Shown here: positions 1-64,000 of the stretch, piece by piece | Position numbering within the stretch: the first letter of the stretch is position 1 | Layout: each line of letters starts with the position of its first letter | From: Pseudoflavonifractor phocaeensis | GTDB taxonomy: Bacteria > Bacillota > Clostridia > Oscillospirales > Oscillospiraceae | Direction of reading: 5' to 3' | Assembly (NCBI RefSeq): GCF_021531375.1 | Contig: NZ_JADYTU010000001.1 | Span: forward strand, 62,001 to 126,000 | Length of the DNA stretch: 64,000 bases | Position numbers and translations under genes: made by a program | Notes under the pieces: generated by a model | Seen by the model: the letters and a program-made list of their open reading frames with translations, nothing else | The model's database searches: none | What the model was told of the DNA's origin: nothing

Positions 1-420
1 CCGGGTGGCCGCAGAGCGGTCCTCCCGTTCAATGGCGTCCTGATATTCCGCTAAATTGTTCTCCATGGCCGCCAGCTGGTCCCGGGTGGCCCAGTGGGTG
101 GCCAGACGGGCGGAAAAGGACTCCAGCTCGCAGCGGTACTCCATAAAATCCGCAAAGTCCTGGCCATCCAGCAGGGGGGCCTGGAACCCGCGGGGCGTGC
201 GGGAGACGAAGCCCTCCTCCGACAGACGGAGCAGAGCGTCCCGGACGGGAGAACGGCTCATGTCCAACTGCTGCGCCAGGTCGTTTTGATTCAAGTGGGC
301 GCCCGGCTCCAGTTGGCCGTCCAGCAGGCCGTCCAGCACCATCCGGTAGGCCAATTCTGTGCTGGGAAGAAAGGGGTTTTGTTCCCGGAGTGTGTGCAGC
401 TTGTCTCGATCAAAAAGCAT
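1..420 (-). CDS. GntR-family (FadR/FCD-like) transcriptional regulator, partial
   Basis: The first 140 codons of a leftward gene run off the left edge of the window. The protein has a winged-helix DNA-binding domain (about residues 15-75), with the family-typical stretches LDGQLEPGAHLNQNDLAQ and MSRSPVRDALLRLSEEGFV. The start of a helical FCD-like effector domain follows (FMEYRCELESFSARLA). Two in-frame ATGs lie at 426 and 420; the AGGAG ribosome site is only 1 base from the first and about 7 from the second, so 420 is preferred. It is downstream of, and probably cotranscribed with, the hypothetical gene ending at 448. Its ligand and C-terminus cannot be judged. Confidence 0.85.
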   Translation of the reverse strand, partial: MLFDRDKLHTLREQNPFLPSTELAYRMVLDGLLDGQLEPGAHLNQNDLAQQLDMSRSPVRDALLRLSEEGFVSRTPRGFQAPLLDGQDFADFMEYRCELESFSARLATHWATRDQLAAMENNLAEYQDAIEREDRSAATR

Positions 421-447
421 GGTCATTCTCCTGAGGGCGGGCGGGGG

Positions 448-861
448 TCAGGTGTCAATATCCACCAGAATATTGTCGGTTCCGTGCTGTTCAAACTCGG
501 CGATATAGGCGTCGATGCGGCTGGTCAGCTCAGCGTAGTTGCTCTCGTCGATAGGGGCGTCGTCCATATCCCGGCGGGCCAGATCCTCGGCCAGAATGTC
601 GAAAAAGACGTTGTTTTCGTACTCCGCGATGGCCTCGTGGATGCCGCCTTCCACAAAGGCCCGGGAGGGGACGATCTCGCCCTGATACAGCTCCGCCAGG
701 GCGGGCATGCCCTCCAGAATGGCTTGGCCGAAGACCAGGCTCTCCACCTCGTCATAGTCCGCGAAGCGCTGGTCGCCCCGGGTGGAATTCAAGATCCAAT
801 TTCCGATGTATACTAGATCCAGCAGCCGTCGAAACTGCTTGTTGCTCAATTCCAGGTTCAT
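448..861 (-). CDS. conserved-looking hypothetical acidic protein (137 aa)
   Basis: I do not recognise this protein. It starts MNLELSNKQFRRLLDLVYIG, is acidic and mostly helical by composition, and has no signal peptide or membrane segment. The frame extends upstream to 900, but a strong AAAGGAGG site sits just before the ATG at 861, so that start is chosen. It lies directly behind a good leftward promoter and about 27 bases ahead of the GntR regulator, so the two probably form one operon. No cysteine or histidine cluster or catalytic motif is evident. Confidence 0.7.
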   Translation of the reverse strand: MNLELSNKQFRRLLDLVYIGNWILNSTRGDQRFADYDEVESLVFGQAILEGMPALAELYQGEIVPSRAFVEGGIHEAIAEYENNVFFDILAEDLARRDMDDAPIDESNYAELTSRIDAYIAEFEQHGTDNILVDIDT

Positions 862-904
862 GAATGGGACCTCCTTTCCCGGAATCAGAGATGCGGTCAC
901 TCAT

Positions 905-932
905 ATTATAACCGGAAGGCCGCATTTGTCAA
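905..932 (-). promoter_or_regulatory. sigma-A-type promoter for the hypothetical-GntR operon
   Basis: On the minus strand TTGACA (932-927) is followed after 16 bases by TATAAT (910-905). This is an exact consensus pair, about 45 bases upstream of the ATG at 861. Confidence 0.8.
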
Positions 933-1036
933 ATGGGGAATCGCGGCAGGCAGGGGAGGTGTTCCGGGAAATTTCCCCTTGTCTTTCCGGGGAAAATGAC
1001 ATAGAATATTATCTGCTGGAATTTGACATTCCGCCC

Positions 1037-1066
1037 TTTACAACCGGGGGGAAAAGCGTGTATAAT
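1037..1066 (+). promoter_or_regulatory. sigma-A-type promoter for the DUF1934-argS region
   Basis: TTTACA (1037-1042), an 18-base spacer and a perfect TATAAT (1061-1066) lie about 57 bases before the ATG at 1124. It is divergent from the promoter at 905-932. Confidence 0.65.
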
Positions 1067-1123
1067 ACCTCCACCTGCGGCTGCCCGGGGCGGCCGGAGA
1101 ATCAAAGCCCATTGGAGGCAGCT

Positions 1124-1573
1124 ATGGAAAAGGATGTAGTCATCTCCATCAAGGGGATGCAGAAATATGAGGACGCCGACCCGGACGTCATTGAGCTGGT
1201 CACCGCGGGACGGCTGATGCGGGATGACGCGGGTTATACCCTGACCTACCAGGAGAGCGAGCTCACCGGACTGGAGGGTACGCTGACCACCATCCAGGTG
1301 GAGGCGGAGGGGGAACTGGTGACCCTGATGCGGGTGGGAGAGGTCAACGCCCAGATGGTCTTTCAGGAGGGCCGCCGCCACCTGTCCATGTACAATACAC
1401 CTTATGGCGCCATGGCCATTGGGGTGAATACCCGCCACCTGCTGGCCGACCTGAACGACCAGGGGGGCGACATCGAGATCGACTACGCCATCGAGATCGA
1501 CCACGCCATTGCCGGGCGGAACATCTTCCGAATCAAGGTGACGGAAGCCCAGGGCTGCGGACTCAAGCAATAA
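1124..1573 (+). CDS. DUF1934 (YwiB-like) beta-barrel protein
   Basis: This 149-residue protein begins MEKDVVISIKGMQKYED and carries stretches typical of the DUF1934/YwiB family (ELTGLEGTLTTI, NTPYGAMAIGVNT). The family is thought to form a lipocalin-like beta barrel, and its molecular role is not established. The ATG at 1124 follows a GGAGGC ribosome site and a good promoter; the open frame extends much further upstream but has no start with a ribosome site. In Bacillus the family member sits next to argS, and the same arrangement is seen here. Confidence 0.8.
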   Translation: MEKDVVISIKGMQKYEDADPDVIELVTAGRLMRDDAGYTLTYQESELTGLEGTLTTIQVEAEGELVTLMRVGEVNAQMVFQEGRRHLSMYNTPYGAMAIGVNTRHLLADLNDQGGDIEIDYAIEIDHAIAGRNIFRIKVTEAQGCGLKQ

Positions 1574-1723
1574 AATGCACGATGCAGGATAAGATGGACA
1601 CTCAGACCGAGCAGAAAGAGCGAAAGCGTATCTTGACCAGTGGGCAGACGCACCGGTGCGGAAGCATAGATTCCGCATGTTGCATGCTGCCTTCTGTATT
1701 ATAAATAAGGTGTGATAGATAAA

Positions 1724-3475
1724 ATGAGCAACATGATCCAGGCCGCCCGGCAGCAGGTGGCCCAGCTGACCCAGGCCGCGTACGAGAAGGCGGCCGCCGC
1801 CGGCGTTCTGCCCGCGGGCGCGGAGGTAAAGGCCACCATTGAGATCCCCAAGGACACCTCCCACGGGGACTACGCCTCCTCCTTCGCCATGGCGGGAGCC
1901 AAGGCCCTGCACAAGGCGCCCCGGATGATCGCCCAGGCCATCGTGGATAACCTGGACCTGGAGGGCAGCTATTTCCAGAAGGTGGAGATCGCCGGCCCCG
2001 GCTTTTTGAACTTTACGCTGGGTCCCAAGTGGTACGGCGACGTGCTCTCCGCCGTGGAGACCCAGGGGAGCGCCTACGGAAACGGCGACGAGGGCAAGGG
2101 CCGGAAGGTCATGGTGGAATTCGTCTCCGCCAACCCCACCGGCCCCATGCACATGGGCAACGCCCGGGGCGGCGTTCTGGGCGACACCCTGGCCAACGTG
2201 CTCTCCCGGGACGGCTGGGACACCTGGAAGGAGTTCTATGTCAACGACGCGGGCAACCAGATCCACAAGTTCGCCGTCTCCATCAATGCCCGGTATATGC
2301 AGCTGATCCTGGGGGAGGAGAACTTTGCATTCCCCGAGGAGGGCTACCACGGCGAGGACATCAAGGAGCTGGCCCGGGCGATCTATGAGATGCACGGGGA
2401 CAGCTGGAAGGACCTGCCCGAGGAGGAGCGGCTGGACAAGATGGCGCAGTACGGCCTGTCCGTCAACATCCCTAAGATGAAGACGGACCTGCTCCGGTAC
2501 GGCATCGAGTACGACCAGTGGTTCTTCGAATCCGAGCTGCACAGCTCCGGCTATGTGGCCGAGACGGTGGGGCTGCTCACCGAGAAGGGCTGGACCTATG
2601 AGAAGGACGGCGCTCTGTGGCTGAACACCACCCAACTGCTGAAGGAGAAGTTCATGCGGGAGGGCAAGAGCCAGGAGCAGGTGGACAAGCTGGACCTGAA
2701 GGACGACGTGCTCCGCCGGGCCAATGGCTTCTATACCTATTTTGCCGCCGACATCGCCTATCACCGGAACAAGCTGGCGGTCCGGGGCTTTGACAAGGTC
2801 ATCAACATTTGGGGCGCCGATCACCACGGCCATGTGGCCCGGCTCCAGGCCGCTCTGGACGGCCTGGGTCTGGACGGCTCCAACCGGCTGGTGGTGGTGC
2901 TGATGCAGCTGGTCAACCTGATGCAGGACGGCAAGCCCGTCCGGATGTCCAAGCGCTCCGGCAAGGCCATCGCCCTCCACGACCTGCTGGACGAGATCAG
3001 CGTGGACGCCGCCCGGTATTTCTTCAATTCCCGGACCTCCACCTCTCCCCTGGACTTTGACCTGGATTTGGCTGTCCGTCAGGACAGCGAAAACCCGGTG
3101 TACTACGTCCAGTACGCCCACGCCCGGATCTGCTCCCTCATCGCCCGCCTGGCCGAGGAGGAGAACGCCCGGGTGCCCGAGTCCAGCGCCGTGGACGCCT
3201 CTGTGCTGACCGCTCCCGAGGAGCTGGCTCTGGTAAAGGCTCTGGCCCAGTACCCCGAGGAGCTGCACCTGGCCGCCCGGGATTACGATCCCAGCCGGAT
3301 CAACCGCTATCTGGTGGCCCTGGCCGGCGACTTCCACCGCTTCTATAACGCCTGCCGGATCAAGGGCGAGGAGCCCGCGGTGCTGGCTGCCCGGCTGAAG
3401 CTGGCCGACACGGTGCGCGCCGTCCTGGCCAACGGACTGGGTCTGCTGGGCGTCACCGCGCCGGAGAAAATGTAA
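1724..3475 (+). CDS. argS: arginyl-tRNA synthetase (class I)
   Basis: The enzyme charges tRNA-Arg with arginine in the cytosol. The sequence has the N-terminal additional domain (about residues 1-110), the HIGH-type signature SANPTGPMHMGNARGG near residue 140, and a KMSKS-type loop PVRMSKRSGKAI near residue 406. The C-terminal anticodon-binding helical domain ends RAVLANGLGLLGV. The length of 583 residues is normal. GTG at 1712 and ATGs at 1724 and 1733 are in frame. ATG 1724 (MSNMIQAAR) is chosen because AAGGTG at 1707-1712 lies about 11 bases before it. No T-box is visible in the 150 bases upstream. A strong terminator follows. Confidence 0.97.
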   Translation: MSNMIQAARQQVAQLTQAAYEKAAAAGVLPAGAEVKATIEIPKDTSHGDYASSFAMAGAKALHKAPRMIAQAIVDNLDLEGSYFQKVEIAGPGFLNFTLGPKWYGDVLSAVETQGSAYGNGDEGKGRKVMVEFVSANPTGPMHMGNARGGVLGDTLANVLSRDGWDTWKEFYVNDAGNQIHKFAVSINARYMQLILGEENFAFPEEGYHGEDIKELARAIYEMHGDSWKDLPEEERLDKMAQYGLSVNIPKMKTDLLRYGIEYDQWFFESELHSSGYVAETVGLLTEKGWTYEKDGALWLNTTQLLKEKFMREGKSQEQVDKLDLKDDVLRRANGFYTYFAADIAYHRNKLAVRGFDKVINIWGADHHGHVARLQAALDGLGLDGSNRLVVVLMQLVNLMQDGKPVRMSKRSGKAIALHDLLDEISVDAARYFFNSRTSTSPLDFDLDLAVRQDSENPVYYVQYAHARICSLIARLAEEENARVPESSAVDASVLTAPEELALVKALAQYPEELHLAARDYDPSRINRYLVALAGDFHRFYNACRIKGEEPAVLAARLKLADTVRAVLANGLGLLGVTAPEKM

Positions 3476-3488
3476 ACCGGATACAATC

Positions 3489-3516
3489 AAAAAACACGCC
3501 TGCGGGCGTGTTTTTT
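3489..3516 (+). terminator. intrinsic terminator after argS
   Basis: The hairpin ACACGCC-TGC-GGGCGTGT has A residues on its left and a run of T on its right. It ends just before the ribosome site of the next gene. Confidence 0.85.
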
Positions 3517-3535
3517 GTCAGAAAGGAGCATGAAG

Positions 3536-3859
3536 ATGGCGCCCAGGCGAGAACGCTTTCAGAGACTGAAGGATGCCCTGGAGGCACACCGCGGCATGAT
3601 CGTCTACACCATTGTGGCCCTGGCGCTGATGGGAGCGGCGGTGGGCTGGGGGCTGCTGCCGGACATGGTCAGCATGGCCCCCGAAGTGGAGGACCCCTAT
3701 TTCCTGCCCAAGGAGCGGCTGCTGCTGCTCCATTTTGGCATGGCGGCGGGCTTTTCCGGCCTGTTCTGGAAGTGGCCCCGGGAGATAGCCTATCTGTTCG
3801 GGGCCGTGGTGGGTCTGATTTTGACCTTTGCCCTGCTGTATTTGAACATGGGAGTGTGA
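3536..3859 (+). CDS. small two-to-three-helix membrane protein (107 aa)
   Basis: I do not recognise the family. The N-terminus is basic and cytoplasm-like (MAPRRERFQRLKDALEAHRG). It is followed by hydrophobic segments at about residues 20-40 (MIVYTIVALALMGAAVGWGL), 60-75 and 82-104. AAAGGAG at 3522-3528 is too near an ATG at 3530 and sits 7 bases before ATG 3536, so 3536 is used. The gene ends 4 bases before the Nudix gene and is likely cotranscribed with it. The argS terminator just upstream means the pair may depend on readthrough or an unseen promoter. Confidence 0.65.
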   Translation: MAPRRERFQRLKDALEAHRGMIVYTIVALALMGAAVGWGLLPDMVSMAPEVEDPYFLPKERLLLLHFGMAAGFSGLFWKWPREIAYLFGAVVGLILTFALLYLNMGV

Positions 3860-3863
3860 GAGA

Positions 3864-4502
3864 ATGGATCTGAGCCGCGCGGAGCAGTTTTTCCGCAACC
3901 GACAGCCCCATCTGATGGATACGGCGAAGGACTGTGCCATCCTAGTCCCCCTGGTGCGGGGGGAGGGGGGACTCTCCCTGCTGTACGAGGTCCGGTCTCA
4001 CACTATGCGCCGGCAGCCCGGGGAGATCTGCTTCCCCGGGGGAAGGATGGAGGGCGCGGAGTCCCCGGAGGAATGCGCCCTGCGGGAGACCTGGGAGGAA
4101 CTGGCCATCCCCGCCAGTGCCGTTCAGGTGCTGGGGCCGCTGGATTTCATCGCCCACCGCGCCGGACGGGCCGTCTATCCCATCCTGGGACTGGTGGAGG
4201 AAGAGGCTCTGGAGCATATGAGCCTCAACCCCGGGGAGGTGGCGGAGACCTTTCTGGTCCCGCTGGCGCGCCTGTGGGAGCAGGCGCCCAAGGAGTACAG
4301 CTATCCCCTGGTCCCCCAGCCGGGGGAGGACTTCCCCTATGAGGAGATCGGCATCCCCCGGGACTATGCCTGGGTCCGGGGGCGGGAGACCGTGCCGGTC
4401 TATTTCTGGGAGGGGCGGGTCATCTGGGGTCTCACCGGGCGGATCACCCGGAACCTGATCCGGCTGCTGCGAGAGCTGGAGCAGAAGCAGGAAAAAGATT
4501 AA
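3864..4502 (+). CDS. Nudix hydrolase, CoA-pyrophosphatase-like
   Basis: This 212-residue cytosolic hydrolase has a Nudix box at about residues 59-81: GRMEGAE, then CALRETWEELAI, matching the GX5EX7REUXEEXGU pattern. The upstream stretch RSHTMRRQPGEICFPGGR resembles the signature before the Nudix box in the NudL/YeaB CoA-diphosphatase subfamily. That makes coenzyme A or an acyl-CoA a plausible substrate, though this is inference from family likeness. It overlaps nothing and ends at a convergent terminator shared with the next, oppositely oriented gene. Confidence 0.85.
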   Translation: MDLSRAEQFFRNRQPHLMDTAKDCAILVPLVRGEGGLSLLYEVRSHTMRRQPGEICFPGGRMEGAESPEECALRETWEELAIPASAVQVLGPLDFIAHRAGRAVYPILGLVEEEALEHMSLNPGEVAETFLVPLARLWEQAPKEYSYPLVPQPGEDFPYEEIGIPRDYAWVRGRETVPVYFWEGRVIWGLTGRITRNLIRLLRELEQKQEKD

Positions 4503-4521
4503 CGACAGCGGTTGATGTTGC

Positions 4522-4560
4522 AAAGCCCCCGCCCAATTCAACAAATGGGCGGGGGCTTGT
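4522..4560. terminator. bidirectional terminator between Nudix gene and hypothetical gene
   Basis: AAGCCCCCGCCCA and TGGGCGGGGGCTT form a 13-bp stem with A and T flanks, located between convergent genes. Confidence 0.8.
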
Positions 4561-4585
4561 TGCGGTTAAGATCCGGCGCGCTGGA

Positions 4586-4975
4586 TCACATTGCGCCGTG
4601 GGGCTGGGCTGCTTGACGCTCTTTCTGATAGCCGATCTCCACCTCCGGGTCCCGTTCAGAGATCAGGGCCAGAGCCTCCTTGCCCAGCTCCTTGGACAGC
4701 ACCTCTCCCTTGTGGACGGTGCCGCTCCGGTCCCGGACCATCAGGAAGAACTGATCGAAATTGGCTCTGCCGCAGCACAGGTTGGCGTTGACCTCCTCCT
4801 GGCGCAGCCAGGCCTGAAGGATCTGCCCCCAGGGGAGGCAGACCGTGCCGGCGAACCGGGTAAAATAGCAGCCGCTCTGTCCCAGGCGGACCTTGCCGAG
4901 ATCCCGGGCCTGCTGAAAGTCCGTCTTCAGCTCCTGAGGCGAGAGGGAGGTGGGGAACAGGACCTTAAAAGCCAT
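4586..4975 (-). CDS. hypothetical protein (129 aa), possibly metal-regulated
   Basis: I do not recognise this soluble protein. It begins MAFKVLFPTSLSPQELKTDF, has no signal peptide or membrane segment, and contains three cysteines (SGCYF and NLCCGRANFD). The start at 4975 is supported by an AAAGGAGG site 8 bases upstream. It has its own near-consensus promoter at 5010-5038. A Fur-box-like palindrome abuts the -35, so control by a Fur-family repressor is possible. That is an inference from a single site. Confidence 0.65.
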   Translation of the reverse strand: MAFKVLFPTSLSPQELKTDFQQARDLGKVRLGQSGCYFTRFAGTVCLPWGQILQAWLRQEEVNANLCCGRANFDQFFLMVRDRSGTVHKGEVLSKELGKEALALISERDPEVEIGYQKERQAAQPHGAM

Positions 4976-5009
4976 GGTGTGTCCTCCTTTGAATCATTTT
5001 GATGGCAAT

Positions 5010-5038
5010 ATTATAACATAACCCTTTATTAAACGCAA
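5010..5038 (-). promoter_or_regulatory. promoter of the hypothetical gene at 4586-4975
   Basis: On the minus strand TTGCGT (5038-5033), a 17-base spacer and TATAAT (5015-5010) stand 35 bases before the ATG. Confidence 0.75.
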
Positions 5039-5039
5039 G

Positions 5040-5054
5040 TGATTCTCATTATTA
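5040..5054. promoter_or_regulatory. candidate Fur-family operator
   Basis: TGATTCTCATTATTA matches the classic Fur 15-mer TGATAATCATTATCA at 12 of 15 positions. It lies two bases upstream of the -35 of the leftward gene and about 48 bases upstream of the rplU promoter. Control of the leftward gene is more likely. Confidence 0.4.
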
Positions 5055-5101
5055 AATCGTAGTATCTTCGAAAAGATTTCAAAAAATTCAGCCTTGTCCT
5101 A

Positions 5102-5130
5102 TTGACAGGGCACAGCTTTATTGGTAAAAT
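5102..5130 (+). promoter_or_regulatory. rplU-prp-rpmA promoter
   Basis: TTGACA (5102-5107), a 17-base spacer and TAAAAT (5125-5130) give a very strong predicted promoter about 130 bases before the rplU start. Confidence 0.85.
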
Positions 5131-5258
5131 ATCAAAGCCGCTTTGAGTGGGACAGAAGTGCCCAATTCCCCCACAAGGGGAGCTGACAGGCGCTTTGACA
5201 CAAGAGGAACACCGTTCCCTCCCAGGAGAGCGAGCCCGTAATGAAGGAGTTGAAACAA
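5131..5258 (+). ncRNA. candidate L21 autoregulatory leader of rplU
   Basis: About 125 transcribed but untranslated bases separate the promoter from rplU. They contain pairable stretches such as CCCCCACAAGGGG. Firmicutes rplU operons usually carry an L21-binding leader in this position. I assign the role by position and have not matched the consensus in detail. Confidence 0.45.
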
Positions 5259-5570
5259 ATGCAGGCAATCATCGTGACCGGCGGCAAGCAGTACAAGGTG
5301 AGCGAGGGCGATACCCTGTTCATCGAGAAGCTGGAGGCCGAGGCCGGCCAGAACATCACCTTCGACCAGGTGCTGGCCATCCTGGACGGCGACAACGCCA
5401 CCTTCGGCGCTCCCACCGTGGAGGGCGCTTCTGTGGACGCCACCGTCGTGAAGAACGGCAAGGGTAAGAAGATCCGTATCTTCAAGTACACCCCCAAGAA
5501 GGGCTACCGTAAGCGTCAGGGCCATCGTCAGCCCTACACCAAGGTGCAGATCGGCGCCATCAAGGCCTGA
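5259..5570 (+). CDS. rplU: 50S ribosomal protein L21
   Basis: This 103-residue protein of the large subunit shows the L21 pattern [18 protein letters not shown] at the start and the basic C-terminal signature [15 protein letters not shown]. An upstream in-frame ATG at 5241 is disfavoured because AAGGAG at 5244-5249 fits ATG 5259 with 9 bases of spacing. Its stop overlaps the start of prp (TGATG), which implies translational coupling. It is the first gene of the rplU-prp-rpmA operon. Confidence 0.98.
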
Positions 5571-5899
5571 TGACCACCGTAACCTTTCATTCCGAGGGCA
5601 GCCGGATCGTGGGCTTTGAAGTCAAGGGCCACAGCGGATACGCCCCCGAGGGTGAGGACATCGTCTGTGCCGCCGTCACCAGCGCGGTCCGCCTGACCGA
5701 GTGCGCCATCAACGACGTACTGGGTCTGGAGGCGTCGGTGAAGGTGCGGGAAAAGGACGCGTCTATTACTCTGAAACTCCCCAACAGTCTGGGACAGACC
5801 AACGAGAGCACCTGTCAGGCTCTGCTTGCGGCGCTGATGGTCCACTTTGTCCAGCTCGCGGAGGAGTACCCCGACCATATTTCTGTCTTGGAGGTGTAA
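5570..5899 (+). CDS. prp: ribosomal-processing cysteine protease Prp
   Basis: Prp removes the N-terminal extension of ribosomal protein L27 in Firmicutes and relatives. The catalytic pair is visible as His21 and Cys33 within GHSGYAPEGEDIVCAAV. The length of 109 residues is typical. The gene lies between rplU and rpmA, the conserved position, and overlaps the rplU stop by one base. Its substrate motif is present in the L27 encoded next door, so the processing pair is complete in this genome. Confidence 0.93.
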   Translation: MTTVTFHSEGSRIVGFEVKGHSGYAPEGEDIVCAAVTSAVRLTECAINDVLGLEASVKVREKDASITLKLPNSLGQTNESTCQALLAALMVHFVQLAEEYPDHISVLEV

Positions 5900-5902
5900 G
5901 TT

Positions 5903-6190
5903 ATGCTGAATATTGGTTTGCAGTTTTTCGCCCATAAAAAGGGCGTTGGTTCCACCCGTAACGGCCGTGATTCCGAGGCCAAGCGCCTGGGCGTGAAGCG
6001 CGGCGACGGTCAGTTCGTGCTGGCCGGCAACGTGCTGGTCCGCCAGCGCGGCACCCACATTCACCCCGGTGTCAACGTGGGTAAGGGCAGCGACGATACC
6101 CTGTTCGCTCTGAAGGCCGGCAAGGTCAAGTTCGAGCGTCTGGGTAAGGACCGCAAGCAGGTCTCCATTGTTGAGGAGATCGCTCAGTAA
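5903..6190 (+). CDS. rpmA: 50S ribosomal protein L27 with cleavable N-terminal extension
   Basis: This 95-residue L27 begins [18 protein letters not shown]. The first nine residues are the Prp-type extension, with cleavage expected between LQFF and AHKKG to expose the mature N-terminus that reaches the peptidyl-transferase centre. The rest has the L27 signature ([19 protein letters not shown]). A GGAGG site at 5890-5894 precedes the ATG. A strong terminator follows at 6203-6240. Confidence 0.98.
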
Positions 6191-6202
6191 TTTTGCTGAC
6201 AG

Positions 6203-6240
6203 GAAGCCGCAAACGAAATGCCGTTTGCGGCTTCTCTTTT
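6203..6240 (+). terminator. terminator after rpmA
   Basis: GAAGCCGCAAACG and CGTTTGCGGCTTC form a perfect 13-bp stem followed by TCTTTT. Confidence 0.9.
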
Positions 6241-6259
6241 CAGTGAAGGAGGGCTTGTT

Positions 6260-6682
6260 GTGGAATACCGGAAATTTGACCGGGGATACGTTCTGCGTCT
6301 GGACCCCGGTGAGGAGATCGTGGAGTGCCTGACGCACCTGGTGGATCAAGAGAAGATCCAACTGGGGACCGTCTCCGCTCTGGGGGCGGCCAACGACGTG
6401 ACCATCGGGCTCTTCAATACCAAGGAGAAGAAGTATTACGCCCGGCGCTGCCAGGGAGATTTCGAGATCTCCGCTCTGGTGGGTAATGTGACCCGGAAAG
6501 ATGGGGAACCCTATCTCCATCTCCACATCACCATCGGCAACCCTGTCACCGGGGAGGTCCACGCCGGGCACCTGTCCTCCGCCACCATCAGCGCCACCCT
6601 GGAACTGTTCCTCCAGGTGTGGGACGGCCAGGTGGGCCGGCAGTTCAGTGATACCGTGGGGCTGAACCTGCTGGAGTTCTGA
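6260..6682 (+). CDS. PPC-domain (DUF296, PCC-like) DNA-binding-type protein
   Basis: The 140-residue protein matches the PPC/DUF296 fold. Typical stretches are YVLRLDPGEEIVECLTHL, the strand-turn region SALGAANDVTIGLF, and PYLHLHITIGN with VHAGHLSSATISATLELFL. Bacterial members are small trimeric proteins whose role is unclear, and nucleic-acid binding is proposed. The GTG at 6260, with AAGGAGG 6 bases before it, is chosen over an ATG at 6218 that lies inside the rpmA terminator. No partner gene is evident; obgE follows about 90 bases on. Confidence 0.85.
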   Translation: MEYRKFDRGYVLRLDPGEEIVECLTHLVDQEKIQLGTVSALGAANDVTIGLFNTKEKKYYARRCQGDFEISALVGNVTRKDGEPYLHLHITIGNPVTGEVHAGHLSSATISATLELFLQVWDGQVGRQFSDTVGLNLLEF

Positions 6683-6727
6683 TTCAGATATTAAGATAAG
6701 AGGTCTTGCCGGCGGCATATCCTCCTG

Positions 6728-6755
6728 TATCTCTTATCTCCTATCTCTTATCTCA
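6728..6755 (+). repeat. two tandem 14-base repeats upstream of obgE
   Basis: TATCTCTTATCTCC is followed directly by TATCTCTTATCTCA. An inverted partial copy (AGATAAGAGGT, near 6693-6703) lies upstream, so the RNA could form a hairpin just before the obgE ribosome site. Confidence 0.6.
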
Positions 6756-6775
6756 AAAAGAGGGAGGTGCGGCAT

Positions 6776-8056
6776 ATGGCAGCACCCTTTGTAGATACCG
6801 CGAAAATTACCGTCCGCTCCGGCAACGGAGGCAACGGCGTGGTCTCCTTCCATCGGGAAAAATATGTGGCCGCGGGCGGCCCTGACGGCGGAGACGGCGG
6901 CCGGGGCGGCAACGTGGTGGTGATGGTCAACGACCACATGTCCACCCTGATGGATTTCCGCTATAAGCGCAAATATGTGGCGGGCAACGGCATGGACGGC
7001 CAGGGCAAGCGCTGTACCGGCAAGGACGGCGAGGATCTGATCCTCCGGGTGCCCCGGGGCACCATCATCCGGGACGCCGAGACCCGGGAGATCATCAAGG
7101 ACATGTCCGACGAGGAGCCCTTCATCCTGTGCCGGGGCGGCCGGGGCGGCTGGGGCAACAAGCACTTCGCCACACCGACCCGCCAGGTGCCCCGCTTTGC
7201 CAAGGCGGGCCTGCCCGGGGAGAGCCGGGAGGTGGTGCTGGAGCTGAAGCTGCTGGCCGACGTGGGCCTTGTGGGCTTCCCCAACGTGGGCAAGTCCACC
7301 CTCCTCTCTGTGGTCAGCCGGGCCCAGCCCAAGATCGCCAATTACCACTTCACCACCCTGTTCCCCAATCTGGGCGTGGTCTATGTGGAGGAGGGGGTGT
7401 CCTTCGTCATGGCCGACATCCCCGGCATTATTGAGGGCGCCGCCGACGGCGCCGGTCTGGGCCACGACTTCCTGCGGCACATCGACCGCTGCCGCCTGCT
7501 CATCCATGTGGTGGATGTGTCCGGCTCCGAGGGCCGGGACCCGGTGGAGGATTTTGAGGCCATCAACGCCGAGCTGGCCCAGTATTCCCCGGAGCTGGCC
7601 TCCCGTAAAATGATTGTGGCGGCCAACAAGGTGGACATCATGTCCGACCCTACTCTGCTGGACAAGCTGCGCGCCCATGTGGAAGCCAAGGGCATGGAGC
7701 TCTTTGAGATCTCCGCCGCCGCCCACCAGGGAGTGCGGGAGCTGGTGAAGAAGGCGGCCCAGGAGCTCCAGGAGCTGCCTCCCGTGGCGGTGTACGAGCC
7801 CACCTATGTGGAGCGCCCCCCCGAGGTGGACACCACCGGGGAGGTCCAGATCGAGCGCTACGATGACACCTGGGTGGTGGAGGCCCCCTGGCTCCAGCGG
7901 CTCATCGCCAACGTCAACTTCGGCGACTACGAGTCCCGGAACTGGTTCGACCGCATCCTGCGCCAGTCCGGCCTGTTCGACAAGCTGGAGGAAATGGGCA
8001 TCCGCGACGGGGATATCGTGTCCCTGTACGACCTGGAGTTTGAGTACCAGCGGTGA
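6776..8056 (+). CDS. obgE: Obg/CgtA GTPase
   Basis: This is an essential 50S-assembly and stress GTPase of 426 residues. The glycine-rich Obg fold occupies roughly residues 1-158 (FVDTAKITVRSGNGGNG, GGRGGWGN). The G domain has G1 GFPNVGKST near 165, G3 DIPGIIEGA near 212, and G4 NKVD near 283. A C-terminal OCT domain (about 340-426) ends SLYDLEFEYQR. ATG 6776, 8 bases after AGGGAGG, is chosen over a GTG inside the ribosome site. Position after rplU-rpmA is the usual synteny. Confidence 0.97.
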   Translation: MAAPFVDTAKITVRSGNGGNGVVSFHREKYVAAGGPDGGDGGRGGNVVVMVNDHMSTLMDFRYKRKYVAGNGMDGQGKRCTGKDGEDLILRVPRGTIIRDAETREIIKDMSDEEPFILCRGGRGGWGNKHFATPTRQVPRFAKAGLPGESREVVLELKLLADVGLVGFPNVGKSTLLSVVSRAQPKIANYHFTTLFPNLGVVYVEEGVSFVMADIPGIIEGAADGAGLGHDFLRHIDRCRLLIHVVDVSGSEGRDPVEDFEAINAELAQYSPELASRKMIVAANKVDIMSDPTLLDKLRAHVEAKGMELFEISAAAHQGVRELVKKAAQELQELPPVAVYEPTYVERPPEVDTTGEVQIERYDDTWVVEAPWLQRLIANVNFGDYESRNWFDRILRQSGLFDKLEEMGIRDGDIVSLYDLEFEYQR

Positions 8057-8066
8057 TCCGACCAAT

Positions 8067-8104
8067 TAAAATGCCGTTCCGTATCATCGGAACGGCATTT
8101 TTTA
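8067..8104. terminator. bidirectional terminator between obgE and the methyltransferase
   Basis: AAAATGCCGTTCCG and CGGAACGGCATTTT pair around a 6-base loop, between convergent genes. Confidence 0.9.
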
Positions 8105-8722
8105 TGGTTCAACGGTCAATCCCGGCCGCCCCTGCCGGACGGCTTCCACCAGCAGCAGGGAGGGGGGATGTCCTGGCCCATGGGAGACCAGTTTCATCCG
8201 TTTGGGCTCCAAGCCATGGCCCCGCAGGGCACACATCACGTCCACCAGCCGCTCCGGCCGGTGGCACAGGGCAAAACGGCCTCCGTTCTTCACCAGATAC
8301 GCGGCGGCGGCGCACAGCTGCTCCAGAGTGCAGAAGGTCTCGCTCCGGGCGGGGCCGCCGCTTTTTCCCGCTCCCAGGGGAAAGTAGGGGGGATTGGAGA
8401 GGACCAGATCGAACTGGCCGGCGGGAAAGGGCCGTTCCCGGAGATCGCCGGTGATGATCTCACCGCCAAGGCCGTTCCGGGCCAGGTTGTCCCGGGCGGT
8501 TTGTGCGGCCAGGGGGTCCCGCTCCACCCCCCGCAGGACCAGATGATCGGCCCGCTCCGCCAGCAGGAGGAGCAGCAGTCCGCTGCCGGTCCCCAGATCG
8601 CACACCCGCCAGCCGGACCGCACCGTTGCGAACCGGCCCAGGGCCAGGGCGTCCTGCCCCAGAGGGAACACCCCCTCCGGCCAGGACAGGGTGAAGCGGT
8701 CCAGATGCTCCAGTTTATCCAC
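8102..8722 (-). CDS. tRNA1(Val) (adenine-37-N6)-methyltransferase family protein (YfiC/YabB-like)
   Basis: The 206-residue class-I SAM methyltransferase begins MDKLEHLDRFTLSWPEGVFPLGQDA. It has SAM motif I (VCDLGTGSGLLLLLLA, about residues 40-55) and the catalytic NPPY motif (LVLSNPPYFPLG, near residue 108) typical of N6-adenine methylation. In Bacillus the homologue yabB lies beside rsmI and abrB, and both are adjacent here, in divergent orientation. The exact target base is inferred from the family. An AAGGAGG site precedes the ATG. Confidence 0.85.
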   Translation of the reverse strand: MDKLEHLDRFTLSWPEGVFPLGQDALALGRFATVRSGWRVCDLGTGSGLLLLLLAERADHLVLRGVERDPLAAQTARDNLARNGLGGEIITGDLRERPFPAGQFDLVLSNPPYFPLGAGKSGGPARSETFCTLEQLCAAAAYLVKNGGRFALCHRPERLVDVMCALRGHGLEPKRMKLVSHGPGHPPSLLLVEAVRQGRPGLTVEP

Positions 8723-8780
8723 AAGGGTCCCCTCCTTATGTAAGAATCATAAGAAAAGGATACCACAAACCGCTGACACA

Positions 8781-8789
8781 TGCTATAAT
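8781..8789 (+). promoter_or_regulatory. extended -10 promoter for rsmI
   Basis: TGCTATAAT (8781-8789) is a perfect extended -10 element. No good -35 is seen at the expected distance. It lies about 65 bases before the rsmI start. Confidence 0.6.
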
Positions 8790-8853
8790 GTTTTAACATA
8801 CTTAGAATTTGCAGGAGTCAACTATGCTTGTCCTGTGATGAAGGAGAATGACT

Positions 8854-9684
8854 ATGGCAGGCACCCTCTACTTGGTCCCCACCCCCATTGGGAATCTGGG
8901 GGATATCTCCCGGCGGATGGCCCAGACGCTGGAGGAGGCGGACTTTATCGCGGCCGAGGACACCAGAGTCTCCTTGAAGCTGCTCAACCACCTGGGGATC
9001 AAAAAGCCCATGATATCCTACCACCGCCACAATACGGAGAGCGGCGGCAGGGCGGTGCTGGACCGGCTGCTGGCGGGGGAGAACTGCGCTCTGGTCACCG
9101 ACGCGGGGATGCCCGCCATCTCCGACCCGGGGGAGGAGCTGGTGGCCCAGTGCGCCCAGCAGGGCATCCGGGTGGAGGCGGTCCCCGGCCCCTGCGCCCT
9201 GGTCACTGCCCTGGCGGTGTCGGGCCAGCCCACAGGGCGGTTCACCTTTGAGGGTTTTCTTGCCATGAACAAGAAGAACCGCCGCAGCCATCTGGAGTCC
9301 CTCCGGGATGAGGAGCGGACCATGATCTTCTATGAGGCGCCACACAAGCTGACCGCTACCCTCCGGGATCTGGCGGATACCTTTGGCCCGGAGCGGCCGG
9401 TGTCCCTGTGCCGGGAGCTGACCAAGCTCCACGAGGAGATCCGCCGTACCACCCTGGGAGAGGCCTGCGCCTATTACGGCGAGAATCCCCCCAAGGGCGA
9501 GTTTGTCCTGGTGGTCCGGGGAGCGGAGCCCAGGGAGGAGGAAGAGGCCACGCTGGAGGACGGTCTGGCCCTGGTGGACCGGCTGAGGGAGGAGGGATTG
9601 TCCCTCCGGGACGCTGTGAAGCGGGCGGCCAAGGAGCTGGGACTGTCCCGCAACCAGCTCTATGACCTGGCGGTGGGAAAATAA
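8854..9684 (+). CDS. rsmI: 16S rRNA (cytidine-1402-2'-O)-methyltransferase
   Basis: RsmI methylates the ribose of C1402 in the 16S decoding centre. The protein begins MAGTLYLVPTPIGNLGDIS, the family signature. It continues with the tetrapyrrole-methylase-like SAM fold (FIAAEDTRVSLKLLNHL, LVTDAGMPAISDPG, EAVPGPCALVTALAVSG) and LYDLAVGK at the end. Its 276 residues are normal. ATG 8854 sits 7 bases after AAGGAG, while ATG 8848 is too close. A strong terminator follows. Confidence 0.95.
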   Translation: MAGTLYLVPTPIGNLGDISRRMAQTLEEADFIAAEDTRVSLKLLNHLGIKKPMISYHRHNTESGGRAVLDRLLAGENCALVTDAGMPAISDPGEELVAQCAQQGIRVEAVPGPCALVTALAVSGQPTGRFTFEGFLAMNKKNRRSHLESLRDEERTMIFYEAPHKLTATLRDLADTFGPERPVSLCRELTKLHEEIRRTTLGEACAYYGENPPKGEFVLVVRGAEPREEEEATLEDGLALVDRLREEGLSLRDAVKRAAKELGLSRNQLYDLAVGK

Positions 9685-9708
9685 AGGGAGATTTTCCGGA
9701 AAAAGGCG

Positions 9709-9752
9709 AAACCACCCCGCGCTGCGAGCCGCAGCGCGGGGTGGTTTTTTTG
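9709..9752. terminator. terminator after rsmI, shared with abrB
   Basis: ACCACCCCGCGCTGCG and CGCAGCGCGGGGTGGT form a 16-bp stem followed by a run of seven T, between convergent genes. Confidence 0.92.
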
Positions 9753-9773
9753 AATGGGGGAACGAAAGGGGCT

Positions 9774-10025
9774 TCAGCCTTTCTCCGCGGCCTGAAGGGC
9801 CTTGATACATTTCGAGCAGACATTTTTGCCCCGGAACATGACGATATCCTTTGCCTCGTCGCAGAAAATACAGGCAGGCTGGTATTTTTTCAGCACGATG
9901 GAAGGGCCATCCATATAGATTTCCAGGCAGTCCTTTTCCGCAATATCCAAGGTGCGGCGAAGTTCGATCGGAAGGACGATGCGTCCCAATTCATCCACTT
10001 TGCGGACGATTCCGGTTGATTTCAT
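9774..10025 (-). CDS. abrB: AbrB/SpoVT-type transition-state regulator with C-terminal CxxC pairs
   Basis: The 83-residue DNA-binding protein has the swapped-hairpin AbrB domain at its N-terminus (MKSTGIVRKVDELGRIVLP, then IELRRTLDI). AbrB-type proteins repress stationary-phase and sporulation genes. Residues 52-72 hold two cysteine pairs (CIFC and CSKC) about 16 residues apart, a likely zinc-binding tail also seen in clostridial relatives. It is monocistronic, behind its own consensus promoter at 10126-10153, and adjacent to rsmI as in Bacillus. Confidence 0.9.
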   Translation of the reverse strand: MKSTGIVRKVDELGRIVLPIELRRTLDIAEKDCLEIYMDGPSIVLKKYQPACIFCDEAKDIVMFRGKNVCSKCIKALQAAEKG

Positions 10026-10125
10026 ATCATCAAATCCTTTCTGTCTGTGAGAGGTATCGTCAATTCTGGCCTGGCATCACAGCGGGCAATGGCCAAGATG
10101 CCAGCGAAGAGTATATTTCAGATTT

Positions 10126-10153
10126 ATTGTACTACAAAGAAAAAATCTGTCAA
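10126..10153 (-). promoter_or_regulatory. abrB promoter
   Basis: On the minus strand TTGACA (10153-10148), 16 bases, then TACAAT (10131-10126). The surrounding 100 bases are AT-rich, leaving a leader of about 100 bases before the ATG at 10025. Confidence 0.75.
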
Positions 10154-10301
10154 CTATTTCTGTTTGATTTACAGATAAAATGCAGAAATTGGCGCATTTT
10201 TTACCAAATATTGGGGTTTTTGTCTTAAGACTTCCAGTTGCCATATTCCGGTATGTTTTTGGGGCTTCTGCCGTATAAATGAGGCGGGAGGGGGCTTAAA
10301 T

Positions 10302-10952
10302 GTGACGATGGCATTCATTTGGACCGGAATGGTCTGCCTGTCGGTCCTGTGCGGGCTGGCGACGGGGAGAGGACCGGGAGTGGCGGCAGCGGCGGCGGAG
10401 GGCGCGGCGGCGGCGGTGGAGCTGTGCCTGTCCATTGCGGGGATGCTGTGCCTGTGGACCGGCGTGATGGAGATCATGCGAAGGTCAGGACTGGCCGAGG
10501 GCCTGTCCCGGCTGCTGGGGCCGGTGCTGCGGCGGCTGTTTCCCCAGGTGGCCGGGGACCGGGAGATCATGGACAGCATTTCCGCCAATGTATCCGCCAA
10601 TCTGCTGGGCTTGGGCAGCGCTGCCACGCCCCTTGGGCTGGAGGCGGTGCGCGGGATGAGCCGAAAGAGTCCCGGCGTGGCTTCTGACGCCATGTGTATG
10701 CTGGTGGTGTGCAACACCGCCTCCATCCAGCTGATCCCCACCACCGTGGCCACGGTGCGGGCGGCGGCGGGCAGCCAGACCCCCTTTGACATCCTGCCGG
10801 CGGTATGGCTGGCCTCCGCTCTGTCGGTGGGAGTGGGCATCCTGAGCTGTAAGGTGATGGCACGGATATGGGGGGATGACCGGGCAGCAGCGGGGCCGGC
10901 CAGGGCACGGAAACGGCCGGGCTGGCGTGGAACAGCGGTGGGTGGAAGATGA
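10302..10952 (+). CDS. spmA: spore maturation protein A
   Basis: SpmA and SpmB are membrane proteins needed for full dehydration of the spore core. This 216-residue protein has several hydrophobic helices and the family stretches NLLGLGSAATPLGLEAV and CNTASIQLIPTTVATVRAAAGS. The GTG at 10302, 7 bases after a GGAGGGGG site, is preferred to ATG 10308. The C-terminal 30 residues are basic and longer than usual. The stop overlaps the spmB start, indicating coupling. Presence of the pair points to an endospore former. Confidence 0.9.
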   Translation: MTMAFIWTGMVCLSVLCGLATGRGPGVAAAAAEGAAAAVELCLSIAGMLCLWTGVMEIMRRSGLAEGLSRLLGPVLRRLFPQVAGDREIMDSISANVSANLLGLGSAATPLGLEAVRGMSRKSPGVASDAMCMLVVCNTASIQLIPTTVATVRAAAGSQTPFDILPAVWLASALSVGVGILSCKVMARIWGDDRAAAGPARARKRPGWRGTAVGGR

Positions 10953-11482
10953 TGCGGGATCTCTTTTTTACGATGATCGTCCCGTTTACCATCTGTGCTG
11001 TGGCTGTGTACGGAGTAGCCCGGAGGGTGGATGTGTACGACGCATTGGTCCAGGGGGCGGGGAAGGGGCTGGAGACTCTGGTCCGGATCGTCCCGCCGCT
11101 GGTGGGCCTGCTGACGGCGGTGTATATGCTCCGGGCCTCCGGGGCCCTTGACCTGGCGGCCCGGTGCCTGGCCCCTCTGATGGAGCGGGTGGGCCTGCCG
11201 CCGGAGCTGCTGCCGCTGATGCTGGTCCGGCCTATCAGCGGGTCGGCGGCGCTGGGAGTGGGGGCGGAGCTGATCGCCAACTATGGGCCGGACTCCACGC
11301 TGGGACGGACCGCCGCGGTGATGCTAGGGGCCACCGAGACCACCTTCTATACCATCGCGGTCTACTTTGGAGCGGTGGGAGTCACGCGGACCCGGTACGC
11401 GGTGCCCGCCGCCCTGTGTGCCGATCTGACCGGCTTTCTGGCTGCCGCCTGGGCGGTGAGACTGTGTTTCGGAGTTGAATAG
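10949..11482 (+). CDS. spmB: spore maturation protein B
   Basis: The 177-residue nucleoside-recognition/gate-domain membrane protein starts MMRDLFFTMIVPFTICAVAVYG. It contains the family motifs LVRPISGSAALGVGAELI and GATETTFYTIAVYFGAVGVTRTRY. The ATG overlaps the last codons of spmA. A strong bidirectional terminator follows. Confidence 0.93.
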   Translation: MMRDLFFTMIVPFTICAVAVYGVARRVDVYDALVQGAGKGLETLVRIVPPLVGLLTAVYMLRASGALDLAARCLAPLMERVGLPPELLPLMLVRPISGSAALGVGAELIANYGPDSTLGRTAAVMLGATETTFYTIAVYFGAVGVTRTRYAVPAALCADLTGFLAAAWAVRLCFGVE

Positions 11483-11495
11483 TCTATTGAGAAGA

Positions 11496-11533
11496 GACAG
11501 GATGCCTCTGCCGCGGCAGAGGCATCCTGTTTT
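11496..11533. terminator. bidirectional terminator between spmB and the DUF1576 gene
   Basis: ACAGGATGCCTCTGC and GCAGAGGCATCCTGT pair perfectly around CGCG and are followed by TTTT. Confidence 0.92.
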
Positions 11534-11570
11534 CCGTTTCCGTAAAAAGGACTGCAAGCCTCAGAAGCGG

Positions 11571-12938
11571 TCAAGATTGCTCGTCTTCCATGAGTTCGTC
11601 GGGGGCCGGAGGAGTAAGAGGCTCGTCGTGTTCCAGATGCTCGAAGTAATCCTCGTCTTGGAGGACGGGCTTGCGGCGGCGGGCGATGGCCAGAATGGTG
11701 GGGTAGAGGACGATGGCGATCAGACCGCCGGAGAAGCCGTTGTTATACAGGTTCATCCCCGCCACCGGAGAGCCGGTATACAGCACCACCGAGGAGTGGA
11801 GAAAACCGGCCAAGATCCCGTAGGGCCAGCCGAAATAGCCGGATACGGGGGCCAGAGTGGTGCAGAACAGACAGGCCAGCTGGACGGGGGGATCGCTGAG
11901 GGACCAGTGCATCACAAAGCCGCCCAGGGCCACCCCGCCCATGACGGGGAGGATGTTTAAGGCGTGCTTGCCGAAGGCGGAGAAACCCATGATGGTGAAG
12001 ATACCCCCCAGGGTGGGGCCGTTCAGATTGCCGCCCCCCAGGAGGATAAAGCACAGGCCGATGAGGCCGTTAATGCCCATATTGATGAGCACGGGCGCGG
12101 GGCCGAACATACGCAGATAGTCACTGGGGGCCCGGCCGCTGGTCTGGAGCAGTCGGCGGTAGCCTGCCCAGGACGCCCATACCGGCTTTCCCGCAAAGAA
12201 CAGACCGATCACAATGAGGGAGAAGCAGAAAACGCAGAGCATCAGGCAGAATACCCTGTTGTATCCGGTGGCCCAGCGGTAGTGGGTGGTGGGGTCGGCG
12301 CCCAGGGAGCTCATCAGCGGGACGCAGATGAAGGCCACCAGACCGCAGGCAAAGCCGGTGTTGTACAGATTCATGCCGTTTTGAATGCGGTATGTATAGG
12401 TAGACAGAGGCGGAACGATAAAGCCGATGGTAATGCCCACCAGCGTCCCCCAGAAGGGATTGCCCCAGCCGTTGTCCAGACCGATGTAGCTGATGACCGG
12501 AGCCAGGGCGGTGGCCATGAGGCCAATATTGGCGAAGGCGCCGAAGGGCTCCTTCCGGTACCGGGTATAGAGCCAGGTCCCGATCAAAATGGGCCAGATA
12601 TTAATAAAATTCTTCCCAAACAGGGAGAAACCGGACATCAGGCCAATGACCACAAGGGTCATGCCATTGAGTTTGTCGTTGGAGAAATACAGCACGCAGA
12701 TACTGATGGCGGTCACCAGGGCGGAGTTCACCAGCGCCGCTCCGGGGCCGGCGATGAGGATATAATCGGTGATGAGGGCGTCTTCGGAGAGGACGACGGT
12801 GACCAGCCCCCGGAAGATGTTGGCCGGACTGTCTAAACAGAATCCCGCCAGAGCCAGCAGGCCGGCGTAGATCCACAGGTAGGGGAACATCCGCTCATAT
12901 CGGATGTGGGCGTGGTGCAGGGGGAGATGATAGTCCAT
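11571..12938 (-). CDS. DUF1576 polytopic membrane protein with internal duplication
   Basis: This 455-residue integral membrane protein has about ten hydrophobic segments and an acidic cytoplasmic tail (EDYFEHLEHDEPLTPPAPDELMEDEQS region). It matches the DUF1576 family, whose function is unknown. The two halves resemble each other: GMNLYNTGFACGLVA near residue 205 corresponds to GMNLYNNGFSGGLIA near residue 405. Likewise GFSLFGKNFINIWPIL corresponds to GFSAFGKHALNILPVM. That suggests an inverted- or direct-repeat transporter fold, which is inference. It follows ribF by about 90 bases on the same strand, with an AAAGGAA site before its ATG. Confidence 0.8.
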   Translation of the reverse strand: MDYHLPLHHAHIRYERMFPYLWIYAGLLALAGFCLDSPANIFRGLVTVVLSEDALITDYILIAGPGAALVNSALVTAISICVLYFSNDKLNGMTLVVIGLMSGFSLFGKNFINIWPILIGTWLYTRYRKEPFGAFANIGLMATALAPVISYIGLDNGWGNPFWGTLVGITIGFIVPPLSTYTYRIQNGMNLYNTGFACGLVAFICVPLMSSLGADPTTHYRWATGYNRVFCLMLCVFCFSLIVIGLFFAGKPVWASWAGYRRLLQTSGRAPSDYLRMFGPAPVLINMGINGLIGLCFILLGGGNLNGPTLGGIFTIMGFSAFGKHALNILPVMGGVALGGFVMHWSLSDPPVQLACLFCTTLAPVSGYFGWPYGILAGFLHSSVVLYTGSPVAGMNLYNNGFSGGLIAIVLYPTILAIARRRKPVLQDEDYFEHLEHDEPLTPPAPDELMEDEQS

Positions 12939-13031
12939 AGACAGGGCGTTCCTTTCTCTCCAACCGCGGGCAGGGGAGCCCGGGCGCGGGATGGTGGATG
13001 GGACGATACCTGTGGGCGTACGCCGGAGCCC

Positions 13032-13937
13032 TCAGGGCAGATGGCAGAAGTAGTCGCGGGTCTGCTCCGCGTTGTGCCGGATCTCGTCGGACAGGGCCTG
13101 CATGGACTCGAACCTCCGCTCCGGACGCAGGTGCTTGAAGAATTCCATCCGGACCTGGTGGCCGTACAGGTCCCCGTCAAAGTCCAGAATGAAGCCCTCC
13201 ACGGTGACCCGGCCGTCGTTGTCCTCCACGGTGGGCCGGACGCCCACATTGGTGACGGCGCAGCGGCACTGGCCGTCAAACCATACCCGGGTGGCGTAAA
13301 CCCCGAAGGCGGGAACAATGACCTGGGGCGGGATGGTCAGGTTGACGGTGGGGAATCCCAGGGTGGAGCCGCCGATCTTTTTGCCGTGGGCCACCCGGTC
13401 GGTGAGGGTGTGGGGGTGCCCCAGGAACTGGTTGGCCCGCTCCATCTCCCCCTGGGCGATGAGGGTGCGGATATAGGTGGAGGAGATGGTGATGCCGTCC
13501 TGCTCCACCCGGCCGATGATGTCGCAGCCGATGCCCAGTTCGGCGCATTTGGCCTTCAGCCGTTCGGGATTGCCCTTGCCCATGTAGCCGAAGTGGAAGT
13601 CGTGGCCGGCCACCACATGGACCACGCCCAGGTCCCGCACCAGGTATTGGAGGATAAAGTCCTGCCAGTCCATGCGCTGCATGGCGTCGAAGGAGGCCAC
13701 AATGACCTCCTGGATGCCGTAGTACCGGCGCATGAGCCAGACCCGGTCCTCCACGGAGCTGATGAGGGGAATGTCCTGGCCGGTGATAACGGCGGTGGGG
13801 CTGCGGTCGAAGGTAAAGGCGCAGGCGGAGGCACCCAGCCGGTCCGCCGCAGCGGTCACCGCCCGCAGCAGCGCGCCGTGGCCCAGATGCACGCCGTCGA
13901 AAAAGCCTAAAGCGATTACACGTTTGGTCGTATTCAC
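13032..13937 (-). CDS. ribF: bifunctional riboflavin kinase / FAD synthetase
   Basis: RibF phosphorylates riboflavin to FMN and adenylylates it to FAD. The N-terminal nucleotidyltransferase domain has ALGFFDGVHLGHGALL (residues about 8-23) and ISSTYIRTLI (near residue 160). The C-terminal riboflavin kinase domain starts at HTLTDRVAHGKKIGGSTLGFPTVNL. The start is taken as GTG 13937 (NTTKRVIALGFFDGV), with AAAGGAG upstream; the frame extends to 14069 but those residues are not family-like. The length of 301 residues is normal. It is the last gene of the translation operon after truB. Confidence 0.94.
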   Translation of the reverse strand: MNTTKRVIALGFFDGVHLGHGALLRAVTAAADRLGASACAFTFDRSPTAVITGQDIPLISSVEDRVWLMRRYYGIQEVIVASFDAMQRMDWQDFILQYLVRDLGVVHVVAGHDFHFGYMGKGNPERLKAKCAELGIGCDIIGRVEQDGITISSTYIRTLIAQGEMERANQFLGHPHTLTDRVAHGKKIGGSTLGFPTVNLTIPPQVIVPAFGVYATRVWFDGQCRCAVTNVGVRPTVEDNDGRVTVEGFILDFDGDLYGHQVRMEFFKHLRPERRFESMQALSDEIRHNAEQTRDYFCHLP

Positions 13938-13978
13938 AGGGGATTCGTCTCCTTTGTAGTGGTCAGTGTATTTTGCCG

Positions 13979-14007
13979 GATCACGGCCCGGCAAAGAGGC
14001 CGTGATC
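13979..14007. other. perfect hairpin between truB and ribF
   Basis: GATCACGGCC and GGCCGTGATC form a 10-bp stem with a 9-base loop. There is no T tract, so it may stabilise or process mRNA rather than terminate. Confidence 0.55.
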
Positions 14008-14028
14008 GGGAGAGGAGAAGCAAGGAAG

Positions 14029-14898
14029 TCATACCTCAAAAAAACTCTTGACGGTAAACAGCTTGCCATTCTCCGCCCGGCCCAGGGCGAGAAAGTCCCC
14101 TCCCTGGCCGTAAACCCGGTATTCCCCGGGAATAATTTCCGGCATCACCACGGTCATGCCGTTGCGTACCTTCTTTTCCAGAGCGGAAGGCAGCGTCAGA
14201 GCGGGACGGTCGGAAAAGTAGGCGTCCACGGGGAGAAGCAGGGCGGCGGGGTCCTCCGCCTGCTGGACCTGCTCCAGAGTCACCGCCCGGTCCAGAGAAA
14301 ATCCCGCGGCCCTGGTCCGGCGCAGGCTGCTCATACAGCCGCCGCAGCCCAGGGCCAGGCCGATGTCGTGGCACAGGGTGCGGACGTAGGTGCCTTTGGA
14401 GCACCGGACCCGCAGAATAAACTCCGCCGGGCCGGTCTGCCCCTCCACGGTCAGGCTGTGGATGGTGACGGGGCGGGGCTGGCGCTCCACCTCCCGGCCC
14501 TTCCGGGCCAGTTCATAGAGCTTCTTGCCGTTGATCTTGATGGCGGAGTACATGGGGGGGATCTGTTGAATGTCTCCACGGAACCGGTCCAGGACGCCCT
14601 CCAGATCCTGAAGGGAGCCCCGGAAGGGGTGCTCCTCCAACACTTCGCCGCTGGTGTCCTGGGTGTTGGTGACCAGCCCCAGCCTCAGACCGGCCACATA
14701 TTCCTTTTGCCCCTCGCTGGCAAATTCCACCGCCCGGGTGGCCCGCCCGATGAACACGGGGAGCACCCCGGTGGCCATGGGGTCCAGCGTGCCGGCGTGG
14801 CCGATACGCTTTTCGCGGAAAATGCCCCGCAGCTTGGCACATACGTCCATAGACGTCCAGCCTTGCGTTTTGTCAATGATGAGAATGCCGCTGGGCAT
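14029..14898 (-). CDS. truB: tRNA pseudouridine-55 synthase
   Basis: TruB makes pseudouridine 55 in the T arm of tRNAs. The 289-residue sequence begins [20 protein letters not shown]. It carries the catalytic aspartate in [16 protein letters not shown] (Asp about residue 39) and the later motif [23 protein letters not shown]-terminal PUA-like region follows. An AAGGAG site precedes the ATG. It lies between nrnA and ribF, as in most Firmicutes. Confidence 0.96.
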
Positions 14899-14992
14899 GG
14901 GATCACTCCTTGATATGGGTTTCTTCTGTCACAGCAGGCGGGCCGCCGAAAAGCGGTCCCGCGCCAGCTCCGCCGCCTGCTCCCGGGTCAGC

Positions 14993-15943
14993 TCAGACGC
15001 CGTGCTTGACTTTGTGGATCGCGTCCAGGACGGTCCGCTTTGCGTCGGACACCGAGCCCTCCACCGTGGCGCCGGAAGCCGCGGCGTGTCCGCCGCCCCC
15101 CAGCAGGGCGCATACATGGCTGGCGTTCAGATCCTCGGGATCGGTACGGACGGACAGCTTGCACTTGCCGGGGGCCAGCTCCCGGATGGTGACCGAGGTC
15201 TTGACCCCCTCCAGCTGGCCCACCAGGGCGGCAATGTCCTCGGCGTCCCGCTCGGTGGCCCCCAGAGAGGCCATCATGTCCAGAGTGACGGCGGCAATGG
15301 CGATGGTGCCTTCGTCGTGGAGCTCCATGTCGGAGATGATCATGCTCTCCAGCTTCATCCGCCGGATGCTTTTGGTGCGGAAATGGCGTTTGTTCAGCTG
15401 GGCCGCGGGAATGCCGCAGTCCATGAGCTCCGCCGCCGTCCGGTGGGTGCCGGCGGTGGTGTTGCCGTAGGCAAAGCAGCCGCAGTCGGTGGAGACGGCC
15501 ACATAGAGGGCGGTCCCGATCTCCGGCGTGATTTGGCAGAACTGCTTGATGATCTCGTAGACCAATTCGCCGCAGGCGGCCCGCCCCGCGTCCAGACAGG
15601 TCTCTTTGGCAAAAAATTCCTGAGAAGGATGGTGGTCAATGGCCAGCTCCACCCGCTCCAGATAGGGCAGGGCGTTTTCGGGAAACAGCCCCCGGGCGGC
15701 AATGTCCACCGACACCACGGTGCAGGGTTCCCAGCCCTCGCAGGCCAGCAGACCCTCCAGGTAGGGAGTGAACAGGGAGGTGGTTTCCCGGTTGGGCAGG
15801 ACATAGGCGGTTTTTCCGATCTGACGCAGGGCGTGGCACAGGCCGGCGGCGCAGCCGATGGTATCTCCGTCAGGGCGCACATGGGTCAGGATCAGATATT
15901 GGTCATGAGTTTGCAGAAAAACAGCGGCTTGCTGTGGGGTCAT
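14993..15943 (-). CDS. nrnA: DHH/DHHA1 phosphoesterase (NrnA-type oligoribonuclease / pAp phosphatase)
   Basis: The 316-residue cytosolic enzyme has the DHH-family metal motifs: [12 protein letters not shown] near residue 24, VSVDIAARG, the DHH triad in [10 protein letters not shown] near residue 103, and [13 protein letters not shown]. The DHHA1 C-terminal motif is [13 protein letters not shown]. NrnA degrades short RNA oligomers and 3'-phosphoadenosine-5'-phosphate; the assignment is by family and by its place between rbfA and truB. ATG 15943 follows GAGGAG, which overlaps the end of rbfA; a GTG at 15952 is less likely. Confidence 0.88.
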
Positions 15944-15948
15944 AGCGG

Positions 15949-16335
15949 TCACTCCTCGTCCAGAATAATGTGCTCGTTGGCAGGATTGGCGGGTTTGACC
16001 ACCTCGGGGTTCCGGAGCATATCCAGAATGTGAGCGCCCTTGTCGATGGAGTCGTCCTGAACAAAGGTGAGCTCCGGGGTGTAGCGCAGCTGGAGCGCAT
16101 GCCCCAGCTCACGGCGCAGCCAGCCGGCGGCGGACTTCAACCCCTTCAGCACCTGGGTGCTGTCACTCTTATCCAGCACGCTGATATAGACCTTGGCGTA
16201 CCGCAGGTCGGGGGTGGTGTCCACGGCGGTGACGGAGATCATGCCCGTCACCCGGGGATCTTTTACGTTGGGGATCAGAGAGGCCAGCTCCCGCTGGATC
16301 TCCTCGTTGATCCGTCCGATTCGATTGCTTGCCAT
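15949..16335 (-). CDS. rbfA: ribosome-binding factor A
   Basis: RbfA is a KH-like 30S maturation factor. The 128-residue protein begins [21 protein letters not shown], with the typical [29 protein letters not shown] core and a flexible acidic tail. AAGGAGG precedes the ATG. It normally follows infB directly, but here a 685 bp repeat element and a hairpin separate the two, so rbfA expression may need readthrough or its own start. The end overlaps the nrnA ribosome site. Confidence 0.96.
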
Positions 16336-16365
16336 ATTGGATTCCTCCTTTTGGAGTTGATGCGG

Positions 16366-17050
16366 TAAATTTTAGTTTATCAGTGGATTTTGCCTGCGGG
16401 CGGGACGGAAGTTTGGACGAAGGGATGTTTCGCCCCCGGGCGAGGTACTTTTGTAGAGATACAAAAGTACCCCAAAAATCTCCGGGGCTTCGGCCCCGGC
16501 CCCCGTGGGGAGCCATCAATCAGATATTTTGATGTCGTTCGGCGCGGGTAAAAGACAGGATACTCATCCCATACCCGCCCGCTGCCGCTCTGTACCAGTA
16601 AAATTGGTGTCTGCTTCTACTGGCTGAAACCGCGCCTCTTGGTTAACAATCGCGGGGTGCCTCCTTCAAGGATTGCAAGCCTGCCATTCTGCAACGGCCC
16701 CCTTACGAGCCGAGGTACCCTCGGGCGGCCCCGGCGGGCCAAGTGGGTAAGAGGCAGCTGCCATCAGTCTTTACCGCCATCGAGGCGGGCTGTATTGCTT
16801 ATCCCCCGTAAAATCTTCTCCATTTTGCGAAGCAAAAGGCGGTGTGAGCGCTCACATATTTTGCGAGCTGCAATCAACGCAAGGCCGCCTACTCTCCCGT
16901 AATGGGGGTCCGGGGGCGGTGCGGATAGCGCAATGAAATTGCGCGTGGTCGCCCCCGGCGATTCTTTGGTTTCTTTCTGATCGCTCAGAAAGAAACCCGC
17001 TCCGCAGAGCGGAATCCTTTCAAAACACTCCAACGGTAAACTAAAATTTA
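16366..17050. mobile_element. 685 bp non-coding repeat-like element with 14-bp terminal inverted repeats
   Basis: The segment starts TAAATTTTAGTTTA and ends with its exact reverse complement TAAACTAAAATTTA. The same termini bound the three shorter elements elsewhere in this window. The interior differs from theirs. It holds two perfect palindromes near the ends (GGTACTTTTGTA-gaga-TACAAAAGTACC at about 16443-16470, and GGTTTCTTTCTGA-tcgc-TCAGAAAGAAACC at about 16967-16996) and no convincing gene. I read it as a non-autonomous mobile element inserted between infB and rbfA. No target duplication longer than TA is visible. This accounts for the whole 780-base gap between the two genes apart from the infB hairpin. 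Confidence 0.65.
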
Positions 17051-17066
17051 CACTATTATAAGCAAA

Positions 17067-17094
17067 CTGGGGCGGGCGAAAACGCCCGCCCCAG
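17067..17094 (-). terminator. terminator-like hairpin after infB
   Basis: CTGGGGCGGGCG and CGCCCGCCCCAG pair perfectly around a 4-base loop. On the minus strand it is followed by TTTGCTT, a weak T tract, so partial termination after infB is plausible. Confidence 0.6.
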
Positions 17095-17115
17095 CCGGTG
17101 GTTTTAAGGATTGAA

Positions 17116-19524
17116 TTAGACCTCGATCTGCTCCATGAGGAAGGCCTCGATAATGTCGCCCTCCTTGATGTCCTGGAACTTCTCAAAGGTGATGCCGCAC
17201 TCATAGCCGGCGGCCACTTCCTTCACGCTGTCCTTGAAGCGCTGGAGGGAGGCGATGGAGCCGTCGTAAATGACGATGTTGTCCCGGAGCAGACGCATCT
17301 GGGCGCCCCGCTGCATCTTGCCGTCCAGCACATAGCAGCCGGCCACCATGCCCACGCCGGTGATGCGGAACACATTGCGGACCTCGGCCCGGCCCAGGTC
17401 CACTTCCTTGAACTTGGGGGCCAGCATACCCTTCATGGCGGACTCAATCTCGTTGATGGCGTCGTAGATGACCCGGTACATCCGCATATCCACGTTCATA
17501 CGGGCGGCGGAGTCCTTGGCGTTGGAGTCGGGGCGGACGTTGAAGCCCACGATGATGGCACCGGAGGTAGAGGCCAGCATCACGTCGCTCTCGCTGATGG
17601 CGCCGACGGCGCAGTGGATGACCCGGACCCGGACCTCCTCGTTGGTCAGCTTCTCCAGGGAGGCCTTGACGGCCTCGGCGGAGCCCTGGACGTCGGCCTT
17701 GACGATGACGTTCAGGTTCTTCATCTCGCCGGCCTGGATCTGGCTGAACAGATCCTCCAGCGTGACCTTGCCCACGTTGGAGCCGGCGGCGTTCTTCTGC
17801 TCGTGCTTACGCTGCTCCACCAGCTCACGGGCCATGCGCTCGTCGGCCACGGCGTGGAAGTCGTCGCCGGCGCCGGGCACCTCGCCCATGCCGATGATCT
17901 CCACGGGGACGGAGGGACCGGCCTGATCCACCTTCTGGCCCTGGGCGTTGGTCATGGCGCGGACACGGCCCACGGCGGTGCCGGCGATGATCACGTCGCC
18001 CTGGCGCAGGGTGCCGTTCTGGACCAGCAGGGTGGCCACGGGGCCGCGGCCCTTGTCCAGCCGGGCCTCGATGACGGCGCCGTGGGCGGAGCGGTTGGGA
18101 TTGGCCCGCAGCTCACGCATCTCGGCGGTCAGGACCACCATGTCCAACAGGTTGTCGATGCCCATGCCGGTCTTGGCGGAGATGGGGCAGATGATGGTCT
18201 CGCCGCCCCACTCCTCGGGTACCAGCTCATACTCGGTGAGCTGCTGCATGATGCGGTCGGGGTTGGCGGTGGGTTTATCCATCTTGTTGATGGCAACAAT
18301 AATGGGGATGTCGGCGGCCTTGGCGTGGTTGATGGACTCCACGGTCTGGGGCATGATGCCGTCGTCGGCGGCCACCACCAGGATGGCCACGTCGGTGATC
18401 ATGGCGCCGCGGGCACGCATGGCGGTAAAGGCCTCATGGCCGGGGGTGTCCAGGAAGGTGACGGGGTTGCCCTTCACGTCCACCTGGTAGGCGCCGATGT
18501 GCTGGGTGATGCCGCCGGCCTCGCCGGAGACCACATTGGCGTGGCGGATATAGTCCAGCAGAGAGGTCTTGCCGTGGTCCACGTGGCCCATGACGACGAC
18601 CACGGGGGCGCGGGGGATCAGGTCCTCTTCCTTGTCCTCGGTGGTGTCGATCAGCTTCTCTTCGATGGTGACCACCACTTCCTTCTCCACCTTGCAGCCC
18701 ATCTCCTCGGCGATGATGGCGGCGGTGTCGAAGTCGATGATATCGCTGAGGGAGGCCATGACGCCGTTCTTGATGAGGCACTTGACCACCTCGGCGCCGG
18801 TCTTCTTCATGCGGGAGGCCAGCTCGCCCACGCCGATCTCATCGGGGATCATGACCTTGACAGGGGCCTTCTTGGCGATCTCCAGCTGGAGGCGGCGCAG
18901 ACGGTCCTGCTCCTCCTGGCGGCGCTTGTTGCCGAAGCTGCCGGCCTGCTTGCCGCCCCGCTGACGCTGGGCGTTGCGGCCCTGGAACTTCTGCTTGCCG
19001 CCGCGGTCCTGCTGCTTCTCAGAGGTAAAGGACTCCAGACGCTCGTCGTATTTGTCCAGATTGACGGCGGGGCCGCCGCGGGTGTCCACAACCTTCTTCT
19101 CGGGGACCCGGGTGGTGGGACGGCTGACCTGGGCCTGCTGCTGGGCCTGGGGCTTGGCGCTCTGGGCCTGCTGGGCGGGCTGCTGCTTGGCCTGGGGACG
19201 GTTCTGCTGCTGGGGAGCGGGCTTGGGGCTCTCGGCCTTGGGGGCCGCGTGCTGCTGCTTGGCCTGCTGGGCGGGGGCGGCGGCCTTGGGCGCGCTGGTG
19301 TCGTGGTAGACGTCGGCATAGACCGACTCGATGGAGTCGATCTGGTTGTTCTGGGTCAGGTACTCAAACACGATGGACAGCTCCTGATCGGTCAGAGGCT
19401 GCATGTGGTTCTTGGGGGGATGGTTGTACTTGGTCAGAATGTCCATGATTTCCTTGGAAGGAAGATCCTTGGAACCCTTTTTAAAATCCTTGGCAACCTT
19501 GTGGATGGGATATTTGATCATCAT
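17116..19524 (-). CDS. infB: translation initiation factor IF-2
   Basis: IF-2 is the GTPase that places initiator tRNA on the ribosome. The 802-residue protein has an N-terminal IF2-N-like segment ([20 protein letters not shown]) and a Gln/Ala/Pro-rich linker at about residues 75-140. A second IF2-N domain follows near 215-265 ([21 protein letters not shown]). The G domain has G1 GHVDHGKTS near 310, DTPGHEAF and NKMDK, and domains II-IV reach the C-terminus. It starts at adjacent ATGs 19524/19521 after a GAGGTGG site. It is the fifth gene of the nusA operon. Confidence 0.98.
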
Positions 19525-19545
19525 ATGGGGAAGCCACCTCGTTTC

Positions 19546-20184
19546 TTAGGGATTGTGCCGGAATTTGCCGGACAGACGACGGCCGCCGGGGCCGGGCTTT
19601 GAGGAACGGCCAGGGCGGACGGGGCCGTCCTTGGCGAAATGGGCCGATCCGCCTTGTCCGGGAGGCTTCGGCTTGGGTTGTGCTTTCTTGGAGCGGGCGG
19701 GGGGAGACGCGCCGCGGCGCTCCTCCTCATTCCGGGGCGGAGGAGGGGGAGCCCAGGGCTTCCGTTTGCCCTCCCGCAGGTTCTTTTCGTGCTGACGCTT
19801 TTCCCGCTGGCGCTGGAGCATCCGGTCCGCCTTCTCCCGCAGCTGCTGGGCGGCGGGGCCATAGCGTTCCGGGTCCCGGGCAGCCAGCTTTTCCAGCACC
19901 GAGGCGGCAAAGCCCGCGTCGGTCAGGGCCAGCATGGCGCAGGAGCCACGGCCAAGAACAAAGCCCAGCTCCGCCTTGGTAAAGGGCAGCTCCAGAAACA
20001 GCACGTTGCCCGCCTGACCGAAATGGGCAGCCCGGCGGCAGGAGTTGGGGGCCGCGTCGGAGGCCAGCAGGACCAGACGGGCGTGGTGTGCGCGGCAGGC
20101 GGCGCCCACCGGCTCCTCGCCCACCTCCAGCCGTCCGGCCTTTCGGGCCAGACCCAGAAGATGAAGGATGGGATCGTTAGCCAT
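19546..20184 (-). CDS. L7Ae/L30e/S12e-family RNA-binding protein with long basic tail
   Basis: Residues 1-105 are an L7Ae-type kink-turn-binding domain (ILHLLGLARKAGRLEVGEEPV, then LVLLASDAAPNSCRR and LALTDAGFAASVLEKL), the YlxQ protein found between ylxR and infB in Firmicutes. The remaining about 105 residues are unusual: basic and proline-rich (KRQHEKNLREGKRKPW, PPPPPRNEEERRG, KKAQPKPKPPGQGG). Standard YlxQ proteins are about 100 residues. The tail is probably disordered and RNA-binding, by inference. The start overlaps the end of rnpM by 8 bases. Confidence 0.88.
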   Translation of the reverse strand: MANDPILHLLGLARKAGRLEVGEEPVGAACRAHHARLVLLASDAAPNSCRRAAHFGQAGNVLFLELPFTKAELGFVLGRGSCAMLALTDAGFAASVLEKLAARDPERYGPAAQQLREKADRMLQRQREKRQHEKNLREGKRKPWAPPPPPRNEEERRGASPPARSKKAQPKPKPPGQGGSAHFAKDGPVRPGRSSKPGPGGRRLSGKFRHNP

Positions 20185-20452
20185 TCTGGTCCCCTCCCTT
20201 CATCTGTGCCTCCAGGTCATCCCAGACCTGGGCGGGCAGGGCGGCGTCAAAGGCCCGCTCCAGCCCTCTGGACTTTCGGGCCTTGGCCAGACAGGCCGGG
20301 TCGGGGCAGACGTAGGCCCCCCGGCCGGGCAGCTTGCCTCTGAAATCCAGACTGACCGCCCCCTCGGGGGAGCGGACCACCCGGATCAGTTCTTTCTTCG
20401 GTTTCATTTCCCGGCAGCCAACGCATTGGCGCATGGGTATCTTTTTGGGCAC
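20177..20452 (-). CDS. rnpM: YlxR/RnpM (DUF448) RNA-binding protein
   Basis: The YlxR family, recently described as an RNase P modulator in Bacillus, is encoded between nusA and ylxQ, as here. The protein reads MPKKIPMRQCVGCREMKPKK and continues with LPGRGAYVCPDPACLAKARK, the family signature with its conserved cysteines. GTG 20452 is preferred over GTG 20461 because a GGGGGTG stretch gives it about 6 bases of ribosome-site spacing and the family starts at this residue. It is translationally coupled to the L7Ae gene. Confidence 0.9.
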   Translation of the reverse strand: MPKKIPMRQCVGCREMKPKKELIRVVRSPEGAVSLDFRGKLPGRGAYVCPDPACLAKARKSRGLERAFDAALPAQVWDDLEAQMKGGDQNG

Positions 20453-20506
20453 CTGTGTCACCCCCGGTTGAGAAATAAAAGATAAGAGACGGCGGTTGGT
20501 TGCCGC

Positions 20507-21667
20507 TTACGCCTCGGGCTGAGCCTCGCTGTCCTCCTCGAACAGGGCCTCGCCGGCGTCCTCAATGGGCTCCAGGGGGGCGGAGGCGGGCTTGATGTCG
20601 ATCTTGTAGCCGGTGAGCTTGGCGGCCAGACGGGCGTTCTGTCCCTCCTTGCCGATGGCCAGGGACAGCTGGTCATCGGGGACTACCACCCGGCAGCTCT
20701 TGCCGTCGGGCAGCTCCTCCACGCTGATGACGTCGGCGGGGGAGAGGGCGGCGGCGATGTACTCGGCGGGGTCCTCGGAGTACTTGATGATGTCCATCTT
20801 CTCGCCCTTCAGCTCTTCCACGATGGTGTTGACCCGCTGGCCGCGGGGACCCACGCAGGCGCCGATGGGGTCCACGTTGGGGTCGGCGGACCAGACCGCC
20901 AGCTTGGTGCGGGAGCCGGCCTCACGGGCCACGGACTTGATCTCCACGGTGCCGTCGTAAATTTCAGGCACCTCCAGCTCGAACAGCCGCTTGACCAGGC
21001 CGGGGTGAGTGCGGGAGATGAGGACCTGGGGGCCCTTGGTGGCCCGGCGGACCTCCACCACATAGACCTTCAGGCGCTGGCCTTCCACATAGCTTTCGCC
21101 CTTCACCTGCTCGTTGGTGCCCAGATAGGCGTCGGTGAATTCGGAGCCGGAGTGGATGCGAAGGGTCACAGAGCCGTTCCGGGGGTCGATCCGGGTGATC
21201 ACGCCGGTGAGCAGCTCATGCTCCTTGGAGCAGAATTCGTCATAGACCATGCCCTGCTCCGCCTCGCGGATGCCCTGAATGATGACCTGACGGGCGGTCT
21301 GGGCAGCAATACGGCCGAAGTTCCGGGGCTTCAGCTCGATGCGGACCACGTCGCCCAGCTGGGCCTGGGGCAGCACGGTGCGGGCCTCCTCCAGGCCGAT
21401 CTCAGTGGCGGGATTGTCCACCACCTCCACAATGTCCTTCTTCAGGAACATGCGGACGGTGGAGGTCTCCTGGTTGGCCTCGATGATCAGGTTGTCGCCC
21501 ACGCCCTCGTGGTCACGGCGGTAGGCGGACAGCAGAGCCTGGGTGATCTTCTCCATCATGTAGCCGGGCTTGATGCCCTTTTCCTGCTCGATCTGAGCAA
21601 TGGCGGCGAAAAACTCCTCGCCGTCCAGCTCGTTATTGTTGACTTTCTTTGTCGTTCTCTTAGCCAC
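20507..21667 (-). CDS. nusA: transcription termination/antitermination factor NusA
   Basis: NusA binds RNA polymerase and nascent RNA. The 386-residue protein has the N-terminal polymerase-binding domain (FFAAIAQIEQEKGIKPGYMM), an S1 domain (about residues 140-205, LLTGVITRIDPRNGSVTLRI), and tandem KH domains (DPIGACVGPRGQRVNTIVEEL; LSLAIGKEGQNARLAAKLTG). A short acidic tail follows. It has the normal position after rimP and an AGGAGG site before the ATG. Confidence 0.97.
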   Translation of the reverse strand: MAKRTTKKVNNNELDGEEFFAAIAQIEQEKGIKPGYMMEKITQALLSAYRRDHEGVGDNLIIEANQETSTVRMFLKKDIVEVVDNPATEIGLEEARTVLPQAQLGDVVRIELKPRNFGRIAAQTARQVIIQGIREAEQGMVYDEFCSKEHELLTGVITRIDPRNGSVTLRIHSGSEFTDAYLGTNEQVKGESYVEGQRLKVYVVEVRRATKGPQVLISRTHPGLVKRLFELEVPEIYDGTVEIKSVAREAGSRTKLAVWSADPNVDPIGACVGPRGQRVNTIVEELKGEKMDIIKYSEDPAEYIAAALSPADVISVEELPDGKSCRVVVPDDQLSLAIGKEGQNARLAAKLTGYKIDIKPASAPLEPIEDAGEALFEEDSEAQPEA

Positions 21668-21686
21668 GGTGTTTTCCTCCTAAAAA

Positions 21687-22142
21687 TCAGAAGCGGGGGT
21701 ACAGCCGTACCAGCGCGATTTCTTTTTTCTCAAAGTGGATGGGGGTCCCGCCTGCGTCCAGGGTCACGTTTCCGTCCTCCCAGGACTGAAGCAGGCCGAC
21801 AAATTCCTTTCGTCCCTCCCGGGGGCGGTAGAGCTTGACCTCCACCTCCTGGCCCCGGAACTGGGCGAAGTGTTCCGGCTTTTTCAGCACCCGGTCCGCT
21901 CCGGCGGAAGACACCTCAAAGGTGTAGCTGCCCTCGATGGGGTCGGCCTCGTCCAGCCGGTCGGACAGGGGACGGGAGACGGCCTCGCAGTCGTCGATGG
22001 ACACGCCGCCCTCCTTGTCGATATAGACCCGGAGGAACCACTCTCCGGCTTCCTTCACATACTCCACGTCCCACAGGGAGCATCCCGCTCCCTCCACGAT
22101 GGGGGCGGCCAGCGCGGCCACGGTATCCGTTACTTTTGCCAT
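21687..22142 (-). CDS. rimP: ribosome maturation factor RimP
   Basis: RimP assists 30S assembly. The 151-residue protein shows the family core LWDVEYVKEAGEWFLRVYI, then GVSIDDCEAVSRPLSDRLDEADPI, and the hallmark YTFEVSSAGADRVLKKPEHF. It is the first gene of the rimP-nusA-rnpM-L7Ae-infB operon, behind the promoter at 22254-22282, with an AGGAGGAAT site before the ATG. Confidence 0.96.
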   Translation of the reverse strand: MAKVTDTVAALAAPIVEGAGCSLWDVEYVKEAGEWFLRVYIDKEGGVSIDDCEAVSRPLSDRLDEADPIEGSYTFEVSSAGADRVLKKPEHFAQFRGQEVEVKLYRPREGRKEFVGLLQSWEDGNVTLDAGGTPIHFEKKEIALVRLYPRF

Positions 22143-22253
22143 GGAATTCCTCCTGTAGAACTGCCCGAAAAGGCCGGGTCAGCCGGATTTGGTCAATCAA
22201 AAAGAGCGGAGCCTTGACCCCACTCTTACCAATACTACCTTAATTACAATGAA

Positions 22254-22282
22254 ACTATACCATAAGACCGGACGGATTGCAA
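22254..22282 (-). promoter_or_regulatory. rimP-nusA operon promoter
   Basis: On the minus strand TTGCAA (22282-22277), a 17-base spacer and TATAGT (22259-22254), leaving a leader of about 105 bases. Confidence 0.75.
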
Positions 22283-22446
22283 GGGGGCGGGGAGAAGTTT
22301 TTTCCAAAAAGAGAGGCAAAGAACCGCCAAAAATAGAAAAACCACCCAGAGGAAGCAGATGTTCCCGGGGATTCCAGAAGGGAAACGGCACATACTAGCC
22401 GGCGGATGGGACTTCCGTTGGAAAAACGAGCGGGAGGATGCAGCAA

Positions 22447-23004
22447 ATGAAGAAAAATTGGATCGTTCTTGCCATGGCCATGGCGCTGACAGTATCGCTG
22501 ACGGCCTGCGGCGGCAACAGAAATCAGACTGACGGCACTGCCAACGGCGCCGGGAGCGTGGGCAGCGGAACGGGCAGCGGCAGCGCGGCCAACGGCAGCG
22601 CCAACAACGGCTACGCAGGAAGCGGCAGTGTAAGCGACCCTTATGCCGGCAGCGGCAGCCTGCAAAATGAAAGCATGGGCGGCGGCAACCCGACCACCGC
22701 TCCCAACGGCTCGGCGGCGGGCAGCGGCAGCCAGACCCGGAACAGCCGGACCTCGTATAACGGCTACACCGCCACCCGGCGCACCGCCTACGACTATCTC
22801 AACGACGGGCGGTATGCCGCCAATGGCAACGGCCAGGTGAACGGTCAGTGGAATACCGCTGGACGGGACCTGACCCAGGGTGCCCGGGATCTGGTCCGGG
22901 GCGCCGGCAACGCCATCGGCGATGTGGGCCGGGGCGTGGGCAACGCCGTGGGCGACGTGGGCCTTGGAGTCCAGAACGCGGCCCGGAGCGCCACGAACTA
23001 TTAA
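22447..23004 (+). CDS. glycine/asparagine/serine-rich lipoprotein of unknown function
   Basis: A lipoprotein signal is clear: MKKNWIVLAMAMALTVSLTAC, with the lipobox Leu-Thr-Ala-Cys at about residues 18-21. A low-complexity Gly/Ser/Asn/Ala linker (about residues 22-105) follows, then a region with TAYDYLNDGRY. The C-terminal segment is amphipathic and repetitive (DLVRGAGNAIGDVGRGVGNAVGDVG). ATG 22447, 10 bases after GGGAGG, is preferred over ATG 22438, which is too close. It is monocistronic with a strong terminator. I cannot name the family. Confidence 0.75.
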   Translation: MKKNWIVLAMAMALTVSLTACGGNRNQTDGTANGAGSVGSGTGSGSAANGSANNGYAGSGSVSDPYAGSGSLQNESMGGGNPTTAPNGSAAGSGSQTRNSRTSYNGYTATRRTAYDYLNDGRYAANGNGQVNGQWNTAGRDLTQGARDLVRGAGNAIGDVGRGVGNAVGDVGLGVQNAARSATNY

Positions 23005-23017
23005 AGACCTGAGCACG

Positions 23018-23056
23018 GAGAGGGGACAGGCGAAAGCCTGTCCCCTCTCGGTTTTG
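23018..23056 (+). terminator. terminator after the lipoprotein gene
   Basis: GAGAGGGGACAGGC, a GAAA tetraloop and GCCTGTCCCCTCTC form a 14-bp stem followed by GGTTTTG. Confidence 0.9.
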
Positions 23057-23092
23057 TCCTTTGTGTTGATCGCTCATTCTGCTTGACACTTT

Positions 23093-23120
23093 GTGCGACT
23101 CTTTTATACAGCAAGGGTGG
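23093..23120 (+). promoter_or_regulatory. orphan promoter with no gene behind it
   Basis: TTGACA (23093-23098), 16 bases, then TATACA (23115-23120). Downstream are only a palindrome-rich stretch and the convergent 3' end of ygiQ, so any transcript would be non-coding or antisense. Confidence 0.4.
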
Positions 23121-23167
23121 CACTAAGACAGGGCTGCCTGACAAACTGGAATTTGACGGTACGCCAT

Positions 23168-23218
23168 GGGAGGGCGGGGCTTGCCCCCGCCGCGGCGGCC
23201 CCAAGGGGCCGCCCTACC
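23168..23218. repeat. REP-like palindromic repeat
   Basis: The run contains GGGCGGGGCTTGCCCCCGCC and then GGCGGCCCCAAGGGGCCGCC, two adjacent palindromes. Similar GTAGGGCGG...CCGCCCTAC units recur inside the MITE-like elements and at 46193-46308. Confidence 0.6.
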
Positions 23219-23254
23219 GAACAGAACCATAAACCGCTCATGGAAAAGGAGCAT

Positions 23255-25279
23255 TTATCCCTTTTTCTTGACGCCTTTTTTTGCCGGAGCTTTGGCCTTG
23301 GCCCAGCCCGCTTTCCGGACAGGCTTGCCGCCCTGAGGGGCGGCTTCCTTTTTCTCCACCCGCCGCCGGCCGTCGAAACGGCCGTTGTCCTGCTTGGAGC
23401 GGGACGGGGCCCTGCCCTTTCCCTGGGGGTGGGGATGGCCGCGGTCCTCCGCCTCTTCGGGGCGGGCCTGTCCCTTGTCCGGCCGGACCAGGCAGCGCTT
23501 GCCGTAGCCGATCAGGTCCTCCCGGCCCGTCTTGTGGAGGGCCTCCAGCACCAGCTTCCGGTTCTGGGGCTTTCTCCACTGCATCAGAGCCCGCTGGAGG
23601 GCCTTGTCGTGGGGGGTCTTGGGGACAAACACCGGCTTCATGGTCCTGGGGTCGATGCCGGTGTACCACATGCAGGTGGCCAGTGTGCCGGGGGTGGGGT
23701 AGAAGTCCTGGACCTGCTCGGGCATGTGGCCTTCCTTGTTCAGCCACTCGGCCAGCTTCACCGCGTCCTCCAGGGTACAGCCCGGGTGGGAGGAGATGAG
23801 GTAGGGCACCAGATACTGGTCCTTGCCGTAGCGGCGGTTGAGCTTGAAATACTTCTCCCGGAATTTCTCGTACACCTCGATGTGGGGCTTGCCCATATAG
23901 TCCAGGGTGTGATCGACGCAGTGCTCCGGGGCCACCTTCAGCTGGCCGGAGATGTGGTGCTGGACCAGGTCGGTGAAGAACTCCCCGCTGGGGTCCTTCA
24001 TCAGATAGTCAAAGCGGATGCCCGAGCGGATAAACACCTTTTTCACTCCGGGGATGGCCCGGAGCTTGCGCAGCAGCATCATATAGTCGGTGTGGTCGGC
24101 GTCCAGATTGGGGCAGGGCTCCGGGGCCAGACAGGCCCGGTTCTTGCACATGCCGCATTTCAGCTGTTTCTGGCAGGAGGGACGGCGGAAGGTGGCGGAG
24201 GGTCCGCCCACGTCGTGGATATAGCCCTTGAAGCCGGGATGCTTGGTCAAAGCGGTCACTTCCCGAATGACGCTCTCGTGGCTGCGGCAGGAGATGGTGC
24301 GTCCCTGGTGGAAGGCCAGGGAGCAGAAGTTGCAGGCCCCGAAGCAGCCCCGGTTGTGGGTGACGGAGAAGCGGACCTCCTCAATGGCGGGGACGCCGCC
24401 CATCTCGTCGTACATGGGGTGTGGCTCCCGGACATAGGGCAGCTCGGCCACCCAGTCCATCTCCGGCGTGGTCAGAGGGGGCGCGGGGGGATTGACGATG
24501 AGAAAGTCCCTGCCGTGCTTTTGAATGATGGCCTTGCCCACCACAGGGTCGTGCTCCTGATACTCCACCATGTTGGCCCGAGCGTAGGCCTCCTTGGAGG
24601 CGGACACCTCCTCGAAGGAGGGCACCTCCACCTTGGGATAGGAACAGACGCCCGGGAATTTGGCTGCCACGCAGGTGCCCCGGACGTCGGTGATCTCGCC
24701 CACCGGGGTGCCCGAGGCCAGCCGGGCGGCGATCTCGATGGAGGCTTTCTCTCCCATGCCGTAGGTGAGGATGTCGGCCTGGGCGTCAAAGAGGATGGAG
24801 CGGCGTACCTTGTCCTCCCAGTAGTCGTAATGGGCGAACCGGCGCAGGCTGGCCTCCAGCCCGCCAATGATGATGGGAATGTCGCCAAAGACCTCACGGA
24901 CCCGGTTGGAGTAGACCACGGTGGCGTGGTCGGGGCGCAGGCCCGCCCTCCGGCCGGGGGAGTAGGCGTCGTCGTGGCGGCGCTTTCTGGCGGCGGTGTA
25001 ATGGGCCACCATGGAGTCGATGTTGCCCGCCGAGATCAGCACCCCCAGCCGGGGACGGCCCAGGGCGGTAAAGGCCTCCGGGTCCTTCCAGTCGGGCTGG
25101 GACAGAATGGCCACCCGGTAGCCCTTGGCCTCCAGCACCCGGCCGATGATGGTGGGTCCGAAGGAGGGATGGTCCACATAGGCGTCGCCGGTGATGAGCA
25201 GGAAGTCATAAAAGTCCCAGCCCCGGCGGGCCATGTCCTCTTGGGATACCGGGAGAAACAGATCGCGGTCAAAACTCAT
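23255..25279 (-). CDS. YgiQ-family radical SAM protein
   Basis: This 674-residue protein has a cobalamin-binding-like N-terminal region (FLPVSQEDMARRGWDFYDFLLI, GDAYVDHPSFGPTIIGRVLE). The radical-SAM cluster motif CFGACNFC lies near residue 312 (TVTHNRGCFGACNFCSLAF region), with further conserved segments GGPSATFR and CKNRACLAPEPCPNLD. A C-terminal DUF3362 domain ends in a Lys/Arg/Gly-rich tail of about 90 residues. The family is widespread in Clostridia and has no established substrate. Confidence 0.9.
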   Translation of the reverse strand: MSFDRDLFLPVSQEDMARRGWDFYDFLLITGDAYVDHPSFGPTIIGRVLEAKGYRVAILSQPDWKDPEAFTALGRPRLGVLISAGNIDSMVAHYTAARKRRHDDAYSPGRRAGLRPDHATVVYSNRVREVFGDIPIIIGGLEASLRRFAHYDYWEDKVRRSILFDAQADILTYGMGEKASIEIAARLASGTPVGEITDVRGTCVAAKFPGVCSYPKVEVPSFEEVSASKEAYARANMVEYQEHDPVVGKAIIQKHGRDFLIVNPPAPPLTTPEMDWVAELPYVREPHPMYDEMGGVPAIEEVRFSVTHNRGCFGACNFCSLAFHQGRTISCRSHESVIREVTALTKHPGFKGYIHDVGGPSATFRRPSCQKQLKCGMCKNRACLAPEPCPNLDADHTDYMMLLRKLRAIPGVKKVFIRSGIRFDYLMKDPSGEFFTDLVQHHISGQLKVAPEHCVDHTLDYMGKPHIEVYEKFREKYFKLNRRYGKDQYLVPYLISSHPGCTLEDAVKLAEWLNKEGHMPEQVQDFYPTPGTLATCMWYTGIDPRTMKPVFVPKTPHDKALQRALMQWRKPQNRKLVLEALHKTGREDLIGYGKRCLVRPDKGQARPEEAEDRGHPHPQGKGRAPSRSKQDNGRFDGRRRVEKKEAAPQGGKPVRKAGWAKAKAPAKKGVKKKG

Positions 25280-25323
25280 GGTGTGCCTCGTTTCTTATGA
25301 AGTCAGGGAAACGGGTACGGCGC

Positions 25324-26475
25324 TCAGCGCTCGTACCCGATGTACTTTTCCAAAATGTCCAGGGGGACCCGGCTGCCTTGCTCCTCGCCGATCTTGACAA
25401 AGCCGTACTTTTTGTAAAAGTGCTGGGCCCGGTCGTTATAGGGGGCGCAGCGCAGCCGCAGCTTATCCCGGCCCAGGGGCCGGAAGAAGGATACCGCTTG
25501 GCCGATGAGCTGGACGCCGAGCTCCTGGCCCCGGCGGTCCGGGGTGACGTAGCAGAAGGGGATATAGCCGGCTCCATCCTCGCGGTAGCGTTCTGTGTCC
25601 AGCTGGAGGAATCCGGCGACACAGTCCCCGGCCATGGCGGCCGTGACGCCCCAGGGGGAGCGGGACAGATGCTCCCGGGCGGCGGCCAGGAAGCCCTCAC
25701 CGTCAAAGGGAACGTCCGCGCCGTGGGTGGAGTGCCATGCCTCCCGCCGGGCCTCCAGGTAGAGGGCCTCCTCCGTCTCCCAGCAGATGGGCCGGAACCA
25801 GAGGTTCACATCCTCCGCCTTCTGGTCCTTCCGCCACCAGGACTGCCGTCCCAGGGTGGAAATGGAGGGGTCCAGATGGGAGGCGTCCATCTCATACCGG
25901 ACCTGGACGCGGTCTCCCTCAAAGACCAGGCAGCTGACAGCGGTGTTGTCGCTGTGTCCCATGCCCAGCCACTCCTCCGGGGACAGCTCCTTGAGTTCGG
26001 CCAGGGCCTGACGGATGGCGGTGCCGTGGCAGAAGACGGCCACCGTCTGGTCCGGGTGGGCCTGGGCGATGCGGCGGAGGGCACAGGCCACCCGATGGCC
26101 CACCTGGCCCAGACTCTCGCCGTGAGGAGCGGCCCACCGGGGGTCGCTGTGGTTGAACAGCGCCATCTGTTCCGGATCGTCGCGGCGGACGCCGCCCCAG
26201 GTCTGGTCCTCCCAGTCGCCCATGTGGATCTCCCGCAGCTGGGGGTCGGTGTGCAGCTCCAGCCCCTTGGGCACATAAACGGCCCGGGCGGTGGTCATGG
26301 TGCGGTACAGGTCGCTGGAGTACACCGCGTCCACATGGATGTCCCGGAAGCGCTCTTCCAGCGCGGCGATCTGACGGAAGCCGTTTTCGGTGATGAGCGC
26401 GTCATACCAGCCGTGGATCCGGCGGTACAGGTTGCCCTCGGCCTCGGCATGGCGGATAAGATAGATGGTAGTCAT
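25324..26475 (-). CDS. histidine phosphatase - GNAT acetyltransferase fusion
   Basis: Residues 1-195 form a histidine-phosphatase (phosphoglycerate-mutase-like) domain: the RHG motif LIRHAEAEGN, the second catalytic block AVYSSDLYRTMTTA, and FCHGTAI carrying the second histidine. Residues about 215-383 form a GNAT acetyltransferase domain (GYIPFCYVTPDRRGQELGVQL acetyl-CoA loop; RAQHFYKKYGFVKIGEE). At 383 residues it is roughly the sum of the two single-domain families. Substrates of both halves are unknown. It lies 4 bases downstream of the DUF1622 gene, probably in one operon. Confidence 0.85.
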   Translation of the reverse strand: MTTIYLIRHAEAEGNLYRRIHGWYDALITENGFRQIAALEERFRDIHVDAVYSSDLYRTMTTARAVYVPKGLELHTDPQLREIHMGDWEDQTWGGVRRDDPEQMALFNHSDPRWAAPHGESLGQVGHRVACALRRIAQAHPDQTVAVFCHGTAIRQALAELKELSPEEWLGMGHSDNTAVSCLVFEGDRVQVRYEMDASHLDPSISTLGRQSWWRKDQKAEDVNLWFRPICWETEEALYLEARREAWHSTHGADVPFDGEGFLAAAREHLSRSPWGVTAAMAGDCVAGFLQLDTERYREDGAGYIPFCYVTPDRRGQELGVQLIGQAVSFFRPLGRDKLRLRCAPYNDRAQHFYKKYGFVKIGEEQGSRVPLDILEKYIGYER

Positions 26476-26479
26476 TACG

Positions 26480-26836
26480 TTACAGTCCTTTGTTGGGGGA
26501 TTGGGCAGGGGCGGAAGGGTGGTCCCCGCCCTTCATTTCAAAGTGGATCAGCAGGGACAGCAGAGCGCGGAGCAGGATGACCGCGCCCAGGACCAGCAGC
26601 TCGTTCAGGTCCCGGACCAAAACGGTCTTTAAGATCTCCGCCGCCATTTTGAATTCCAAACTGGTGGCCAGGCCGTTGGCCAGGTCGAATTTGATGTTGC
26701 TGGGACGGTGGGTGACCAGTCCCTTGCAGTACAGCCAAAAGGCCTTCAGAGCGGAGACAGCCACCACGAAAATGCCCATCAGCTCGCAGGCGGAGATAAT
26801 GGTGGGCAGGCTCCATTCAATGATGTGTTCCAGCAT
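26480..26836 (-). CDS. DUF1622 small membrane protein
   Basis: The 118-residue protein has hydrophobic segments at about residues 8-35 and 75-97. The conserved DUF1622 pattern is present (LANGLATSLEFKMAAEILKTV, then ELLVLGAVILLRALLSLLIHFE). The role of the family is not established. An AGGAGG site precedes the ATG. It sits between pyrD and the phosphatase fusion. Confidence 0.85.
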   Translation of the reverse strand: MLEHIIEWSLPTIISACELMGIFVVAVSALKAFWLYCKGLVTHRPSNIKFDLANGLATSLEFKMAAEILKTVLVRDLNELLVLGAVILLRALLSLLIHFEMKGGDHPSAPAQSPNKGL

Positions 26837-26981
26837 AGGGCCTCCTTTGGGAATATGGCCTTGACGGGGATATTCCTTTTAAGCGTGGTGTGACCGCGGC
26901 AGTTCCGCCGGGGAGGGAGCAGCGGAATGAGCGAACCTTCTCCCTTGGACGGAAGCGCGGGATATGGAACTTGCGGCGACG

Positions 26982-27902
26982 TTACCAGGGTTTTACCCCG
27001 CCGGTCAGCTCCCGGACCGCGGTCAGGCCCTGTTTTTCCGCGATGGCGGCCAGCCCCTCCCGGACCTTGATGGGGGTGAAGGGGTCGGCGAAGAGGGCGG
27101 TGCCCACCGCCACGGCGGAGGCCCCGGCCAGCATCAGCTGGGCCGCGTCCTCGCCCTTGGACACGCCGCCCATGCCAAGAATGGGGATGTTCACGGCCTG
27201 GGCCACCTCCCACACCATCCGAACCGCCACGGGCAGGACGGCGGGACCGGACAGACCGCCGGTGTTCATCTTCAGCACAGGCCGCCGGGTGTTCACGTCG
27301 ATGCGCATTCCGCGGATGGTGTTGATGAGGGACACCGCGTCGGCTCCGGCCCCCTCCACCGCGCGGGCGATCTCGGTGATGTCGGTGACGTTGGGGGACA
27401 GCTTCACCATGACGGGGACGCTGCCCGCGTGGGCCTTGGCCACCTGGGTGACCTCGGCGGCCAGCTCGGGCCGGGTGCCGTAAGCCAGACCGCCCGCCTT
27501 CACATTGGGGCAGGAGATGTTGACCTCGATCATGTCCACCCCGGCTTCGGCCAGCTTTTCACACATGATGCCGTATTCCTCGGGGGTGTTGCCCGAGATA
27601 TTGGCGATGACCTTCACGTCGAACTGCCGCAGGAAGGGCAATTCCTCTTCGATAAAGGCGTCCACTCCGGGGTTTTGCAGGCCCACGGAGTTTAGGATGC
27701 CCATGGGAGTCTCAGCAATACGGGGGGCGGGATTGCCCTCCCGGCGGTGGAGAGTCAGACCCTTGGCGCAGATGCCGCCCAGCTCAGACAGGTCGAAGAA
27801 CTGGTTGTACTCCCGGCCAAAGCCGAAGGTGCCCGAGGCCACCACCACGGGGTTTTTCATGGTCATCCCCGCCAGATTCACAGACAGATCCACATTAGGC
27901 AT
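26982..27902 (-). CDS. pyrD: dihydroorotate dehydrogenase, catalytic subunit (class 1B)
   Basis: This is the FMN subunit that oxidises dihydroorotate to orotate, with NAD+ as acceptor through PyrK. The 306-residue protein has MKNPVVVASGTFGFGREY, the active-site loop VNISCPNVKAGG (with the catalytic cysteine expected of class 1), VMVKLSPNVTDI, and GGLSGPAVLPVAVR. ATG 27902 overlaps the last 8 bases of pyrK, as is usual for this coupled pair. Confidence 0.95.
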   Translation of the reverse strand: MPNVDLSVNLAGMTMKNPVVVASGTFGFGREYNQFFDLSELGGICAKGLTLHRREGNPAPRIAETPMGILNSVGLQNPGVDAFIEEELPFLRQFDVKVIANISGNTPEEYGIMCEKLAEAGVDMIEVNISCPNVKAGGLAYGTRPELAAEVTQVAKAHAGSVPVMVKLSPNVTDITEIARAVEGAGADAVSLINTIRGMRIDVNTRRPVLKMNTGGLSGPAVLPVAVRMVWEVAQAVNIPILGMGGVSKGEDAAQLMLAGASAVAVGTALFADPFTPIKVREGLAAIAEKQGLTAVRELTGGVKPW

Positions 27903-28674
27903 TCCAGTCCACCTCCTTGGAATCAAAGACGGGGCCGTCCTTGCACACATGCTTCCGGCTGCCGTCCTTCATGTCGCAGGCGCACACCAGGCAGGCCCCG
28001 ATGCCGCAGCCCATCCGCTCCTCCATGGACACCTGGCAGGGCACGCCGAATTCCTCGGCCACCTTGGCCACGTTTCGGAGCATGGGCTTGGGGCCGCAGG
28101 CCAGAACGGCGTCATAGTTCTTGTCCTGCTCCAGCTCCTGGCGCACCAGGGCGTCCACAAAGCCGTGGTGGCCCAGAGAGCCGTCGTCAGTGGCAATGAG
28201 CACCTTGGCGCACTCCTCCGCGAAGCGGTCCCGGAGGATGATCTTATCAGCGGACCGGCCGCCCAGAATGGCGGTGGATTTTCCCATGGTGTACTGGGCG
28301 CAGCCCCGCATGGGGGGGATGCCGATGCCGCCGCCCACCAGCAGGTAGCGGCCCTCGGGCTTTACCTGGAAGCCGTTGCCCAGCATGCCCATCACGTCCA
28401 CGCTGTGGCCCACGGGGCGGTTGGCCAGCCACTGGGTACCCTCGCCCCGGACCTCAAAGACGATGGCCAGCAGGTCGCTGGGGTCGTCCTCCTGGCAGGA
28501 GCAGACGGAGATGGGCCGCCGCAGCAGCAGGCCGTCGCCGCACTTGATGTGGACGAACTGGCCGGGGCCCTTGCAGGAGGTGCGGACCATGTCGCCCACC
28601 TCCAGGACCATATAGATAGCGTCTCCCATCTTCTCTTTGGAGACGATCTTGCACTTGCGTTCTACTTTCATCAT
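27895..28674 (-). CDS. pyrK: dihydroorotate dehydrogenase electron-transfer subunit
   Basis: PyrK carries FAD and a [2Fe-2S] cluster and passes electrons from PyrD to NAD+. Seen are the FAD-binding RRPISVCS, the nucleotide-binding LLVGGGIGIPPMRGCAQ, and the C-terminal cluster cysteines in MGCGIGACLVCACDMK and CKDGPVF. ATGs at 28674 and 28671 are both possible after an AAGTGGTG site. The frame extends further upstream, but that part is not family-like. The length of about 259 residues is normal. Confidence 0.94.
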   Translation of the reverse strand: MMKVERKCKIVSKEKMGDAIYMVLEVGDMVRTSCKGPGQFVHIKCGDGLLLRRPISVCSCQEDDPSDLLAIVFEVRGEGTQWLANRPVGHSVDVMGMLGNGFQVKPEGRYLLVGGGIGIPPMRGCAQYTMGKSTAILGGRSADKIILRDRFAEECAKVLIATDDGSLGHHGFVDALVRQELEQDKNYDAVLACGPKPMLRNVAKVAEEFGVPCQVSMEERMGCGIGACLVCACDMKDGSRKHVCKDGPVFDSKEVDWNA

Positions 28675-28772
28675 AACACCACTTTCACCCGCCCTGTGGG
28701 GAAGAAGTCTGATCCCAAGGGCAGCGGGGATGATTGACCCCATTCAAAAGGGGCCTTTGGATCGGAGAATTT

Positions 28773-29267
28773 TCAAAGAGAGGCGTCTTTTACAAAGGAC
28801 GGATCGAAGAACTTGACCTGTCCGCAGCACTCACAGCGGAACAGGGCCAGCTCCAGAGAGCCGGAGAGCAGGTTGTCCAGGTCGCCCAGGAAAAATGTGT
28901 GCTCGCCCAACTGGAAGGTAAAGTTCCCCAGCGGCTTCATCTCCCGGTCACAGCAGCGTAGGAAGGATTTCTGCCGTTCCCGGCGCTCCTGAAGCTGCCG
29001 CTCCTGCTCCAGCCGGGCCTCCTCCTCCGCCCGCTTCCGCTCCTGGTCCGCCTCATAATTGCGGCGGACCACATCCCGGTTTTCCAGGACGCGGGAGGAC
29101 AGAATGCGCTGGTCCAGAGCGTCCCGCTCCGGCCCCTCCGACTTTTCGTAGCAGTCCAGGCACTTGGAGCAGATGATCTGGGTGGTGCAGTAAAAGTGGA
29201 TGGAGCAGCGGTCAAACAGTCGGGTTTCCTCTCCGCACAGGACACAACGGGGCTTTTCCTTTGCCAT
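28773..29267 (-). CDS. cysteine-rich zinc-finger-like protein with coiled-coil middle
   Basis: The 164-residue protein is not one I can name. It begins with a cluster of cysteines (CVLCGEETRLFDRC, then CSKCLDC, residues about 8-48). A charged Glu/Arg-rich helix likely to be a coiled coil follows (RKRAEEEARLEQERQLQERRE region, about 85-110). A second Cys set lies near the end (LRCCDRE, FRCECCGQVKFF). AAAGGAG precedes the ATG at 29267. It sits between pyrF and pyrK on the same strand, so it may be cotranscribed with the pyrimidine genes. Confidence 0.7.
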   Translation of the reverse strand: MAKEKPRCVLCGEETRLFDRCSIHFYCTTQIICSKCLDCYEKSEGPERDALDQRILSSRVLENRDVVRRNYEADQERKRAEEEARLEQERQLQERRERQKSFLRCCDREMKPLGNFTFQLGEHTFFLGDLDNLLSGSLELALFRCECCGQVKFFDPSFVKDASL

Positions 29268-29299
29268 GACGGTCTCCTTTCGGTCGTTCAGACTGGAAT

Positions 29300-29329
29300 T
29301 TACACGATGGTCACGAACTGCTTGACTTT
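29300..29329 (-). pseudogene. duplicated remnant of the pyrF 3' end
   Basis: The minus strand encodes KVKQFVTIV and a stop, nearly identical to the last residues IKQFVTIV of pyrF, whose stop is 75 bases upstream on that strand. The two copies differ at several third-codon positions. This looks like a relic of a partial tandem duplication, or of a second OMP-decarboxylase gene removed by deletion. Confidence 0.55.
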
Positions 29330-29376
29330 TTCCCACTATACGCGAGATGGCTTACATGTGGAGCAGGAAACTTAGT

Positions 29377-30300
29377 TTACACGATTGTTACAAACTGCTT
29401 GATATCGTCCCGCATTGCAATCGCCGCGTTCCGGGCGGCCTCCTTGAAGTCGTGGCCGTCCCCGCCGGTCTTCTTCCAGGCGCACATGATGCCACGGGAG
29501 GAGTTGACGATGGCGCCGTGGCCGTACTTGTCAAAGGCGTACTGCACGTCGTCGGCGGTGCCGCCCTGGGCGCCGTAGCCGGGGACCAGGAAGAAGGTGT
29601 GCTCCAGGCGCTTGCGGAGAGCCCGGATGTCGGAGGGGTAGGTGGCCCCGGTGACGGCCCCGGCCATGGTGTAGCCGTACTTGCCCTCGGTGCCCTTGGC
29701 AATGCGCTCGTTCAGATCGCCCATGACCTGGTAGACCAGACGGTCCCCGGCGATGATGTCCTGGAGTTCCCCGGAGCCGGGATTAGAGGTCTTGACCAGG
29801 ACGAAGGCGCACTTGTCCTCCTCCTTGGCGGCCTCCAGGAAGGGCTTGATGGAGTCGGAGCCCATGTAGCCGTTGAGGGTCACGCAGTCCACGTCGAAGG
29901 ACTTGAAGGTCTGCCCCTCAATCTTGGCCCCGGACAGCCAGCCCTCGGCATAGGCGGTGGCGGTGGAGCCGATATCGCCCCGCTTGATGTCGGCGATGAC
30001 GAACATCCCCTTGGACTTGGCGTACCGGATGGTGCGCTCCAGCATCTCCATACCCTGCCAGCCCAGATTCTCGTAGTAGGCGGACTGGGGCTTGACGGCG
30101 GGGACGATGTCGCACAGCGCGTCGATGAGGCCCACATTGAACTGGTAAATGGCCTCGGCGGCCCCCTTCAGCCCCACGCCGTACTCCTCGAAAGCGGCCT
30201 GGCGGATGTATTCGGGGACATACTCGATGCGGGCGTCCAGCCCGGCGACGGTGGGGTTTTTCATGGCGCGGATCTTATCCTGAAGAGCGTCAAAAGACAT
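29377..30300 (-). CDS. pyrF: orotidine-5'-phosphate decarboxylase (type 2)
   Basis: PyrF converts OMP to UMP. This 307-residue type-2 form has the catalytic motif VIADIKRGDIGSTATAYAEG (residues about 104-123) and the phosphate-binding region FFLVPGYGAQGGTADDV. VNSSRGIMCAW lies near the end. ATG 30300 (MSFDALQDKI) with an AAAGGA site is chosen over a TTG nine bases earlier. It lies 47 bases after pyrC in the same operon. Confidence 0.95.
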   Translation of the reverse strand: MSFDALQDKIRAMKNPTVAGLDARIEYVPEYIRQAAFEEYGVGLKGAAEAIYQFNVGLIDALCDIVPAVKPQSAYYENLGWQGMEMLERTIRYAKSKGMFVIADIKRGDIGSTATAYAEGWLSGAKIEGQTFKSFDVDCVTLNGYMGSDSIKPFLEAAKEEDKCAFVLVKTSNPGSGELQDIIAGDRLVYQVMGDLNERIAKGTEGKYGYTMAGAVTGATYPSDIRALRKRLEHTFFLVPGYGAQGGTADDVQYAFDKYGHGAIVNSSRGIMCAWKKTGGDGHDFKEAARNAAIAMRDDIKQFVTIV

Positions 30301-30347
30301 AGCATTCAAATCCTTTCTAATTTGAGTAGAACCGGCTCAGGGAACTT

Positions 30348-31625
30348 TTACGCGTCCTGATAAATGATTTCACCCTTGACAATGGTGTATTTTACCTTGC
30401 CCTTGACGGTTCGCCCGGCGAAGGGGGTGTTCCGGGCCTTGGAGGCGAACTGCTCCGGGTCGATGACCCACTCCTCGTCGGGGTCGAAGATGGTCAGGTC
30501 CGCGTCCACACCCAGGGACATGCGGCCCTTGGGCAGGTGGAGGATGTCGGAGGGGTTGGTGGTCATCCGGCGGATGATGGCGGGCAGCTCCATCTTTTTG
30601 GTGTGGTACAGCTCGGTGAGGGTAATGGCCAGGGAGGTCTCCAGTCCGATCATGCCGCTGGGGGCCCGGGTAAGGGGACGGGCCTTCTCCTCGGCGGAGT
30701 GGGGGGCGTGGTCGGTGGCGATGACGTCGATGGTGCCGTCCTTCAGCCCGGCGATGATGCCCTTGACGTCCTGGGCGGTGCGCAGGGGGGGATTGACCCG
30801 GGCCATGGAGCCCTGGGTCAGCACCTCGTCCTCGGTGAGGGTGAAGTACTGGGGGCAGGTCTCGCAGGTAATGGGGACGCCCTTCTTTTTCATTTTTCGG
30901 ATGATCTCCACGCTGCGGGCGGTGGAGACGTGGCAGATGTGGACGTGGGCGCCGGTCTCCTCGGCCAGCATGGCGTCCCGCATGACCATGATCTCCTCGG
31001 CGATGGCGGGCCGGCCCTCCAGCCACAGCTGGCGGGACACGCTGCCCTCGTTCACCGCCCGGCCGGCCACCATGGATGTGTCCTCACAGTGGCACAGAAC
31101 GGGCAGGTCCAGCCGGCGTGCCCGGATCAGCACGTCTCGCATCAGGTTGGCGTTGTCCACGTTGTTGCCGTCGTCGGACAGGGCGATGGCCCCCGCCTTT
31201 TTCAGCGCGTCGGCGTCGGTGGGCTCTTCCCCGCGCAGCCCCTTGGACAAAGCGGCGATGGGGTAGACCTGGACGCCGGAGCCCTGCTTGGCCTTTTCCA
31301 GCACATAGGCTACCTGTTCCGGACAGTCCACGGTGGGGTCCGTGTTGGCCATGCAGGCCATGGAGGTGACACCGCCCCGGGCGGCGGCGGCGGAGCCGGT
31401 GATAATATCCTCCTTATAGGTCAGACCGGGGTCGCGCAAGTGGACATGCATATCCACCAGACCGGGGCACACCACCAGTCCGGCGGCGTCAATGACCTGG
31501 TCGGCCTCTACCTCCAGGCCACGCTCCAGCAGAGATATTTTTCCGTCCTCCGCCAACAGGTCCTGGATCAGGACCGCGTTGGTGACCGGGTGGACCACAC
31601 GTCCGTTTTTGATGAGAAGTTTCAT
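30348..31625 (-). CDS. pyrC: dihydroorotase (class I)
   Basis: PyrC cyclises carbamoyl-aspartate to dihydroorotate. The 425-residue amidohydrolase has the zinc motif GLVDMHVHLRDPG near residue 55 and LCHCEDTSMVAG and HICHVSTARSVEII, which supply metal-site histidines. The catalytic loop is VIATDHAPHSAEEK. A CCGGAGG site precedes the ATG. It is the first gene of the pyrC-pyrF-...-pyrK-pyrD operon. pyrA and pyrB are not in this window. Confidence 0.96.
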   Translation of the reverse strand: MKLLIKNGRVVHPVTNAVLIQDLLAEDGKISLLERGLEVEADQVIDAAGLVVCPGLVDMHVHLRDPGLTYKEDIITGSAAAARGGVTSMACMANTDPTVDCPEQVAYVLEKAKQGSGVQVYPIAALSKGLRGEEPTDADALKKAGAIALSDDGNNVDNANLMRDVLIRARRLDLPVLCHCEDTSMVAGRAVNEGSVSRQLWLEGRPAIAEEIMVMRDAMLAEETGAHVHICHVSTARSVEIIRKMKKKGVPITCETCPQYFTLTEDEVLTQGSMARVNPPLRTAQDVKGIIAGLKDGTIDVIATDHAPHSAEEKARPLTRAPSGMIGLETSLAITLTELYHTKKMELPAIIRRMTTNPSDILHLPKGRMSLGVDADLTIFDPDEEWVIDPEQFASKARNTPFAGRTVKGKVKYTIVKGEIIYQDA

Positions 31626-31777
31626 GCTGTCAAATTCCTCCGGATATTTTGGGCATAAAGCCGTGAATGTAAAGGTGTCAGCTGAAAAATCAGCAAAAAA
31701 TGTACTGGTACGCGGCAGGTTTCCGCACCGCTCCGTTCCGAAGCACCTGAAAACTGCCCATACCTATGGCATGATAA

Positions 31778-31806
31778 ATTATAGCGGAACAGACAGGATT
31801 TAGCAA
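31778..31806 (-). promoter_or_regulatory. pyrC operon promoter
   Basis: On the minus strand TTGCTA (31806-31801), 17 bases, then a perfect TATAAT (31783-31778). The leader of about 145 bases before pyrC contains small hairpins, but I see no PyrR-binding loop consensus. Confidence 0.65.
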
Positions 31807-31888
31807 CGGATTTTTCCGGATTTCCGGAAAGAATAATAGCGCGCGAAAGAGCGGATAAGCCGCGCTTTCGCCGGAAGGAGTGACGAGC

Positions 31889-32074
31889 ATGAACGGGAAC
31901 ACCTGCGGGGGCTGCGGAAAATTTGTTATGGGCATGGCCGCGGGCATGGCGGCGGGGACGGCCCTGGGTATGACCATGGCGCCGTCTCACCGGCAGATCA
32001 AGCGGGCGGCCCACATGGCCGCCAAACGGGTCAACGAGGCCGTGGAGAATCTGGCCGACGCCATAGACCTGTAA
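31889..32074 (+). CDS. small glycine/alanine-rich membrane-anchored protein (61 aa)
   Basis: The short gene has a GGAAGGAG site 8 bases before its ATG and a strong terminator right after its stop, so it is probably real. The protein has an N-terminal CGGCGK cluster, one hydrophobic Gly/Ala/Met segment (FVMGMAAGMAAGTALGMTM, residues about 11-29) and an amphipathic helix (IKRAAHMAAKRVNEAVENLA). This layout recalls YtxH-like small proteins, but I cannot name a family. Confidence 0.6.
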   Translation: MNGNTCGGCGKFVMGMAAGMAAGTALGMTMAPSHRQIKRAAHMAAKRVNEAVENLADAIDL

Positions 32075-32076
32075 CA

Positions 32077-32107
32077 AAACGGGCCGCCCGCGGGCGGCCC
32101 GTTTTTT
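32077..32107. terminator. terminator after the small gene, shared with tenA
   Basis: AAAACGGGCCGCCCG and CGGGCGGCCCGTTTTTT form a perfect stem with A and T flanks. Confidence 0.9.
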
Positions 32108-32128
32108 GAATGGAAAGGCGCGAAGCGC

Positions 32129-32797
32129 TCAGATGTCGTCTCTTGGTCTGGCGCTCATCTCCCAGAAATGATACTCGTGCTCCGAGCAGCTCCGAAAGAT
32201 CTCCCGGCATTTCCGGCGGCGCTCTGGGGACAGGTCCCGGCAAGCCTCTTCGGTAAAGGCGGCCCAGGCCCTGCAGATGGCGTCGTAGCGGTTGCCGGCG
32301 TAGTCGCTGACAAAGGGCCAGTAGGGGGTGTTTTCCACGCCGGGGGAGCGGCGGATCAGCTCCCCGAAGATCCAGCCGTAGCTGAGCATACAGGGCAGAC
32401 AGGCCATCATGCACTCGGCGGCTCCCTGCCCCTCCCGGGCGGCGGTGAGCATCGTGTCCACATAGGCCCGGTTCTCCGGCCGCAGGGGCAGAGGCTGGAT
32501 CTCCCGGTCGGTGATGTGGTAGCGCTTCAGGTAGTAACGGCGGGTGGCGTCCTCGCTCTCGTTGACGAAGGAGAGCAGGGAGTAATAGTTGCGGATCTCC
32601 TCCATGTCGTGGGAGTTGATCATGCCCCAGGCAAAGACCTTGGAGTACTCCCGCAGATACAGGCTGTCGTCCACGATGTAGCCCTTGAAGCAGTCCTCGG
32701 GCAGGGAACCGTCGGCGATCCCCTTTAAAAATTCCGTTTCCAGACAGGCCTCCCAGATGGGCATGCTGTCCTGGATACATTCCTCCAGAAAGGTCAT
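32129..32797 (-). CDS. tenA: TenA/thiaminase-II family protein
   Basis: TenA-type enzymes salvage thiamine pyrimidine by hydrolysing degraded thiamine to HMP. The 222-residue all-helical protein has LKGIADGSLPEDCFKGYIVDD near the N-terminus and the conserved CMMACLPCMLSYGWI, whose cysteines match the region of the thiaminase nucleophile. The C-terminal motif SEHEYHFWEM is also present. Its ATG overlaps the stop of thiT (ATGA). It is the last gene of the thiamine operon. Confidence 0.9.
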   Translation of the reverse strand: MTFLEECIQDSMPIWEACLETEFLKGIADGSLPEDCFKGYIVDDSLYLREYSKVFAWGMINSHDMEEIRNYYSLLSFVNESEDATRRYYLKRYHITDREIQPLPLRPENRAYVDTMLTAAREGQGAAECMMACLPCMLSYGWIFGELIRRSPGVENTPYWPFVSDYAGNRYDAICRAWAAFTEEACRDLSPERRRKCREIFRSCSEHEYHFWEMSARPRDDI

Positions 32798-33402
32798 GGG
32801 TTTTTCCCTCCAATCGCCTTTTGAATGGTGTTCAGGGGGAGAGCCAGGATGATCAGCGTGGTGACAATGCCCTCGGGAATTTTGGAGGACAGGTGATAGG
32901 TGATGCTGTACCCCCAGGCCCCCCAGCCGTCCCAGGCGTTGTCGGAGAAGAAGATGACGCCGGACAGCACCTGGCCGATGAACCGGAGCAGAATGGCCAG
33001 CAGGACGCCGGCGAGGACCTGCCACTTCTTGTCTTTGCCGAAGATACCGGCGTAGCCCAGGCAAGAGAAGGCCACCAAATGCTCCACAAAGATCTGGGCC
33101 CAGTGGACAGGAGCCCACAAGGGGAGGAGGAACAGGGCCAGCACGCCCGTTACCCAGCCGGTTACGAAAGCCAGGCGGCGGTCATAGGTCAGGGCCAGCA
33201 GCATCAGGGGGATCCAGGAGCCGGCGGTGATGGCGGCCCCAGTGGGGAGGGGGATGTAAATGGAGGCCAGCACCAGAGTGATGGCGCAGGTCACGCCGCC
33301 CAAGGCCAGGGCCTTGGCGTTCAGCCGCAGCCCCCGGCACAGCCACATGGTAATGAGTAGATAGCCCATGGTAAAGACGGCGGTAATGATGGGAGAGATC
33401 AT
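32794..33402 (-). CDS. thiT: thiamine ECF transporter substrate-binding component ThiT
   Basis: The 202-residue membrane protein has five to six hydrophobic helices. Features of the thiamine S-component are present: LASIYIPLPTGAAITAGSW followed by IPLMLLALTYDRRLAF, then PVHWAQIFVEHLVAFSCLGYAGIFG. It is expected to pair with a general ECF energizing module encoded elsewhere. It overlaps thiD upstream and tenA downstream by 4 bases each, so the three are tightly coupled under the TPP riboswitch. Confidence 0.85.
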   Translation of the reverse strand: MISPIITAVFTMGYLLITMWLCRGLRLNAKALALGGVTCAITLVLASIYIPLPTGAAITAGSWIPLMLLALTYDRRLAFVTGWVTGVLALFLLPLWAPVHWAQIFVEHLVAFSCLGYAGIFGKDKKWQVLAGVLLAILLRFIGQVLSGVIFFSDNAWDGWGAWGYSITYHLSSKIPEGIVTTLIILALPLNTIQKAIGGKNP

Positions 33403-34196
33403 AGGACGAATTCTCCCTTCAGATCAAAGAGATGGTCCATGGGGCCGCTGCCTTTGCCCAGGTCCAGCATGGCCCCCAGGGCCCCGGAGATGTAGGCCTT
33501 GGCCCGCTCCACGGCGGCGTCCAGGTCATAGCCCTTGGCCAGGTTGGAGGCGATGGCGGAGGACAGGGTGCAGCCGGTGCCGTGGGTGTTGGGGTTGTGG
33601 ATCCGGCGGCCCCGGAACCACTTGGCGGTTCCGTCCCGCCACAGCAGGTCATCGGCGTCGTTGATCTGGTGGCCGCCCTTGCACAGAACGGCGCAGCCGT
33701 ACCGCTGGCTGATGGACCGGGCGGCCGCCTCCATGCCGGCGGCGTCGGAGATGGTCAGTCCGGACAGCACCTCTGCCTCGGGGATGTTGGGAGTCAGCAC
33801 GGTGGCCAGGGGGAGCAGCCGCTCCTTCAAAGCATCCACCGCCTCCTCAGAGATGAGCCGGGAGCCGCTGGTGGCCACCATGACCGGGTCTACCACGATG
33901 TTTTTGGCCTGATATTGGATCAGCTTGTCCGCAATGACCTGGATCAGGGCGGTGGAGGAGACCATGCCCGTCTTCACCGCGTCGGGATAGATGTCGGTGA
34001 AGATACAGTCCAGCTGATTGGCCAGAAAGTCCGGGGTGGCCTCTAAAATTCCGTAGACGCCGGTGGTGTTCTGGGCCGTCAGGGCCGTGACGGCGCTCAT
34101 GGCGTATACGCCGTTGGCGCTCATGGTCTTGATGTCGGCCTGAATCCCGGCGCCTCCGCTGGAGTCGCTTCCAGCGATCGTCAATGCTGTTTTCAT
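33399..34196 (-). CDS. thiD: hydroxymethylpyrimidine / phosphomethylpyrimidine kinase
   Basis: ThiD phosphorylates HMP twice to HMP-PP. The 265-residue ribokinase-fold protein shows TIAGSDSSGGAGIQADIKTM at the start, VVDPVMVATSGSRLI, and the anion-hole/catalytic motif NTHGTGCTLSSAIASNLA near residue 205. An AGAAAGGAG site precedes the ATG. Upstream, a MITE-like element separates it from the broken HAD gene. Confidence 0.96.
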   Translation of the reverse strand: MKTALTIAGSDSSGGAGIQADIKTMSANGVYAMSAVTALTAQNTTGVYGILEATPDFLANQLDCIFTDIYPDAVKTGMVSSTALIQVIADKLIQYQAKNIVVDPVMVATSGSRLISEEAVDALKERLLPLATVLTPNIPEAEVLSGLTISDAAGMEAAARSISQRYGCAVLCKGGHQINDADDLLWRDGTAKWFRGRRIHNPNTHGTGCTLSSAIASNLAKGYDLDAAVERAKAYISGALGAMLDLGKGSGPMDHLFDLKGEFVL

Positions 34197-34296
34197 GTGA
34201 ATTCTCCTTTCTTTCTTTGAAACGCATTGAAGTTTTATAACGCGGCGAAAGGTGGTGCCCCCAATCCGCCGCGGCGGGGGTATGAAGGTGTAACGG

Positions 34297-34531
34297 TAAA
34301 TTTTAGTTTATGGATGTATTATGGGGCGTCGGGGACGCCGCTCCCTACGCACGGTTTACAATATGGCTTCGTAGGGGGCGTCCCCTTGGGGCCGCCGCCA
34401 AAATGGCAGCCGTCGGACGGCGGGGGACGATTCCCCCCGTCGGAGGGAAATGGCCGAAGGCCAAAAGGGGGAGGGATAAGCCCCCGCCCTATCAAGCCCT
34501 CGTCCTACATGAAACGATAAACTAAACTTTA
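34297..34531 (+). mobile_element. MITE-like element, copy 1 (235 bp)
   Basis: Left end TAAATTTTAGTTTAT; right end ATAAACTAAACTTTA, the reverse complement with one change. The GC-rich palindromic interior is nearly identical to the copies at 40218-40479 and 42727-42988, minus 27 bases. It lies in the thiamine operon just after the broken HAD gene, antisense to the operon. Its 80-codon open frame is not considered a gene. Confidence 0.8.
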
Positions 34532-34536
34532 TTTTC

Positions 34537-34736
34537 CTAATTCATCCAAAAACGTTTGGTATCCAGTCGGGGCAAATACCAGTCGCAGAGCTGTTTCAAC
34601 TCCTCCCGGTCCGCTTCCGCCGAGGGATCATACACCCCGGCCACCCAAAAACCAGCGCGCATGGCGCCTCGTTCCACATGTACATGGAATCGGTGAGGGT
34701 GCCGTCCAGATCGAAGATCGCGCCTTCCGGCCTCAT
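34537..34736 (-). pseudogene. HAD-family phosphatase, internally deleted
   Basis: The ATG overlaps the thiE stop (ATGA) and opens MRPEGAIFDLDGTLTDSMYM, the HAD motif I with both aspartates. The frame is then lost. In another frame a C-terminal HAD segment follows, including GFWVAGVYDPSAEADREE and LCDWYLPRLD, to a stop at 34537. Only about 65 of the usual 210-220 codons remain, so motifs II-III are gone. HAD phosphatases in thiamine operons may dephosphorylate thiamine or HMP phosphates; here the gene is dead unless this is an assembly error. Confidence 0.75.
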
Positions 34737-35374
34737 GGGGACACCATCTCCTCTGCCAGTGCCCGCAGAGTCCGGGCGGCCGCCTGAATGTCAGGCTGGG
34801 CGTAGAGGGCGGATACCACCGCCACCCCGCAGATCCCGCTGCCTGCCAATCTGGAAATGTTCTGCGTACCGATGCCTCCAATGGCCACCACGGGGATGTC
34901 CACAGCGGCGCAGATGTCCTTCAGCCGCTCGTAGGGCAGAGCGCCCACATTGTCCTTGGTGCCCGTGGGGAACACCGCCCCCGCTCCCAGGTAGTCGGCT
35001 CCGGCCTCCTGGGCCCGGAGGGCCTCCTCCACACTGTGGGCGGATACGCCCAGGATCTTGTCCGGCCCCAGCAGGGCCCGGGCGCGGCCGGCCTCCAGGT
35101 CCTCCTGGCCCACATGGACACCGTCGGCGCCGATCTCCAGCGCCAGCTCCACGTCATCGTTGACGATGAGGGGGACCCGGTACCGGCGGCACAGCTCCTT
35201 CAGTTCCAGCGCCTCTGCCCGGAAGGCCTCCCGGTCCAGGTGCTTTTCCCGAATCTGGACCATGGTGGCGCCCCCTTTCAGGGACTGCTCCACCTGCCAA
35301 GCCAGGGTGTGCCCCCCCAGCCAGGTCCGGTCGGTGACGGCGTACAGCAGCAGGTCTTGTTTAGCACAGTTCAT
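34733..35374 (-). CDS. thiE: thiamine-phosphate synthase
   Basis: ThiE joins HMP-PP and thiazole phosphate. The 213-residue TIM barrel carries the family motifs ATMVQIREKHLDREAF, PLIVNDDVELALEIGADGVH, HVGQEDL, LGVSAHSVEEA, YLGAGAVFPTGTKDN and VVAIGGIGTQN. ATG 35374 lies inside the 3' end of thiM (14-base overlap), giving translational coupling. Its stop overlaps the start of the degraded HAD gene. Confidence 0.95.
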   Translation of the reverse strand: MNCAKQDLLLYAVTDRTWLGGHTLAWQVEQSLKGGATMVQIREKHLDREAFRAEALELKELCRRYRVPLIVNDDVELALEIGADGVHVGQEDLEAGRARALLGPDKILGVSAHSVEEALRAQEAGADYLGAGAVFPTGTKDNVGALPYERLKDICAAVDIPVVAIGGIGTQNISRLAGSGICGVAVVSALYAQPDIQAAARTLRALAEEMVSP

Positions 35375-36182
35375 ATTTGGCTCCCTTCTCCAGCGTCTGG
35401 CCGTCCATGTGATAGATGGCGTCGATGATGCGATTGCGGTAGGTGGCGTTGCCCTCGTAGAGGGCCAGATGGCTCCAGCCGATCTCCCCTGCCAGCCCCA
35501 TGGAGGCCACGGCGGCGGCGGCAGCCTCCAGCTCGCTGCCCCGATTGGCGGCCAGGTAGGCGGCGGTGAGGCCGGAAAGCTGGCAGCCGGCGCCGGTAAC
35601 CCGGCCCATCTCCGGCCGGCCGTTGCGGATGACATAGCACCGCCTGCCGTCGGATACCAGGTCAATGGCCCCGGTGATGGCCACGATGGATCCCAGCCGT
35701 GAGGCGGCGGCTTTGGCAAAGGACACCCCGTCCTCCAGCCGATCTTCCGTCACCGCGTCCGCCTCGTCGGCGTCCACCCCCCGGGAGCGGATAGACAGCT
35801 GAGAGAGAGCCTTGATCTCGGAGATGTTGCCCCGGATGACGGTGAAGGGAAGTTCATGGATCAGGGTCTGGGCCGACCGGGTCCGGGTGAGGCTGGCCCC
35901 CGTACCCACCGGGTCCAGTACCATTGGGCGTCCCAGGGCGGCCGCACGCTTCCCCGCGGCCAGCATGGCGGGCAGGGTGCGCTGGTTCAGGGTCCCGATG
36001 TTGAGGTTCAGCCCGGCGCAGAGGGCGGTGACGTCCTCCACCTCCTGAATGTCGTCGGACATGATGGGGCTGGCCCCGCAGGCCAGCAGGATATTGGCCA
36101 CGTCGTTGACGGTGACGTAGTTGGTGATGCTGTGGATGAGGGGAGCGGCCTTGCGGACGTTCTCCAGACAGAGGCCAAACAC
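35361..36182 (-). CDS. thiM: hydroxyethylthiazole kinase
   Basis: ThiM phosphorylates the thiazole alcohol salvaged from thiamine. The 273-residue ribokinase-fold protein begins MFGLCLENVRKAAPLIHSIT and continues NYVTVNDVANILLACGASPIM. It has VLDPVGTGASLTRT and the catalytic VTGAGCQLSGLTAAYLA motif. The start is GTG 36182, with AGGAGG 9 bases upstream. It is first in the operon, directly behind the TPP riboswitch. Confidence 0.95.
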   Translation of the reverse strand: MFGLCLENVRKAAPLIHSITNYVTVNDVANILLACGASPIMSDDIQEVEDVTALCAGLNLNIGTLNQRTLPAMLAAGKRAAALGRPMVLDPVGTGASLTRTRSAQTLIHELPFTVIRGNISEIKALSQLSIRSRGVDADEADAVTEDRLEDGVSFAKAAASRLGSIVAITGAIDLVSDGRRCYVIRNGRPEMGRVTGAGCQLSGLTAAYLAANRGSELEAAAAAVASMGLAGEIGWSHLALYEGNATYRNRIIDAIYHMDGQTLEKGAKYELC

Positions 36183-36210
36183 GGTGAAATTCCTCCTTTG
36201 CCGGGGTAAA

Positions 36211-36257
36211 TCGTAAAAAACGCGGGACGTCTTGTGTGTAAGAAAGACGTTCCCGCG
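36211..36257 (-). terminator. expression-platform terminator of the TPP riboswitch
   Basis: On the minus strand CGCGGGAACGTCTT and AAGACGTCCCGCG pair, with one bulged base, and are followed by TTTTTT, just before the thiM ribosome site. Confidence 0.85.
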
Positions 36258-36277
36258 GTAAATCGGACCGAAAAAAC

Positions 36278-36366
36278 TATCTCCCTACGTTGGCATTACC
36301 CAAATCAGGTCACAGGTCGAAGCGCCCAGCTTCCTCTCAGCCCGTTTGCGAGCTCCCTTGTTTTGC
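36278..36366 (-). promoter_or_regulatory. TPP riboswitch (THI element)
   Basis: On the minus strand GGGAGCTCGC leads into ACGGGCTGAGAGGAAG, then GACCTGTGACCTGATTTGGG, and TAATGCCAACGTAGGGAG. These are the conserved CUGAGA and ACCUG...GAU...GGGUAAUGCCAGCGUAGGGA blocks of the thiamine-pyrophosphate aptamer. With the terminator downstream it should shut off the thi operon when TPP is abundant. Confidence 0.95.
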
Positions 36367-36398
36367 CGTCACATCCCGGATCTGACGGTTTGCACCAT

Positions 36399-36427
36399 AT
36401 TATAATCCCGCCCCAAGGAGATTGCAA
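36399..36427 (-). promoter_or_regulatory. thi operon promoter
   Basis: On the minus strand TTGCAA (36427-36422), 17 bases, then TATAAT (36404-36399), about 35 bases ahead of the riboswitch. Confidence 0.8.
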
Positions 36428-36547
36428 GATTTTCTCGAATGAGGTATGCTAACAGCAAGAAAAAACAGAGTCTGGCCGGACGTGAGAACGAAAATGCGGC
36501 GGTCCGTGTTCCAGACAGCGGAGCAAGTGATGAAGGGAGAATGACCC

Positions 36548-36943
36548 ATGACCGACCAGGAACTGGTACAGCGTGCCTTTGCCATGCACGAATTTTCTTA
36601 TGTGCCCTACTCCAAATTTCCGGTGGGTGCGGCCCTGCTGTGCGCCGACGGGACGGTATTCACCGGCTGTAACGTGGAGAACGCGGCCTTCGGCTCCACC
36701 ATCTGCGCCGAGCGCACCGCCCTGCTCAAAGCCATCAGCGAAGGGCACCGGGACGACTGGACAGCCATCGCCATCGCGGGGCAGGGAGAGGACTACTGCT
36801 GGCCCTGCGGCGCCTGCCGCCAGATGCTCTATGAGTTTGCCCCGGAGCTCCGGGTGCTGGCGGCCCGGGGGGACGGCTCCTTCCAGACGGTCCCGCTGTC
36901 CCGGCTGCTGCCCCATGGCTTCGGACCGAAGTCGCTGGTGTAA
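36548..36943 (+). CDS. cdd: cytidine deaminase
   Basis: This is a zinc-dependent pyrimidine salvage enzyme of 131 residues. It has the substrate-side SKFPVGAALLCADGTVFTG, the zinc/catalytic motif ENAAFGSTICAERTAL (Cys and Glu), and the second pair PCGACRQML. An AAGGGAGA site lies before ATG 36548. It starts divergently from the thi operon promoter and is followed by DUF378. Confidence 0.95.
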   Translation: MTDQELVQRAFAMHEFSYVPYSKFPVGAALLCADGTVFTGCNVENAAFGSTICAERTALLKAISEGHRDDWTAIAIAGQGEDYCWPCGACRQMLYEFAPELRVLAARGDGSFQTVPLSRLLPHGFGPKSLV

Positions 36944-37021
36944 GAGCAAAAATTTTTTGTATAAAAAATGCGGCCTTGGATAAGCTATCCCTGTAAAGCC
37001 AATCCAAGGAGGTAATCTGAC

Positions 37022-37234
37022 GTGGTGATGGACAGAATCGCCCTGACCCTGCTGATCATCGGCGGGCTGAACTGGGGCAGCGTAGGCCTGTTCCAGTTCG
37101 ATCTGGTGGCCTTTGCCTGCGGCGGGTCCGGCAGTATGATCAGCCGGGTGGTCTATACCCTGGTGGGGCTGTCCGCGATATGGTGCGTCTCCCTGCTCTT
37201 CCGGGACAAGGACCCGGTGGAGGAACGGAGCTGA
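37022..37234 (+). CDS. DUF378 small membrane protein
   Basis: The 70-residue protein has two hydrophobic helices and the family signature ALTLLIIGGLNWGSVGLFQFD followed by VYTLVGLSAIW. Function of the family is unknown. GTG 37022 has AAGGAGG 9 bases upstream; ATG 37028 would be 15 bases away. A terminator follows, separating it from pstS. Confidence 0.9.
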   Translation: MVMDRIALTLLIIGGLNWGSVGLFQFDLVAFACGGSGSMISRVVYTLVGLSAIWCVSLLFRDKDPVEERS

Positions 37235-37277
37235 ACCCGGACAGTGAGACCGCAGCAATCAAATAGAGCGAAAATGG

Positions 37278-37306
37278 GCCCGGCATGGAGACATGCCGGG
37301 CTTTTC
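37278..37306 (+). terminator. terminator before the pst operon
   Basis: GCCCGGCATG, loop, CATGCCGGGC, then TTTT. Confidence 0.85.
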
Positions 37307-37322
37307 CCTGCCCAATTTGAAT

Positions 37323-37389
37323 TTTACATGGCATTTTACAAAGAGTTAACACGGCGGTTGTTTTGCATTTTACAAAGGCTTTTTATACT
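37323..37389 (+). promoter_or_regulatory. PhoP-box array and -10 of the pst-pho operon
   Basis: Repeats of TT(T/A)ACA start at 37323, 37335, 37346 and 37369, with a degenerate TTGTTT at 37358. The start-to-start steps are 12, 11, 12 and 11 bases. A TATACT -10 lies at 37384-37389 with no ordinary -35. This is the layout of PhoP-activated promoters in Bacillus, where direct TTAACA-like repeats occupy the -35 region. Confidence 0.75.
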
Positions 37390-37448
37390 GGGTACCGTAA
37401 ACCAAAACATAAAAACAAATGCGGAACATGCAAAAAGGAGTACGTAAC

Positions 37449-38336
37449 ATGAAAAAACTGACTTGCCTGGGCCTGACCCTTGCCATGGCCCTGTCCCTTC
37501 TGGCCGGCTGCGGCGGCGGTAACACCGCTGCCCCCTCTGACAACGGCGGCAACGCCGGCGCCAGCCAGTCCACTACTGCCCCCGCCGATACCAAGCTGAG
37601 CGGCGCCGTGTCCACCAACGGTTCCACGTCCATGGAGAAGGTCATCCTGACCCTGAACGAGCAGTTTGGCATCGACAACCCCGACGTCAAGGTTTCCTAT
37701 GATCCCACCGGCTCCGGCACCGGCATCGAGGCCGCCAAGAACGGCACTGCTGATATCGGCCTGTCCTCCCGCGGTCTGAAGGACGAGGAAAAAGCCGCCG
37801 GCCTGAAGGAGACAGTCTTGGCGCTGGACGGCATCGCCGTCATTGTCAACGCGGATTCCGCCGTGGCCGACCTGACCGTGGAGCAGATCGCACAGATCTT
37901 TACCGGCGAGATCACCAACTGGTCCGAGGTGGGCGGCGCCGACAGCGAGATCGCCTGCATCGGACGTGAGGGCGGTTCCGGTACCCGGGACGGTTTCGAG
38001 TCCATCACCGGAACCAAGGACAAGTGTGTCCTGGCCCAGGAACTGACCTCCACCGGCGCTGTGATCGAGGCGGTCAAGAACAATCCCCAGGCCATCGGCT
38101 ACGCCTCCCTCTCCGCCGTTGAGGGCAAGGACGGCATCAAGGCCATCACTGTGGGCGGCGTGGCCTGCACCGAGGACACTGTCCTGGACGGGACCTACGC
38201 CATCCAGCGCCCCTTCGTTCTGGTGACCAAGGAGGGCGAGCCCCTGAGCGAGGCTGCCCAAGCCTACTTCAATTGGGCCACCTCCTCCGCCGCCTCTGAG
38301 CTGATCCGCTCCGCCGGCGCGGTGCCCGTGGCCTGA
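37449..38336 (+). CDS. pstS: phosphate-binding lipoprotein PstS
   Basis: This is the extracytoplasmic phosphate receptor of the high-affinity Pst transporter. A lipoprotein signal ends LSLLAGCGGG. Phosphate-binding motifs are TNGSTSMEKVILTLNEQF, SYDPTGSGTGIEAAKNGTADIGLSS (read as two blocks), and IGREGGSGTRDGFESI. The length is 295 residues. ATG 37449, 8 bases after AAAGGAG, is chosen over upstream in-frame starts. A hairpin after the stop probably raises pstS mRNA relative to the rest of the operon. Confidence 0.96.
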   Translation: MKKLTCLGLTLAMALSLLAGCGGGNTAAPSDNGGNAGASQSTTAPADTKLSGAVSTNGSTSMEKVILTLNEQFGIDNPDVKVSYDPTGSGTGIEAAKNGTADIGLSSRGLKDEEKAAGLKETVLALDGIAVIVNADSAVADLTVEQIAQIFTGEITNWSEVGGADSEIACIGREGGSGTRDGFESITGTKDKCVLAQELTSTGAVIEAVKNNPQAIGYASLSAVEGKDGIKAITVGGVACTEDTVLDGTYAIQRPFVLVTKEGEPLSEAAQAYFNWATSSAASELIRSAGAVPVA

Positions 38337-38355
38337 ACCGCCTGAACCAACGCAG

Positions 38356-38383
38356 AGCCCCCGCCCCCACCGGGACGGGGGCT
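38356..38383 (+). other. intercistronic hairpin pstS-pstC
   Basis: AGCCCCCG and CGGGGGCT pair around a 12-base loop. A T tract is lacking, so partial attenuation or mRNA stabilisation is more likely than full termination. Confidence 0.55.
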
Positions 38384-38426
38384 GTTCCCCTACCAATGGG
38401 GGACGGAGAAGAAAGGAGTGTTTTCA

Positions 38427-39368
38427 GTGGCAAGTGAGAAGATCATGGAGCGGCCCACCCCCGTCTCCTCCGCCGGAGAAGATACGGGAAACCGTCTGCG
38501 CCGAAGCCGGGAGGCCATGGAGTTTGGATTCCAGACCCTGTTTCTGCTGTGTGGCTTCGTGTCGGTGGCCTGTGTACTCTTTATCTGCCTCTATCTTATT
38601 GTCTCCGGGCTGCCTGCCATTCTGGAGATCGGCGTCACCGACTTTCTCTTTGGGACGGAGTGGGCCGGAAGGCAGGATAAGTTTGGCATCCTGCCCTTTA
38701 TTCTCACTTCGGTGGCGGGTACCGCCGGCGCGGTGCTGGTGGGCGTTCCGGTGGGTGTCCTCACCGCCCTGTTTCTGGCCAAGGTGGCTCCGGACGCGGT
38801 GGCCCGGGTTATCCGCACGGCTGTAGAGCTGCTGGCAGGTATCCCCTCCATCGTCTATGGACTGGTGGGCATGATCGTGCTGGTTCCCGCCATCCAGCGG
38901 GCGTTCCAGCTGTCCTCCGGCGCCTGCCTGCTGGCGGCCATCGTGGTGCTGGCCATCATGATCCTGCCCTCTATCATCAACGTGGCAGAGACCTCCCTCC
39001 GGGCCGTCCCAAAAGAATATGAGGAGGCGAGTCTGGCCCTGGGGGCCACCCACATCGAGACCATCTTCCGGGTGACCCTCCCCGCCGCCCGCTCCGGCGT
39101 GGCCACCGCCATCGTCCTGGGCGTGGGCCGGGCCATCGGAGAGGCTATGGCCATTATCATGGTGTCAGGCAACGTGCCCAACATGCCCGACAGTTTGTTC
39201 ACCCCGGTGCGGTTTCTGACCACCGCCATCGCCTCCGAGATGTCCTACGCCTCGGTGGGCTCTTTGTGGCAGCAGGCCCTGTACTCCGTGGGCCTGGTCC
39301 TGTTCCTGTTTATCATGCTCATCAACGTGATCCTTAATTTGTTCATCAAGCGCAAGAAGGAGGGCTAA
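38427..39368 (+). CDS. pstC: phosphate ABC transporter permease PstC
   Basis: The 313-residue permease has six hydrophobic segments. The MetI-like coupling region is EEASLALGATHIETIFRVTLPAA, followed by GVGRAIGEAMAIIMVSGN. GTG 38427 (ASEKIMERPTP) follows AAAGGAG by 8 bases; another GTG at 38418 is inside the ribosome site. It pairs with PstA, encoded 3 bases downstream. Confidence 0.95.
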   Translation: MASEKIMERPTPVSSAGEDTGNRLRRSREAMEFGFQTLFLLCGFVSVACVLFICLYLIVSGLPAILEIGVTDFLFGTEWAGRQDKFGILPFILTSVAGTAGAVLVGVPVGVLTALFLAKVAPDAVARVIRTAVELLAGIPSIVYGLVGMIVLVPAIQRAFQLSSGACLLAAIVVLAIMILPSIINVAETSLRAVPKEYEEASLALGATHIETIFRVTLPAARSGVATAIVLGVGRAIGEAMAIIMVSGNVPNMPDSLFTPVRFLTTAIASEMSYASVGSLWQQALYSVGLVLFLFIMLINVILNLFIKRKKEG

Positions 39369-39371
39369 GAG

Positions 39372-40220
39372 ATGGAACAGCTTTCTCTGAGACGCCGTCT
39401 CTACGACCGGGGCCTGCGGGCCCTGCTATACCTGTGCGGAGCCCTGGTGTGCGCCCTGCTGGTCTTCCTGATCGGCTACATCTTTGTCCGGGGCCTGCCC
39501 CGGGTCACCTGGGAACTGGTGTCCACCCAGAGCAGTATGATCCGGGGGACCATCGGCATCCTGCCCCACATTGCAAGCACGATTTACATTATCCTGGTGT
39601 CCATGGTCATCGTCCTGCCCCTGGGTGTGGGAGCGGCCATCTATCTGACGGAATACGCCTCCAACCGCAGACTGGCCGGGCTCATCGAGTTTGCCGCCGA
39701 GACCCTCACCGGCATCCCCTCCATCATTTTCGGCCTGGTGGGCATGATGATCTTTATCTATACCCTGGGGCTGAAGGCGGGGGTGCTGGCCGGCGGTCTG
39801 ACCCTGGTGGTCATGATCCTGCCCACCATCATCCGCACCACCCAGGAGTCCCTGAAGACCGTGCCTCAGAGCTACCGGGAAGGGGCTTTGGGCCTGGGCG
39901 CGGGAAAGTGGCACATGATCCGCACCGTGGTGCTGCCCAATGCCGTGGACGGCATCGTCACCGGCTGTATCCTGGCCATCGGGCGCATCGTGGGGGAGTC
40001 CGCCGCCCTGCTGTTTACCGCCGGCTTCGGCACGGTGCTGTACAGCTTCAAAGAGGCTCTCACCAATTCCTCTGCAACCCTGACTCTGGCCCTGTACCTC
40101 TACGCCAACGAGCGGGGGGAGACCGACGTGGCCTTTGCCATCGCCGCCATTCTGATGATCCTTACCCTGCTTATCAACCTGGCCGCCAAACTGGCGGGCG
40201 GAAAGCTGAGGCAGAAGTAA
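39372..40220 (+). CDS. pstA: phosphate ABC transporter permease PstA
   Basis: The 282-residue permease has six hydrophobic segments, ETLTGIPSIIFGLVGMMIF, and the coupling loop YREGALGLGAGKWHMIRTVVLP. The last codon is followed by TAA, which is the first triplet of the MITE-like element at 40218. The insertion therefore sits exactly at the gene end and either replaced the native stop or trimmed the tail. The C-terminus (AKLAGGKLRQK) looks normal in length. Confidence 0.95.
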   Translation: MEQLSLRRRLYDRGLRALLYLCGALVCALLVFLIGYIFVRGLPRVTWELVSTQSSMIRGTIGILPHIASTIYIILVSMVIVLPLGVGAAIYLTEYASNRRLAGLIEFAAETLTGIPSIIFGLVGMMIFIYTLGLKAGVLAGGLTLVVMILPTIIRTTQESLKTVPQSYREGALGLGAGKWHMIRTVVLPNAVDGIVTGCILAIGRIVGESAALLFTAGFGTVLYSFKEALTNSSATLTLALYLYANERGETDVAFAIAAILMILTLLINLAAKLAGGKLRQK

Positions 40221-40479
40221 ATTTTAGTTTATGGATGTATTATGGGGCGTCGGGGACGCCGCCCCCTACGCACGGTTTACAATATGGCTTCGTAGGGGGC
40301 GGCCTCTGGACGCCCCGCCCGTAGGGCGGCCCCTTGGGGCCGCCGCCAAAATGGCAGCCGTCGGACGGCGGGGGACGATTCCCCCCGTCGGGGGGAAATG
40401 GCCGAAGGCCAAAAGGGGGAGGGATAAGCCCCCGCCCTACCAAGCCCTCACCCTACATGAAACGATAAACTAAAATTTA
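40218..40479 (+). mobile_element. MITE-like element, copy 2 (262 bp), between pstA and pstB
   Basis: Perfect 15-bp ends: TAAATTTTAGTTTAT and ATAAACTAAAATTTA. The GC-rich interior is full of palindromes (GGGGCGTCGGGGACGCC, GCCGTCGGACGGC, GGGGGACGATTCCCCCC) and almost identical to copy 3. The ribosome site of pstB lies 13 bases beyond the right end, so the operon is interrupted without loss of coding sequence. Confidence 0.85.
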
Positions 40480-40511
40480 TCCGACAAACCAATTAAAAGG
40501 AGTTTGACGAT

Positions 40512-41270
40512 ATGGAAGAAGCTATCCTCTCCGCCCGGGGACTGAACCTGTACTATGGAGAGAACCATGCATTGAAAGATATTATGATCGATCTTCCGGA
40601 GCGGAAGATCACTGCGCTCATCGGCCCCTCGGGCTGCGGAAAATCCACCTTTCTGCGTACCATTAACCGGATGAACGACCTGATCCCCGGAGTGAGGATC
40701 ACCGGCTCCTTTACCTACCGTGGGCAGGAGATCTACACCCCCGGCCGGGACGTGACCAGCCTGCGGAAGAATATCGGCATGGTGTTCCAGAAGCCCAATC
40801 CCTTCCCGATGTCCATCTATGATAACGTGGCCTACGGCCCCCGGACCCACGGTATCCGCAGCAAGGTGAAGCTGGATGAGATCGTGGAGGAATCGCTCCG
40901 GGGCGCGGCTATCTGGGACGAGGTGAAGGACCGGCTGAAAAAGTCGGCCCTGGGCCTGTCCGGCGGCCAGCAGCAGCGGCTGTGCATCGCCCGGGCCTTG
41001 GCGGTGAAACCAGATGTGCTGCTGATGGACGAGGCCACCTCTGCACTGGACCCCATTTCCACGTCCAAAATAGAAGACCTTGCCTCGGAACTGAAAAAGG
41101 ATTACACTATTATCATGGTGACCCATAATATGCAGCAGGCCGCCCGTATCTCGGACCATACGGCTTTTTTCCTGCTGGGGGAGCTGGTGGAGTTCGGCGA
41201 CACCGAGCAGATCTTCTCCATGCCCAGGGACAAGCGGACCGAGGATTACATCACGGGGAGGTTTGGCTGA
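40512..41270 (+). CDS. pstB: phosphate ABC transporter ATP-binding protein PstB
   Basis: The 252-residue ATPase has Walker [10 protein letters not shown] near residue 38, the Q-loop [21 protein letters not shown] typical of PstB, signature [18 protein letters not shown], Walker [14 protein letters not shown] and the H-loop VTHNMQQA. An AAAGGAG site lies after the MITE. The stop is adjacent to the phoU start. Confidence 0.97.
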
Positions 41271-41271
41271 T

Positions 41272-41913
41272 ATGAGAAACACCTTTCAGGAACAGCTGGA
41301 GCAGTTGAATGTGGAGCTGATCAAAATGGGGGCCTTGTGCGAGGAGGCAATCTCCGCCGCCACCAAGGCCTATCTGGAGGGCGACCGGGAGCTGGGCAAA
41401 CGGACTGGCCGGCTGGAGCAGGAGATCGACAACAAAGAGCGGGACATCGAGGGCCAGTGCATGAAGCTGCTGCTGCGCCAGCAGCCGGTGGCCGGGGACC
41501 TGAGGACCGTGTCCGCCGCCATGCGGATGATCTCCGACATGGAGCGCATCGGGGATCAGGCGCTGGATATTGCGGAGATCGCCCGGGATATTGCCCCCAA
41601 CCATCTGGAGAGCCGTACCCCGATGGAGGAGATGGCACGGGAGGCCATCGGCATGGTCACCGACAGCGTGGACTCCTTTGTCCGGGGAGACCTGACCCTG
41701 GCCCACCGTGTCATCGCCCGGGACGACCGGGTAGACCGGCTGTTCCTCCAGATACGCGGGGAACTGACCGGCCTCATCGCCGCGGGAGAGGACGGCTCGG
41801 TGTGTCTGGATATGCTGATGATCGCCAAGTATTTCGAGCGCATCGGAGACCACGCCTGCAACATCGCCCAGTGGGTGGAGTACGCCCTGACCGGGCAGTA
41901 CGAAGAGGATTAA
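41272..41913 (+). CDS. phoU: phosphate signalling protein PhoU
   Basis: PhoU links the Pst transporter to the PhoR kinase and dampens signalling when phosphate is plentiful. The 213-residue helical protein contains both PhoU repeats, visible as RMISDMERIGDQALDIAEIA and MIAKYFERIGDHACNIAQWV. These carry the conserved E/D-xxx-D metal-cluster pattern. ATG 41272, 10 bases after GGGGAGG, is chosen; the upstream TTG is less likely. Confidence 0.95.
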   Translation: MRNTFQEQLEQLNVELIKMGALCEEAISAATKAYLEGDRELGKRTGRLEQEIDNKERDIEGQCMKLLLRQQPVAGDLRTVSAAMRMISDMERIGDQALDIAEIARDIAPNHLESRTPMEEMAREAIGMVTDSVDSFVRGDLTLAHRVIARDDRVDRLFLQIRGELTGLIAAGEDGSVCLDMLMIAKYFERIGDHACNIAQWVEYALTGQYEED

Positions 41914-42039
41914 AAGACCCGGCGGAACACCTGCAGGGGCACGCGGCATGGGTAAAACAGCAGAGCTTTCAACGGCTGCGAAGTGAAGCGGACGTCCGGC
42001 ATGACACGGACGGAGCGGAATGGAGTTTGTGAGAACGAG

Positions 42040-42717
42040 ATGATTTATATTCTGGAGGACGACGCCAGCATCCGAAAGCTGGTAGTTTATACCCTGAACA
42101 GCCAGGGGATGGAGGCGGAGGGATTTGAGCGGCCCTCCCAGTTTTGGAGCGCCCTGGAAGGAAAAAAGCCCGACCTGGTCCTGCTGGATATCATGCTGCC
42201 CGAGGAGGATGGCCTGCAGGTGCTGAAGCGGCTTCGGGCCGATCCCGCCATGCGCAAGCTGCCCGTCCTCATGCTCACCGCCAAAAGCACCGAGTATGAC
42301 AAGGTGCTGGGACTGGACCAGGGTGCGGACGACTATATCGCCAAGCCCTTCGGCATGATGGAGCTGATGGCCAGGATCCGCACCGCCCTGCGCCATGCCG
42401 GCCAGAGCGGAGAAGAGGGCGGAAGCGTCTACCGGGTGGGTTCGCTCCTGGTGGACCCGGAACGCCATATCGTCCGGGACGGGGACCGGGAGGTCGCTCT
42501 GACGCTGAAGGAATTCCAGCTGCTGTGCCTGCTGCTGGAGCGGCGGGGCGCGGTGTTTACCCGGGACCAGTTGCTCAACACCATTTGGGGCTATGAGTTT
42601 GACGGCGCCAGCCGTACCGTGGACGTGCATATCCGCACCCTGCGGCAGAAACTGGGGAACTCGGGCAACTGTATCGAGACCGTGCGGGGCATCGGCTATA
42701 AGATTGCCGGGGAGTGA
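42040..42717 (+). CDS. phoP: PhoP-type response regulator (OmpR family)
   Basis: The 225-residue regulator has a receiver domain with the acidic pair ILEDD near residue 5, the phospho-accepting Asp in LVLLDIMLPEEDG near residue 51, and Lys in YIAKPFG. A winged-helix DNA-binding domain follows (LTLKEFQLLCLLLERRGAVFTRDQLL; RTVDVHIRTLRQKL). ATG 42040 begins exactly where the receiver domain normally starts; its ribosome site is weak. The likely target is the Pho-box array at 37323-37374. Confidence 0.9.
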   Translation: MIYILEDDASIRKLVVYTLNSQGMEAEGFERPSQFWSALEGKKPDLVLLDIMLPEEDGLQVLKRLRADPAMRKLPVLMLTAKSTEYDKVLGLDQGADDYIAKPFGMMELMARIRTALRHAGQSGEEGGSVYRVGSLLVDPERHIVRDGDREVALTLKEFQLLCLLLERRGAVFTRDQLLNTIWGYEFDGASRTVDVHIRTLRQKLGNSGNCIETVRGIGYKIAGE

Positions 42718-42726
42718 GCCAAAGGA

Positions 42727-42988
42727 TAAATTTTAGTTTATGGATGTATTATGGGGCGTCGGGGACGCCGCCCCCTACGCACGGTTTACAATATGGCTTC
42801 GTAGGGGGCGGCCTCTGGACGCCCCGCCCATAGGGCGGCCCCAAGGGGCCGCCGCCAAAATGGCAGCCGTCGGACGGCGGGGGACGATTCCCCCCGTCGG
42901 GGGGAAATGGCCGAAGGCAAAAAGGGGGAGGGATAAGCCCCCGCCCTACCAAGCCCTCACCCTACATGAAACGATAAACTAAAATTTA
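42727..42988 (+). mobile_element. MITE-like element, copy 3 (262 bp), between phoP and phoR
   Basis: Same 15-bp ends, length and orientation as copy 2, with only a handful of base differences (for example GGCCCCAAGGGGCC for GGCCCCTTGGGGCC). It starts 9 bases after the phoP stop and ends 11 bases before the phoR ribosome site. Confidence 0.85.
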
Positions 42989-43013
42989 CCCACAACATAA
43001 AAAGGAGCCTGTT

Positions 43014-44672
43014 ATGACGGAAAAAATATTTCGCAATTCCATGGCGGTGGGAATTTCGGTCTTTCTGCTGTCGGTGGCCCTGTTCATGGGAGTGCTGTAC
43101 CAATACTTCGGCAACCAGCTCACCGACGAGTTGGAAACCGAGGCCTGGCTGGTGGCCCGGGGCGTGGAGTCCATGGGGATGGAGTATCTGGACGGCTTGA
43201 AGTCCTCCAGCCGCATTACCTGGGTGGACCGGGACGGCACCGTTCTCTATGACAGCGTAGTGGACCCGGCGACCATGGAGAACCACGCCGACCGGAGGGA
43301 GATCCAGGACGCCATGCGGGGCAGTCAGGGCACCTCGGTGCGCGACTCCAGCACTCTGTCGGAAAAGACCTTCTATGTGGCCCGCCGCCTGGAGGACGGC
43401 ACAGTCATCCGTCTGGCCAGCGCCCAGTACACCGTAGTGGTGCTGCTGCTGTCCATGCTCCAGCCCCTGCTGGTGATCCTGGTGGTGGCGCTGGTCCTGG
43501 CGGCGGTGCTGGCCTCTCGCCTGTCCAAACGGATCATCCGGCCCATTCTGGACCTGGATCTGGAGCATCCGGAGGACTGCGACACCTATGACGAGCTGGC
43601 CCCCCTGCTGACCCGGATCCGCCGGCAGAACGACACCATTCAGCGGCAGATGGAACTGCTCCGTCAGCGCCAGCAGGAGTTTGCCGCCCTGACGGAAAAT
43701 ATGTCCGAGGGCTTTGTGCTGTTGGATAAGCGGGGGCATATTTTATCTTATAACAGCGGCGCGCTGCGTCTGCTTGGGGCCTTGGCCCCGGCGGAAGAGG
43801 CCAATGTGCTGACGCTGGACCGCAGCGACGCCTTCCGGCGGGTGGTGGAGCAGGTGCTGGCCGGCTGCCGGAACCAGGGACGGCTGGAGCGGAACGGGCG
43901 GTGCGTCCATCTCATGGCGGACCCGGTGTTCCGGGGGGACCAGGTGGACGGCGCCGTACTGGTGCTGGTGGATGTGACGGAACGGGAGCAGGGGGAACAG
44001 ATGCGCCGGGAGTTCACCGCAAACGTCTCCCACGAGCTGAAGACCCCCCTTACAGCCATCTCCGGCATGGCGGAGATCATCAAAAACGGCATGGTGGAGC
44101 CGGAGGACATCACCGGCTTTGCCGGGGATATTTACAAGGAGAGCCAGCGGCTGATCGCCCTGGTGGAAGACATCATCCACCTGTCCCGGCTGGACGAGGG
44201 CGGTCCCTCCCTCCAGCGTGAGAATGTGGACCTGCTGGAACTGACCCGGGGCGTGGCCCAGCGGATCGAGCCCCTGGCCAAAAAGGCGGGCGTGACGCTG
44301 GCGGTGGCCGGAGCCCCCTTTACCGTATGGGGGGTGCGGGCGGTGCTGGACGAGATGATCTATAACCTGTGTGACAACGCCGTCAAGTATAACCGCCCCG
44401 GAGGAACGGTGACCATGTCCGTGGACCCTGGGCCCAATGGCCGGGGAGGAGAGGTGACCGTATCCGACACCGGAATCGGCATCCCTGCCCAGGATCAGGA
44501 GCGGGTATTTGAGCGGTTCTACCGGGTGGACAAGAGCCACTCCAAGGAGATCGGCGGTACAGGCCTGGGTCTGTCCATCGTAAAGCACGGAGCGGCTCTC
44601 CACGACGCGGAGGTGGAGCTCACCAGCACCTTGGGCCAGGGCACCTCGGTGAAGCTGTCCTTCGCCGGGTGA
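43014..44672 (+). CDS. phoR: PhoR-type sensor histidine kinase
   Basis: The 552-residue membrane kinase has two transmembrane segments (about residues 8-30 and 144-166) around a small extracytoplasmic sensor. A HAMP-like region and a PAS domain (about 230-320) follow. The H-box is FTANVSHELKTPLTAISG (His near 342). The ATPase has N-box YNLCDNAVKYNRPGG, G1 VSDTGIGIP and G2 GGTGLGLSIVKH. An AAAAGGAG site precedes ATG 43014. It is the last gene of the pst-pho cluster. Confidence 0.93.
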   Translation: MTEKIFRNSMAVGISVFLLSVALFMGVLYQYFGNQLTDELETEAWLVARGVESMGMEYLDGLKSSSRITWVDRDGTVLYDSVVDPATMENHADRREIQDAMRGSQGTSVRDSSTLSEKTFYVARRLEDGTVIRLASAQYTVVVLLLSMLQPLLVILVVALVLAAVLASRLSKRIIRPILDLDLEHPEDCDTYDELAPLLTRIRRQNDTIQRQMELLRQRQQEFAALTENMSEGFVLLDKRGHILSYNSGALRLLGALAPAEEANVLTLDRSDAFRRVVEQVLAGCRNQGRLERNGRCVHLMADPVFRGDQVDGAVLVLVDVTEREQGEQMRREFTANVSHELKTPLTAISGMAEIIKNGMVEPEDITGFAGDIYKESQRLIALVEDIIHLSRLDEGGPSLQRENVDLLELTRGVAQRIEPLAKKAGVTLAVAGAPFTVWGVRAVLDEMIYNLCDNAVKYNRPGGTVTMSVDPGPNGRGGEVTVSDTGIGIPAQDQERVFERFYRVDKSHSKEIGGTGLGLSIVKHGAALHDAEVELTSTLGQGTSVKLSFAG

Positions 44673-44692
44673 ACGGCCCCGTTGACAATTTC

Positions 44693-44725
44693 AGCGGTCC
44701 TCCTTCGGAAGGACCGCTCTTTATT
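44693..44725 (+). terminator. terminator after phoR
   Basis: AGCGGTCCT and AGGACCGCT pair around an 8-base loop, followed by CTTTATT. Confidence 0.85.
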
Positions 44726-44759
44726 ATGGTTTCGAGTGTATATTAAATGAATAATCCGG

Positions 44760-44783
44760 TGAAAATATTCAGAGAATATTCAT
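44760..44783. promoter_or_regulatory. candidate ArgR (ARG-box) operator upstream of argG
   Basis: TGAAAATATTCA (44760-44771) and the adjacent palindrome GAATATTC (44774-44781) resemble the ARG-box core TGAATNNNNATTCA in tandem. More AT-rich near-matches (TATACATAATTATGC) lie downstream before the promoter. The 290 bases between phoR and argG otherwise hold only the terminator and the argG promoter. Confidence 0.5.
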
Positions 44784-44843
44784 TTTTGTGAAAAATATAT
44801 GGAAGATAACGGCGTATTTATACATAATTATGCGAATCGGCGC

Positions 44844-44872
44844 TTGCATTTCCTGCCAAAGAGTGGTAGACT
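44844..44872 (+). promoter_or_regulatory. argG promoter
   Basis: TTGCAT (44844-44849), 17 bases, then TAGACT (44867-44872), about 90 bases before argG. Confidence 0.6.
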
Positions 44873-44963
44873 GGTGCCACAAAAGCAAGGGAGACAAGCG
44901 TCGGGACGGGCCGGAAGGGCTTGACCGGCCTGTTCGGCCCGATTAATTTGGAGGAATGGAATC

Positions 44964-46181
44964 ATGTCTGAGATCAAAAAAGTGGTGCTTGCCTATTCCG
45001 GCGGCCTGGATACATCCATCATCATCCCCTGGCTGAAGGAGAACTACAACAATCCCGAGATCATCGCCGTCTCCGGCGACGTGGGCCAGGGTACCGAGTT
45101 GGACGGCCTGGAGGAGAAGGCCATCAAGACCGGCGCTTCCAAGCTGTATGTGGAGGACCTGACCGACGAGATGGTGGATGAGGTCATCATCCCCTCCATG
45201 ATGATGGGGGCCAAGTACGAGGATTATCTGCTGGGCACCGCTTTCGCCCGTCCCATCATCGCCAAGCGGCTGGTGGAGATCGCCAAGAAGGAGGGCGCCG
45301 ACGCCATCTGCCACGGCTGTACCGGCAAGGGCAACGACCAGGTCCGGTTCGAACTGGCCATCAAGCGCTTTGCCCCTGAGATGAAGATCATCGCCCCCTG
45401 GCGGGAGTGGTCCATCAAGGGCCGTGACGAGGAGATCGACTACGCCGAGGCCCACAACGTGCCTCTGAAGATCTCCCGGGAGACCAACTATTCCAAGGAC
45501 AAGAACCTGTGGCACCTCAGCCACGAGGGCCTGGATCTGGAGGATCCCGCCAACGAGCCCCAGTACGACAAGCCCGGCTTCCTGGAGATGGGCGTGTCCC
45601 CCGCCATGGCTCCCGACGCTCCCACCTATGTCACCCTGGACTTTGAGAAGGGCTGGCCCGTGGCCATCGACGGCGAGAAGATGAAGGCCAGCGACATCAT
45701 CCGCAAGCTCAACGACCTGGGCGGCGCCAACGGCATCGGCCTGCTGGACATCGTGGAGAACCGGCTGGTGGGCATGAAGGACCGGGGCGTGTACGAGACT
45801 CCGGGCGGCACCATCCTCTACCGGGCCCATGAGGTGCTGGAGATGATCACCCTGGACAAGGACACCAAGCACATGAAGAGCAAGCTGGCGGTGGACTTCG
45901 CCGATCTGGTATACAACGGCAAGTGGTTCACCCCCCTGCGGGAGGCCCTCACCGCCTTCGCCGTGGACACCCAGAAGCATGTCACCGGCACCGTGAAGCT
46001 GAAGCTGTACAAGGGCAACATCATCACCTCCTCCGTCACCTCTCCCGAGACCCTGTACTCCGAGAATCTGGTGACCTTTGAGGAGAGCGACTACGACCAG
46101 AAGGATTCCCAGGGCTTCATCAACCTGTGGGGCCTGCCCGATACCGTTCAGGCGCTGCGGGAGCAGGGAAAGCTGAACTAA
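44964..46181 (+). CDS. argG: argininosuccinate synthase
   Basis: ArgG condenses citrulline with aspartate using ATP. The 405-residue enzyme has the N-type PP-loop [18 protein letters not shown] near residue 8, the specific [13 protein letters not shown], and APWREW and [25 protein letters not shown] site precedes the ATG. It leads the arg cluster; argH follows after a repeat. Confidence 0.97.
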
Positions 46182-46192
46182 GAGAAACATCA

Positions 46193-46308
46193 GGTAGGGC
46201 GGGGGCTTGCCCCCGCCGTCCCTGTATTATGAAAAAACGGCGGGAGCACATCACAGGGAGGCCCCTCTTGCCTCTTCGGGGCAATCCACCCTTGGCCCCC
46301 GCCCTACC
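46193..46308. repeat. 116-bp repeat with GGTAGGGCGGGGGC inverted ends
   Basis: GGTAGGGCGGGGGC at the left is repeated inverted as GCCCCCGCCCTACC at the right. The middle carries a CCTCTTGCCTCTTCGGGG-type hairpin. It lies between argG and argH. Its ends match the internal GTAGGG/CCCTAC palindromes of the MITE-like copies and 23168-23218. Confidence 0.65.
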
Positions 46309-46331
46309 ATACCAGTATAGGAGCGGATATT

Positions 46332-47711
46332 ATGAAACTCTGGGCAGGTCGCTTCCAAAAGGAAACGGATACTTTAGTCAACGATTTTAACTCCTCCATC
46401 GGCTTTGACGCCCGGCTGTACAAGCAGGACATCACCGGCTCCATGGCCCACGCCGCCATGCTGGGCAAGCAGGGCATCATTGAGGAGCATGAGGCCGAGA
46501 AAATCATCGAGGGCCTGAAAGCCATCCTGGCCGACATTGAGGACGACAAGGTGGAGTTCTCCCTGGACAACGAGGATATCCACATGAACATCGAGGCCAT
46601 GCTGACCCAGCGCATCGGCGACGCGGGCAAGCGCCTGCACACCGCCCGGAGCCGGAACGACCAGGTGGCGGTGGATACCCGGCTGTACACCAAGGAGGAG
46701 ATCCCCGTCATCATCGGCCAGGTGCTGGATCTGGAGAAGGTCCTCATCAAGAAGGCCAAGGCCAACCTGGACACGGTGATGCCCGGCTACACCCACCTGC
46801 AGCGGGCCCAGCCCACCACCTTCGCCCACTACATGATGGCCTACGCCAACATGTTCAAGCGGGATGTGACCCGGCTGGAGGACTGTCTGGAGCGGCTGGA
46901 CGAGTGCCCCCTGGGGGCGGGCGCTCTGGCCACCTCCACCTATCCCGTGGACCGGTTCGCCACGGCCCAGGCCCTGGGCTTCAAAAAGCCCACCGACAAC
47001 TCCATGGACTCGGTCTCTGACCGTGACTACGCCATCGAGCTGCTGTCCGCCCTGTCCATCCTCATGATGCACCTGTCCCGGTTCTCCGAGGAGATCGTGC
47101 TGTGGTGCTCCTGGGAGTTCAAGTATGTGGACCTGGACGACGCCTACTCCACCGGCTCCTCCATCATGCCCCAGAAGAAAAACCCCGACGTGGCCGAGCT
47201 GGTCCGGGGCAAGACAGGCCGGGTGTACGGCTCTCTGGTCACCCTGCTCACCGTCATGAAGGCCCTGCCTCTGGCCTACAACAAGGACATGCAGGAGGAC
47301 AAGGAGGCCCTGTTCGACGCCATCGACACGGTGGAGCTGTGCCTGCCTGTGTTCGGCGCCATGGTGGATACCCTCACGGTCCGGCCCCGCAACATGGCCA
47401 AGGCGGCCGCCGGCGGCTTCATCAACGCCACCGACTGCGCCGACTACCTGACCAAGAAGGGACTGCCCTTCCGGGAGGCCTATATGATCGTGGGCCGTCT
47501 GGTCAATATGTGCATCAAGACCGGCGACACTCTGGACACCCTGACCCTGAAGGACTTCCGGGCCATTTCCAACCTCTTCGACGAGGACGTGTACGACGCC
47601 CTGGCTCTGAAGACCTGCGTGAACGAGAGAAAAGTCTATGGCGGCCCGGCCAAGGAGAGCGTCCAGAAGCAGATCGCTCTGATCGAAGAGTTTGTAACCG
47701 CGCGGCAGTAA
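46332..47711 (+). CDS. argH: argininosuccinate lyase
   Basis: ArgH splits argininosuccinate into arginine and fumarate. The 459-residue protein has LWAGRFQKETDTLVNDFNSS at the start, TARSRNDQVAVDTRLY, GYTHLQRAQPTTFAHYMMAY, and the fumarase-superfamily signature GSSIMPQKKNPDVAEL, with the catalytic serine in that loop. Confidence 0.97.
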   Translation: MKLWAGRFQKETDTLVNDFNSSIGFDARLYKQDITGSMAHAAMLGKQGIIEEHEAEKIIEGLKAILADIEDDKVEFSLDNEDIHMNIEAMLTQRIGDAGKRLHTARSRNDQVAVDTRLYTKEEIPVIIGQVLDLEKVLIKKAKANLDTVMPGYTHLQRAQPTTFAHYMMAYANMFKRDVTRLEDCLERLDECPLGAGALATSTYPVDRFATAQALGFKKPTDNSMDSVSDRDYAIELLSALSILMMHLSRFSEEIVLWCSWEFKYVDLDDAYSTGSSIMPQKKNPDVAELVRGKTGRVYGSLVTLLTVMKALPLAYNKDMQEDKEALFDAIDTVELCLPVFGAMVDTLTVRPRNMAKAAAGGFINATDCADYLTKKGLPFREAYMIVGRLVNMCIKTGDTLDTLTLKDFRAISNLFDEDVYDALALKTCVNERKVYGGPAKESVQKQIALIEEFVTARQ

Positions 47712-47775
47712 GCCGCCGCCGGAGACTTTTGCCCGCGAAAACCAAAGGTTTTCATGGATTCCGGAATAAATCCCG

Positions 47776-47804
47776 TTGCAAAACGCTCCGTGCCATAGCA
47801 TAAT
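47776..47804 (+). promoter_or_regulatory. internal promoter for argCJBDF
   Basis: TTGCAA (47776-47781), 17 bases, then CATAAT (47799-47804), 85 bases before argC. Confidence 0.6.
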
Positions 47805-47822
47805 AGAATCAGCGTCTTGCCT

Positions 47823-47854
47823 CTAAGCCTTCTCCCTTCCGGGAGAAGGCTTAG
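47823..47854 (+). other. strong hairpin in the argC leader
   Basis: CTAAGCCTTCTCCC and GGGAGAAGGCTTAG form a perfect 14-bp stem with a TTCC loop. No T tract follows. It stands between the internal promoter and argC, so it could protect or attenuate the transcript. Confidence 0.55.
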
Positions 47855-47889
47855 GCAGTCAAAGAACCTTATGAAACCAGGTGGACGAT

Positions 47890-48831
47890 ATGAACAAACC
47901 AAAGGTATACATCGACGGCAAGGAGGGCACCACCGGCCTTCAGATTTATGAGCGGCTGGGCGGACGTGACGACATCGAGCTGCTCCTCATCGACGAGGAC
48001 AAGAGGAAGGATACCGAGGAACGGAAGAAATTCCTCAACGCCGCCGATCTGGTGTTCCTGTGCCTGCCCGACGCGGCGGCCATCGAGGCGGTGTCCCTCA
48101 TCGACAACCCCAAGACCCGGGTCATCGACGCCTCCACCGCCCACCGCACCGCTGAGGGCTGGGTATACGGCTTCGCCGAGCTGCTGCCCGGCCAGCGCCA
48201 GCGGATCCGGTTTGCCGACCGGGTGGCCAACCCGGGCTGTCACGCCACCGGATTTCTGTCCACGGCGGCTCCCCTGGTGGAGCTGGGAGTGCTGCCTAAG
48301 GACTACCCCGTGACCTGCTTCTCCCTCACCGGCTACTCCGGGGGCGGAAAGAAGCTTATCGCCGAGTACGAGACCGAGGGCCGCAGCGTACTGCTGGACT
48401 CCCCCAACATCTACGCCACCGGCCTGAAGCACAAGCACATCCCCGAAATGCAGAAGCTGGCCGGTCTGGACCATCCGCCGGTATTCGCTCCCATTCTGGG
48501 GGACGTGTACAAGGGCATGGCTACCGCCATTCTGCTCCAGAACCGCCTGTTGAAGGGCACTCCCACCGCCCAGGACATCTGTGAGATGCTGGCCTCCTAT
48601 TATGAGGGACAGCAGCTGGTCCGAATGGCCCCCTTCGGCGGCACCGCCCCCCGTCTGGCCACCAACGCCCTGGCGGGTAAGGATTATCTGGAGATCACCG
48701 TCACCGGCCATGAGGACCAGACCATGCTGACCGCCCAGTTTGACAATCTGGGCAAGGGCGCCTCGGGCGCCGCGGTCCAGAACATGAACATCATGCTGGG
48801 CTTTGCGGAGACCGCCGGACTGACCCTTTGA
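47890..48831 (+). CDS. argC: N-acetyl-gamma-glutamyl-phosphate reductase (short, type 2)
   Basis: ArgC reduces acetylglutamyl phosphate to the semialdehyde. The 313-residue form begins MNKPKVYIDGKEGTTGLQIY and has the catalytic cysteine in ANPGCHATGFLST near residue 118, then CFSLTGYSGGGKKLI. Its length matches the short type-2 family. ATG 47890 has the AGGTGG site 5 bases upstream; GTG 47881 lies inside it. Confidence 0.95.
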   Translation: MNKPKVYIDGKEGTTGLQIYERLGGRDDIELLLIDEDKRKDTEERKKFLNAADLVFLCLPDAAAIEAVSLIDNPKTRVIDASTAHRTAEGWVYGFAELLPGQRQRIRFADRVANPGCHATGFLSTAAPLVELGVLPKDYPVTCFSLTGYSGGGKKLIAEYETEGRSVLLDSPNIYATGLKHKHIPEMQKLAGLDHPPVFAPILGDVYKGMATAILLQNRLLKGTPTAQDICEMLASYYEGQQLVRMAPFGGTAPRLATNALAGKDYLEITVTGHEDQTMLTAQFDNLGKGASGAAVQNMNIMLGFAETAGLTL

Positions 48832-48883
48832 GCCCGTAGGGGCGCACAGTGTGCGCTCCTGCGAAATGAAAGGAGAAACTACC

Positions 48884-50107
48884 ATGCTGAAAGAAATTTC
48901 CGGCGGCGTGTGCGCCGCCCGGGGCTTCCGGGCCGCCGGCGTCCACTGCGGCGTCAAGGCTGGCAGCAGCCCTGATAAAAACGACCTGGCGATGATCCTG
49001 TCGGAGAAGGAATGTACCGCCGCCGCCACCTACACCCTGAACCGGGTGAAGGCGGCCCCCCTGTACGTCACCATGGACCATCTGGAGAACGGTGTGGCCT
49101 GGGGCGTGGTGGCCAACAGCGGCAACGCCAACGCCTGCTGCCCCATGAGCCATGAGAACGCCGAGGCCATGTGCGCCGCGGCCGCCGCCGCCACCGGCCG
49201 GGAGCCGGAGGACTTTGTGGTGGCCTCCACCGGCGTCATCGGCCAGACCATCAACATCGCCGCCATCCAGGCGGGGACTCCCGTCCTGGCCGCCGCCCTG
49301 AACGCCGACGGCTCCGACGCCGCGGCCCGCGCCATCATGACCACCGACACGGTGAAAAAGGAGATCGCTGTCTCCCTGACCATCGGCGGCAAAGAGGTCC
49401 GTCTGGGGGCTATTGCCAAGGGCTCCGGCATGATCCACCCCAACATGGGCACCATGCTGGTCTTTGTGACCACCGACTGCGCCGTCACCCATGAGATGCT
49501 GGAGGACGCCCTCCGGGAGGTGGTGTCCAAGACCTTCAACCGGGTCACCGTGGACGGAGACACCTCCACCAACGACATGTGCGTGGTGCTGGCCAACGGC
49601 ATGGCGGGCAACGCCCTCATCGAGTGGAAGGACGAAGACTACGAGACCTTCAAGGCCGCGCTGGACCATGTGTGCCGCACCCTGTCCCGGGCCATTGCCG
49701 GGGACGGCGAGGGAGCCAGCAAGCTGGTCACCTGCAAGATGACCGGGGCCCGCAGCGAGGAGAGCGCCGAGCGGCTGGCCAAGGCCGTGGTGGGTTCCTC
49801 TCTGGTGAAGGCCGCCATGTTCGGCTCCGACGCCAACTGGGGCCGGGTCCTGTGCGCCATGGGCTACTCCAAGGCCCCCTTCCGCCCTGAGCGTGTGGAC
49901 GTGACCTTCCAGTCCTCCGCCGGTGAGATCCTGGTCTGCCGCCAGGGGGAGCAGGTGGAGTTTGACGAGGACAAGGCCAAGGAGATCCTCTCCCAGAAGG
50001 AAGTGGTCATCGCCGTGGACCTGAACGAGGGCGAGGAATCCGCCGAGTGCTGGGGCTGCGATTTGACCTATGACTATGTGAAGATCAACGGCGACTACCG
50101 GACCTGA
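48884..50107 (+). CDS. argJ: bifunctional glutamate N-acetyltransferase / amino-acid acetyltransferase
   Basis: ArgJ transfers acetyl from acetylornithine to glutamate, and in bifunctional forms also uses acetyl-CoA. The 407-residue precursor has VVANSGNANACCP, STGVIGQTINI and the self-cleavage site KGSGMIHPNMGTMLVF, where the threonine after MG becomes the nucleophile. DGDTSTNDMCVVLANG follows. ATG 48884 after AAAGGAG is chosen; upstream in-frame codons are not family-like. Confidence 0.96.
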   Translation: MLKEISGGVCAARGFRAAGVHCGVKAGSSPDKNDLAMILSEKECTAAATYTLNRVKAAPLYVTMDHLENGVAWGVVANSGNANACCPMSHENAEAMCAAAAAATGREPEDFVVASTGVIGQTINIAAIQAGTPVLAAALNADGSDAAARAIMTTDTVKKEIAVSLTIGGKEVRLGAIAKGSGMIHPNMGTMLVFVTTDCAVTHEMLEDALREVVSKTFNRVTVDGDTSTNDMCVVLANGMAGNALIEWKDEDYETFKAALDHVCRTLSRAIAGDGEGASKLVTCKMTGARSEESAERLAKAVVGSSLVKAAMFGSDANWGRVLCAMGYSKAPFRPERVDVTFQSSAGEILVCRQGEQVEFDEDKAKEILSQKEVVIAVDLNEGEESAECWGCDLTYDYVKINGDYRT

Positions 50108-50165
50108 CGAAATTCTCTCCGCGTCCGGCGGACCAACGAAACAAAATAAAAAGGGGGATCTACCC

Positions 50166-51023
50166 ATGTCCTTCAACGAAGTGGACCGGGCCCAGGTACT
50201 GGCCGAGGCCCTGCCCTATATTCAAAAATACTACGGCAAGACCATCGTGGTGAAATACGGCGGCAACGCCATGGTGTCCGAGGAGCTGCGCCACGCCGTC
50301 ATCTCCGACATCATCCTGCTCAGCCTGGTGGGCATCCGCGTGGTGGTGGTCCACGGCGGCGGCCCGGAGATCAGCGAGATGCTGAAGAAGGTGGGCAAGG
50401 AGAGCCGCTTTGTGGACGGCCTGCGCTACACCGATGAGGAGACCATGGACATCGTCCAGCAGGTGCTGTGCGGCCGGGTGAACAAGGAGCTGGTAGCCAC
50501 GCTGAACCGTCTGGGCGGCCGGGCGCTGGGCCTGTGCGGTCTGGACGGCGCCATGCTCCGGGCCAAGAAGCTGGACGAGAAGTACGGCATGGTGGGCGAG
50601 ATCACCCATGTGGACCCCAGACCTGTTGTGGACGCTCTGGAGCGGGGCTACATCCCCGTGGTGTCCACCGTGGCCCAGGGCGAGGACGCCGAGGTCTCCT
50701 ACAATATCAACGCTGACACCGCCGCCGCCAAGCTGGCCGTAGCCCTGAAGGCGGAAAAGCTGATCCTGCTCACCGACGTCCGGGGCCTGCTCCGGGACCC
50801 CAAGGATGAATCCACCCTCATCCCGGAGCTTCAGCTGTCCTATGTCCCCGCCCTGGTGCGGGAGGGCGTTATCTCCGGCGGCATGATCCCCAAGGTGGAC
50901 TGCTGCGTGGAGTCGGTGCGTTCCGGCGTCAAGTCGGCCACCATCCTGGACGGCCGGGTGGCCCACTCCATCCTTATCGAGCTGCTGTCCGACGCGGGCA
51001 TCGGAACCATGCTGACGAATTGA
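50166..51023 (+). CDS. argB: acetylglutamate kinase
   Basis: The 285-residue amino-acid kinase has KTIVVKYGGNAMVSEELR near residue 23, VVVHGGGPEISEML, NINADTAAAKLAVALKAEKLILLTD (read as two adjoining blocks) and GGMIPKVDCCVESV. An N-terminal helix (FNEVDRAQVLAEALPYIQKY) is the feature linked to arginine-sensitive hexameric forms, so feedback inhibition is plausible. An AAGGGGG site precedes the ATG. Confidence 0.96.
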   Translation: MSFNEVDRAQVLAEALPYIQKYYGKTIVVKYGGNAMVSEELRHAVISDIILLSLVGIRVVVVHGGGPEISEMLKKVGKESRFVDGLRYTDEETMDIVQQVLCGRVNKELVATLNRLGGRALGLCGLDGAMLRAKKLDEKYGMVGEITHVDPRPVVDALERGYIPVVSTVAQGEDAEVSYNINADTAAAKLAVALKAEKLILLTDVRGLLRDPKDESTLIPELQLSYVPALVREGVISGGMIPKVDCCVESVRSGVKSATILDGRVAHSILIELLSDAGIGTMLTN

Positions 51024-51079
51024 GGCCTGCGGGCGGTCGCGCGGGGCCGCCCCTACACACCGATTACGGAGGGTGAACT

Positions 51080-52258
51080 ATGAACTTTGAAGAGATCAAG
51101 GCCCTGGATGAGCAGTATGTCATGCACGCCTACGGCCGGTTCCCCGTGGCCATCGACCACGGCGAGGGAGCTACCGTGTGGGATACACAGGGCAAAGAGT
51201 ACATCGACTTTACCGCCGGCATCGGCGTCACCTCCTTGGGCCATGGGGACCAGGGCTGGGTGGACGCGGTGACGGCCCAGGCTGCCAAGCTGGGGCATAT
51301 TTCCAACCTGTTTTACGCCGAGCCCTACGCCAAAGTGGCCCAGAAGCTGTGCGTCCGGACGGGAATGTCCAACGTGATGTTCGGCAACTCCGGCGCCGAG
51401 GCCAACGAGGCCATGATCAAGCTGGCCCGGAAGTACTCCTATGACAAGTACGGCAAGGGCCGGGGGACGGTCATCACCCTCCATAACTCCTTCCACGGAC
51501 GTACCATCACCACCCTGGCCGCCACCGGACAGGACAAGTTCCACGACTTTTTCTTCCCCTTCACGGAGGGCTTCCGCTATGCCGACGCCAACGACCTGGA
51601 CAGCGTGGAGGCGGTGGCCGGCCACGACGTCTGCGGCGTCATGATGGAGCTGGTCCAGGGTGAGGGCGGCGTGCTGCCCCTGGACCGGGAATTCGTCCGG
51701 GCGGTGGCGGACCTGTGCGCCAAGCGGGACTGGCTCCTCCTCATCGACGAGGTCCAGAGCGGCGTGGGCCGTACCGGCTCCCTGTTCGCCTTCCAGCAGT
51801 ACGGCATCCACCCCGATGTGGTGTCCTTCGCCAAGGGCATCGCCGGCGGCCTGCCCTTCGGCGGCGTCATGGCCAATGAGAAGTGCCGGAACGTCTTTAC
51901 GCCGGGCACCCACGGCACCACCTTCGGCGGCAACCCCGTGGCCGCCGCCGCCGCCTGCTATGTGCTGGACACCCTGGACGACGGCTTCCTGGCCCAGGTA
52001 CAGGAGAAGGGCGCATATCTCCGCAGCCGGATCGAGGCCATGGAGCTGCCCTGTCTGGGAGCTACCCGGGGCATGGGCCTGATGATCGGTGTGGAGGTCA
52101 AGGGGGATAAGACCAATAAGGAACTGGCCGCCAAGCTGGTAGAGAGCGGCCTGCTGATCCTTACCGCCGGTCCCGACCTGCGTCTGCTGCCTCCGCTGGT
52201 GGTCACCAAGGAGGAGATGGACAAGGGACTGGAGATCATGAAAGCCGCGCTTGCCTGA
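51080..52258 (+). CDS. argD: acetylornithine aminotransferase
   Basis: This 392-residue class-III PLP aminotransferase has DFTAGIGVTSLGHG, NSGAEANEAMIKLAR, NSFHGRTITTLAATGQ, LIDEVQSGVGRTGSLFAFQ, and the PLP lysine in VVSFAKGIAGGLPFGG near residue 250. GTHGTTFGGNPVA follows. GGAGGGTGA lies before the ATG. Confidence 0.95.
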   Translation: MNFEEIKALDEQYVMHAYGRFPVAIDHGEGATVWDTQGKEYIDFTAGIGVTSLGHGDQGWVDAVTAQAAKLGHISNLFYAEPYAKVAQKLCVRTGMSNVMFGNSGAEANEAMIKLARKYSYDKYGKGRGTVITLHNSFHGRTITTLAATGQDKFHDFFFPFTEGFRYADANDLDSVEAVAGHDVCGVMMELVQGEGGVLPLDREFVRAVADLCAKRDWLLLIDEVQSGVGRTGSLFAFQQYGIHPDVVSFAKGIAGGLPFGGVMANEKCRNVFTPGTHGTTFGGNPVAAAAACYVLDTLDDGFLAQVQEKGAYLRSRIEAMELPCLGATRGMGLMIGVEVKGDKTNKELAAKLVESGLLILTAGPDLRLLPPLVVTKEEMDKGLEIMKAALA

Positions 52259-52337
52259 TTTAGAGTTGAGAGTGAAGAGTGGAGAGGGAAGCTTTTCTCC
52301 GCGTCTCCACTCCCCACTCTTCTATCTTCACTCTAAA
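52259..52337. repeat. interrupted inverted repeat between argD and argF
   Basis: TTTAGAGT...AAGAGTGG at the left is mirrored by CCACTCTT...ACTCTAAA at the right, giving a long imperfect stem about 79 bases across. It fills the argD-argF gap. Confidence 0.6.
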
Positions 52338-52354
52338 AGTAGGGGGTCATTCCA

Positions 52355-53281
52355 ATGCAAAAAGATCTGCTGAAGCTGCTGGACCTGTCCAAGGAGGACA
52401 TCATCAAGATCCTGAACACGGCGGACCAGCTGAAATACAACCAGAAACACGGCATCATCCACGACTATCTCCACGGCAAGACCCTTGCCATGATCTTTGA
52501 GAAAAATTCCACCCGGACCCGGGTCTCCTTCGAGACCGGCATGTTCCAGCTGGGCGGCCACGCCCTGTTCCTCTCCGGAAAGGAGAGCCAGATCGGCCGC
52601 GGCGAGCCGGTGGAGGACACCGCCCGGGTACTGGACCGCTACTGCGACGGCATCATGATCCGCACCTTCGCCCAGGAAGAGGTGGAGAATCTGGCCAAGT
52701 ATACCAAGATCCCCATCATCAACGGCCTGACTGACTTCTGCCACCCCTGCCAGGTGCTGGCGGATCTGATGACCGTCCGGGAGCATAAGGCTGTGCTGGA
52801 AGGGCTGAAGATGTGCTATATCGGCGACGGCAACAACATGGCCAACTCCCTCATTGTGGGCGGCCTGAAGTGCGGCATGGAGGTGGCTGTGGCCTGCCCC
52901 GAGGGCTACGACCCCGATCCCCGGGTGCTGGAGTTCGCCAAGAGCGATCCCTCTTTCCGGTTCTCCCTCCACCGTGTCCCCAAGGAGGCCGCCGTGGGCG
53001 CCGACGTGGTGTTCACCGACGTGTGGGCGTCCATGGGTCAGGAGGAGGAACGGGCCATCCGGGCCAAGGCCTTTGCCGGATACCAGATCAACGCGGAACT
53101 GATGGCCCTCACCAATCCCGAATGTATGGTCCAGCACTGCCTGCCCGCCCACCGGGGGGAGGAGATCACCGCCGAGGTCTTCGAGGCCCACGCCGACGAG
53201 ATCTTTGACGAGGCGGAGAACCGGCTGCACGCCCAGAAAGCAGTCATGTACCTGCTGATGAAGAACGACGAGGACGAATAA
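52355..53281 (+). CDS. argF: ornithine carbamoyltransferase
   Basis: The 308-residue enzyme makes citrulline. It has the carbamoyl-phosphate motif FEKNSTRTRVSFETGMFQLG near residue 49, the ornithine-side FCHPCQVLADLMTVRE near residue 130, and the catalytic MVQHCLPAHRGEEI near the end. It closes the arg operon, and a strong terminator follows. Confidence 0.96.
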   Translation: MQKDLLKLLDLSKEDIIKILNTADQLKYNQKHGIIHDYLHGKTLAMIFEKNSTRTRVSFETGMFQLGGHALFLSGKESQIGRGEPVEDTARVLDRYCDGIMIRTFAQEEVENLAKYTKIPIINGLTDFCHPCQVLADLMTVREHKAVLEGLKMCYIGDGNNMANSLIVGGLKCGMEVAVACPEGYDPDPRVLEFAKSDPSFRFSLHRVPKEAAVGADVVFTDVWASMGQEEERAIRAKAFAGYQINAELMALTNPECMVQHCLPAHRGEEITAEVFEAHADEIFDEAENRLHAQKAVMYLLMKNDEDE

Positions 53282-53286
53282 AATAT

Positions 53287-53330
53287 GATCCCGCCCAGGC
53301 ATGCCTTAGCGCGCCTGGGCGGGATTTTTT
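53287..53330. terminator. terminator at the end of the arg operon
   Basis: ATCCCGCCCAGGC and GCCTGGGCGGGAT form a 13-bp stem followed by six T. It is shared with the convergent aldolase gene. Confidence 0.92.
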
Positions 53331-53346
53331 ATGTCAGGATCATGGG

Positions 53347-54375
53347 TCACAGCGCCTGAATGTCGGCAATGAGGGCGTCGATGTCCTCGTCCCGGGTGGA
53401 CCAGCTGGTGCAGAAGCGGACGGCGGTGTGATCGCCGTCAGGCCGGCACCAGAAGCAGCTGCTGTACTTTCGGTTCAGGATCTCCAGAGCCTGGTTGGGA
53501 ATCACCGGGAATTGCTGGTTGGTGGGGGTGGGGATGAGCAGGGACCAGCCCTTGTCCAGAAAGGCCTTTTGCAGCCGCTGGGCCTGGCCCACCGCCTTGC
53601 GGCCGATCTCCCGGTACAGGCCGTCCTCCAGCAGGGCCTCGAACTGTACCCCCAGCAGCCGGCCCTTGGCCAGCATCCCGCCCCGCTGCTTGATAAGGTA
53701 GCGGAAATCGGCTTTCAGAGCCTCGTTGGTGATGACCACCGCCTCGCCGAAGAGAAGGCCGGCCTTGGTACCGCCCAGATAGAACACGTCGCACAGCCGG
53801 GCCAGGTCGGGCAGGGTCACGTCGGAGGCGGCCAGGCCATAGACCAGACGGGCGCCGTCCAGAAACAGACTCAGGTGGTACTGGTCGCAAACCTGACGGA
53901 TTTCCTCCAGCTCGGCCAGCGTGTAGACGGTGCCCATCTCGGTGGGGTGGGAGAGGTAGACCATGCCGGGCTGGACCTTGTGCTCCACCGAGGGGTCCTC
54001 ATAGTGGGCCTTGCACAGGTCGGCCACCTGCCGGGCGGTGAGCTTACCATCTACAGAGGGGACGGGGAGGATTTTGTGGCCGGTGGCCTCCACGGCTCCG
54101 GTCTCGTGGTCGTTGATGTGGCCCATCTGGGTGCAGACGACCCCCTGGTGGGGGCGCAGAGCGGCGGCGATCACCGTCATGTTGGTCTGGGTGCCGCCGA
54201 CCAGAAAGTGGACGTCGGCCCCGGGGGCCTGGCACAGATCGCGGATCAGCTGGGCGGCACGGGCGCAGTGCCCGTCCGTGCCGTAGCCGGGGCACTCCTC
54301 GCGGTTGGTCTCCACCAGCTTTTCCAATACCTTGGGGTGGGCGCCGGTGGCATAGTCACATTCAAAGCGGATCAT
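53347..54375 (-). CDS. low-specificity L-threonine aldolase-type PLP enzyme
   Basis: The 342-residue fold-type-I protein starts MIRFECDYATGAHPKVLEKL and has HFLVGGTQTNMTVIAAALRP. YLSHPTEMGTVYTLAEL, LSLFLDGARLVYGLA, and the PLP-binding lysine in FYLGGTKAGLLFGEAV near residue 207 follow. This fits the beta-eliminating-lyase/threonine-aldolase group (threonine to glycine and acetaldehyde). The exact substrate is inferred. It is monocistronic by position. Confidence 0.88.
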   Translation of the reverse strand: MIRFECDYATGAHPKVLEKLVETNREECPGYGTDGHCARAAQLIRDLCQAPGADVHFLVGGTQTNMTVIAAALRPHQGVVCTQMGHINDHETGAVEATGHKILPVPSVDGKLTARQVADLCKAHYEDPSVEHKVQPGMVYLSHPTEMGTVYTLAELEEIRQVCDQYHLSLFLDGARLVYGLAASDVTLPDLARLCDVFYLGGTKAGLLFGEAVVITNEALKADFRYLIKQRGGMLAKGRLLGVQFEALLEDGLYREIGRKAVGQAQRLQKAFLDKGWSLLIPTPTNQQFPVIPNQALEILNRKYSSCFWCRPDGDHTAVRFCTSWSTRDEDIDALIADIQAL

Positions 54376-54476
54376 AGGGATGGCCTCCAGTTTGTTTTTT
54401 AATATTGTACTTCAAAATGAGGGAAAGGTAAAGCATAAAGGGAAAGGGACTCTGTTGCCGTTGAGGCATCGGGGTT

Positions 54477-54514
54477 GAAAAAGCGCCCCGCAGCGCAGCT
54501 GCGGGGCGCTTTTG
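54477..54514. terminator. terminator after pheT
   Basis: AAAAAGCGCCCCGCAGC and GCTGCGGGGCGCTTTT pair around a 3-base loop, at the end of the leftward pheST operon. Confidence 0.9.
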
Positions 54515-54532
54515 GAACAAACGCGGGGAGGG

Positions 54533-57220
54533 TCAGCGCAGGACCGCGCCGCACTCCTTTTTCAGAGCCTCCAGGATGCTCTTCACATCGGCGTCCGCCT
54601 CCTCACTGGTGAGAGAGCGGTCGTCGGAGCGGAGGACCAGATTGAAGGCCACGGACTTCTTGCCGTCCTCCACGCCCTTGCCGCGGTAGATGTCGAAGAG
54701 CTTGACCTCCTTCAGCAGGCCCTTTGCCCCCTTGCGGATGGCGTTCTCCAGGGCACCCACGGTGACGTCCTCGCCGCAGACCACGGCGATGTCCCGGGTG
54801 ACCGAGGGGAACTTGGGCAGGGGCTTATAGATGGGAGCAGCACCCATGGCGGCGAACAGGGCGTCGAAGCTGAGTTCGGCGCAGTACAGCTCCACGTCCA
54901 CACCGTAATTCTGGGCCACCAGGGGGTGGATCTGGCCAAATACGCCCACGCTCTTGCCGTCCACCAGCACCTGGGCGCAGCGGCCGGGGTGGTAGGAGGG
55001 GTTGTCCTTCACGGCCTCGAAGGTCACGCCCTCGGCCCGGATGGAGCGGAGGATGGCTTCCACAGCCCCCTTCAGGGCGAAGAAGTTCATGCCGGCGCCG
55101 TAAGCGCCCAGGGACAGGACCTTGGGCTCGTCGGCCAGACCGTCCTCCCGCTCGAAGTAGGTCCGGCCCAGCTCATACAGGCGGGCGGACTTGTTGCGGA
55201 AGTTGTAGTTCCGGGTCAGGATCTCCAGCATAGAGGGCAGGACGGTGGTGCGCATGATAGAGGTGTCCTCGCCCAGGGGATTCATGATCTTCATGGACTT
55301 CCGGCGGGGATCGTCAGCCGCCCAGCGGATCTTGTCATAGTAGGTGGGGGAGATGAAGGAGTAGGTGATGATCTCGTTGTAGCCCATGGAGCGGCAGATG
55401 GAACCCAGAGACCGCTCCAGCTTCTGGACATCGGAGTAGCCGCCCTGGGTGGTCTCGCCCCGCTGGAGGGTACAGGGAATGTTGTTGTAGCCGTGGAACC
55501 GGGCCACTTCCTCCGCCAGGTCGGCCATGCCGATCACATCGCCGCGCCAGGAGGGAACGGTGACGTCGCCGCCGCTGACGCCGAAGCCAAGCTTCTCCAG
55601 AATGCGGACCATCTCGGGAGCCTCCACGTCGGTGCCCAGCAGGGCGTTGATCTTCTCGGGCTCCAGTTTCAGCACCCGGGGCTGGGGCACATAGTTGAGG
55701 ATGTCGATGACCCCGCCCAGCACCTCGCCGGCCCCCAGCAGCTCCACCAGCTCACAGGCACGGTTGACGGCGGGCAGGGTGTTCAGAATGTCCAGACCCT
55801 TCTCGAACTTGGCGGAGGCCTCAGTGCGCATGCCCAGAGCCAGGGCGGTCTTGCGGATGGTGGTGCCGTCAAAGTTGGCGGACTCAAAGACCACGTCCAC
55901 GGTGTCGCCCACGATCTCGCTGTTCAGACCGCCCATGATGCCCGCCAGACCCACGGCCCGGGTGTCGTCGGCGATGACCAGCATGTTGGAGGTCAGCTTG
56001 CGGACGTTGCCGTCCAGGGTGGTCAGCTCCTCGCCGTCCTCGGCCCGGCGGACCACGATCTTGCCGCCCTTCACATAGCGGTAGTCAAAGGCATGCATGG
56101 GCTGGCCGTACTCCAGCATGACGTAGTTGGTGATATCCACGATGTTGTTGATGGGGCGCACGCCCATGGAGCGCAGCCGCTCCCGCATCCACTTGGGGGA
56201 GGGGGCGATCTTCACGTTCCGGACCATCCGGGCGGTGTACCGGGGGCACAGGTCGGCGGCGGGAGTCTCCACGTCCAGCAGCTCCATCAGATCGCCCTGG
56301 CCGCCCCCCTTGACCACCGGCTCGTGGAGCCGCAGGTCGGCATTGAAGGTGGCGGCGGCCTCCCGGGCCAGACCGATGACGGACAGGCAGTCGGGGCGGT
56401 TGGGAGTGATCTCAAATTCCACCACATGGTCGTCAGCGCCAATGACAGGCTTGATGTCGTCGCCGGGCTTCACACCCTCCTCGTGGAGGATGAAGATGCC
56501 GTCGTTAATACAGTGTGGGAATTCCTTCTGGTCGGCGTGGAGGTCGGCCAGAGTGCAGATGGTCTTGCTCTTGGTGTTCAGAGCCACCATGTCGCCCTCG
56601 TGGATGTTCTGGCAGGGGGTGACGACCTCCGCGGTCTCCTTGCCGTCGTTCAGAGCGCATTTCCACAGGTTCACGCCCGCGTTCTCCACGGCGGTCACCT
56701 GGGCGGCCACCACGGGGCCGTAGATCTTGTGGCCGGGCTGGACGTCGGCGGGGATGGAGGGCTTGTCCTTGTCCAGGGGCTTGTAGTCGTTCAGCAGGGC
56801 GGCGGCGGTAATGACGGCGTAGGGGAAGTCCCGCTCATCCAGAGCCAGCTCCTTCAGGGAGCACAGCATGCCGTTGGACAGCACGCCGCGCAGCTTGCCC
56901 TTCTCGATTTTGTGTCCGCCGGGGAGGGTGGACTTGTGGAGGGCGGCGGGGACCAGGTCGCCGGGGTGGATGTTCCAGGCGCCGGTGACGATCTGGACGG
57001 GCTCCTCGCGGCCCGCATCGATCTGGCAGACCCACATGTGGTCGGAATCGGGGTGGCGCTCCATGGACAGGATCTTGCCCACCACTACGTTGGAGATCTC
57101 GCAGCCCAGGTCCTCGGTGATCTCAACCTTGGAGCCGGACAGGGTCATGGCTTCGGCAAAGTCTTTATCATTGGCCTCAACGGTAACAAACTCATTGAGC
57201 CATTTACGGGATAGATTCAT
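54533..57220 (-). CDS. pheT: phenylalanyl-tRNA synthetase beta chain, unusually long
   Basis: With PheS it forms the (alpha-beta)2 enzyme that charges tRNA-Phe. The N-terminal tRNA-binding OB domain lies at about residues 45-135 (VGKILSMERHPDSDHMWVCQ; GVLSNGMLCSLKEL). B3/B4 editing and B5 domains follow (VEFEITPNRPDCLSVIGLARE; YTARMVRNVKIAPSPKWMRE), with the anticodon-binding FDX domain at the end (FPSVTRDIAVVCGEDV). At 895 residues it is about 95 longer than the usual 790-800. The surplus sits at about 169-250, where VVAAQVTAVENAGVNLWKC and PCQNIHEGDMVAL echo the first OB domain. Confidence 0.95.
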   Translation of the reverse strand: MNLSRKWLNEFVTVEANDKDFAEAMTLSGSKVEITEDLGCEISNVVVGKILSMERHPDSDHMWVCQIDAGREEPVQIVTGAWNIHPGDLVPAALHKSTLPGGHKIEKGKLRGVLSNGMLCSLKELALDERDFPYAVITAAALLNDYKPLDKDKPSIPADVQPGHKIYGPVVAAQVTAVENAGVNLWKCALNDGKETAEVVTPCQNIHEGDMVALNTKSKTICTLADLHADQKEFPHCINDGIFILHEEGVKPGDDIKPVIGADDHVVEFEITPNRPDCLSVIGLAREAAATFNADLRLHEPVVKGGGQGDLMELLDVETPAADLCPRYTARMVRNVKIAPSPKWMRERLRSMGVRPINNIVDITNYVMLEYGQPMHAFDYRYVKGGKIVVRRAEDGEELTTLDGNVRKLTSNMLVIADDTRAVGLAGIMGGLNSEIVGDTVDVVFESANFDGTTIRKTALALGMRTEASAKFEKGLDILNTLPAVNRACELVELLGAGEVLGGVIDILNYVPQPRVLKLEPEKINALLGTDVEAPEMVRILEKLGFGVSGGDVTVPSWRGDVIGMADLAEEVARFHGYNNIPCTLQRGETTQGGYSDVQKLERSLGSICRSMGYNEIITYSFISPTYYDKIRWAADDPRRKSMKIMNPLGEDTSIMRTTVLPSMLEILTRNYNFRNKSARLYELGRTYFEREDGLADEPKVLSLGAYGAGMNFFALKGAVEAILRSIRAEGVTFEAVKDNPSYHPGRCAQVLVDGKSVGVFGQIHPLVAQNYGVDVELYCAELSFDALFAAMGAAPIYKPLPKFPSVTRDIAVVCGEDVTVGALENAIRKGAKGLLKEVKLFDIYRGKGVEDGKKSVAFNLVLRSDDRSLTSEEADADVKSILEALKKECGAVLR

Positions 57221-57316
57221 ACATCAAAACTCCTTATAAGTAAAACGCAGAAACGCGGGAATGAAACTCATTTCTGCATTCTGAATTCTGCATGGAAACG
57301 ATTTGAAACCTGGGGA

Positions 57317-58342
57317 TCAAAACTGCTCCAGGAACCGGGTGTCGTTCTCAAAGATCAGCCGCAGGTCGGTGATCTTGAACTGGCGCATGGCCAGACGCTC
57401 CAGACCCATACCGAAGGCCCAACCGGAGTAGACCTCGGGGTCGATGCCGGACATCTCCAGCACCTTGGGATGGATCATGCCGGCGCCCAGCACCTCGATC
57501 CAGCCCTCGCCCTTACAGGTGGGGCAGCCCTTGCCGCCGCACTTGTGGCACTGGACGTCCATCTCACAGGAGGGCTCCGTAAAGGGGAAGTGGTGGGGGC
57601 GGAACCGGGTGACGGTGCCCTTGCCGAAAAGCTGCTCCACCACGGCGTTCAGGGTGCCCTTCAGGTCGGACATGGTGACATTTTTGTCGATGACCATGCC
57701 CTCCACCTGGTGGAACATGGGGGAATGGGTGGCGTCCACCTCGTCCTTCCGGTATACCCGGCCGGGGGCAATGATGCGGATGGGCAGCTCCATGGTCTCC
57801 ATGGCGTGGACCTGCATGGGGCTGGTCTGGGAGCGGAGCATCACCCGGCTGTCGGCGTCAAAGTAGAAGGTATCGGACCAGTCGCGGGAGGGGTGGCCCT
57901 CCTCGGCGTTGAGCCGGTCGAAGTTATAGTAGGCCAGCTCCACCTCGGGGCCGTCCAGAACGGTAAAGCCCATGCCCACAAAGATGTCCTTGATCTCATC
58001 CAGGGCGCTGTACATGGGGTGCTTGTGGCCGATGGCCACGCTGTCGCCGGGGATGGTCACGTCCACCGCCTCCAGCTTCAGCTTGGCCTCCAGGGCGGCG
58101 GCCTCCAGCTTTTTGCCGGCGGCCTCCAGGGCCTCCTCCAGAGCGGCGCGGACCTCGTTGGCCAGCTGGCCCATGGCGGGGCGCTCCTCGGCGGACAGCT
58201 TGCCCATTTGCTTCAGAACGGCTGTGAGTTCGCCCTTCTTGCCCAGGTACTGGACCCGCAGGGCGTCCAGAGCGGCGGAGTCCTTGGCGCCGTCAAAGGC
58301 GGCCAGAGCCTGGGCGCGGATGTTTGCTAACTGTTCTTTCAT
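57317..58342 (-). CDS. pheS: phenylalanyl-tRNA synthetase alpha chain
   Basis: The 341-residue class-II catalytic subunit has an N-terminal coiled-coil (about 1-85), then motif 1 region MGFTVLDGPEVELAYYNFD, and motif 2 with RIIAPGRVYRKDEVDATHSPMFHQVEG (two adjoining blocks). Motif 3 is YSGWAFGMGLERLAMRQF. An AAAGGAGAAT site precedes the ATG. It begins 35 bases after the deacetylase stop, with no separate leader, so it should depend on the T-box upstream. Confidence 0.97.
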   Translation of the reverse strand: MKEQLANIRAQALAAFDGAKDSAALDALRVQYLGKKGELTAVLKQMGKLSAEERPAMGQLANEVRAALEEALEAAGKKLEAAALEAKLKLEAVDVTIPGDSVAIGHKHPMYSALDEIKDIFVGMGFTVLDGPEVELAYYNFDRLNAEEGHPSRDWSDTFYFDADSRVMLRSQTSPMQVHAMETMELPIRIIAPGRVYRKDEVDATHSPMFHQVEGMVIDKNVTMSDLKGTLNAVVEQLFGKGTVTRFRPHHFPFTEPSCEMDVQCHKCGGKGCPTCKGEGWIEVLGAGMIHPKVLEMSGIDPEVYSGWAFGMGLERLAMRQFKITDLRLIFENDTRFLEQF

Positions 58343-58377
58343 AACTGATTCTCCTTTTTCTTTGGAAGAAAATAACC

Positions 58378-59475
58378 TTATTTCAAAAATTCGCTGACCG
58401 GGTGCTCCACCGTGATGTTGTGGCGGGGCAGGTCATACAGGCCTCGGGAGAGGTCGGCGGGGCCGTGCCGGGTGGTGACGGTGATGGCGAAGTGCTCCCG
58501 GAGATAGTCGTTGGCCCAGCGCTCCTTCTGGCCGTGGGGGTAGGCGAAGAAGAGAACCTCGGTACCCAGATTGGCCTGGATCTGGTCAATGCTGGCCTGC
58601 AGATCAGGGAAGATCCGGGCCTCATAGTCCGACCGGCTTTCACCGGAGATGTGCTTGATGCCTCGGGGGTCCTCCTGGTGGGCGTCATAGGTGTGGGAGC
58701 CGAATTCCACCAGACCGGAGGCGGCCATCTCCCGGCACATGTCCCAGGTCAGAAAATCGGGGTGCTGCTCTTCAATCTGCCGGGTGATGAGGGAGATAAC
58801 GGCCTTGGCCTGAAACTCCTCCAGGATGGGGAAGGCCAGATGGTAGTTGCTGGCATAGCCGTCGTCGAAGGTGATGAGCACCGCCTTTTCCGGCAGGGGA
58901 GTCCCGGCAGCCAGCTGGCTGGGCAGCAGCCAGGTGTACCCGTTGTCCCGCAGCCACTGGAGGTCCTCCCAGAACCGGCCGGTGGTGATGGTCCAGGTGT
59001 TGCAGCTCTGGCCGTCCTCCACCATATGGTGGTACATCAGGATATAAAGGGTGTGATTATCAGAGAGCGCGGGCTCCGGTTGGAGTTCAGACGGCGGTTC
59101 GGGAGCCGGTTCAGGCCCGGCTTCCGGCAGCGGTTCAGGCTCGGTGCCGGACTCCGGCTCCGGTTCTGTTTCCGTCTCCGGCTGGGCCTCGGGCGCGGGC
59201 TCCGGCACATCTATGGGCTCCGGGGCCGGCTGAGGCTCAATTTGCGGCGGGGATGGGGGCTGAGGCTGCTCCGGCAGAGCGGAAGGGAGCTGTTCGGGGG
59301 TAGCGGGGTCCGATGCCTGGGGCGGCTGTTCGGGAGAAGAAACTTGCTCCTGACTCTGACTGGCAGCCGGCGGGGCAGGCGGGGAGACGGGACCGGGTGC
59401 GGACTGACAGGCGGCCAGTGCCGAAAGCCCGGCCAGCAGAAGGAAAACGGCGGCTCCGAATCGGAAAAGACGCAT
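58378..59475 (-). CDS. polysaccharide deacetylase lipoprotein with Pro/Glu-rich spacer
   Basis: Residues 1-23 form a lipoprotein signal (FLLLAGLSALAAC). A Pro/Glu/Ala-rich spacer of about 115 residues could span the wall. A NodB-type deacetylase domain starts near residue 145 (LYILMYHHMVEDG), with the metal/catalytic motifs LITFDDGYASNYH and FGSHTYDAH and FFAYPHGQ near the end. It probably removes acetyl groups from surface glycan or peptidoglycan; the exact substrate is unknown. It is the first gene behind a T-box leader shared with pheS-pheT. Confidence 0.88.
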   Translation of the reverse strand: MRLFRFGAAVFLLLAGLSALAACQSAPGPVSPPAPPAASQSQEQVSSPEQPPQASDPATPEQLPSALPEQPQPPSPPQIEPQPAPEPIDVPEPAPEAQPETETEPEPESGTEPEPLPEAGPEPAPEPPSELQPEPALSDNHTLYILMYHHMVEDGQSCNTWTITTGRFWEDLQWLRDNGYTWLLPSQLAAGTPLPEKAVLITFDDGYASNYHLAFPILEEFQAKAVISLITRQIEEQHPDFLTWDMCREMAASGLVEFGSHTYDAHQEDPRGIKHISGESRSDYEARIFPDLQASIDQIQANLGTEVLFFAYPHGQKERWANDYLREHFAITVTTRHGPADLSRGLYDLPRHNITVEHPVSEFLK

Positions 59476-59496
59476 GAGATACCTCCCTCAAAAGAG

Positions 59497-59700
59497 TTGA
59501 AAAAAGCCCTCCGTCCCTTGACTGTTGGGACGAAAGGCAAACCTTCCGCGGTACCACCCGCATTCGCGCCCCGAAGGGCACGCACTTAAGCTCCGATAAC
59601 GGCGGAAACCCCGTCCCGCTCTCGCGGGCCGCTCCCGGGCGAACCAAGCGGTTGTGTTCCAGGGCGGCTTTCAGCCGGTGACCGCCCCTCTCTGCGGAAC
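59497..59700 (-). promoter_or_regulatory. T-box riboswitch (phenylalanine-type) with terminator
   Basis: On the minus strand a stem-I region opens AGAGAGGGGCGGTC near 59690. A candidate specifier TTC (Phe) lies at 59643-59641 in GGTTCGCCCGGGAG. The hallmark T-box GGGTGGTACCGCGG is at 59559-59546. An 11-bp terminator follows, CCTTTCGTCCC pairing with GGGACGGAGGG before a T run (59540-59497). Uncharged tRNA-Phe should favour readthrough into the deacetylase, pheS and pheT. Confidence 0.92.
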
Positions 59701-59744
59701 AAATGCACGCTATTTTCCCGTTCCTCGCATTTAGACTAAAGGTA

Positions 59745-59773
59745 TTTATATCATAAAAAGCCGGGTTTTGCAA
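59745..59773 (-). promoter_or_regulatory. promoter of the T-box operon
   Basis: On the minus strand TTGCAA (59773-59768), 17 bases, then TATAAA (59750-59745), about 40 bases before stem I. Confidence 0.7.
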
Positions 59774-59856
59774 GAGCGAAAACGGGGTTATTTGAGAATA
59801 AGCGGTCTGGCGGACCACAGCCGCGGCGGTTCTTTGGGAAAATGCCGTAAATGTGC

Positions 59857-59888
59857 CGGACCGCCGGACCGCCGGACCGCCGGAGCGG
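59857..59888. repeat. 8-bp tandem repeat, about four units
   Basis: CGGACCGC occurs three times in a row, followed by the variant CGGAGCGG. It lies just past the 3' end of sodC, outside any gene. The stretch 59774-59904 holds nothing else that I can identify. Confidence 0.75.
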
Positions 59889-59904
59889 GATGGAGAGCCG
59901 GGGG

Positions 59905-60351
59905 TCATGTGGGGCGGATCACCCCGCAGGCGATTTTGTTACCGGAGTTGCCGGAAGGCTGGGAGTGAAAATCGTCCGGACCGCTGTGGATCACCACAGA
60001 GCGTCCGATCACATCCCTCACGGAGAAACGGTCTGTCAGCACCGATAAATGCGCCCGTCCGCGGCATGACAGCAGCGGGGGCAGATCGCCCGCGTGGTTG
60101 GGGTGAGGCGCGCCGGTAGGATTATAGTGGCTGCCCGTGCCGGAAAAGTTGTCTCCGGTACAGCTGCCGCCCTCGTGGATATGAAGGGCACAGAAGCCCG
60201 GGCCGCCATCCTGCGGCAGTCCGGATACATTGGCCACGACCAAAACGCCCTGTGGCTGCTGATAAAATTGAACGCAGCCGTGCAGACAGGGGGCCTCATC
60301 GCCGCCTCTGATCTGTGCGGTCCCGTCAGGACGGGCAGAACATGTGCGCAT
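59905..60351 (-). CDS. sodC: Cu/Zn superoxide dismutase family protein without signal peptide
   Basis: The 148-residue protein has the Cu/Zn-SOD signature: GFCALHIHEGGSCTGDNFS with two metal histidines, GSHYNPTGAPHPNHAGDLPP supplying the zinc ligands, VVIHSGPDDFHSQPSG, and NSGNKIACGVI at the end. The conserved cysteines are present. ATG 60351 follows a GAGGTGAT site. Most bacterial SodC proteins are exported, but here neither signal peptide nor lipobox is seen (start MRTCSARPDG). It could act in the cytosol of an oxygen-sensitive host, or use another route. Confidence 0.88.
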   Translation of the reverse strand: MRTCSARPDGTAQIRGGDEAPCLHGCVQFYQQPQGVLVVANVSGLPQDGGPGFCALHIHEGGSCTGDNFSGTGSHYNPTGAPHPNHAGDLPPLLSCRGRAHLSVLTDRFSVRDVIGRSVVIHSGPDDFHSQPSGNSGNKIACGVIRPT

Positions 60352-60539
60352 ACGATCACCTCGCAGCCAGCTTATGCGGGAACACAGATTGCTGTGAAAA
60401 GATATCCTTGCGGACATGGCTGAGACAGTGCGGGGAAAAGGTCCACAGGAGGCGGCGGAGGGAGCTGCTTTTTGATCCGGACTTGTCCGGAACGCCGCGC
60501 GGTAATCTTGAAAACAGTTCTGGTGAAACGGGAAAATAA

Positions 60540-60715
60540 AGTGTCAATTTTAAGCACAATCGTTCATTCGTTCAAATTTCTTTGGACGCCAACAAATAAT
60601 AGAAGAATAATTATTTTATATATAAAAGTATACAAAATAAAAATGCAAATTTTATATATAAAATATTATTGAATCAATTTTTTAAAAAATAGGAAATATT
60701 ATTCACAAACGCTCA
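60540..60715. other. AT-rich non-coding island
   Basis: This 175-base stretch is far richer in A+T than the rest of the window. It contains runs such as TTATTTTATATATAAAAG and TTTTTTAAAAAATAGG and two TTATATATAAAA-like palindromes. No gene is visible in it. It sits in the 560-base gap between sodC and the acyl-CoA-ligase-like gene. The remainder of the gap (60716-60914) may hold that gene's promoter and leader. Confidence 0.6.
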
Positions 60716-60914
60716 TTTGAAATGCCTGTAAAGGTATGCTATGTTATTGAAACAGTACGCGTGGAATTGCGTTTTGTAGGAGGAACAGAAAAACGTAACG
60801 TCTGTGCCTCTCAGAATGACAGCTCTGCGCAAAGTGCGTGTGGTCGATTCACTTTTTACTTTGAGAAAAAGTGGGAAAAGAAGAGATGAAGATGAAAGGA
60901 ACGGAAACAGGAAG

Positions 60915-62639
60915 ATGGACGAGAAAAAGACTGTGACAGGGAAGGCCAGTGTGGACCGCCCCTGGATGAAGTATTACCCCGAGATGGTGCGAAACCTGAA
61001 GCTCCCTGAATGTACGCTCACGGATTACATGAAGATGAAAGCCCCCGGACCGGATGTTGTGGCGATGCACTACTACGGGGTGGATTTTACTTGGGAGCGG
61101 ATCTTCCAGTGGGTCGATGAAACCGCTCTGGCTCTGCGTGCCATGGGGATCGGCGAGGGGGACCAGCTCCCTGTGATGCTGCGTTCCGTGCCTGAGTTTA
61201 TCATCCTGCTGCTGGCGGCGGAAAAGGTCGGCGCTTCTGTTCTGTGCCGCGACAATACCATCGAGGAGAACGCTGAGGCTATCGCCAGGTCCGGTGCCAA
61301 GGTCATGGTGATCCACGACTTCCTGTCTCAGGAAGAACTGGATGCCTACTGCGCCGCCGGTGTTAAGCGGGTGATCACCCTCTCTCCCTATCACTCCGCC
61401 GATCCCGAGCAGATGCCCGAGCATGTCACGCGTTTCGTTGAGAATTGTTATCCCGCCAAGAAGGCGGAGGGCGAGCAGCTCATGAGCTGGGACGAGTTCA
61501 TGGCCAAGGGCAAGGATTTCAAGGGCCAGGTCGAGGCCGATCCGGATTATAATCGTCCTCTGCTGTGTGTGTACACCAGCGGCTCCACCGGCACGTCCAA
61601 GCAGGTCGTCCATTCCGCCAAGACCTTGATCGGTGTGGTCCATCAAATGGCTTTCTACGGTGCCACCGATGATTTCCGTCCTACCTGGCTGCTGACCATT
61701 CTGCCTCCCTGCCTGGTGGCCGTGGTCGTTTCCATGATGCTGATGCCTCTTGCCTCCAACAAGCTGCTGATCCTGGATCCCTTTGTGGAGGTAGAGGATC
61801 TGGACTTGGAGTTCATGCGCTACCGTCCCAATCTCTGGCCCCATATCCCAATGTTTATCGCGGCTCTGATGCGCAGCAAGCGCTTGCCTGCCGATTATGA
61901 TATGTCTCATCTGCTGGCCGCCGGCTGCGGCTGCGAGGGGTTCAACAACATGCAGATCAGAAACGCGGAGCAGTTCCTGCGCAGTCATAACTGCATGGCC
62001 CCCTACACGCTGTCCTACGGCCAGAGCGAGGTCGGTTCCAGCTGCGCCCTTCCCTGCCCGGGCCAACCCGTGAAGGACTGTGCGGTTGGCATTCCCGCCC
62101 CCCTGAATATCATCAGCGTGTTCAAGCACGGCACCGAGGAGGAACTGGATTACGGCGAAGTGGGCGAGATCTGCGTCTCCGGCCCCGGCCTGATGCTGGG
62201 CTATGACGACGAGGAGAAGAGCGTGGAGGCTCTGCAGACCCACAGCGACGGCCTGACGTGGCTGCATACTGCCGACCAGGGCTACATGGACGAAAACGGC
62301 ATCATCTATATGCTGGGCCGCGGCGACAAGGTGCGCTATAACGGCGGCGCGCTGCTGGAACTGGTGATGGAGAACCGGGTCGCTGAGGCTGGGATCGAGG
62401 GTCTGGTGGACGGATTCTTCGTCATCGTCCCCGACAAGGAGCACAAGGGTTACTATCTGCCCTACCTGTATACTGTTCTGGAGGACGGCTGTGCCCCTGA
62501 GGATATCCGGGAGGCTGTTGACAACGCCTTGGAGGATTTCGAGCGCCCTGTGGAGATCATCCAGGTGCCCGAACGCCCCTTCTTCCATTTTAAGACCAAC
62601 CGGATCGGTCTGGCCCGCCAGCTGATGGGCGAGAATTAA
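60915..62639 (+). CDS. AMP-binding (ANL superfamily) acyl-CoA synthetase-like protein
   Basis: The 574-residue protein begins MDEKKTVTGKASVDRPWMKY. It has the AMP-forming P-loop LCVYTSGSTGTSKQVVHS near residue 220, the A5-type YTLSYGQSEVGSS near 370, GEICVSGPGLMLGYDDEE, the A7/A8 HTADQGYMDENGIIYMLGR, and a C-terminal lysine in FHFKTNRIGLARQL. It should adenylate a carboxylic acid and probably form its CoA thioester; the substrate is unknown. The ATG is placed at 60915 after AGGAAG, though the frame is open from 60804. Codon use is less GC-biased than in neighbours to the left. Confidence 0.85.
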   Translation: MDEKKTVTGKASVDRPWMKYYPEMVRNLKLPECTLTDYMKMKAPGPDVVAMHYYGVDFTWERIFQWVDETALALRAMGIGEGDQLPVMLRSVPEFIILLLAAEKVGASVLCRDNTIEENAEAIARSGAKVMVIHDFLSQEELDAYCAAGVKRVITLSPYHSADPEQMPEHVTRFVENCYPAKKAEGEQLMSWDEFMAKGKDFKGQVEADPDYNRPLLCVYTSGSTGTSKQVVHSAKTLIGVVHQMAFYGATDDFRPTWLLTILPPCLVAVVVSMMLMPLASNKLLILDPFVEVEDLDLEFMRYRPNLWPHIPMFIAALMRSKRLPADYDMSHLLAAGCGCEGFNNMQIRNAEQFLRSHNCMAPYTLSYGQSEVGSSCALPCPGQPVKDCAVGIPAPLNIISVFKHGTEEELDYGEVGEICVSGPGLMLGYDDEEKSVEALQTHSDGLTWLHTADQGYMDENGIIYMLGRGDKVRYNGGALLELVMENRVAEAGIEGLVDGFFVIVPDKEHKGYYLPYLYTVLEDGCAPEDIREAVDNALEDFERPVEIIQVPERPFFHFKTNRIGLARQLMGEN

Positions 62640-62651
62640 TATGGGTAAATA

Positions 62652-62712
62652 CGCGGGATTCACTGGAGGCGCCAGACCGGAGGCACGGACCAGTGGGTCC
62701 CGCGCTTTTTTG
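62652..62712 (+). terminator. terminator after the acyl-CoA-ligase-like gene
   Basis: CGCGGGA...CACTGG pairs with CCAGTG...TCCCGCG across a 23-base loop, followed by six T. Confidence 0.8.
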
Positions 62713-62762
62713 TTCTGTAAAGTCTAGGCCCCCGGGCGGGAGAAAAAAGAAAGGAGATGGGG

Positions 62763-62791
62763 TTGCAATCAAAGGTAGTTTCTGGTATACT
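62763..62791 (+). promoter_or_regulatory. promoter of the surface-protein gene
   Basis: TTGCAA (62763-62768), 17 bases, then TATACT (62786-62791). The leader of about 115 bases before the ATG at 62910 contains short pairable stretches (AGGCCTTGTTAGGCT), but I recognise no riboswitch. Confidence 0.7.
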
Positions 62792-62909
62792 TTTTCCATA
62801 TAATTATGAAGAGTGTGTTCGATAGAGCGAAGGCCTTGTTAGGCTGGAGGATCCGCGGGAAGCCGATCAAAAAAGCAGAACGTAATCAATGAGATGAGGA
62901 GAATCTGTG

Positions 62910-64000
62910 ATGAGGAAAAAAGCTAGATGGCTGACATCGGTCATGCTGACAGCTGCCATGGTTATGAGCTGTCTGCCCATCGCGTCAGCAAAGACGTACA
63001 CCCCGCCAAGCGCTCAGGGAAGCGCAAACTCCAATCCCTGGGGCATCAACGTGGACCTGTCCGGCGTCCCGGCGCAGGTGCAGGCTACGGTAGCCAATAT
63101 GATCGCCCAGGGCGAGGAGCCCATGGAGAAGCAGACCGATGCTCTCCTGGCTAAACTCGTGGAAAGAGCCAGCGGCATCAGCCTGGAGGCTGTCAAGACC
63201 AGCCTGGGCTTGGAGCTGCTGCAGAACGACATGGGTACCTTTGATACCTCCCGCTTCAACCTGACTGAGAGCCAGTTCAACCGGGTCATGAGAGAGGTCC
63301 TGGCGGACTATTACCTGGGCGACGTGGCTTATGAGTGCGAGGTCGTGGACGGCAAGGTCACGGGAATCAATTATGTGCCCAAGTCCGAGGCGTCCGACGC
63401 GATGATCACCGCCGCCATGCTGGCAGAGGATGACGAGGAATCGGTGTCTTCTCAAACCATGGCCGCCTCCTTTTCGCTGAATAATGAGGATGCGGCCGTT
63501 TTGTCCGATGAGGACGACGTCGATGAGAATACGCAGGACATCACGGTCAAAGTAAACTGGAAGGACAATAACAAGACGGCAAACCGTCCCGACACCGTGA
63601 CACTGATTCTCATTGGCAAGACCGAGAACAGTGATCAGGATACTTCAGAGTATTATGACCAAGACGATCCTTACTATTATGAATACAAATTTGAATTCGA
63701 TAAGAAGACCCCTTCTAAAACGATTTCCGTTCCCAAGTACGACGAGGCTGATAATGAGATTACCTATACTGTTTCCGAGAATGGCATTGAAAACGGCGGC
63801 ACACTGAATGGCAAGAAGGGTGCCACCTATACCGTCACATACGATCAGGCCAACTACACCGTGACAAATACTGCGGACGGCGAGTCTGGTACTGAGTATG
63901 ATGTCTATTTCGACTGGCAGCGTGACGACAAATTTGTCGATGCGGACGGGAACATAGTCGGTAAAGAAAACGCTGCCATGACTCTGATTTACGATTCGGA
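62910..64000 (+). CDS. large secreted surface protein with CnaB-like repeats, partial
   Basis: The frame is open from ATG 62910 (GAGGAG 10 bases upstream) to the window end, giving at least 363 residues. A Sec signal peptide is clear (KKARWLTSVMLTAAMVMSC, cleavage likely after IASA near residue 27). Residues 28-150 are a helical domain that I do not recognise (VDLSGVPAQVQATVANMIAQ). From about residue 208 come beta-rich Cna_B-like modules (TVKVNWKDNNKTANRPDTVT; then YTVTYDQANYTVTNTADG). A second module starts DVYFDWQRDDKFVDADG. Such proteins are wall-anchored adhesins or pilins; the anchor, if any, lies outside the window. Confidence 0.8.
   Translation, partial: MRKKARWLTSVMLTAAMVMSCLPIASAKTYTPPSAQGSANSNPWGINVDLSGVPAQVQATVANMIAQGEEPMEKQTDALLAKLVERASGISLEAVKTSLGLELLQNDMGTFDTSRFNLTESQFNRVMREVLADYYLGDVAYECEVVDGKVTGINYVPKSEASDAMITAAMLAEDDEESVSSQTMAASFSLNNEDAAVLSDEDDVDENTQDITVKVNWKDNNKTANRPDTVTLILIGKTENSDQDTSEYYDQDDPYYYEYKFEFDKKTPSKTISVPKYDEADNEITYTVSENGIENGGTLNGKKGATYTVTYDQANYTVTNTADGESGTEYDVYFDWQRDDKFVDADGNIVGKENAAMTLIYDS

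Follow-up and report, generated by a model that had tools for sequence, protein, structure and literature searches.

Uncharged tRNA stabilises the antiterminator of a T-box leader and so allows transcription to read through into the genes behind it. With the T-boxes of Firmicutes pheST operons (RF00230; for instance C. difficile CD0699, PMC11477304), the locus described here has in common a stem I carrying UUC, a UGGN bulge, an antiterminator/terminator pair and pheS-pheT downstream, and it differs from them in that the first gene of the operon is unrelated and varies between close relatives. Wels et al. 2008 (PMC2494555) counted 8% of T-boxes ahead of genes that have no role in amino-acid metabolism or whose function is unknown, and noted that some ligases do not come first in their own T-box operon. 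The same authors describe T-box evolution by co-evolution, by divergence, or by duplication and insertion of the T-box, with regulons growing by element duplication or specifier change. Such operons resemble the present one in having a gene other than an aminoacyl-tRNA synthetase (aaRS) right behind the T-box and the ligase of matching specificity further down. We found no relevant literature pairing T-boxes with polysaccharide deacetylases in the open literature, some older T-box surveys lying outside the search.

We analysed a stretch of 64,000 nucleotides (the window) from Pseudoflavonifractor phocaeensis. On its minus strand, a promoter, a T-box leader and a terminator are followed by a deacetylase ORF, pheS and pheT (Table 1). 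A first-pass annotation made from the sequence alone had placed a Phe-type T-box leader ahead of a deacetylase rather than of pheS, with pheS starting 35 bases further on and no second leader; the RF00230 match, covariation and the ORF and profile matches bear this out, the deacetylase stop lying 35 nt from the pheS start (58342) and no second T-box being found between the two genes at this locus. Sequence, covariation and comparative data give good support to a single unit of deacetylase and pheST headed by the Phe T-box. Our preferred reading, to which we assign a probability of roughly 0.78, is that the site behind this resident Phe T-box is an exchangeable gene slot, with a tenant that shares the pheST transcript and is induced by uncharged tRNA-Phe. 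The leader would be an ordinary transcription-terminating T-box of pheS-pheT with a permissive slot between terminator and pheS, filled in this lineage by a CE4 deacetylase gene, so that deacetylase, pheS and pheT would form one transcription unit. With charged tRNA-Phe, transcription would halt at the leader terminator; uncharged tRNA-Phe would pair with the UUC specifier as well as the UGGU bulge, stabilising the antiterminator, and RNA polymerase would then continue through the deacetylase into pheS and pheT. Across the clade, tenants would have been lost from the slot and replaced by unrelated genes, perhaps through recombination between the conserved flanks, leader and pheS.

Table 1. Features of the T-box–deacetylase–pheST locus, with positions in the window.
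Feature	Position	Strand	Basis
Promoter	59745..59773	(-)	TTGCAA, 17-nt spacer, extended -10 TGATATAAA; top-scoring site of the stretch
T-box leader (stem I, II, III, antiterminator)	59523..59734	(-)	RF00230 match and covariation
Specifier codon UUC (Phe)	59641..59643	(-)	Rfam alignment position; UUC invariant, n=31 leaders
UGGU T-box bulge	59553..59556	(-)	Sequence; complements tRNA-Phe ACCA end
Intrinsic terminator	59500..59538	(-)	12-bp stem, 9-nt loop, U6; leader fold and sequence
CE4/NodB-type polysaccharide deacetylase, predicted lipoprotein, 365 aa, slot tenant	58378..59475	(-)	PF01522 1.7e-19; invariant catalytic motifs; fold match PplD/PgaB
pheS	57317..58342	(-)	TIGR00468 1.7e-102
pheT	54533..57220	(-)	TIGR00472 1.1e-233

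The leader was matched over its full length by RF00230 in a permissive Rfam scan (81.8 bits, E-value 2.8e-18); the default scan misses it because this score falls under the curated gathering score of 93 bits. Of the 14 T-boxes listed for the same genome, 8 score below that value. We aligned 31 homologous leaders from relatives with and without cargo. The specifier lies one base upstream of the CCC in the lower helix of stem I and reads UUC in 31/31 leaders, so we rejected a misassigned specifier. Of the 33 pairs in stems I, II and III, 29 have changed on both sides (excluding from the count the outermost 2-bp helix of the drawn structure, which is misplaced and fails covariation) and 86.5% of pairs are standard; the covariation score is 0.552, whereas shuffling gives 0.174 and slid versions of the structure give 0.067-0.175. 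Comparing the leader's folding energy with that of shuffled sequences was uninformative (z -1.5). The antiterminator, located by the Rfam alignment, and the terminator with its U-tract, located by folding, form a mutually exclusive pair, and the tRNA-Phe of the same genome has the anticodon GAA and a discriminator A (A73) before CCA, which complements the UGGU bulge. The UUC specifier proposed by the first-pass annotation, for which it had suggested covariance-model folding, is upheld by the Rfam alignment, its invariance, the covariation and the GAA anticodon; of the complete leader with an 11-bp terminator that it described, the terminator is present and its stem measures 12 bp instead. By analogy with characterised T-boxes, read-through of this leader would respond to uncharged tRNA-Phe. 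Just upstream of the T-box promoter lies a gene for a Cu/Zn superoxide dismutase (Sod_Cu; 59905-60417, minus strand), the named relatives of this genome being gut anaerobes, and elsewhere in the window a TPP riboswitch was detected at 36265-36369 (minus strand) with 57.8 bits, above its gathering score.

To survey gene order at T-box-pheST loci in related genomes, as the first-pass annotation had proposed, we selected 80 named pheS loci by PheS similarity alone, a leader being visible in 77. The leader stands directly before pheS (≤250 nt) in 37 of these, a deacetylase of the same subfamily lies in between in 12, and other ORFs intervene in the remaining 28; not every small ORF among these may be a gene. 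By Pfam, the tenants other than the deacetylase include DUF2500, YbjQ, YitT-DUF2179, GNAT, CPBP/Rce1, PPOX-like, cytidine deaminase and PC4-like proteins. With the same layout in many species, cultured gut bacteria among them, a single-locus accident was rejected. Both the recurrence of the slot and the exchangeability of its contents go beyond what the first-pass annotation could see. That slot families are in general specific to T-boxes was rejected for DUF2500, which occurs mostly outside T-box operons; in four genomes (L344, L348, L353 and L365) it was seen outside T-box slots, followed by a rarA-like ORF. In an even draw across the GTDB family, cargo was present in 17/36 close loci and in at most 2/66 distant ones (Fisher p ~1e-7), close meaning a PheS ~76% or more identical to that of the window, a boundary chosen after inspection of the data. 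Slot occupation is concentrated in one Oscillospiraceae clade. Since close loci are often occupied and distant ones nearly always empty, a leader directly before pheS is probably the ancestral arrangement, with the slot opening in one clade. The alternative raised by the first-pass annotation, an insertion of the deacetylase into the synthetase operon, thereby gains support, about half of the close relatives and nearly all distant ones having the leader directly before pheS.

To assess turnover, we mapped slot contents on a pheS tree of 109 distinct loci, which has many weak branches and whose locus set is enriched for deacetylase carriers, part of it having been retrieved using that gene. The minimum number of changes was 20 for empty/filled, 13 for deacetylase yes/no and 38 for tenant identity, against means of 35, 23 and 51 with shuffled labels; the changes are fewer than with shuffled labels, yet many, and therefore point to inheritance plus much change. 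Several close pairs of loci share 86-97% identity in leader and pheS but have entirely different slot contents, the swapped segment being bounded by the U-tract of the terminator and the ribosome site of pheS. These boundaries match what recombination in the flanks would leave, so that such recombination is perhaps the route of exchange.

Other synthetase operons carry cargo too, and we rejected pheS as the sole affected operon. In the same genome (names assigned by eye), an EamA-like transporter lies between a Tyr-type T-box (L092, C64:78493-78736) and tyrS, and a small zinc-ribbon-like ORF between an ileS T-box (L083, C15:5899-6133) and ileS. Among relatives, the slot is filled in 15/24 tyrS and 4/16 ileS T-box loci. 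Two further T-boxes of this genome were observed before other genes (again named by eye), one directly before a PhzF-like epimerase ORF (L093, C22:161804-162000) and one before a lactate/malate-dehydrogenase-like ORF and then a substrate-binding lipoprotein (L090, C55:100953-101183).

The tenant in the window matches Polysacc_deac_1 (PF01522) with 70.4 bits against a cut-off of 23.1. Its N-terminus resembles a signal peptide ending in LAAC, a lipobox by eye, and is followed by a Pro/Glu-rich linker and a CE4/NodB domain. The metal and catalytic residues in the TFDD, SHTxxxxH and YPxG motifs are invariant in 26 slot homologues, and the dN/dS of the deacetylase core is ~0.17 relative to its nearest relative, so the deacetylase is a maintained gene under purifying selection. 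The best fold matches of an AlphaFold2 model (mean pLDDT 84) are S. pyogenes PplD and E. coli PgaB, and a PDB sequence search likewise indicates the PgaB group. PgaB itself (TIGR03938 equivalog) was rejected: the match covers just the N-terminal deacetylase region (profile positions 2-259 of 621), and its 134.9 bits stay well below the required 321.9. From these features, we propose that the enzyme is catalytically intact and membrane-anchored. It shares the NodB-type fold and the conserved catalytic motifs with PplD, which de-N-acetylates the linkage unit of a wall polysaccharide (PMC8807736), and with the PgaB-IcaB group; it differs in having a long Pro/Glu-rich linker and no PgaB C-terminal domain, and is ~26% identical to solved relatives.

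In a tree of the deacetylase, copies from the slot group in a single clade with a few that lie at other places, apart from 13 distant homologues. Close copies lie in the slot in 17/17 cases within the genus and in 12/18 cases in a draw of 300 genomes of the family, one of these 12 lying at the end of a contig, with the leader out of view. The deacetylase tree suggests three groupings that would point to horizontal transfer between lineages; the pheS data reject only one of them, the placement of locus L125 (p = 0.023). As the copies belong mainly to one clade, long inheritance counts as much as exchange for this tenant, and its history is best accounted for by a long-standing association that was lost in places, perhaps together with some transfers. 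In one genome, a slot-type deacetylase lies just upstream of the Phe T-box (L054:226-1460), and the slot there holds YbjQ, then pheS.

Could pheS-pheT be driven mainly from their own promoter inside the deacetylase, with the T-box transcript serving the deacetylase alone? The leader promoter (-10 TATAAA) is the strongest site in the stretch, and its motif CTTGCA...TGTGNTATAAA is conserved across the leaders of relatives. A strong pheS promoter inside the deacetylase, named by the first-pass annotation as contrary evidence, was scanned for: weak sites exist, but the best reach 8/12 and lack an extended -10, and nothing there is comparable to the leader promoter. Cargo genes in relatives are nearly all on the same strand as pheS and end close to it (median gap 33-38 nt), and in distant relatives the T-box sits directly on pheS. 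With no second leader found before pheS at this locus or in relatives, and no strong promoter for pheS found at this locus, both were rejected, and a pheS-pheT operon running mainly on a promoter of its own is very improbable; we infer instead that the deacetylase is co-transcribed with pheST. The first-pass annotation had also suggested that a surface-glycan enzyme is tied to tRNA-Phe charging, which holds as predicted co-regulation and not as a dedicated circuit. In such a circuit, glycan deacetylation would be needed when phenylalanine is scarce, and selection would keep the deacetylase under the Phe T-box. Its standing as the most frequent tenant, its concentration in the slot both within the genus and family-wide, and the purifying selection on it would fit this. 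Yet sister species hold unrelated genes in the same slot, some deacetylase copies are located elsewhere, and the slots of other aaRS operons hold unrelated cargo as well; because of this diversity of tenants and the similar tyrS and ileS operons, a dedicated Phe-glycan circuit is not indicated. We also know of no link between phenylalanine supply and glycan deacetylation, and we regard this explanation as unlikely.

A stronger contender, at somewhat less than an even chance, is that the tenants are pure passengers that drift into the operon without benefit, their T-box control being incidental. The functional variety and high turnover of the tenants, and the occurrence of DUF2500 mostly outside T-box operons, agree with this. 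However, the full conservation of the deacetylase motifs and the low dN/dS indicate that this gene is useful, although not thereby its T-box control; its long-lived tenancy argues against pure noise, and occupancy is concentrated in one clade and present at several aaRS T-boxes. An exchangeable slot whose tenants share the Phe T-box with pheST, and would be induced by phenylalanine starvation, remains our preferred reading. More broadly, and only tentatively, the site behind aaRS T-box terminators in this Oscillospiraceae clade may be a favoured cassette slot, refilled by recombination in its flanks, that makes accessory genes starvation-inducible without a new regulator.

The RNA element and the synthetase keep their places; what lies between them has been gained, lost or exchanged in many species and in the operons of at least three synthetases. 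Should the tenants profit from starvation control, new amino-acid-responsive genes could arise in this simple way; should they not, the pattern cautions against reading gene function from T-box specificity. In the operons of Wels et al. (PMC2494555), a non-aaRS gene may likewise stand behind the T-box, whereas here a single, unchanging pair of leader and synthetase accommodates many different genes. The four modes of T-box evolution described there move the T-box; here the gene moves, and if the cassette-slot reading is true, T-box regulons would also grow by genes coming to the T-box and not the reverse.
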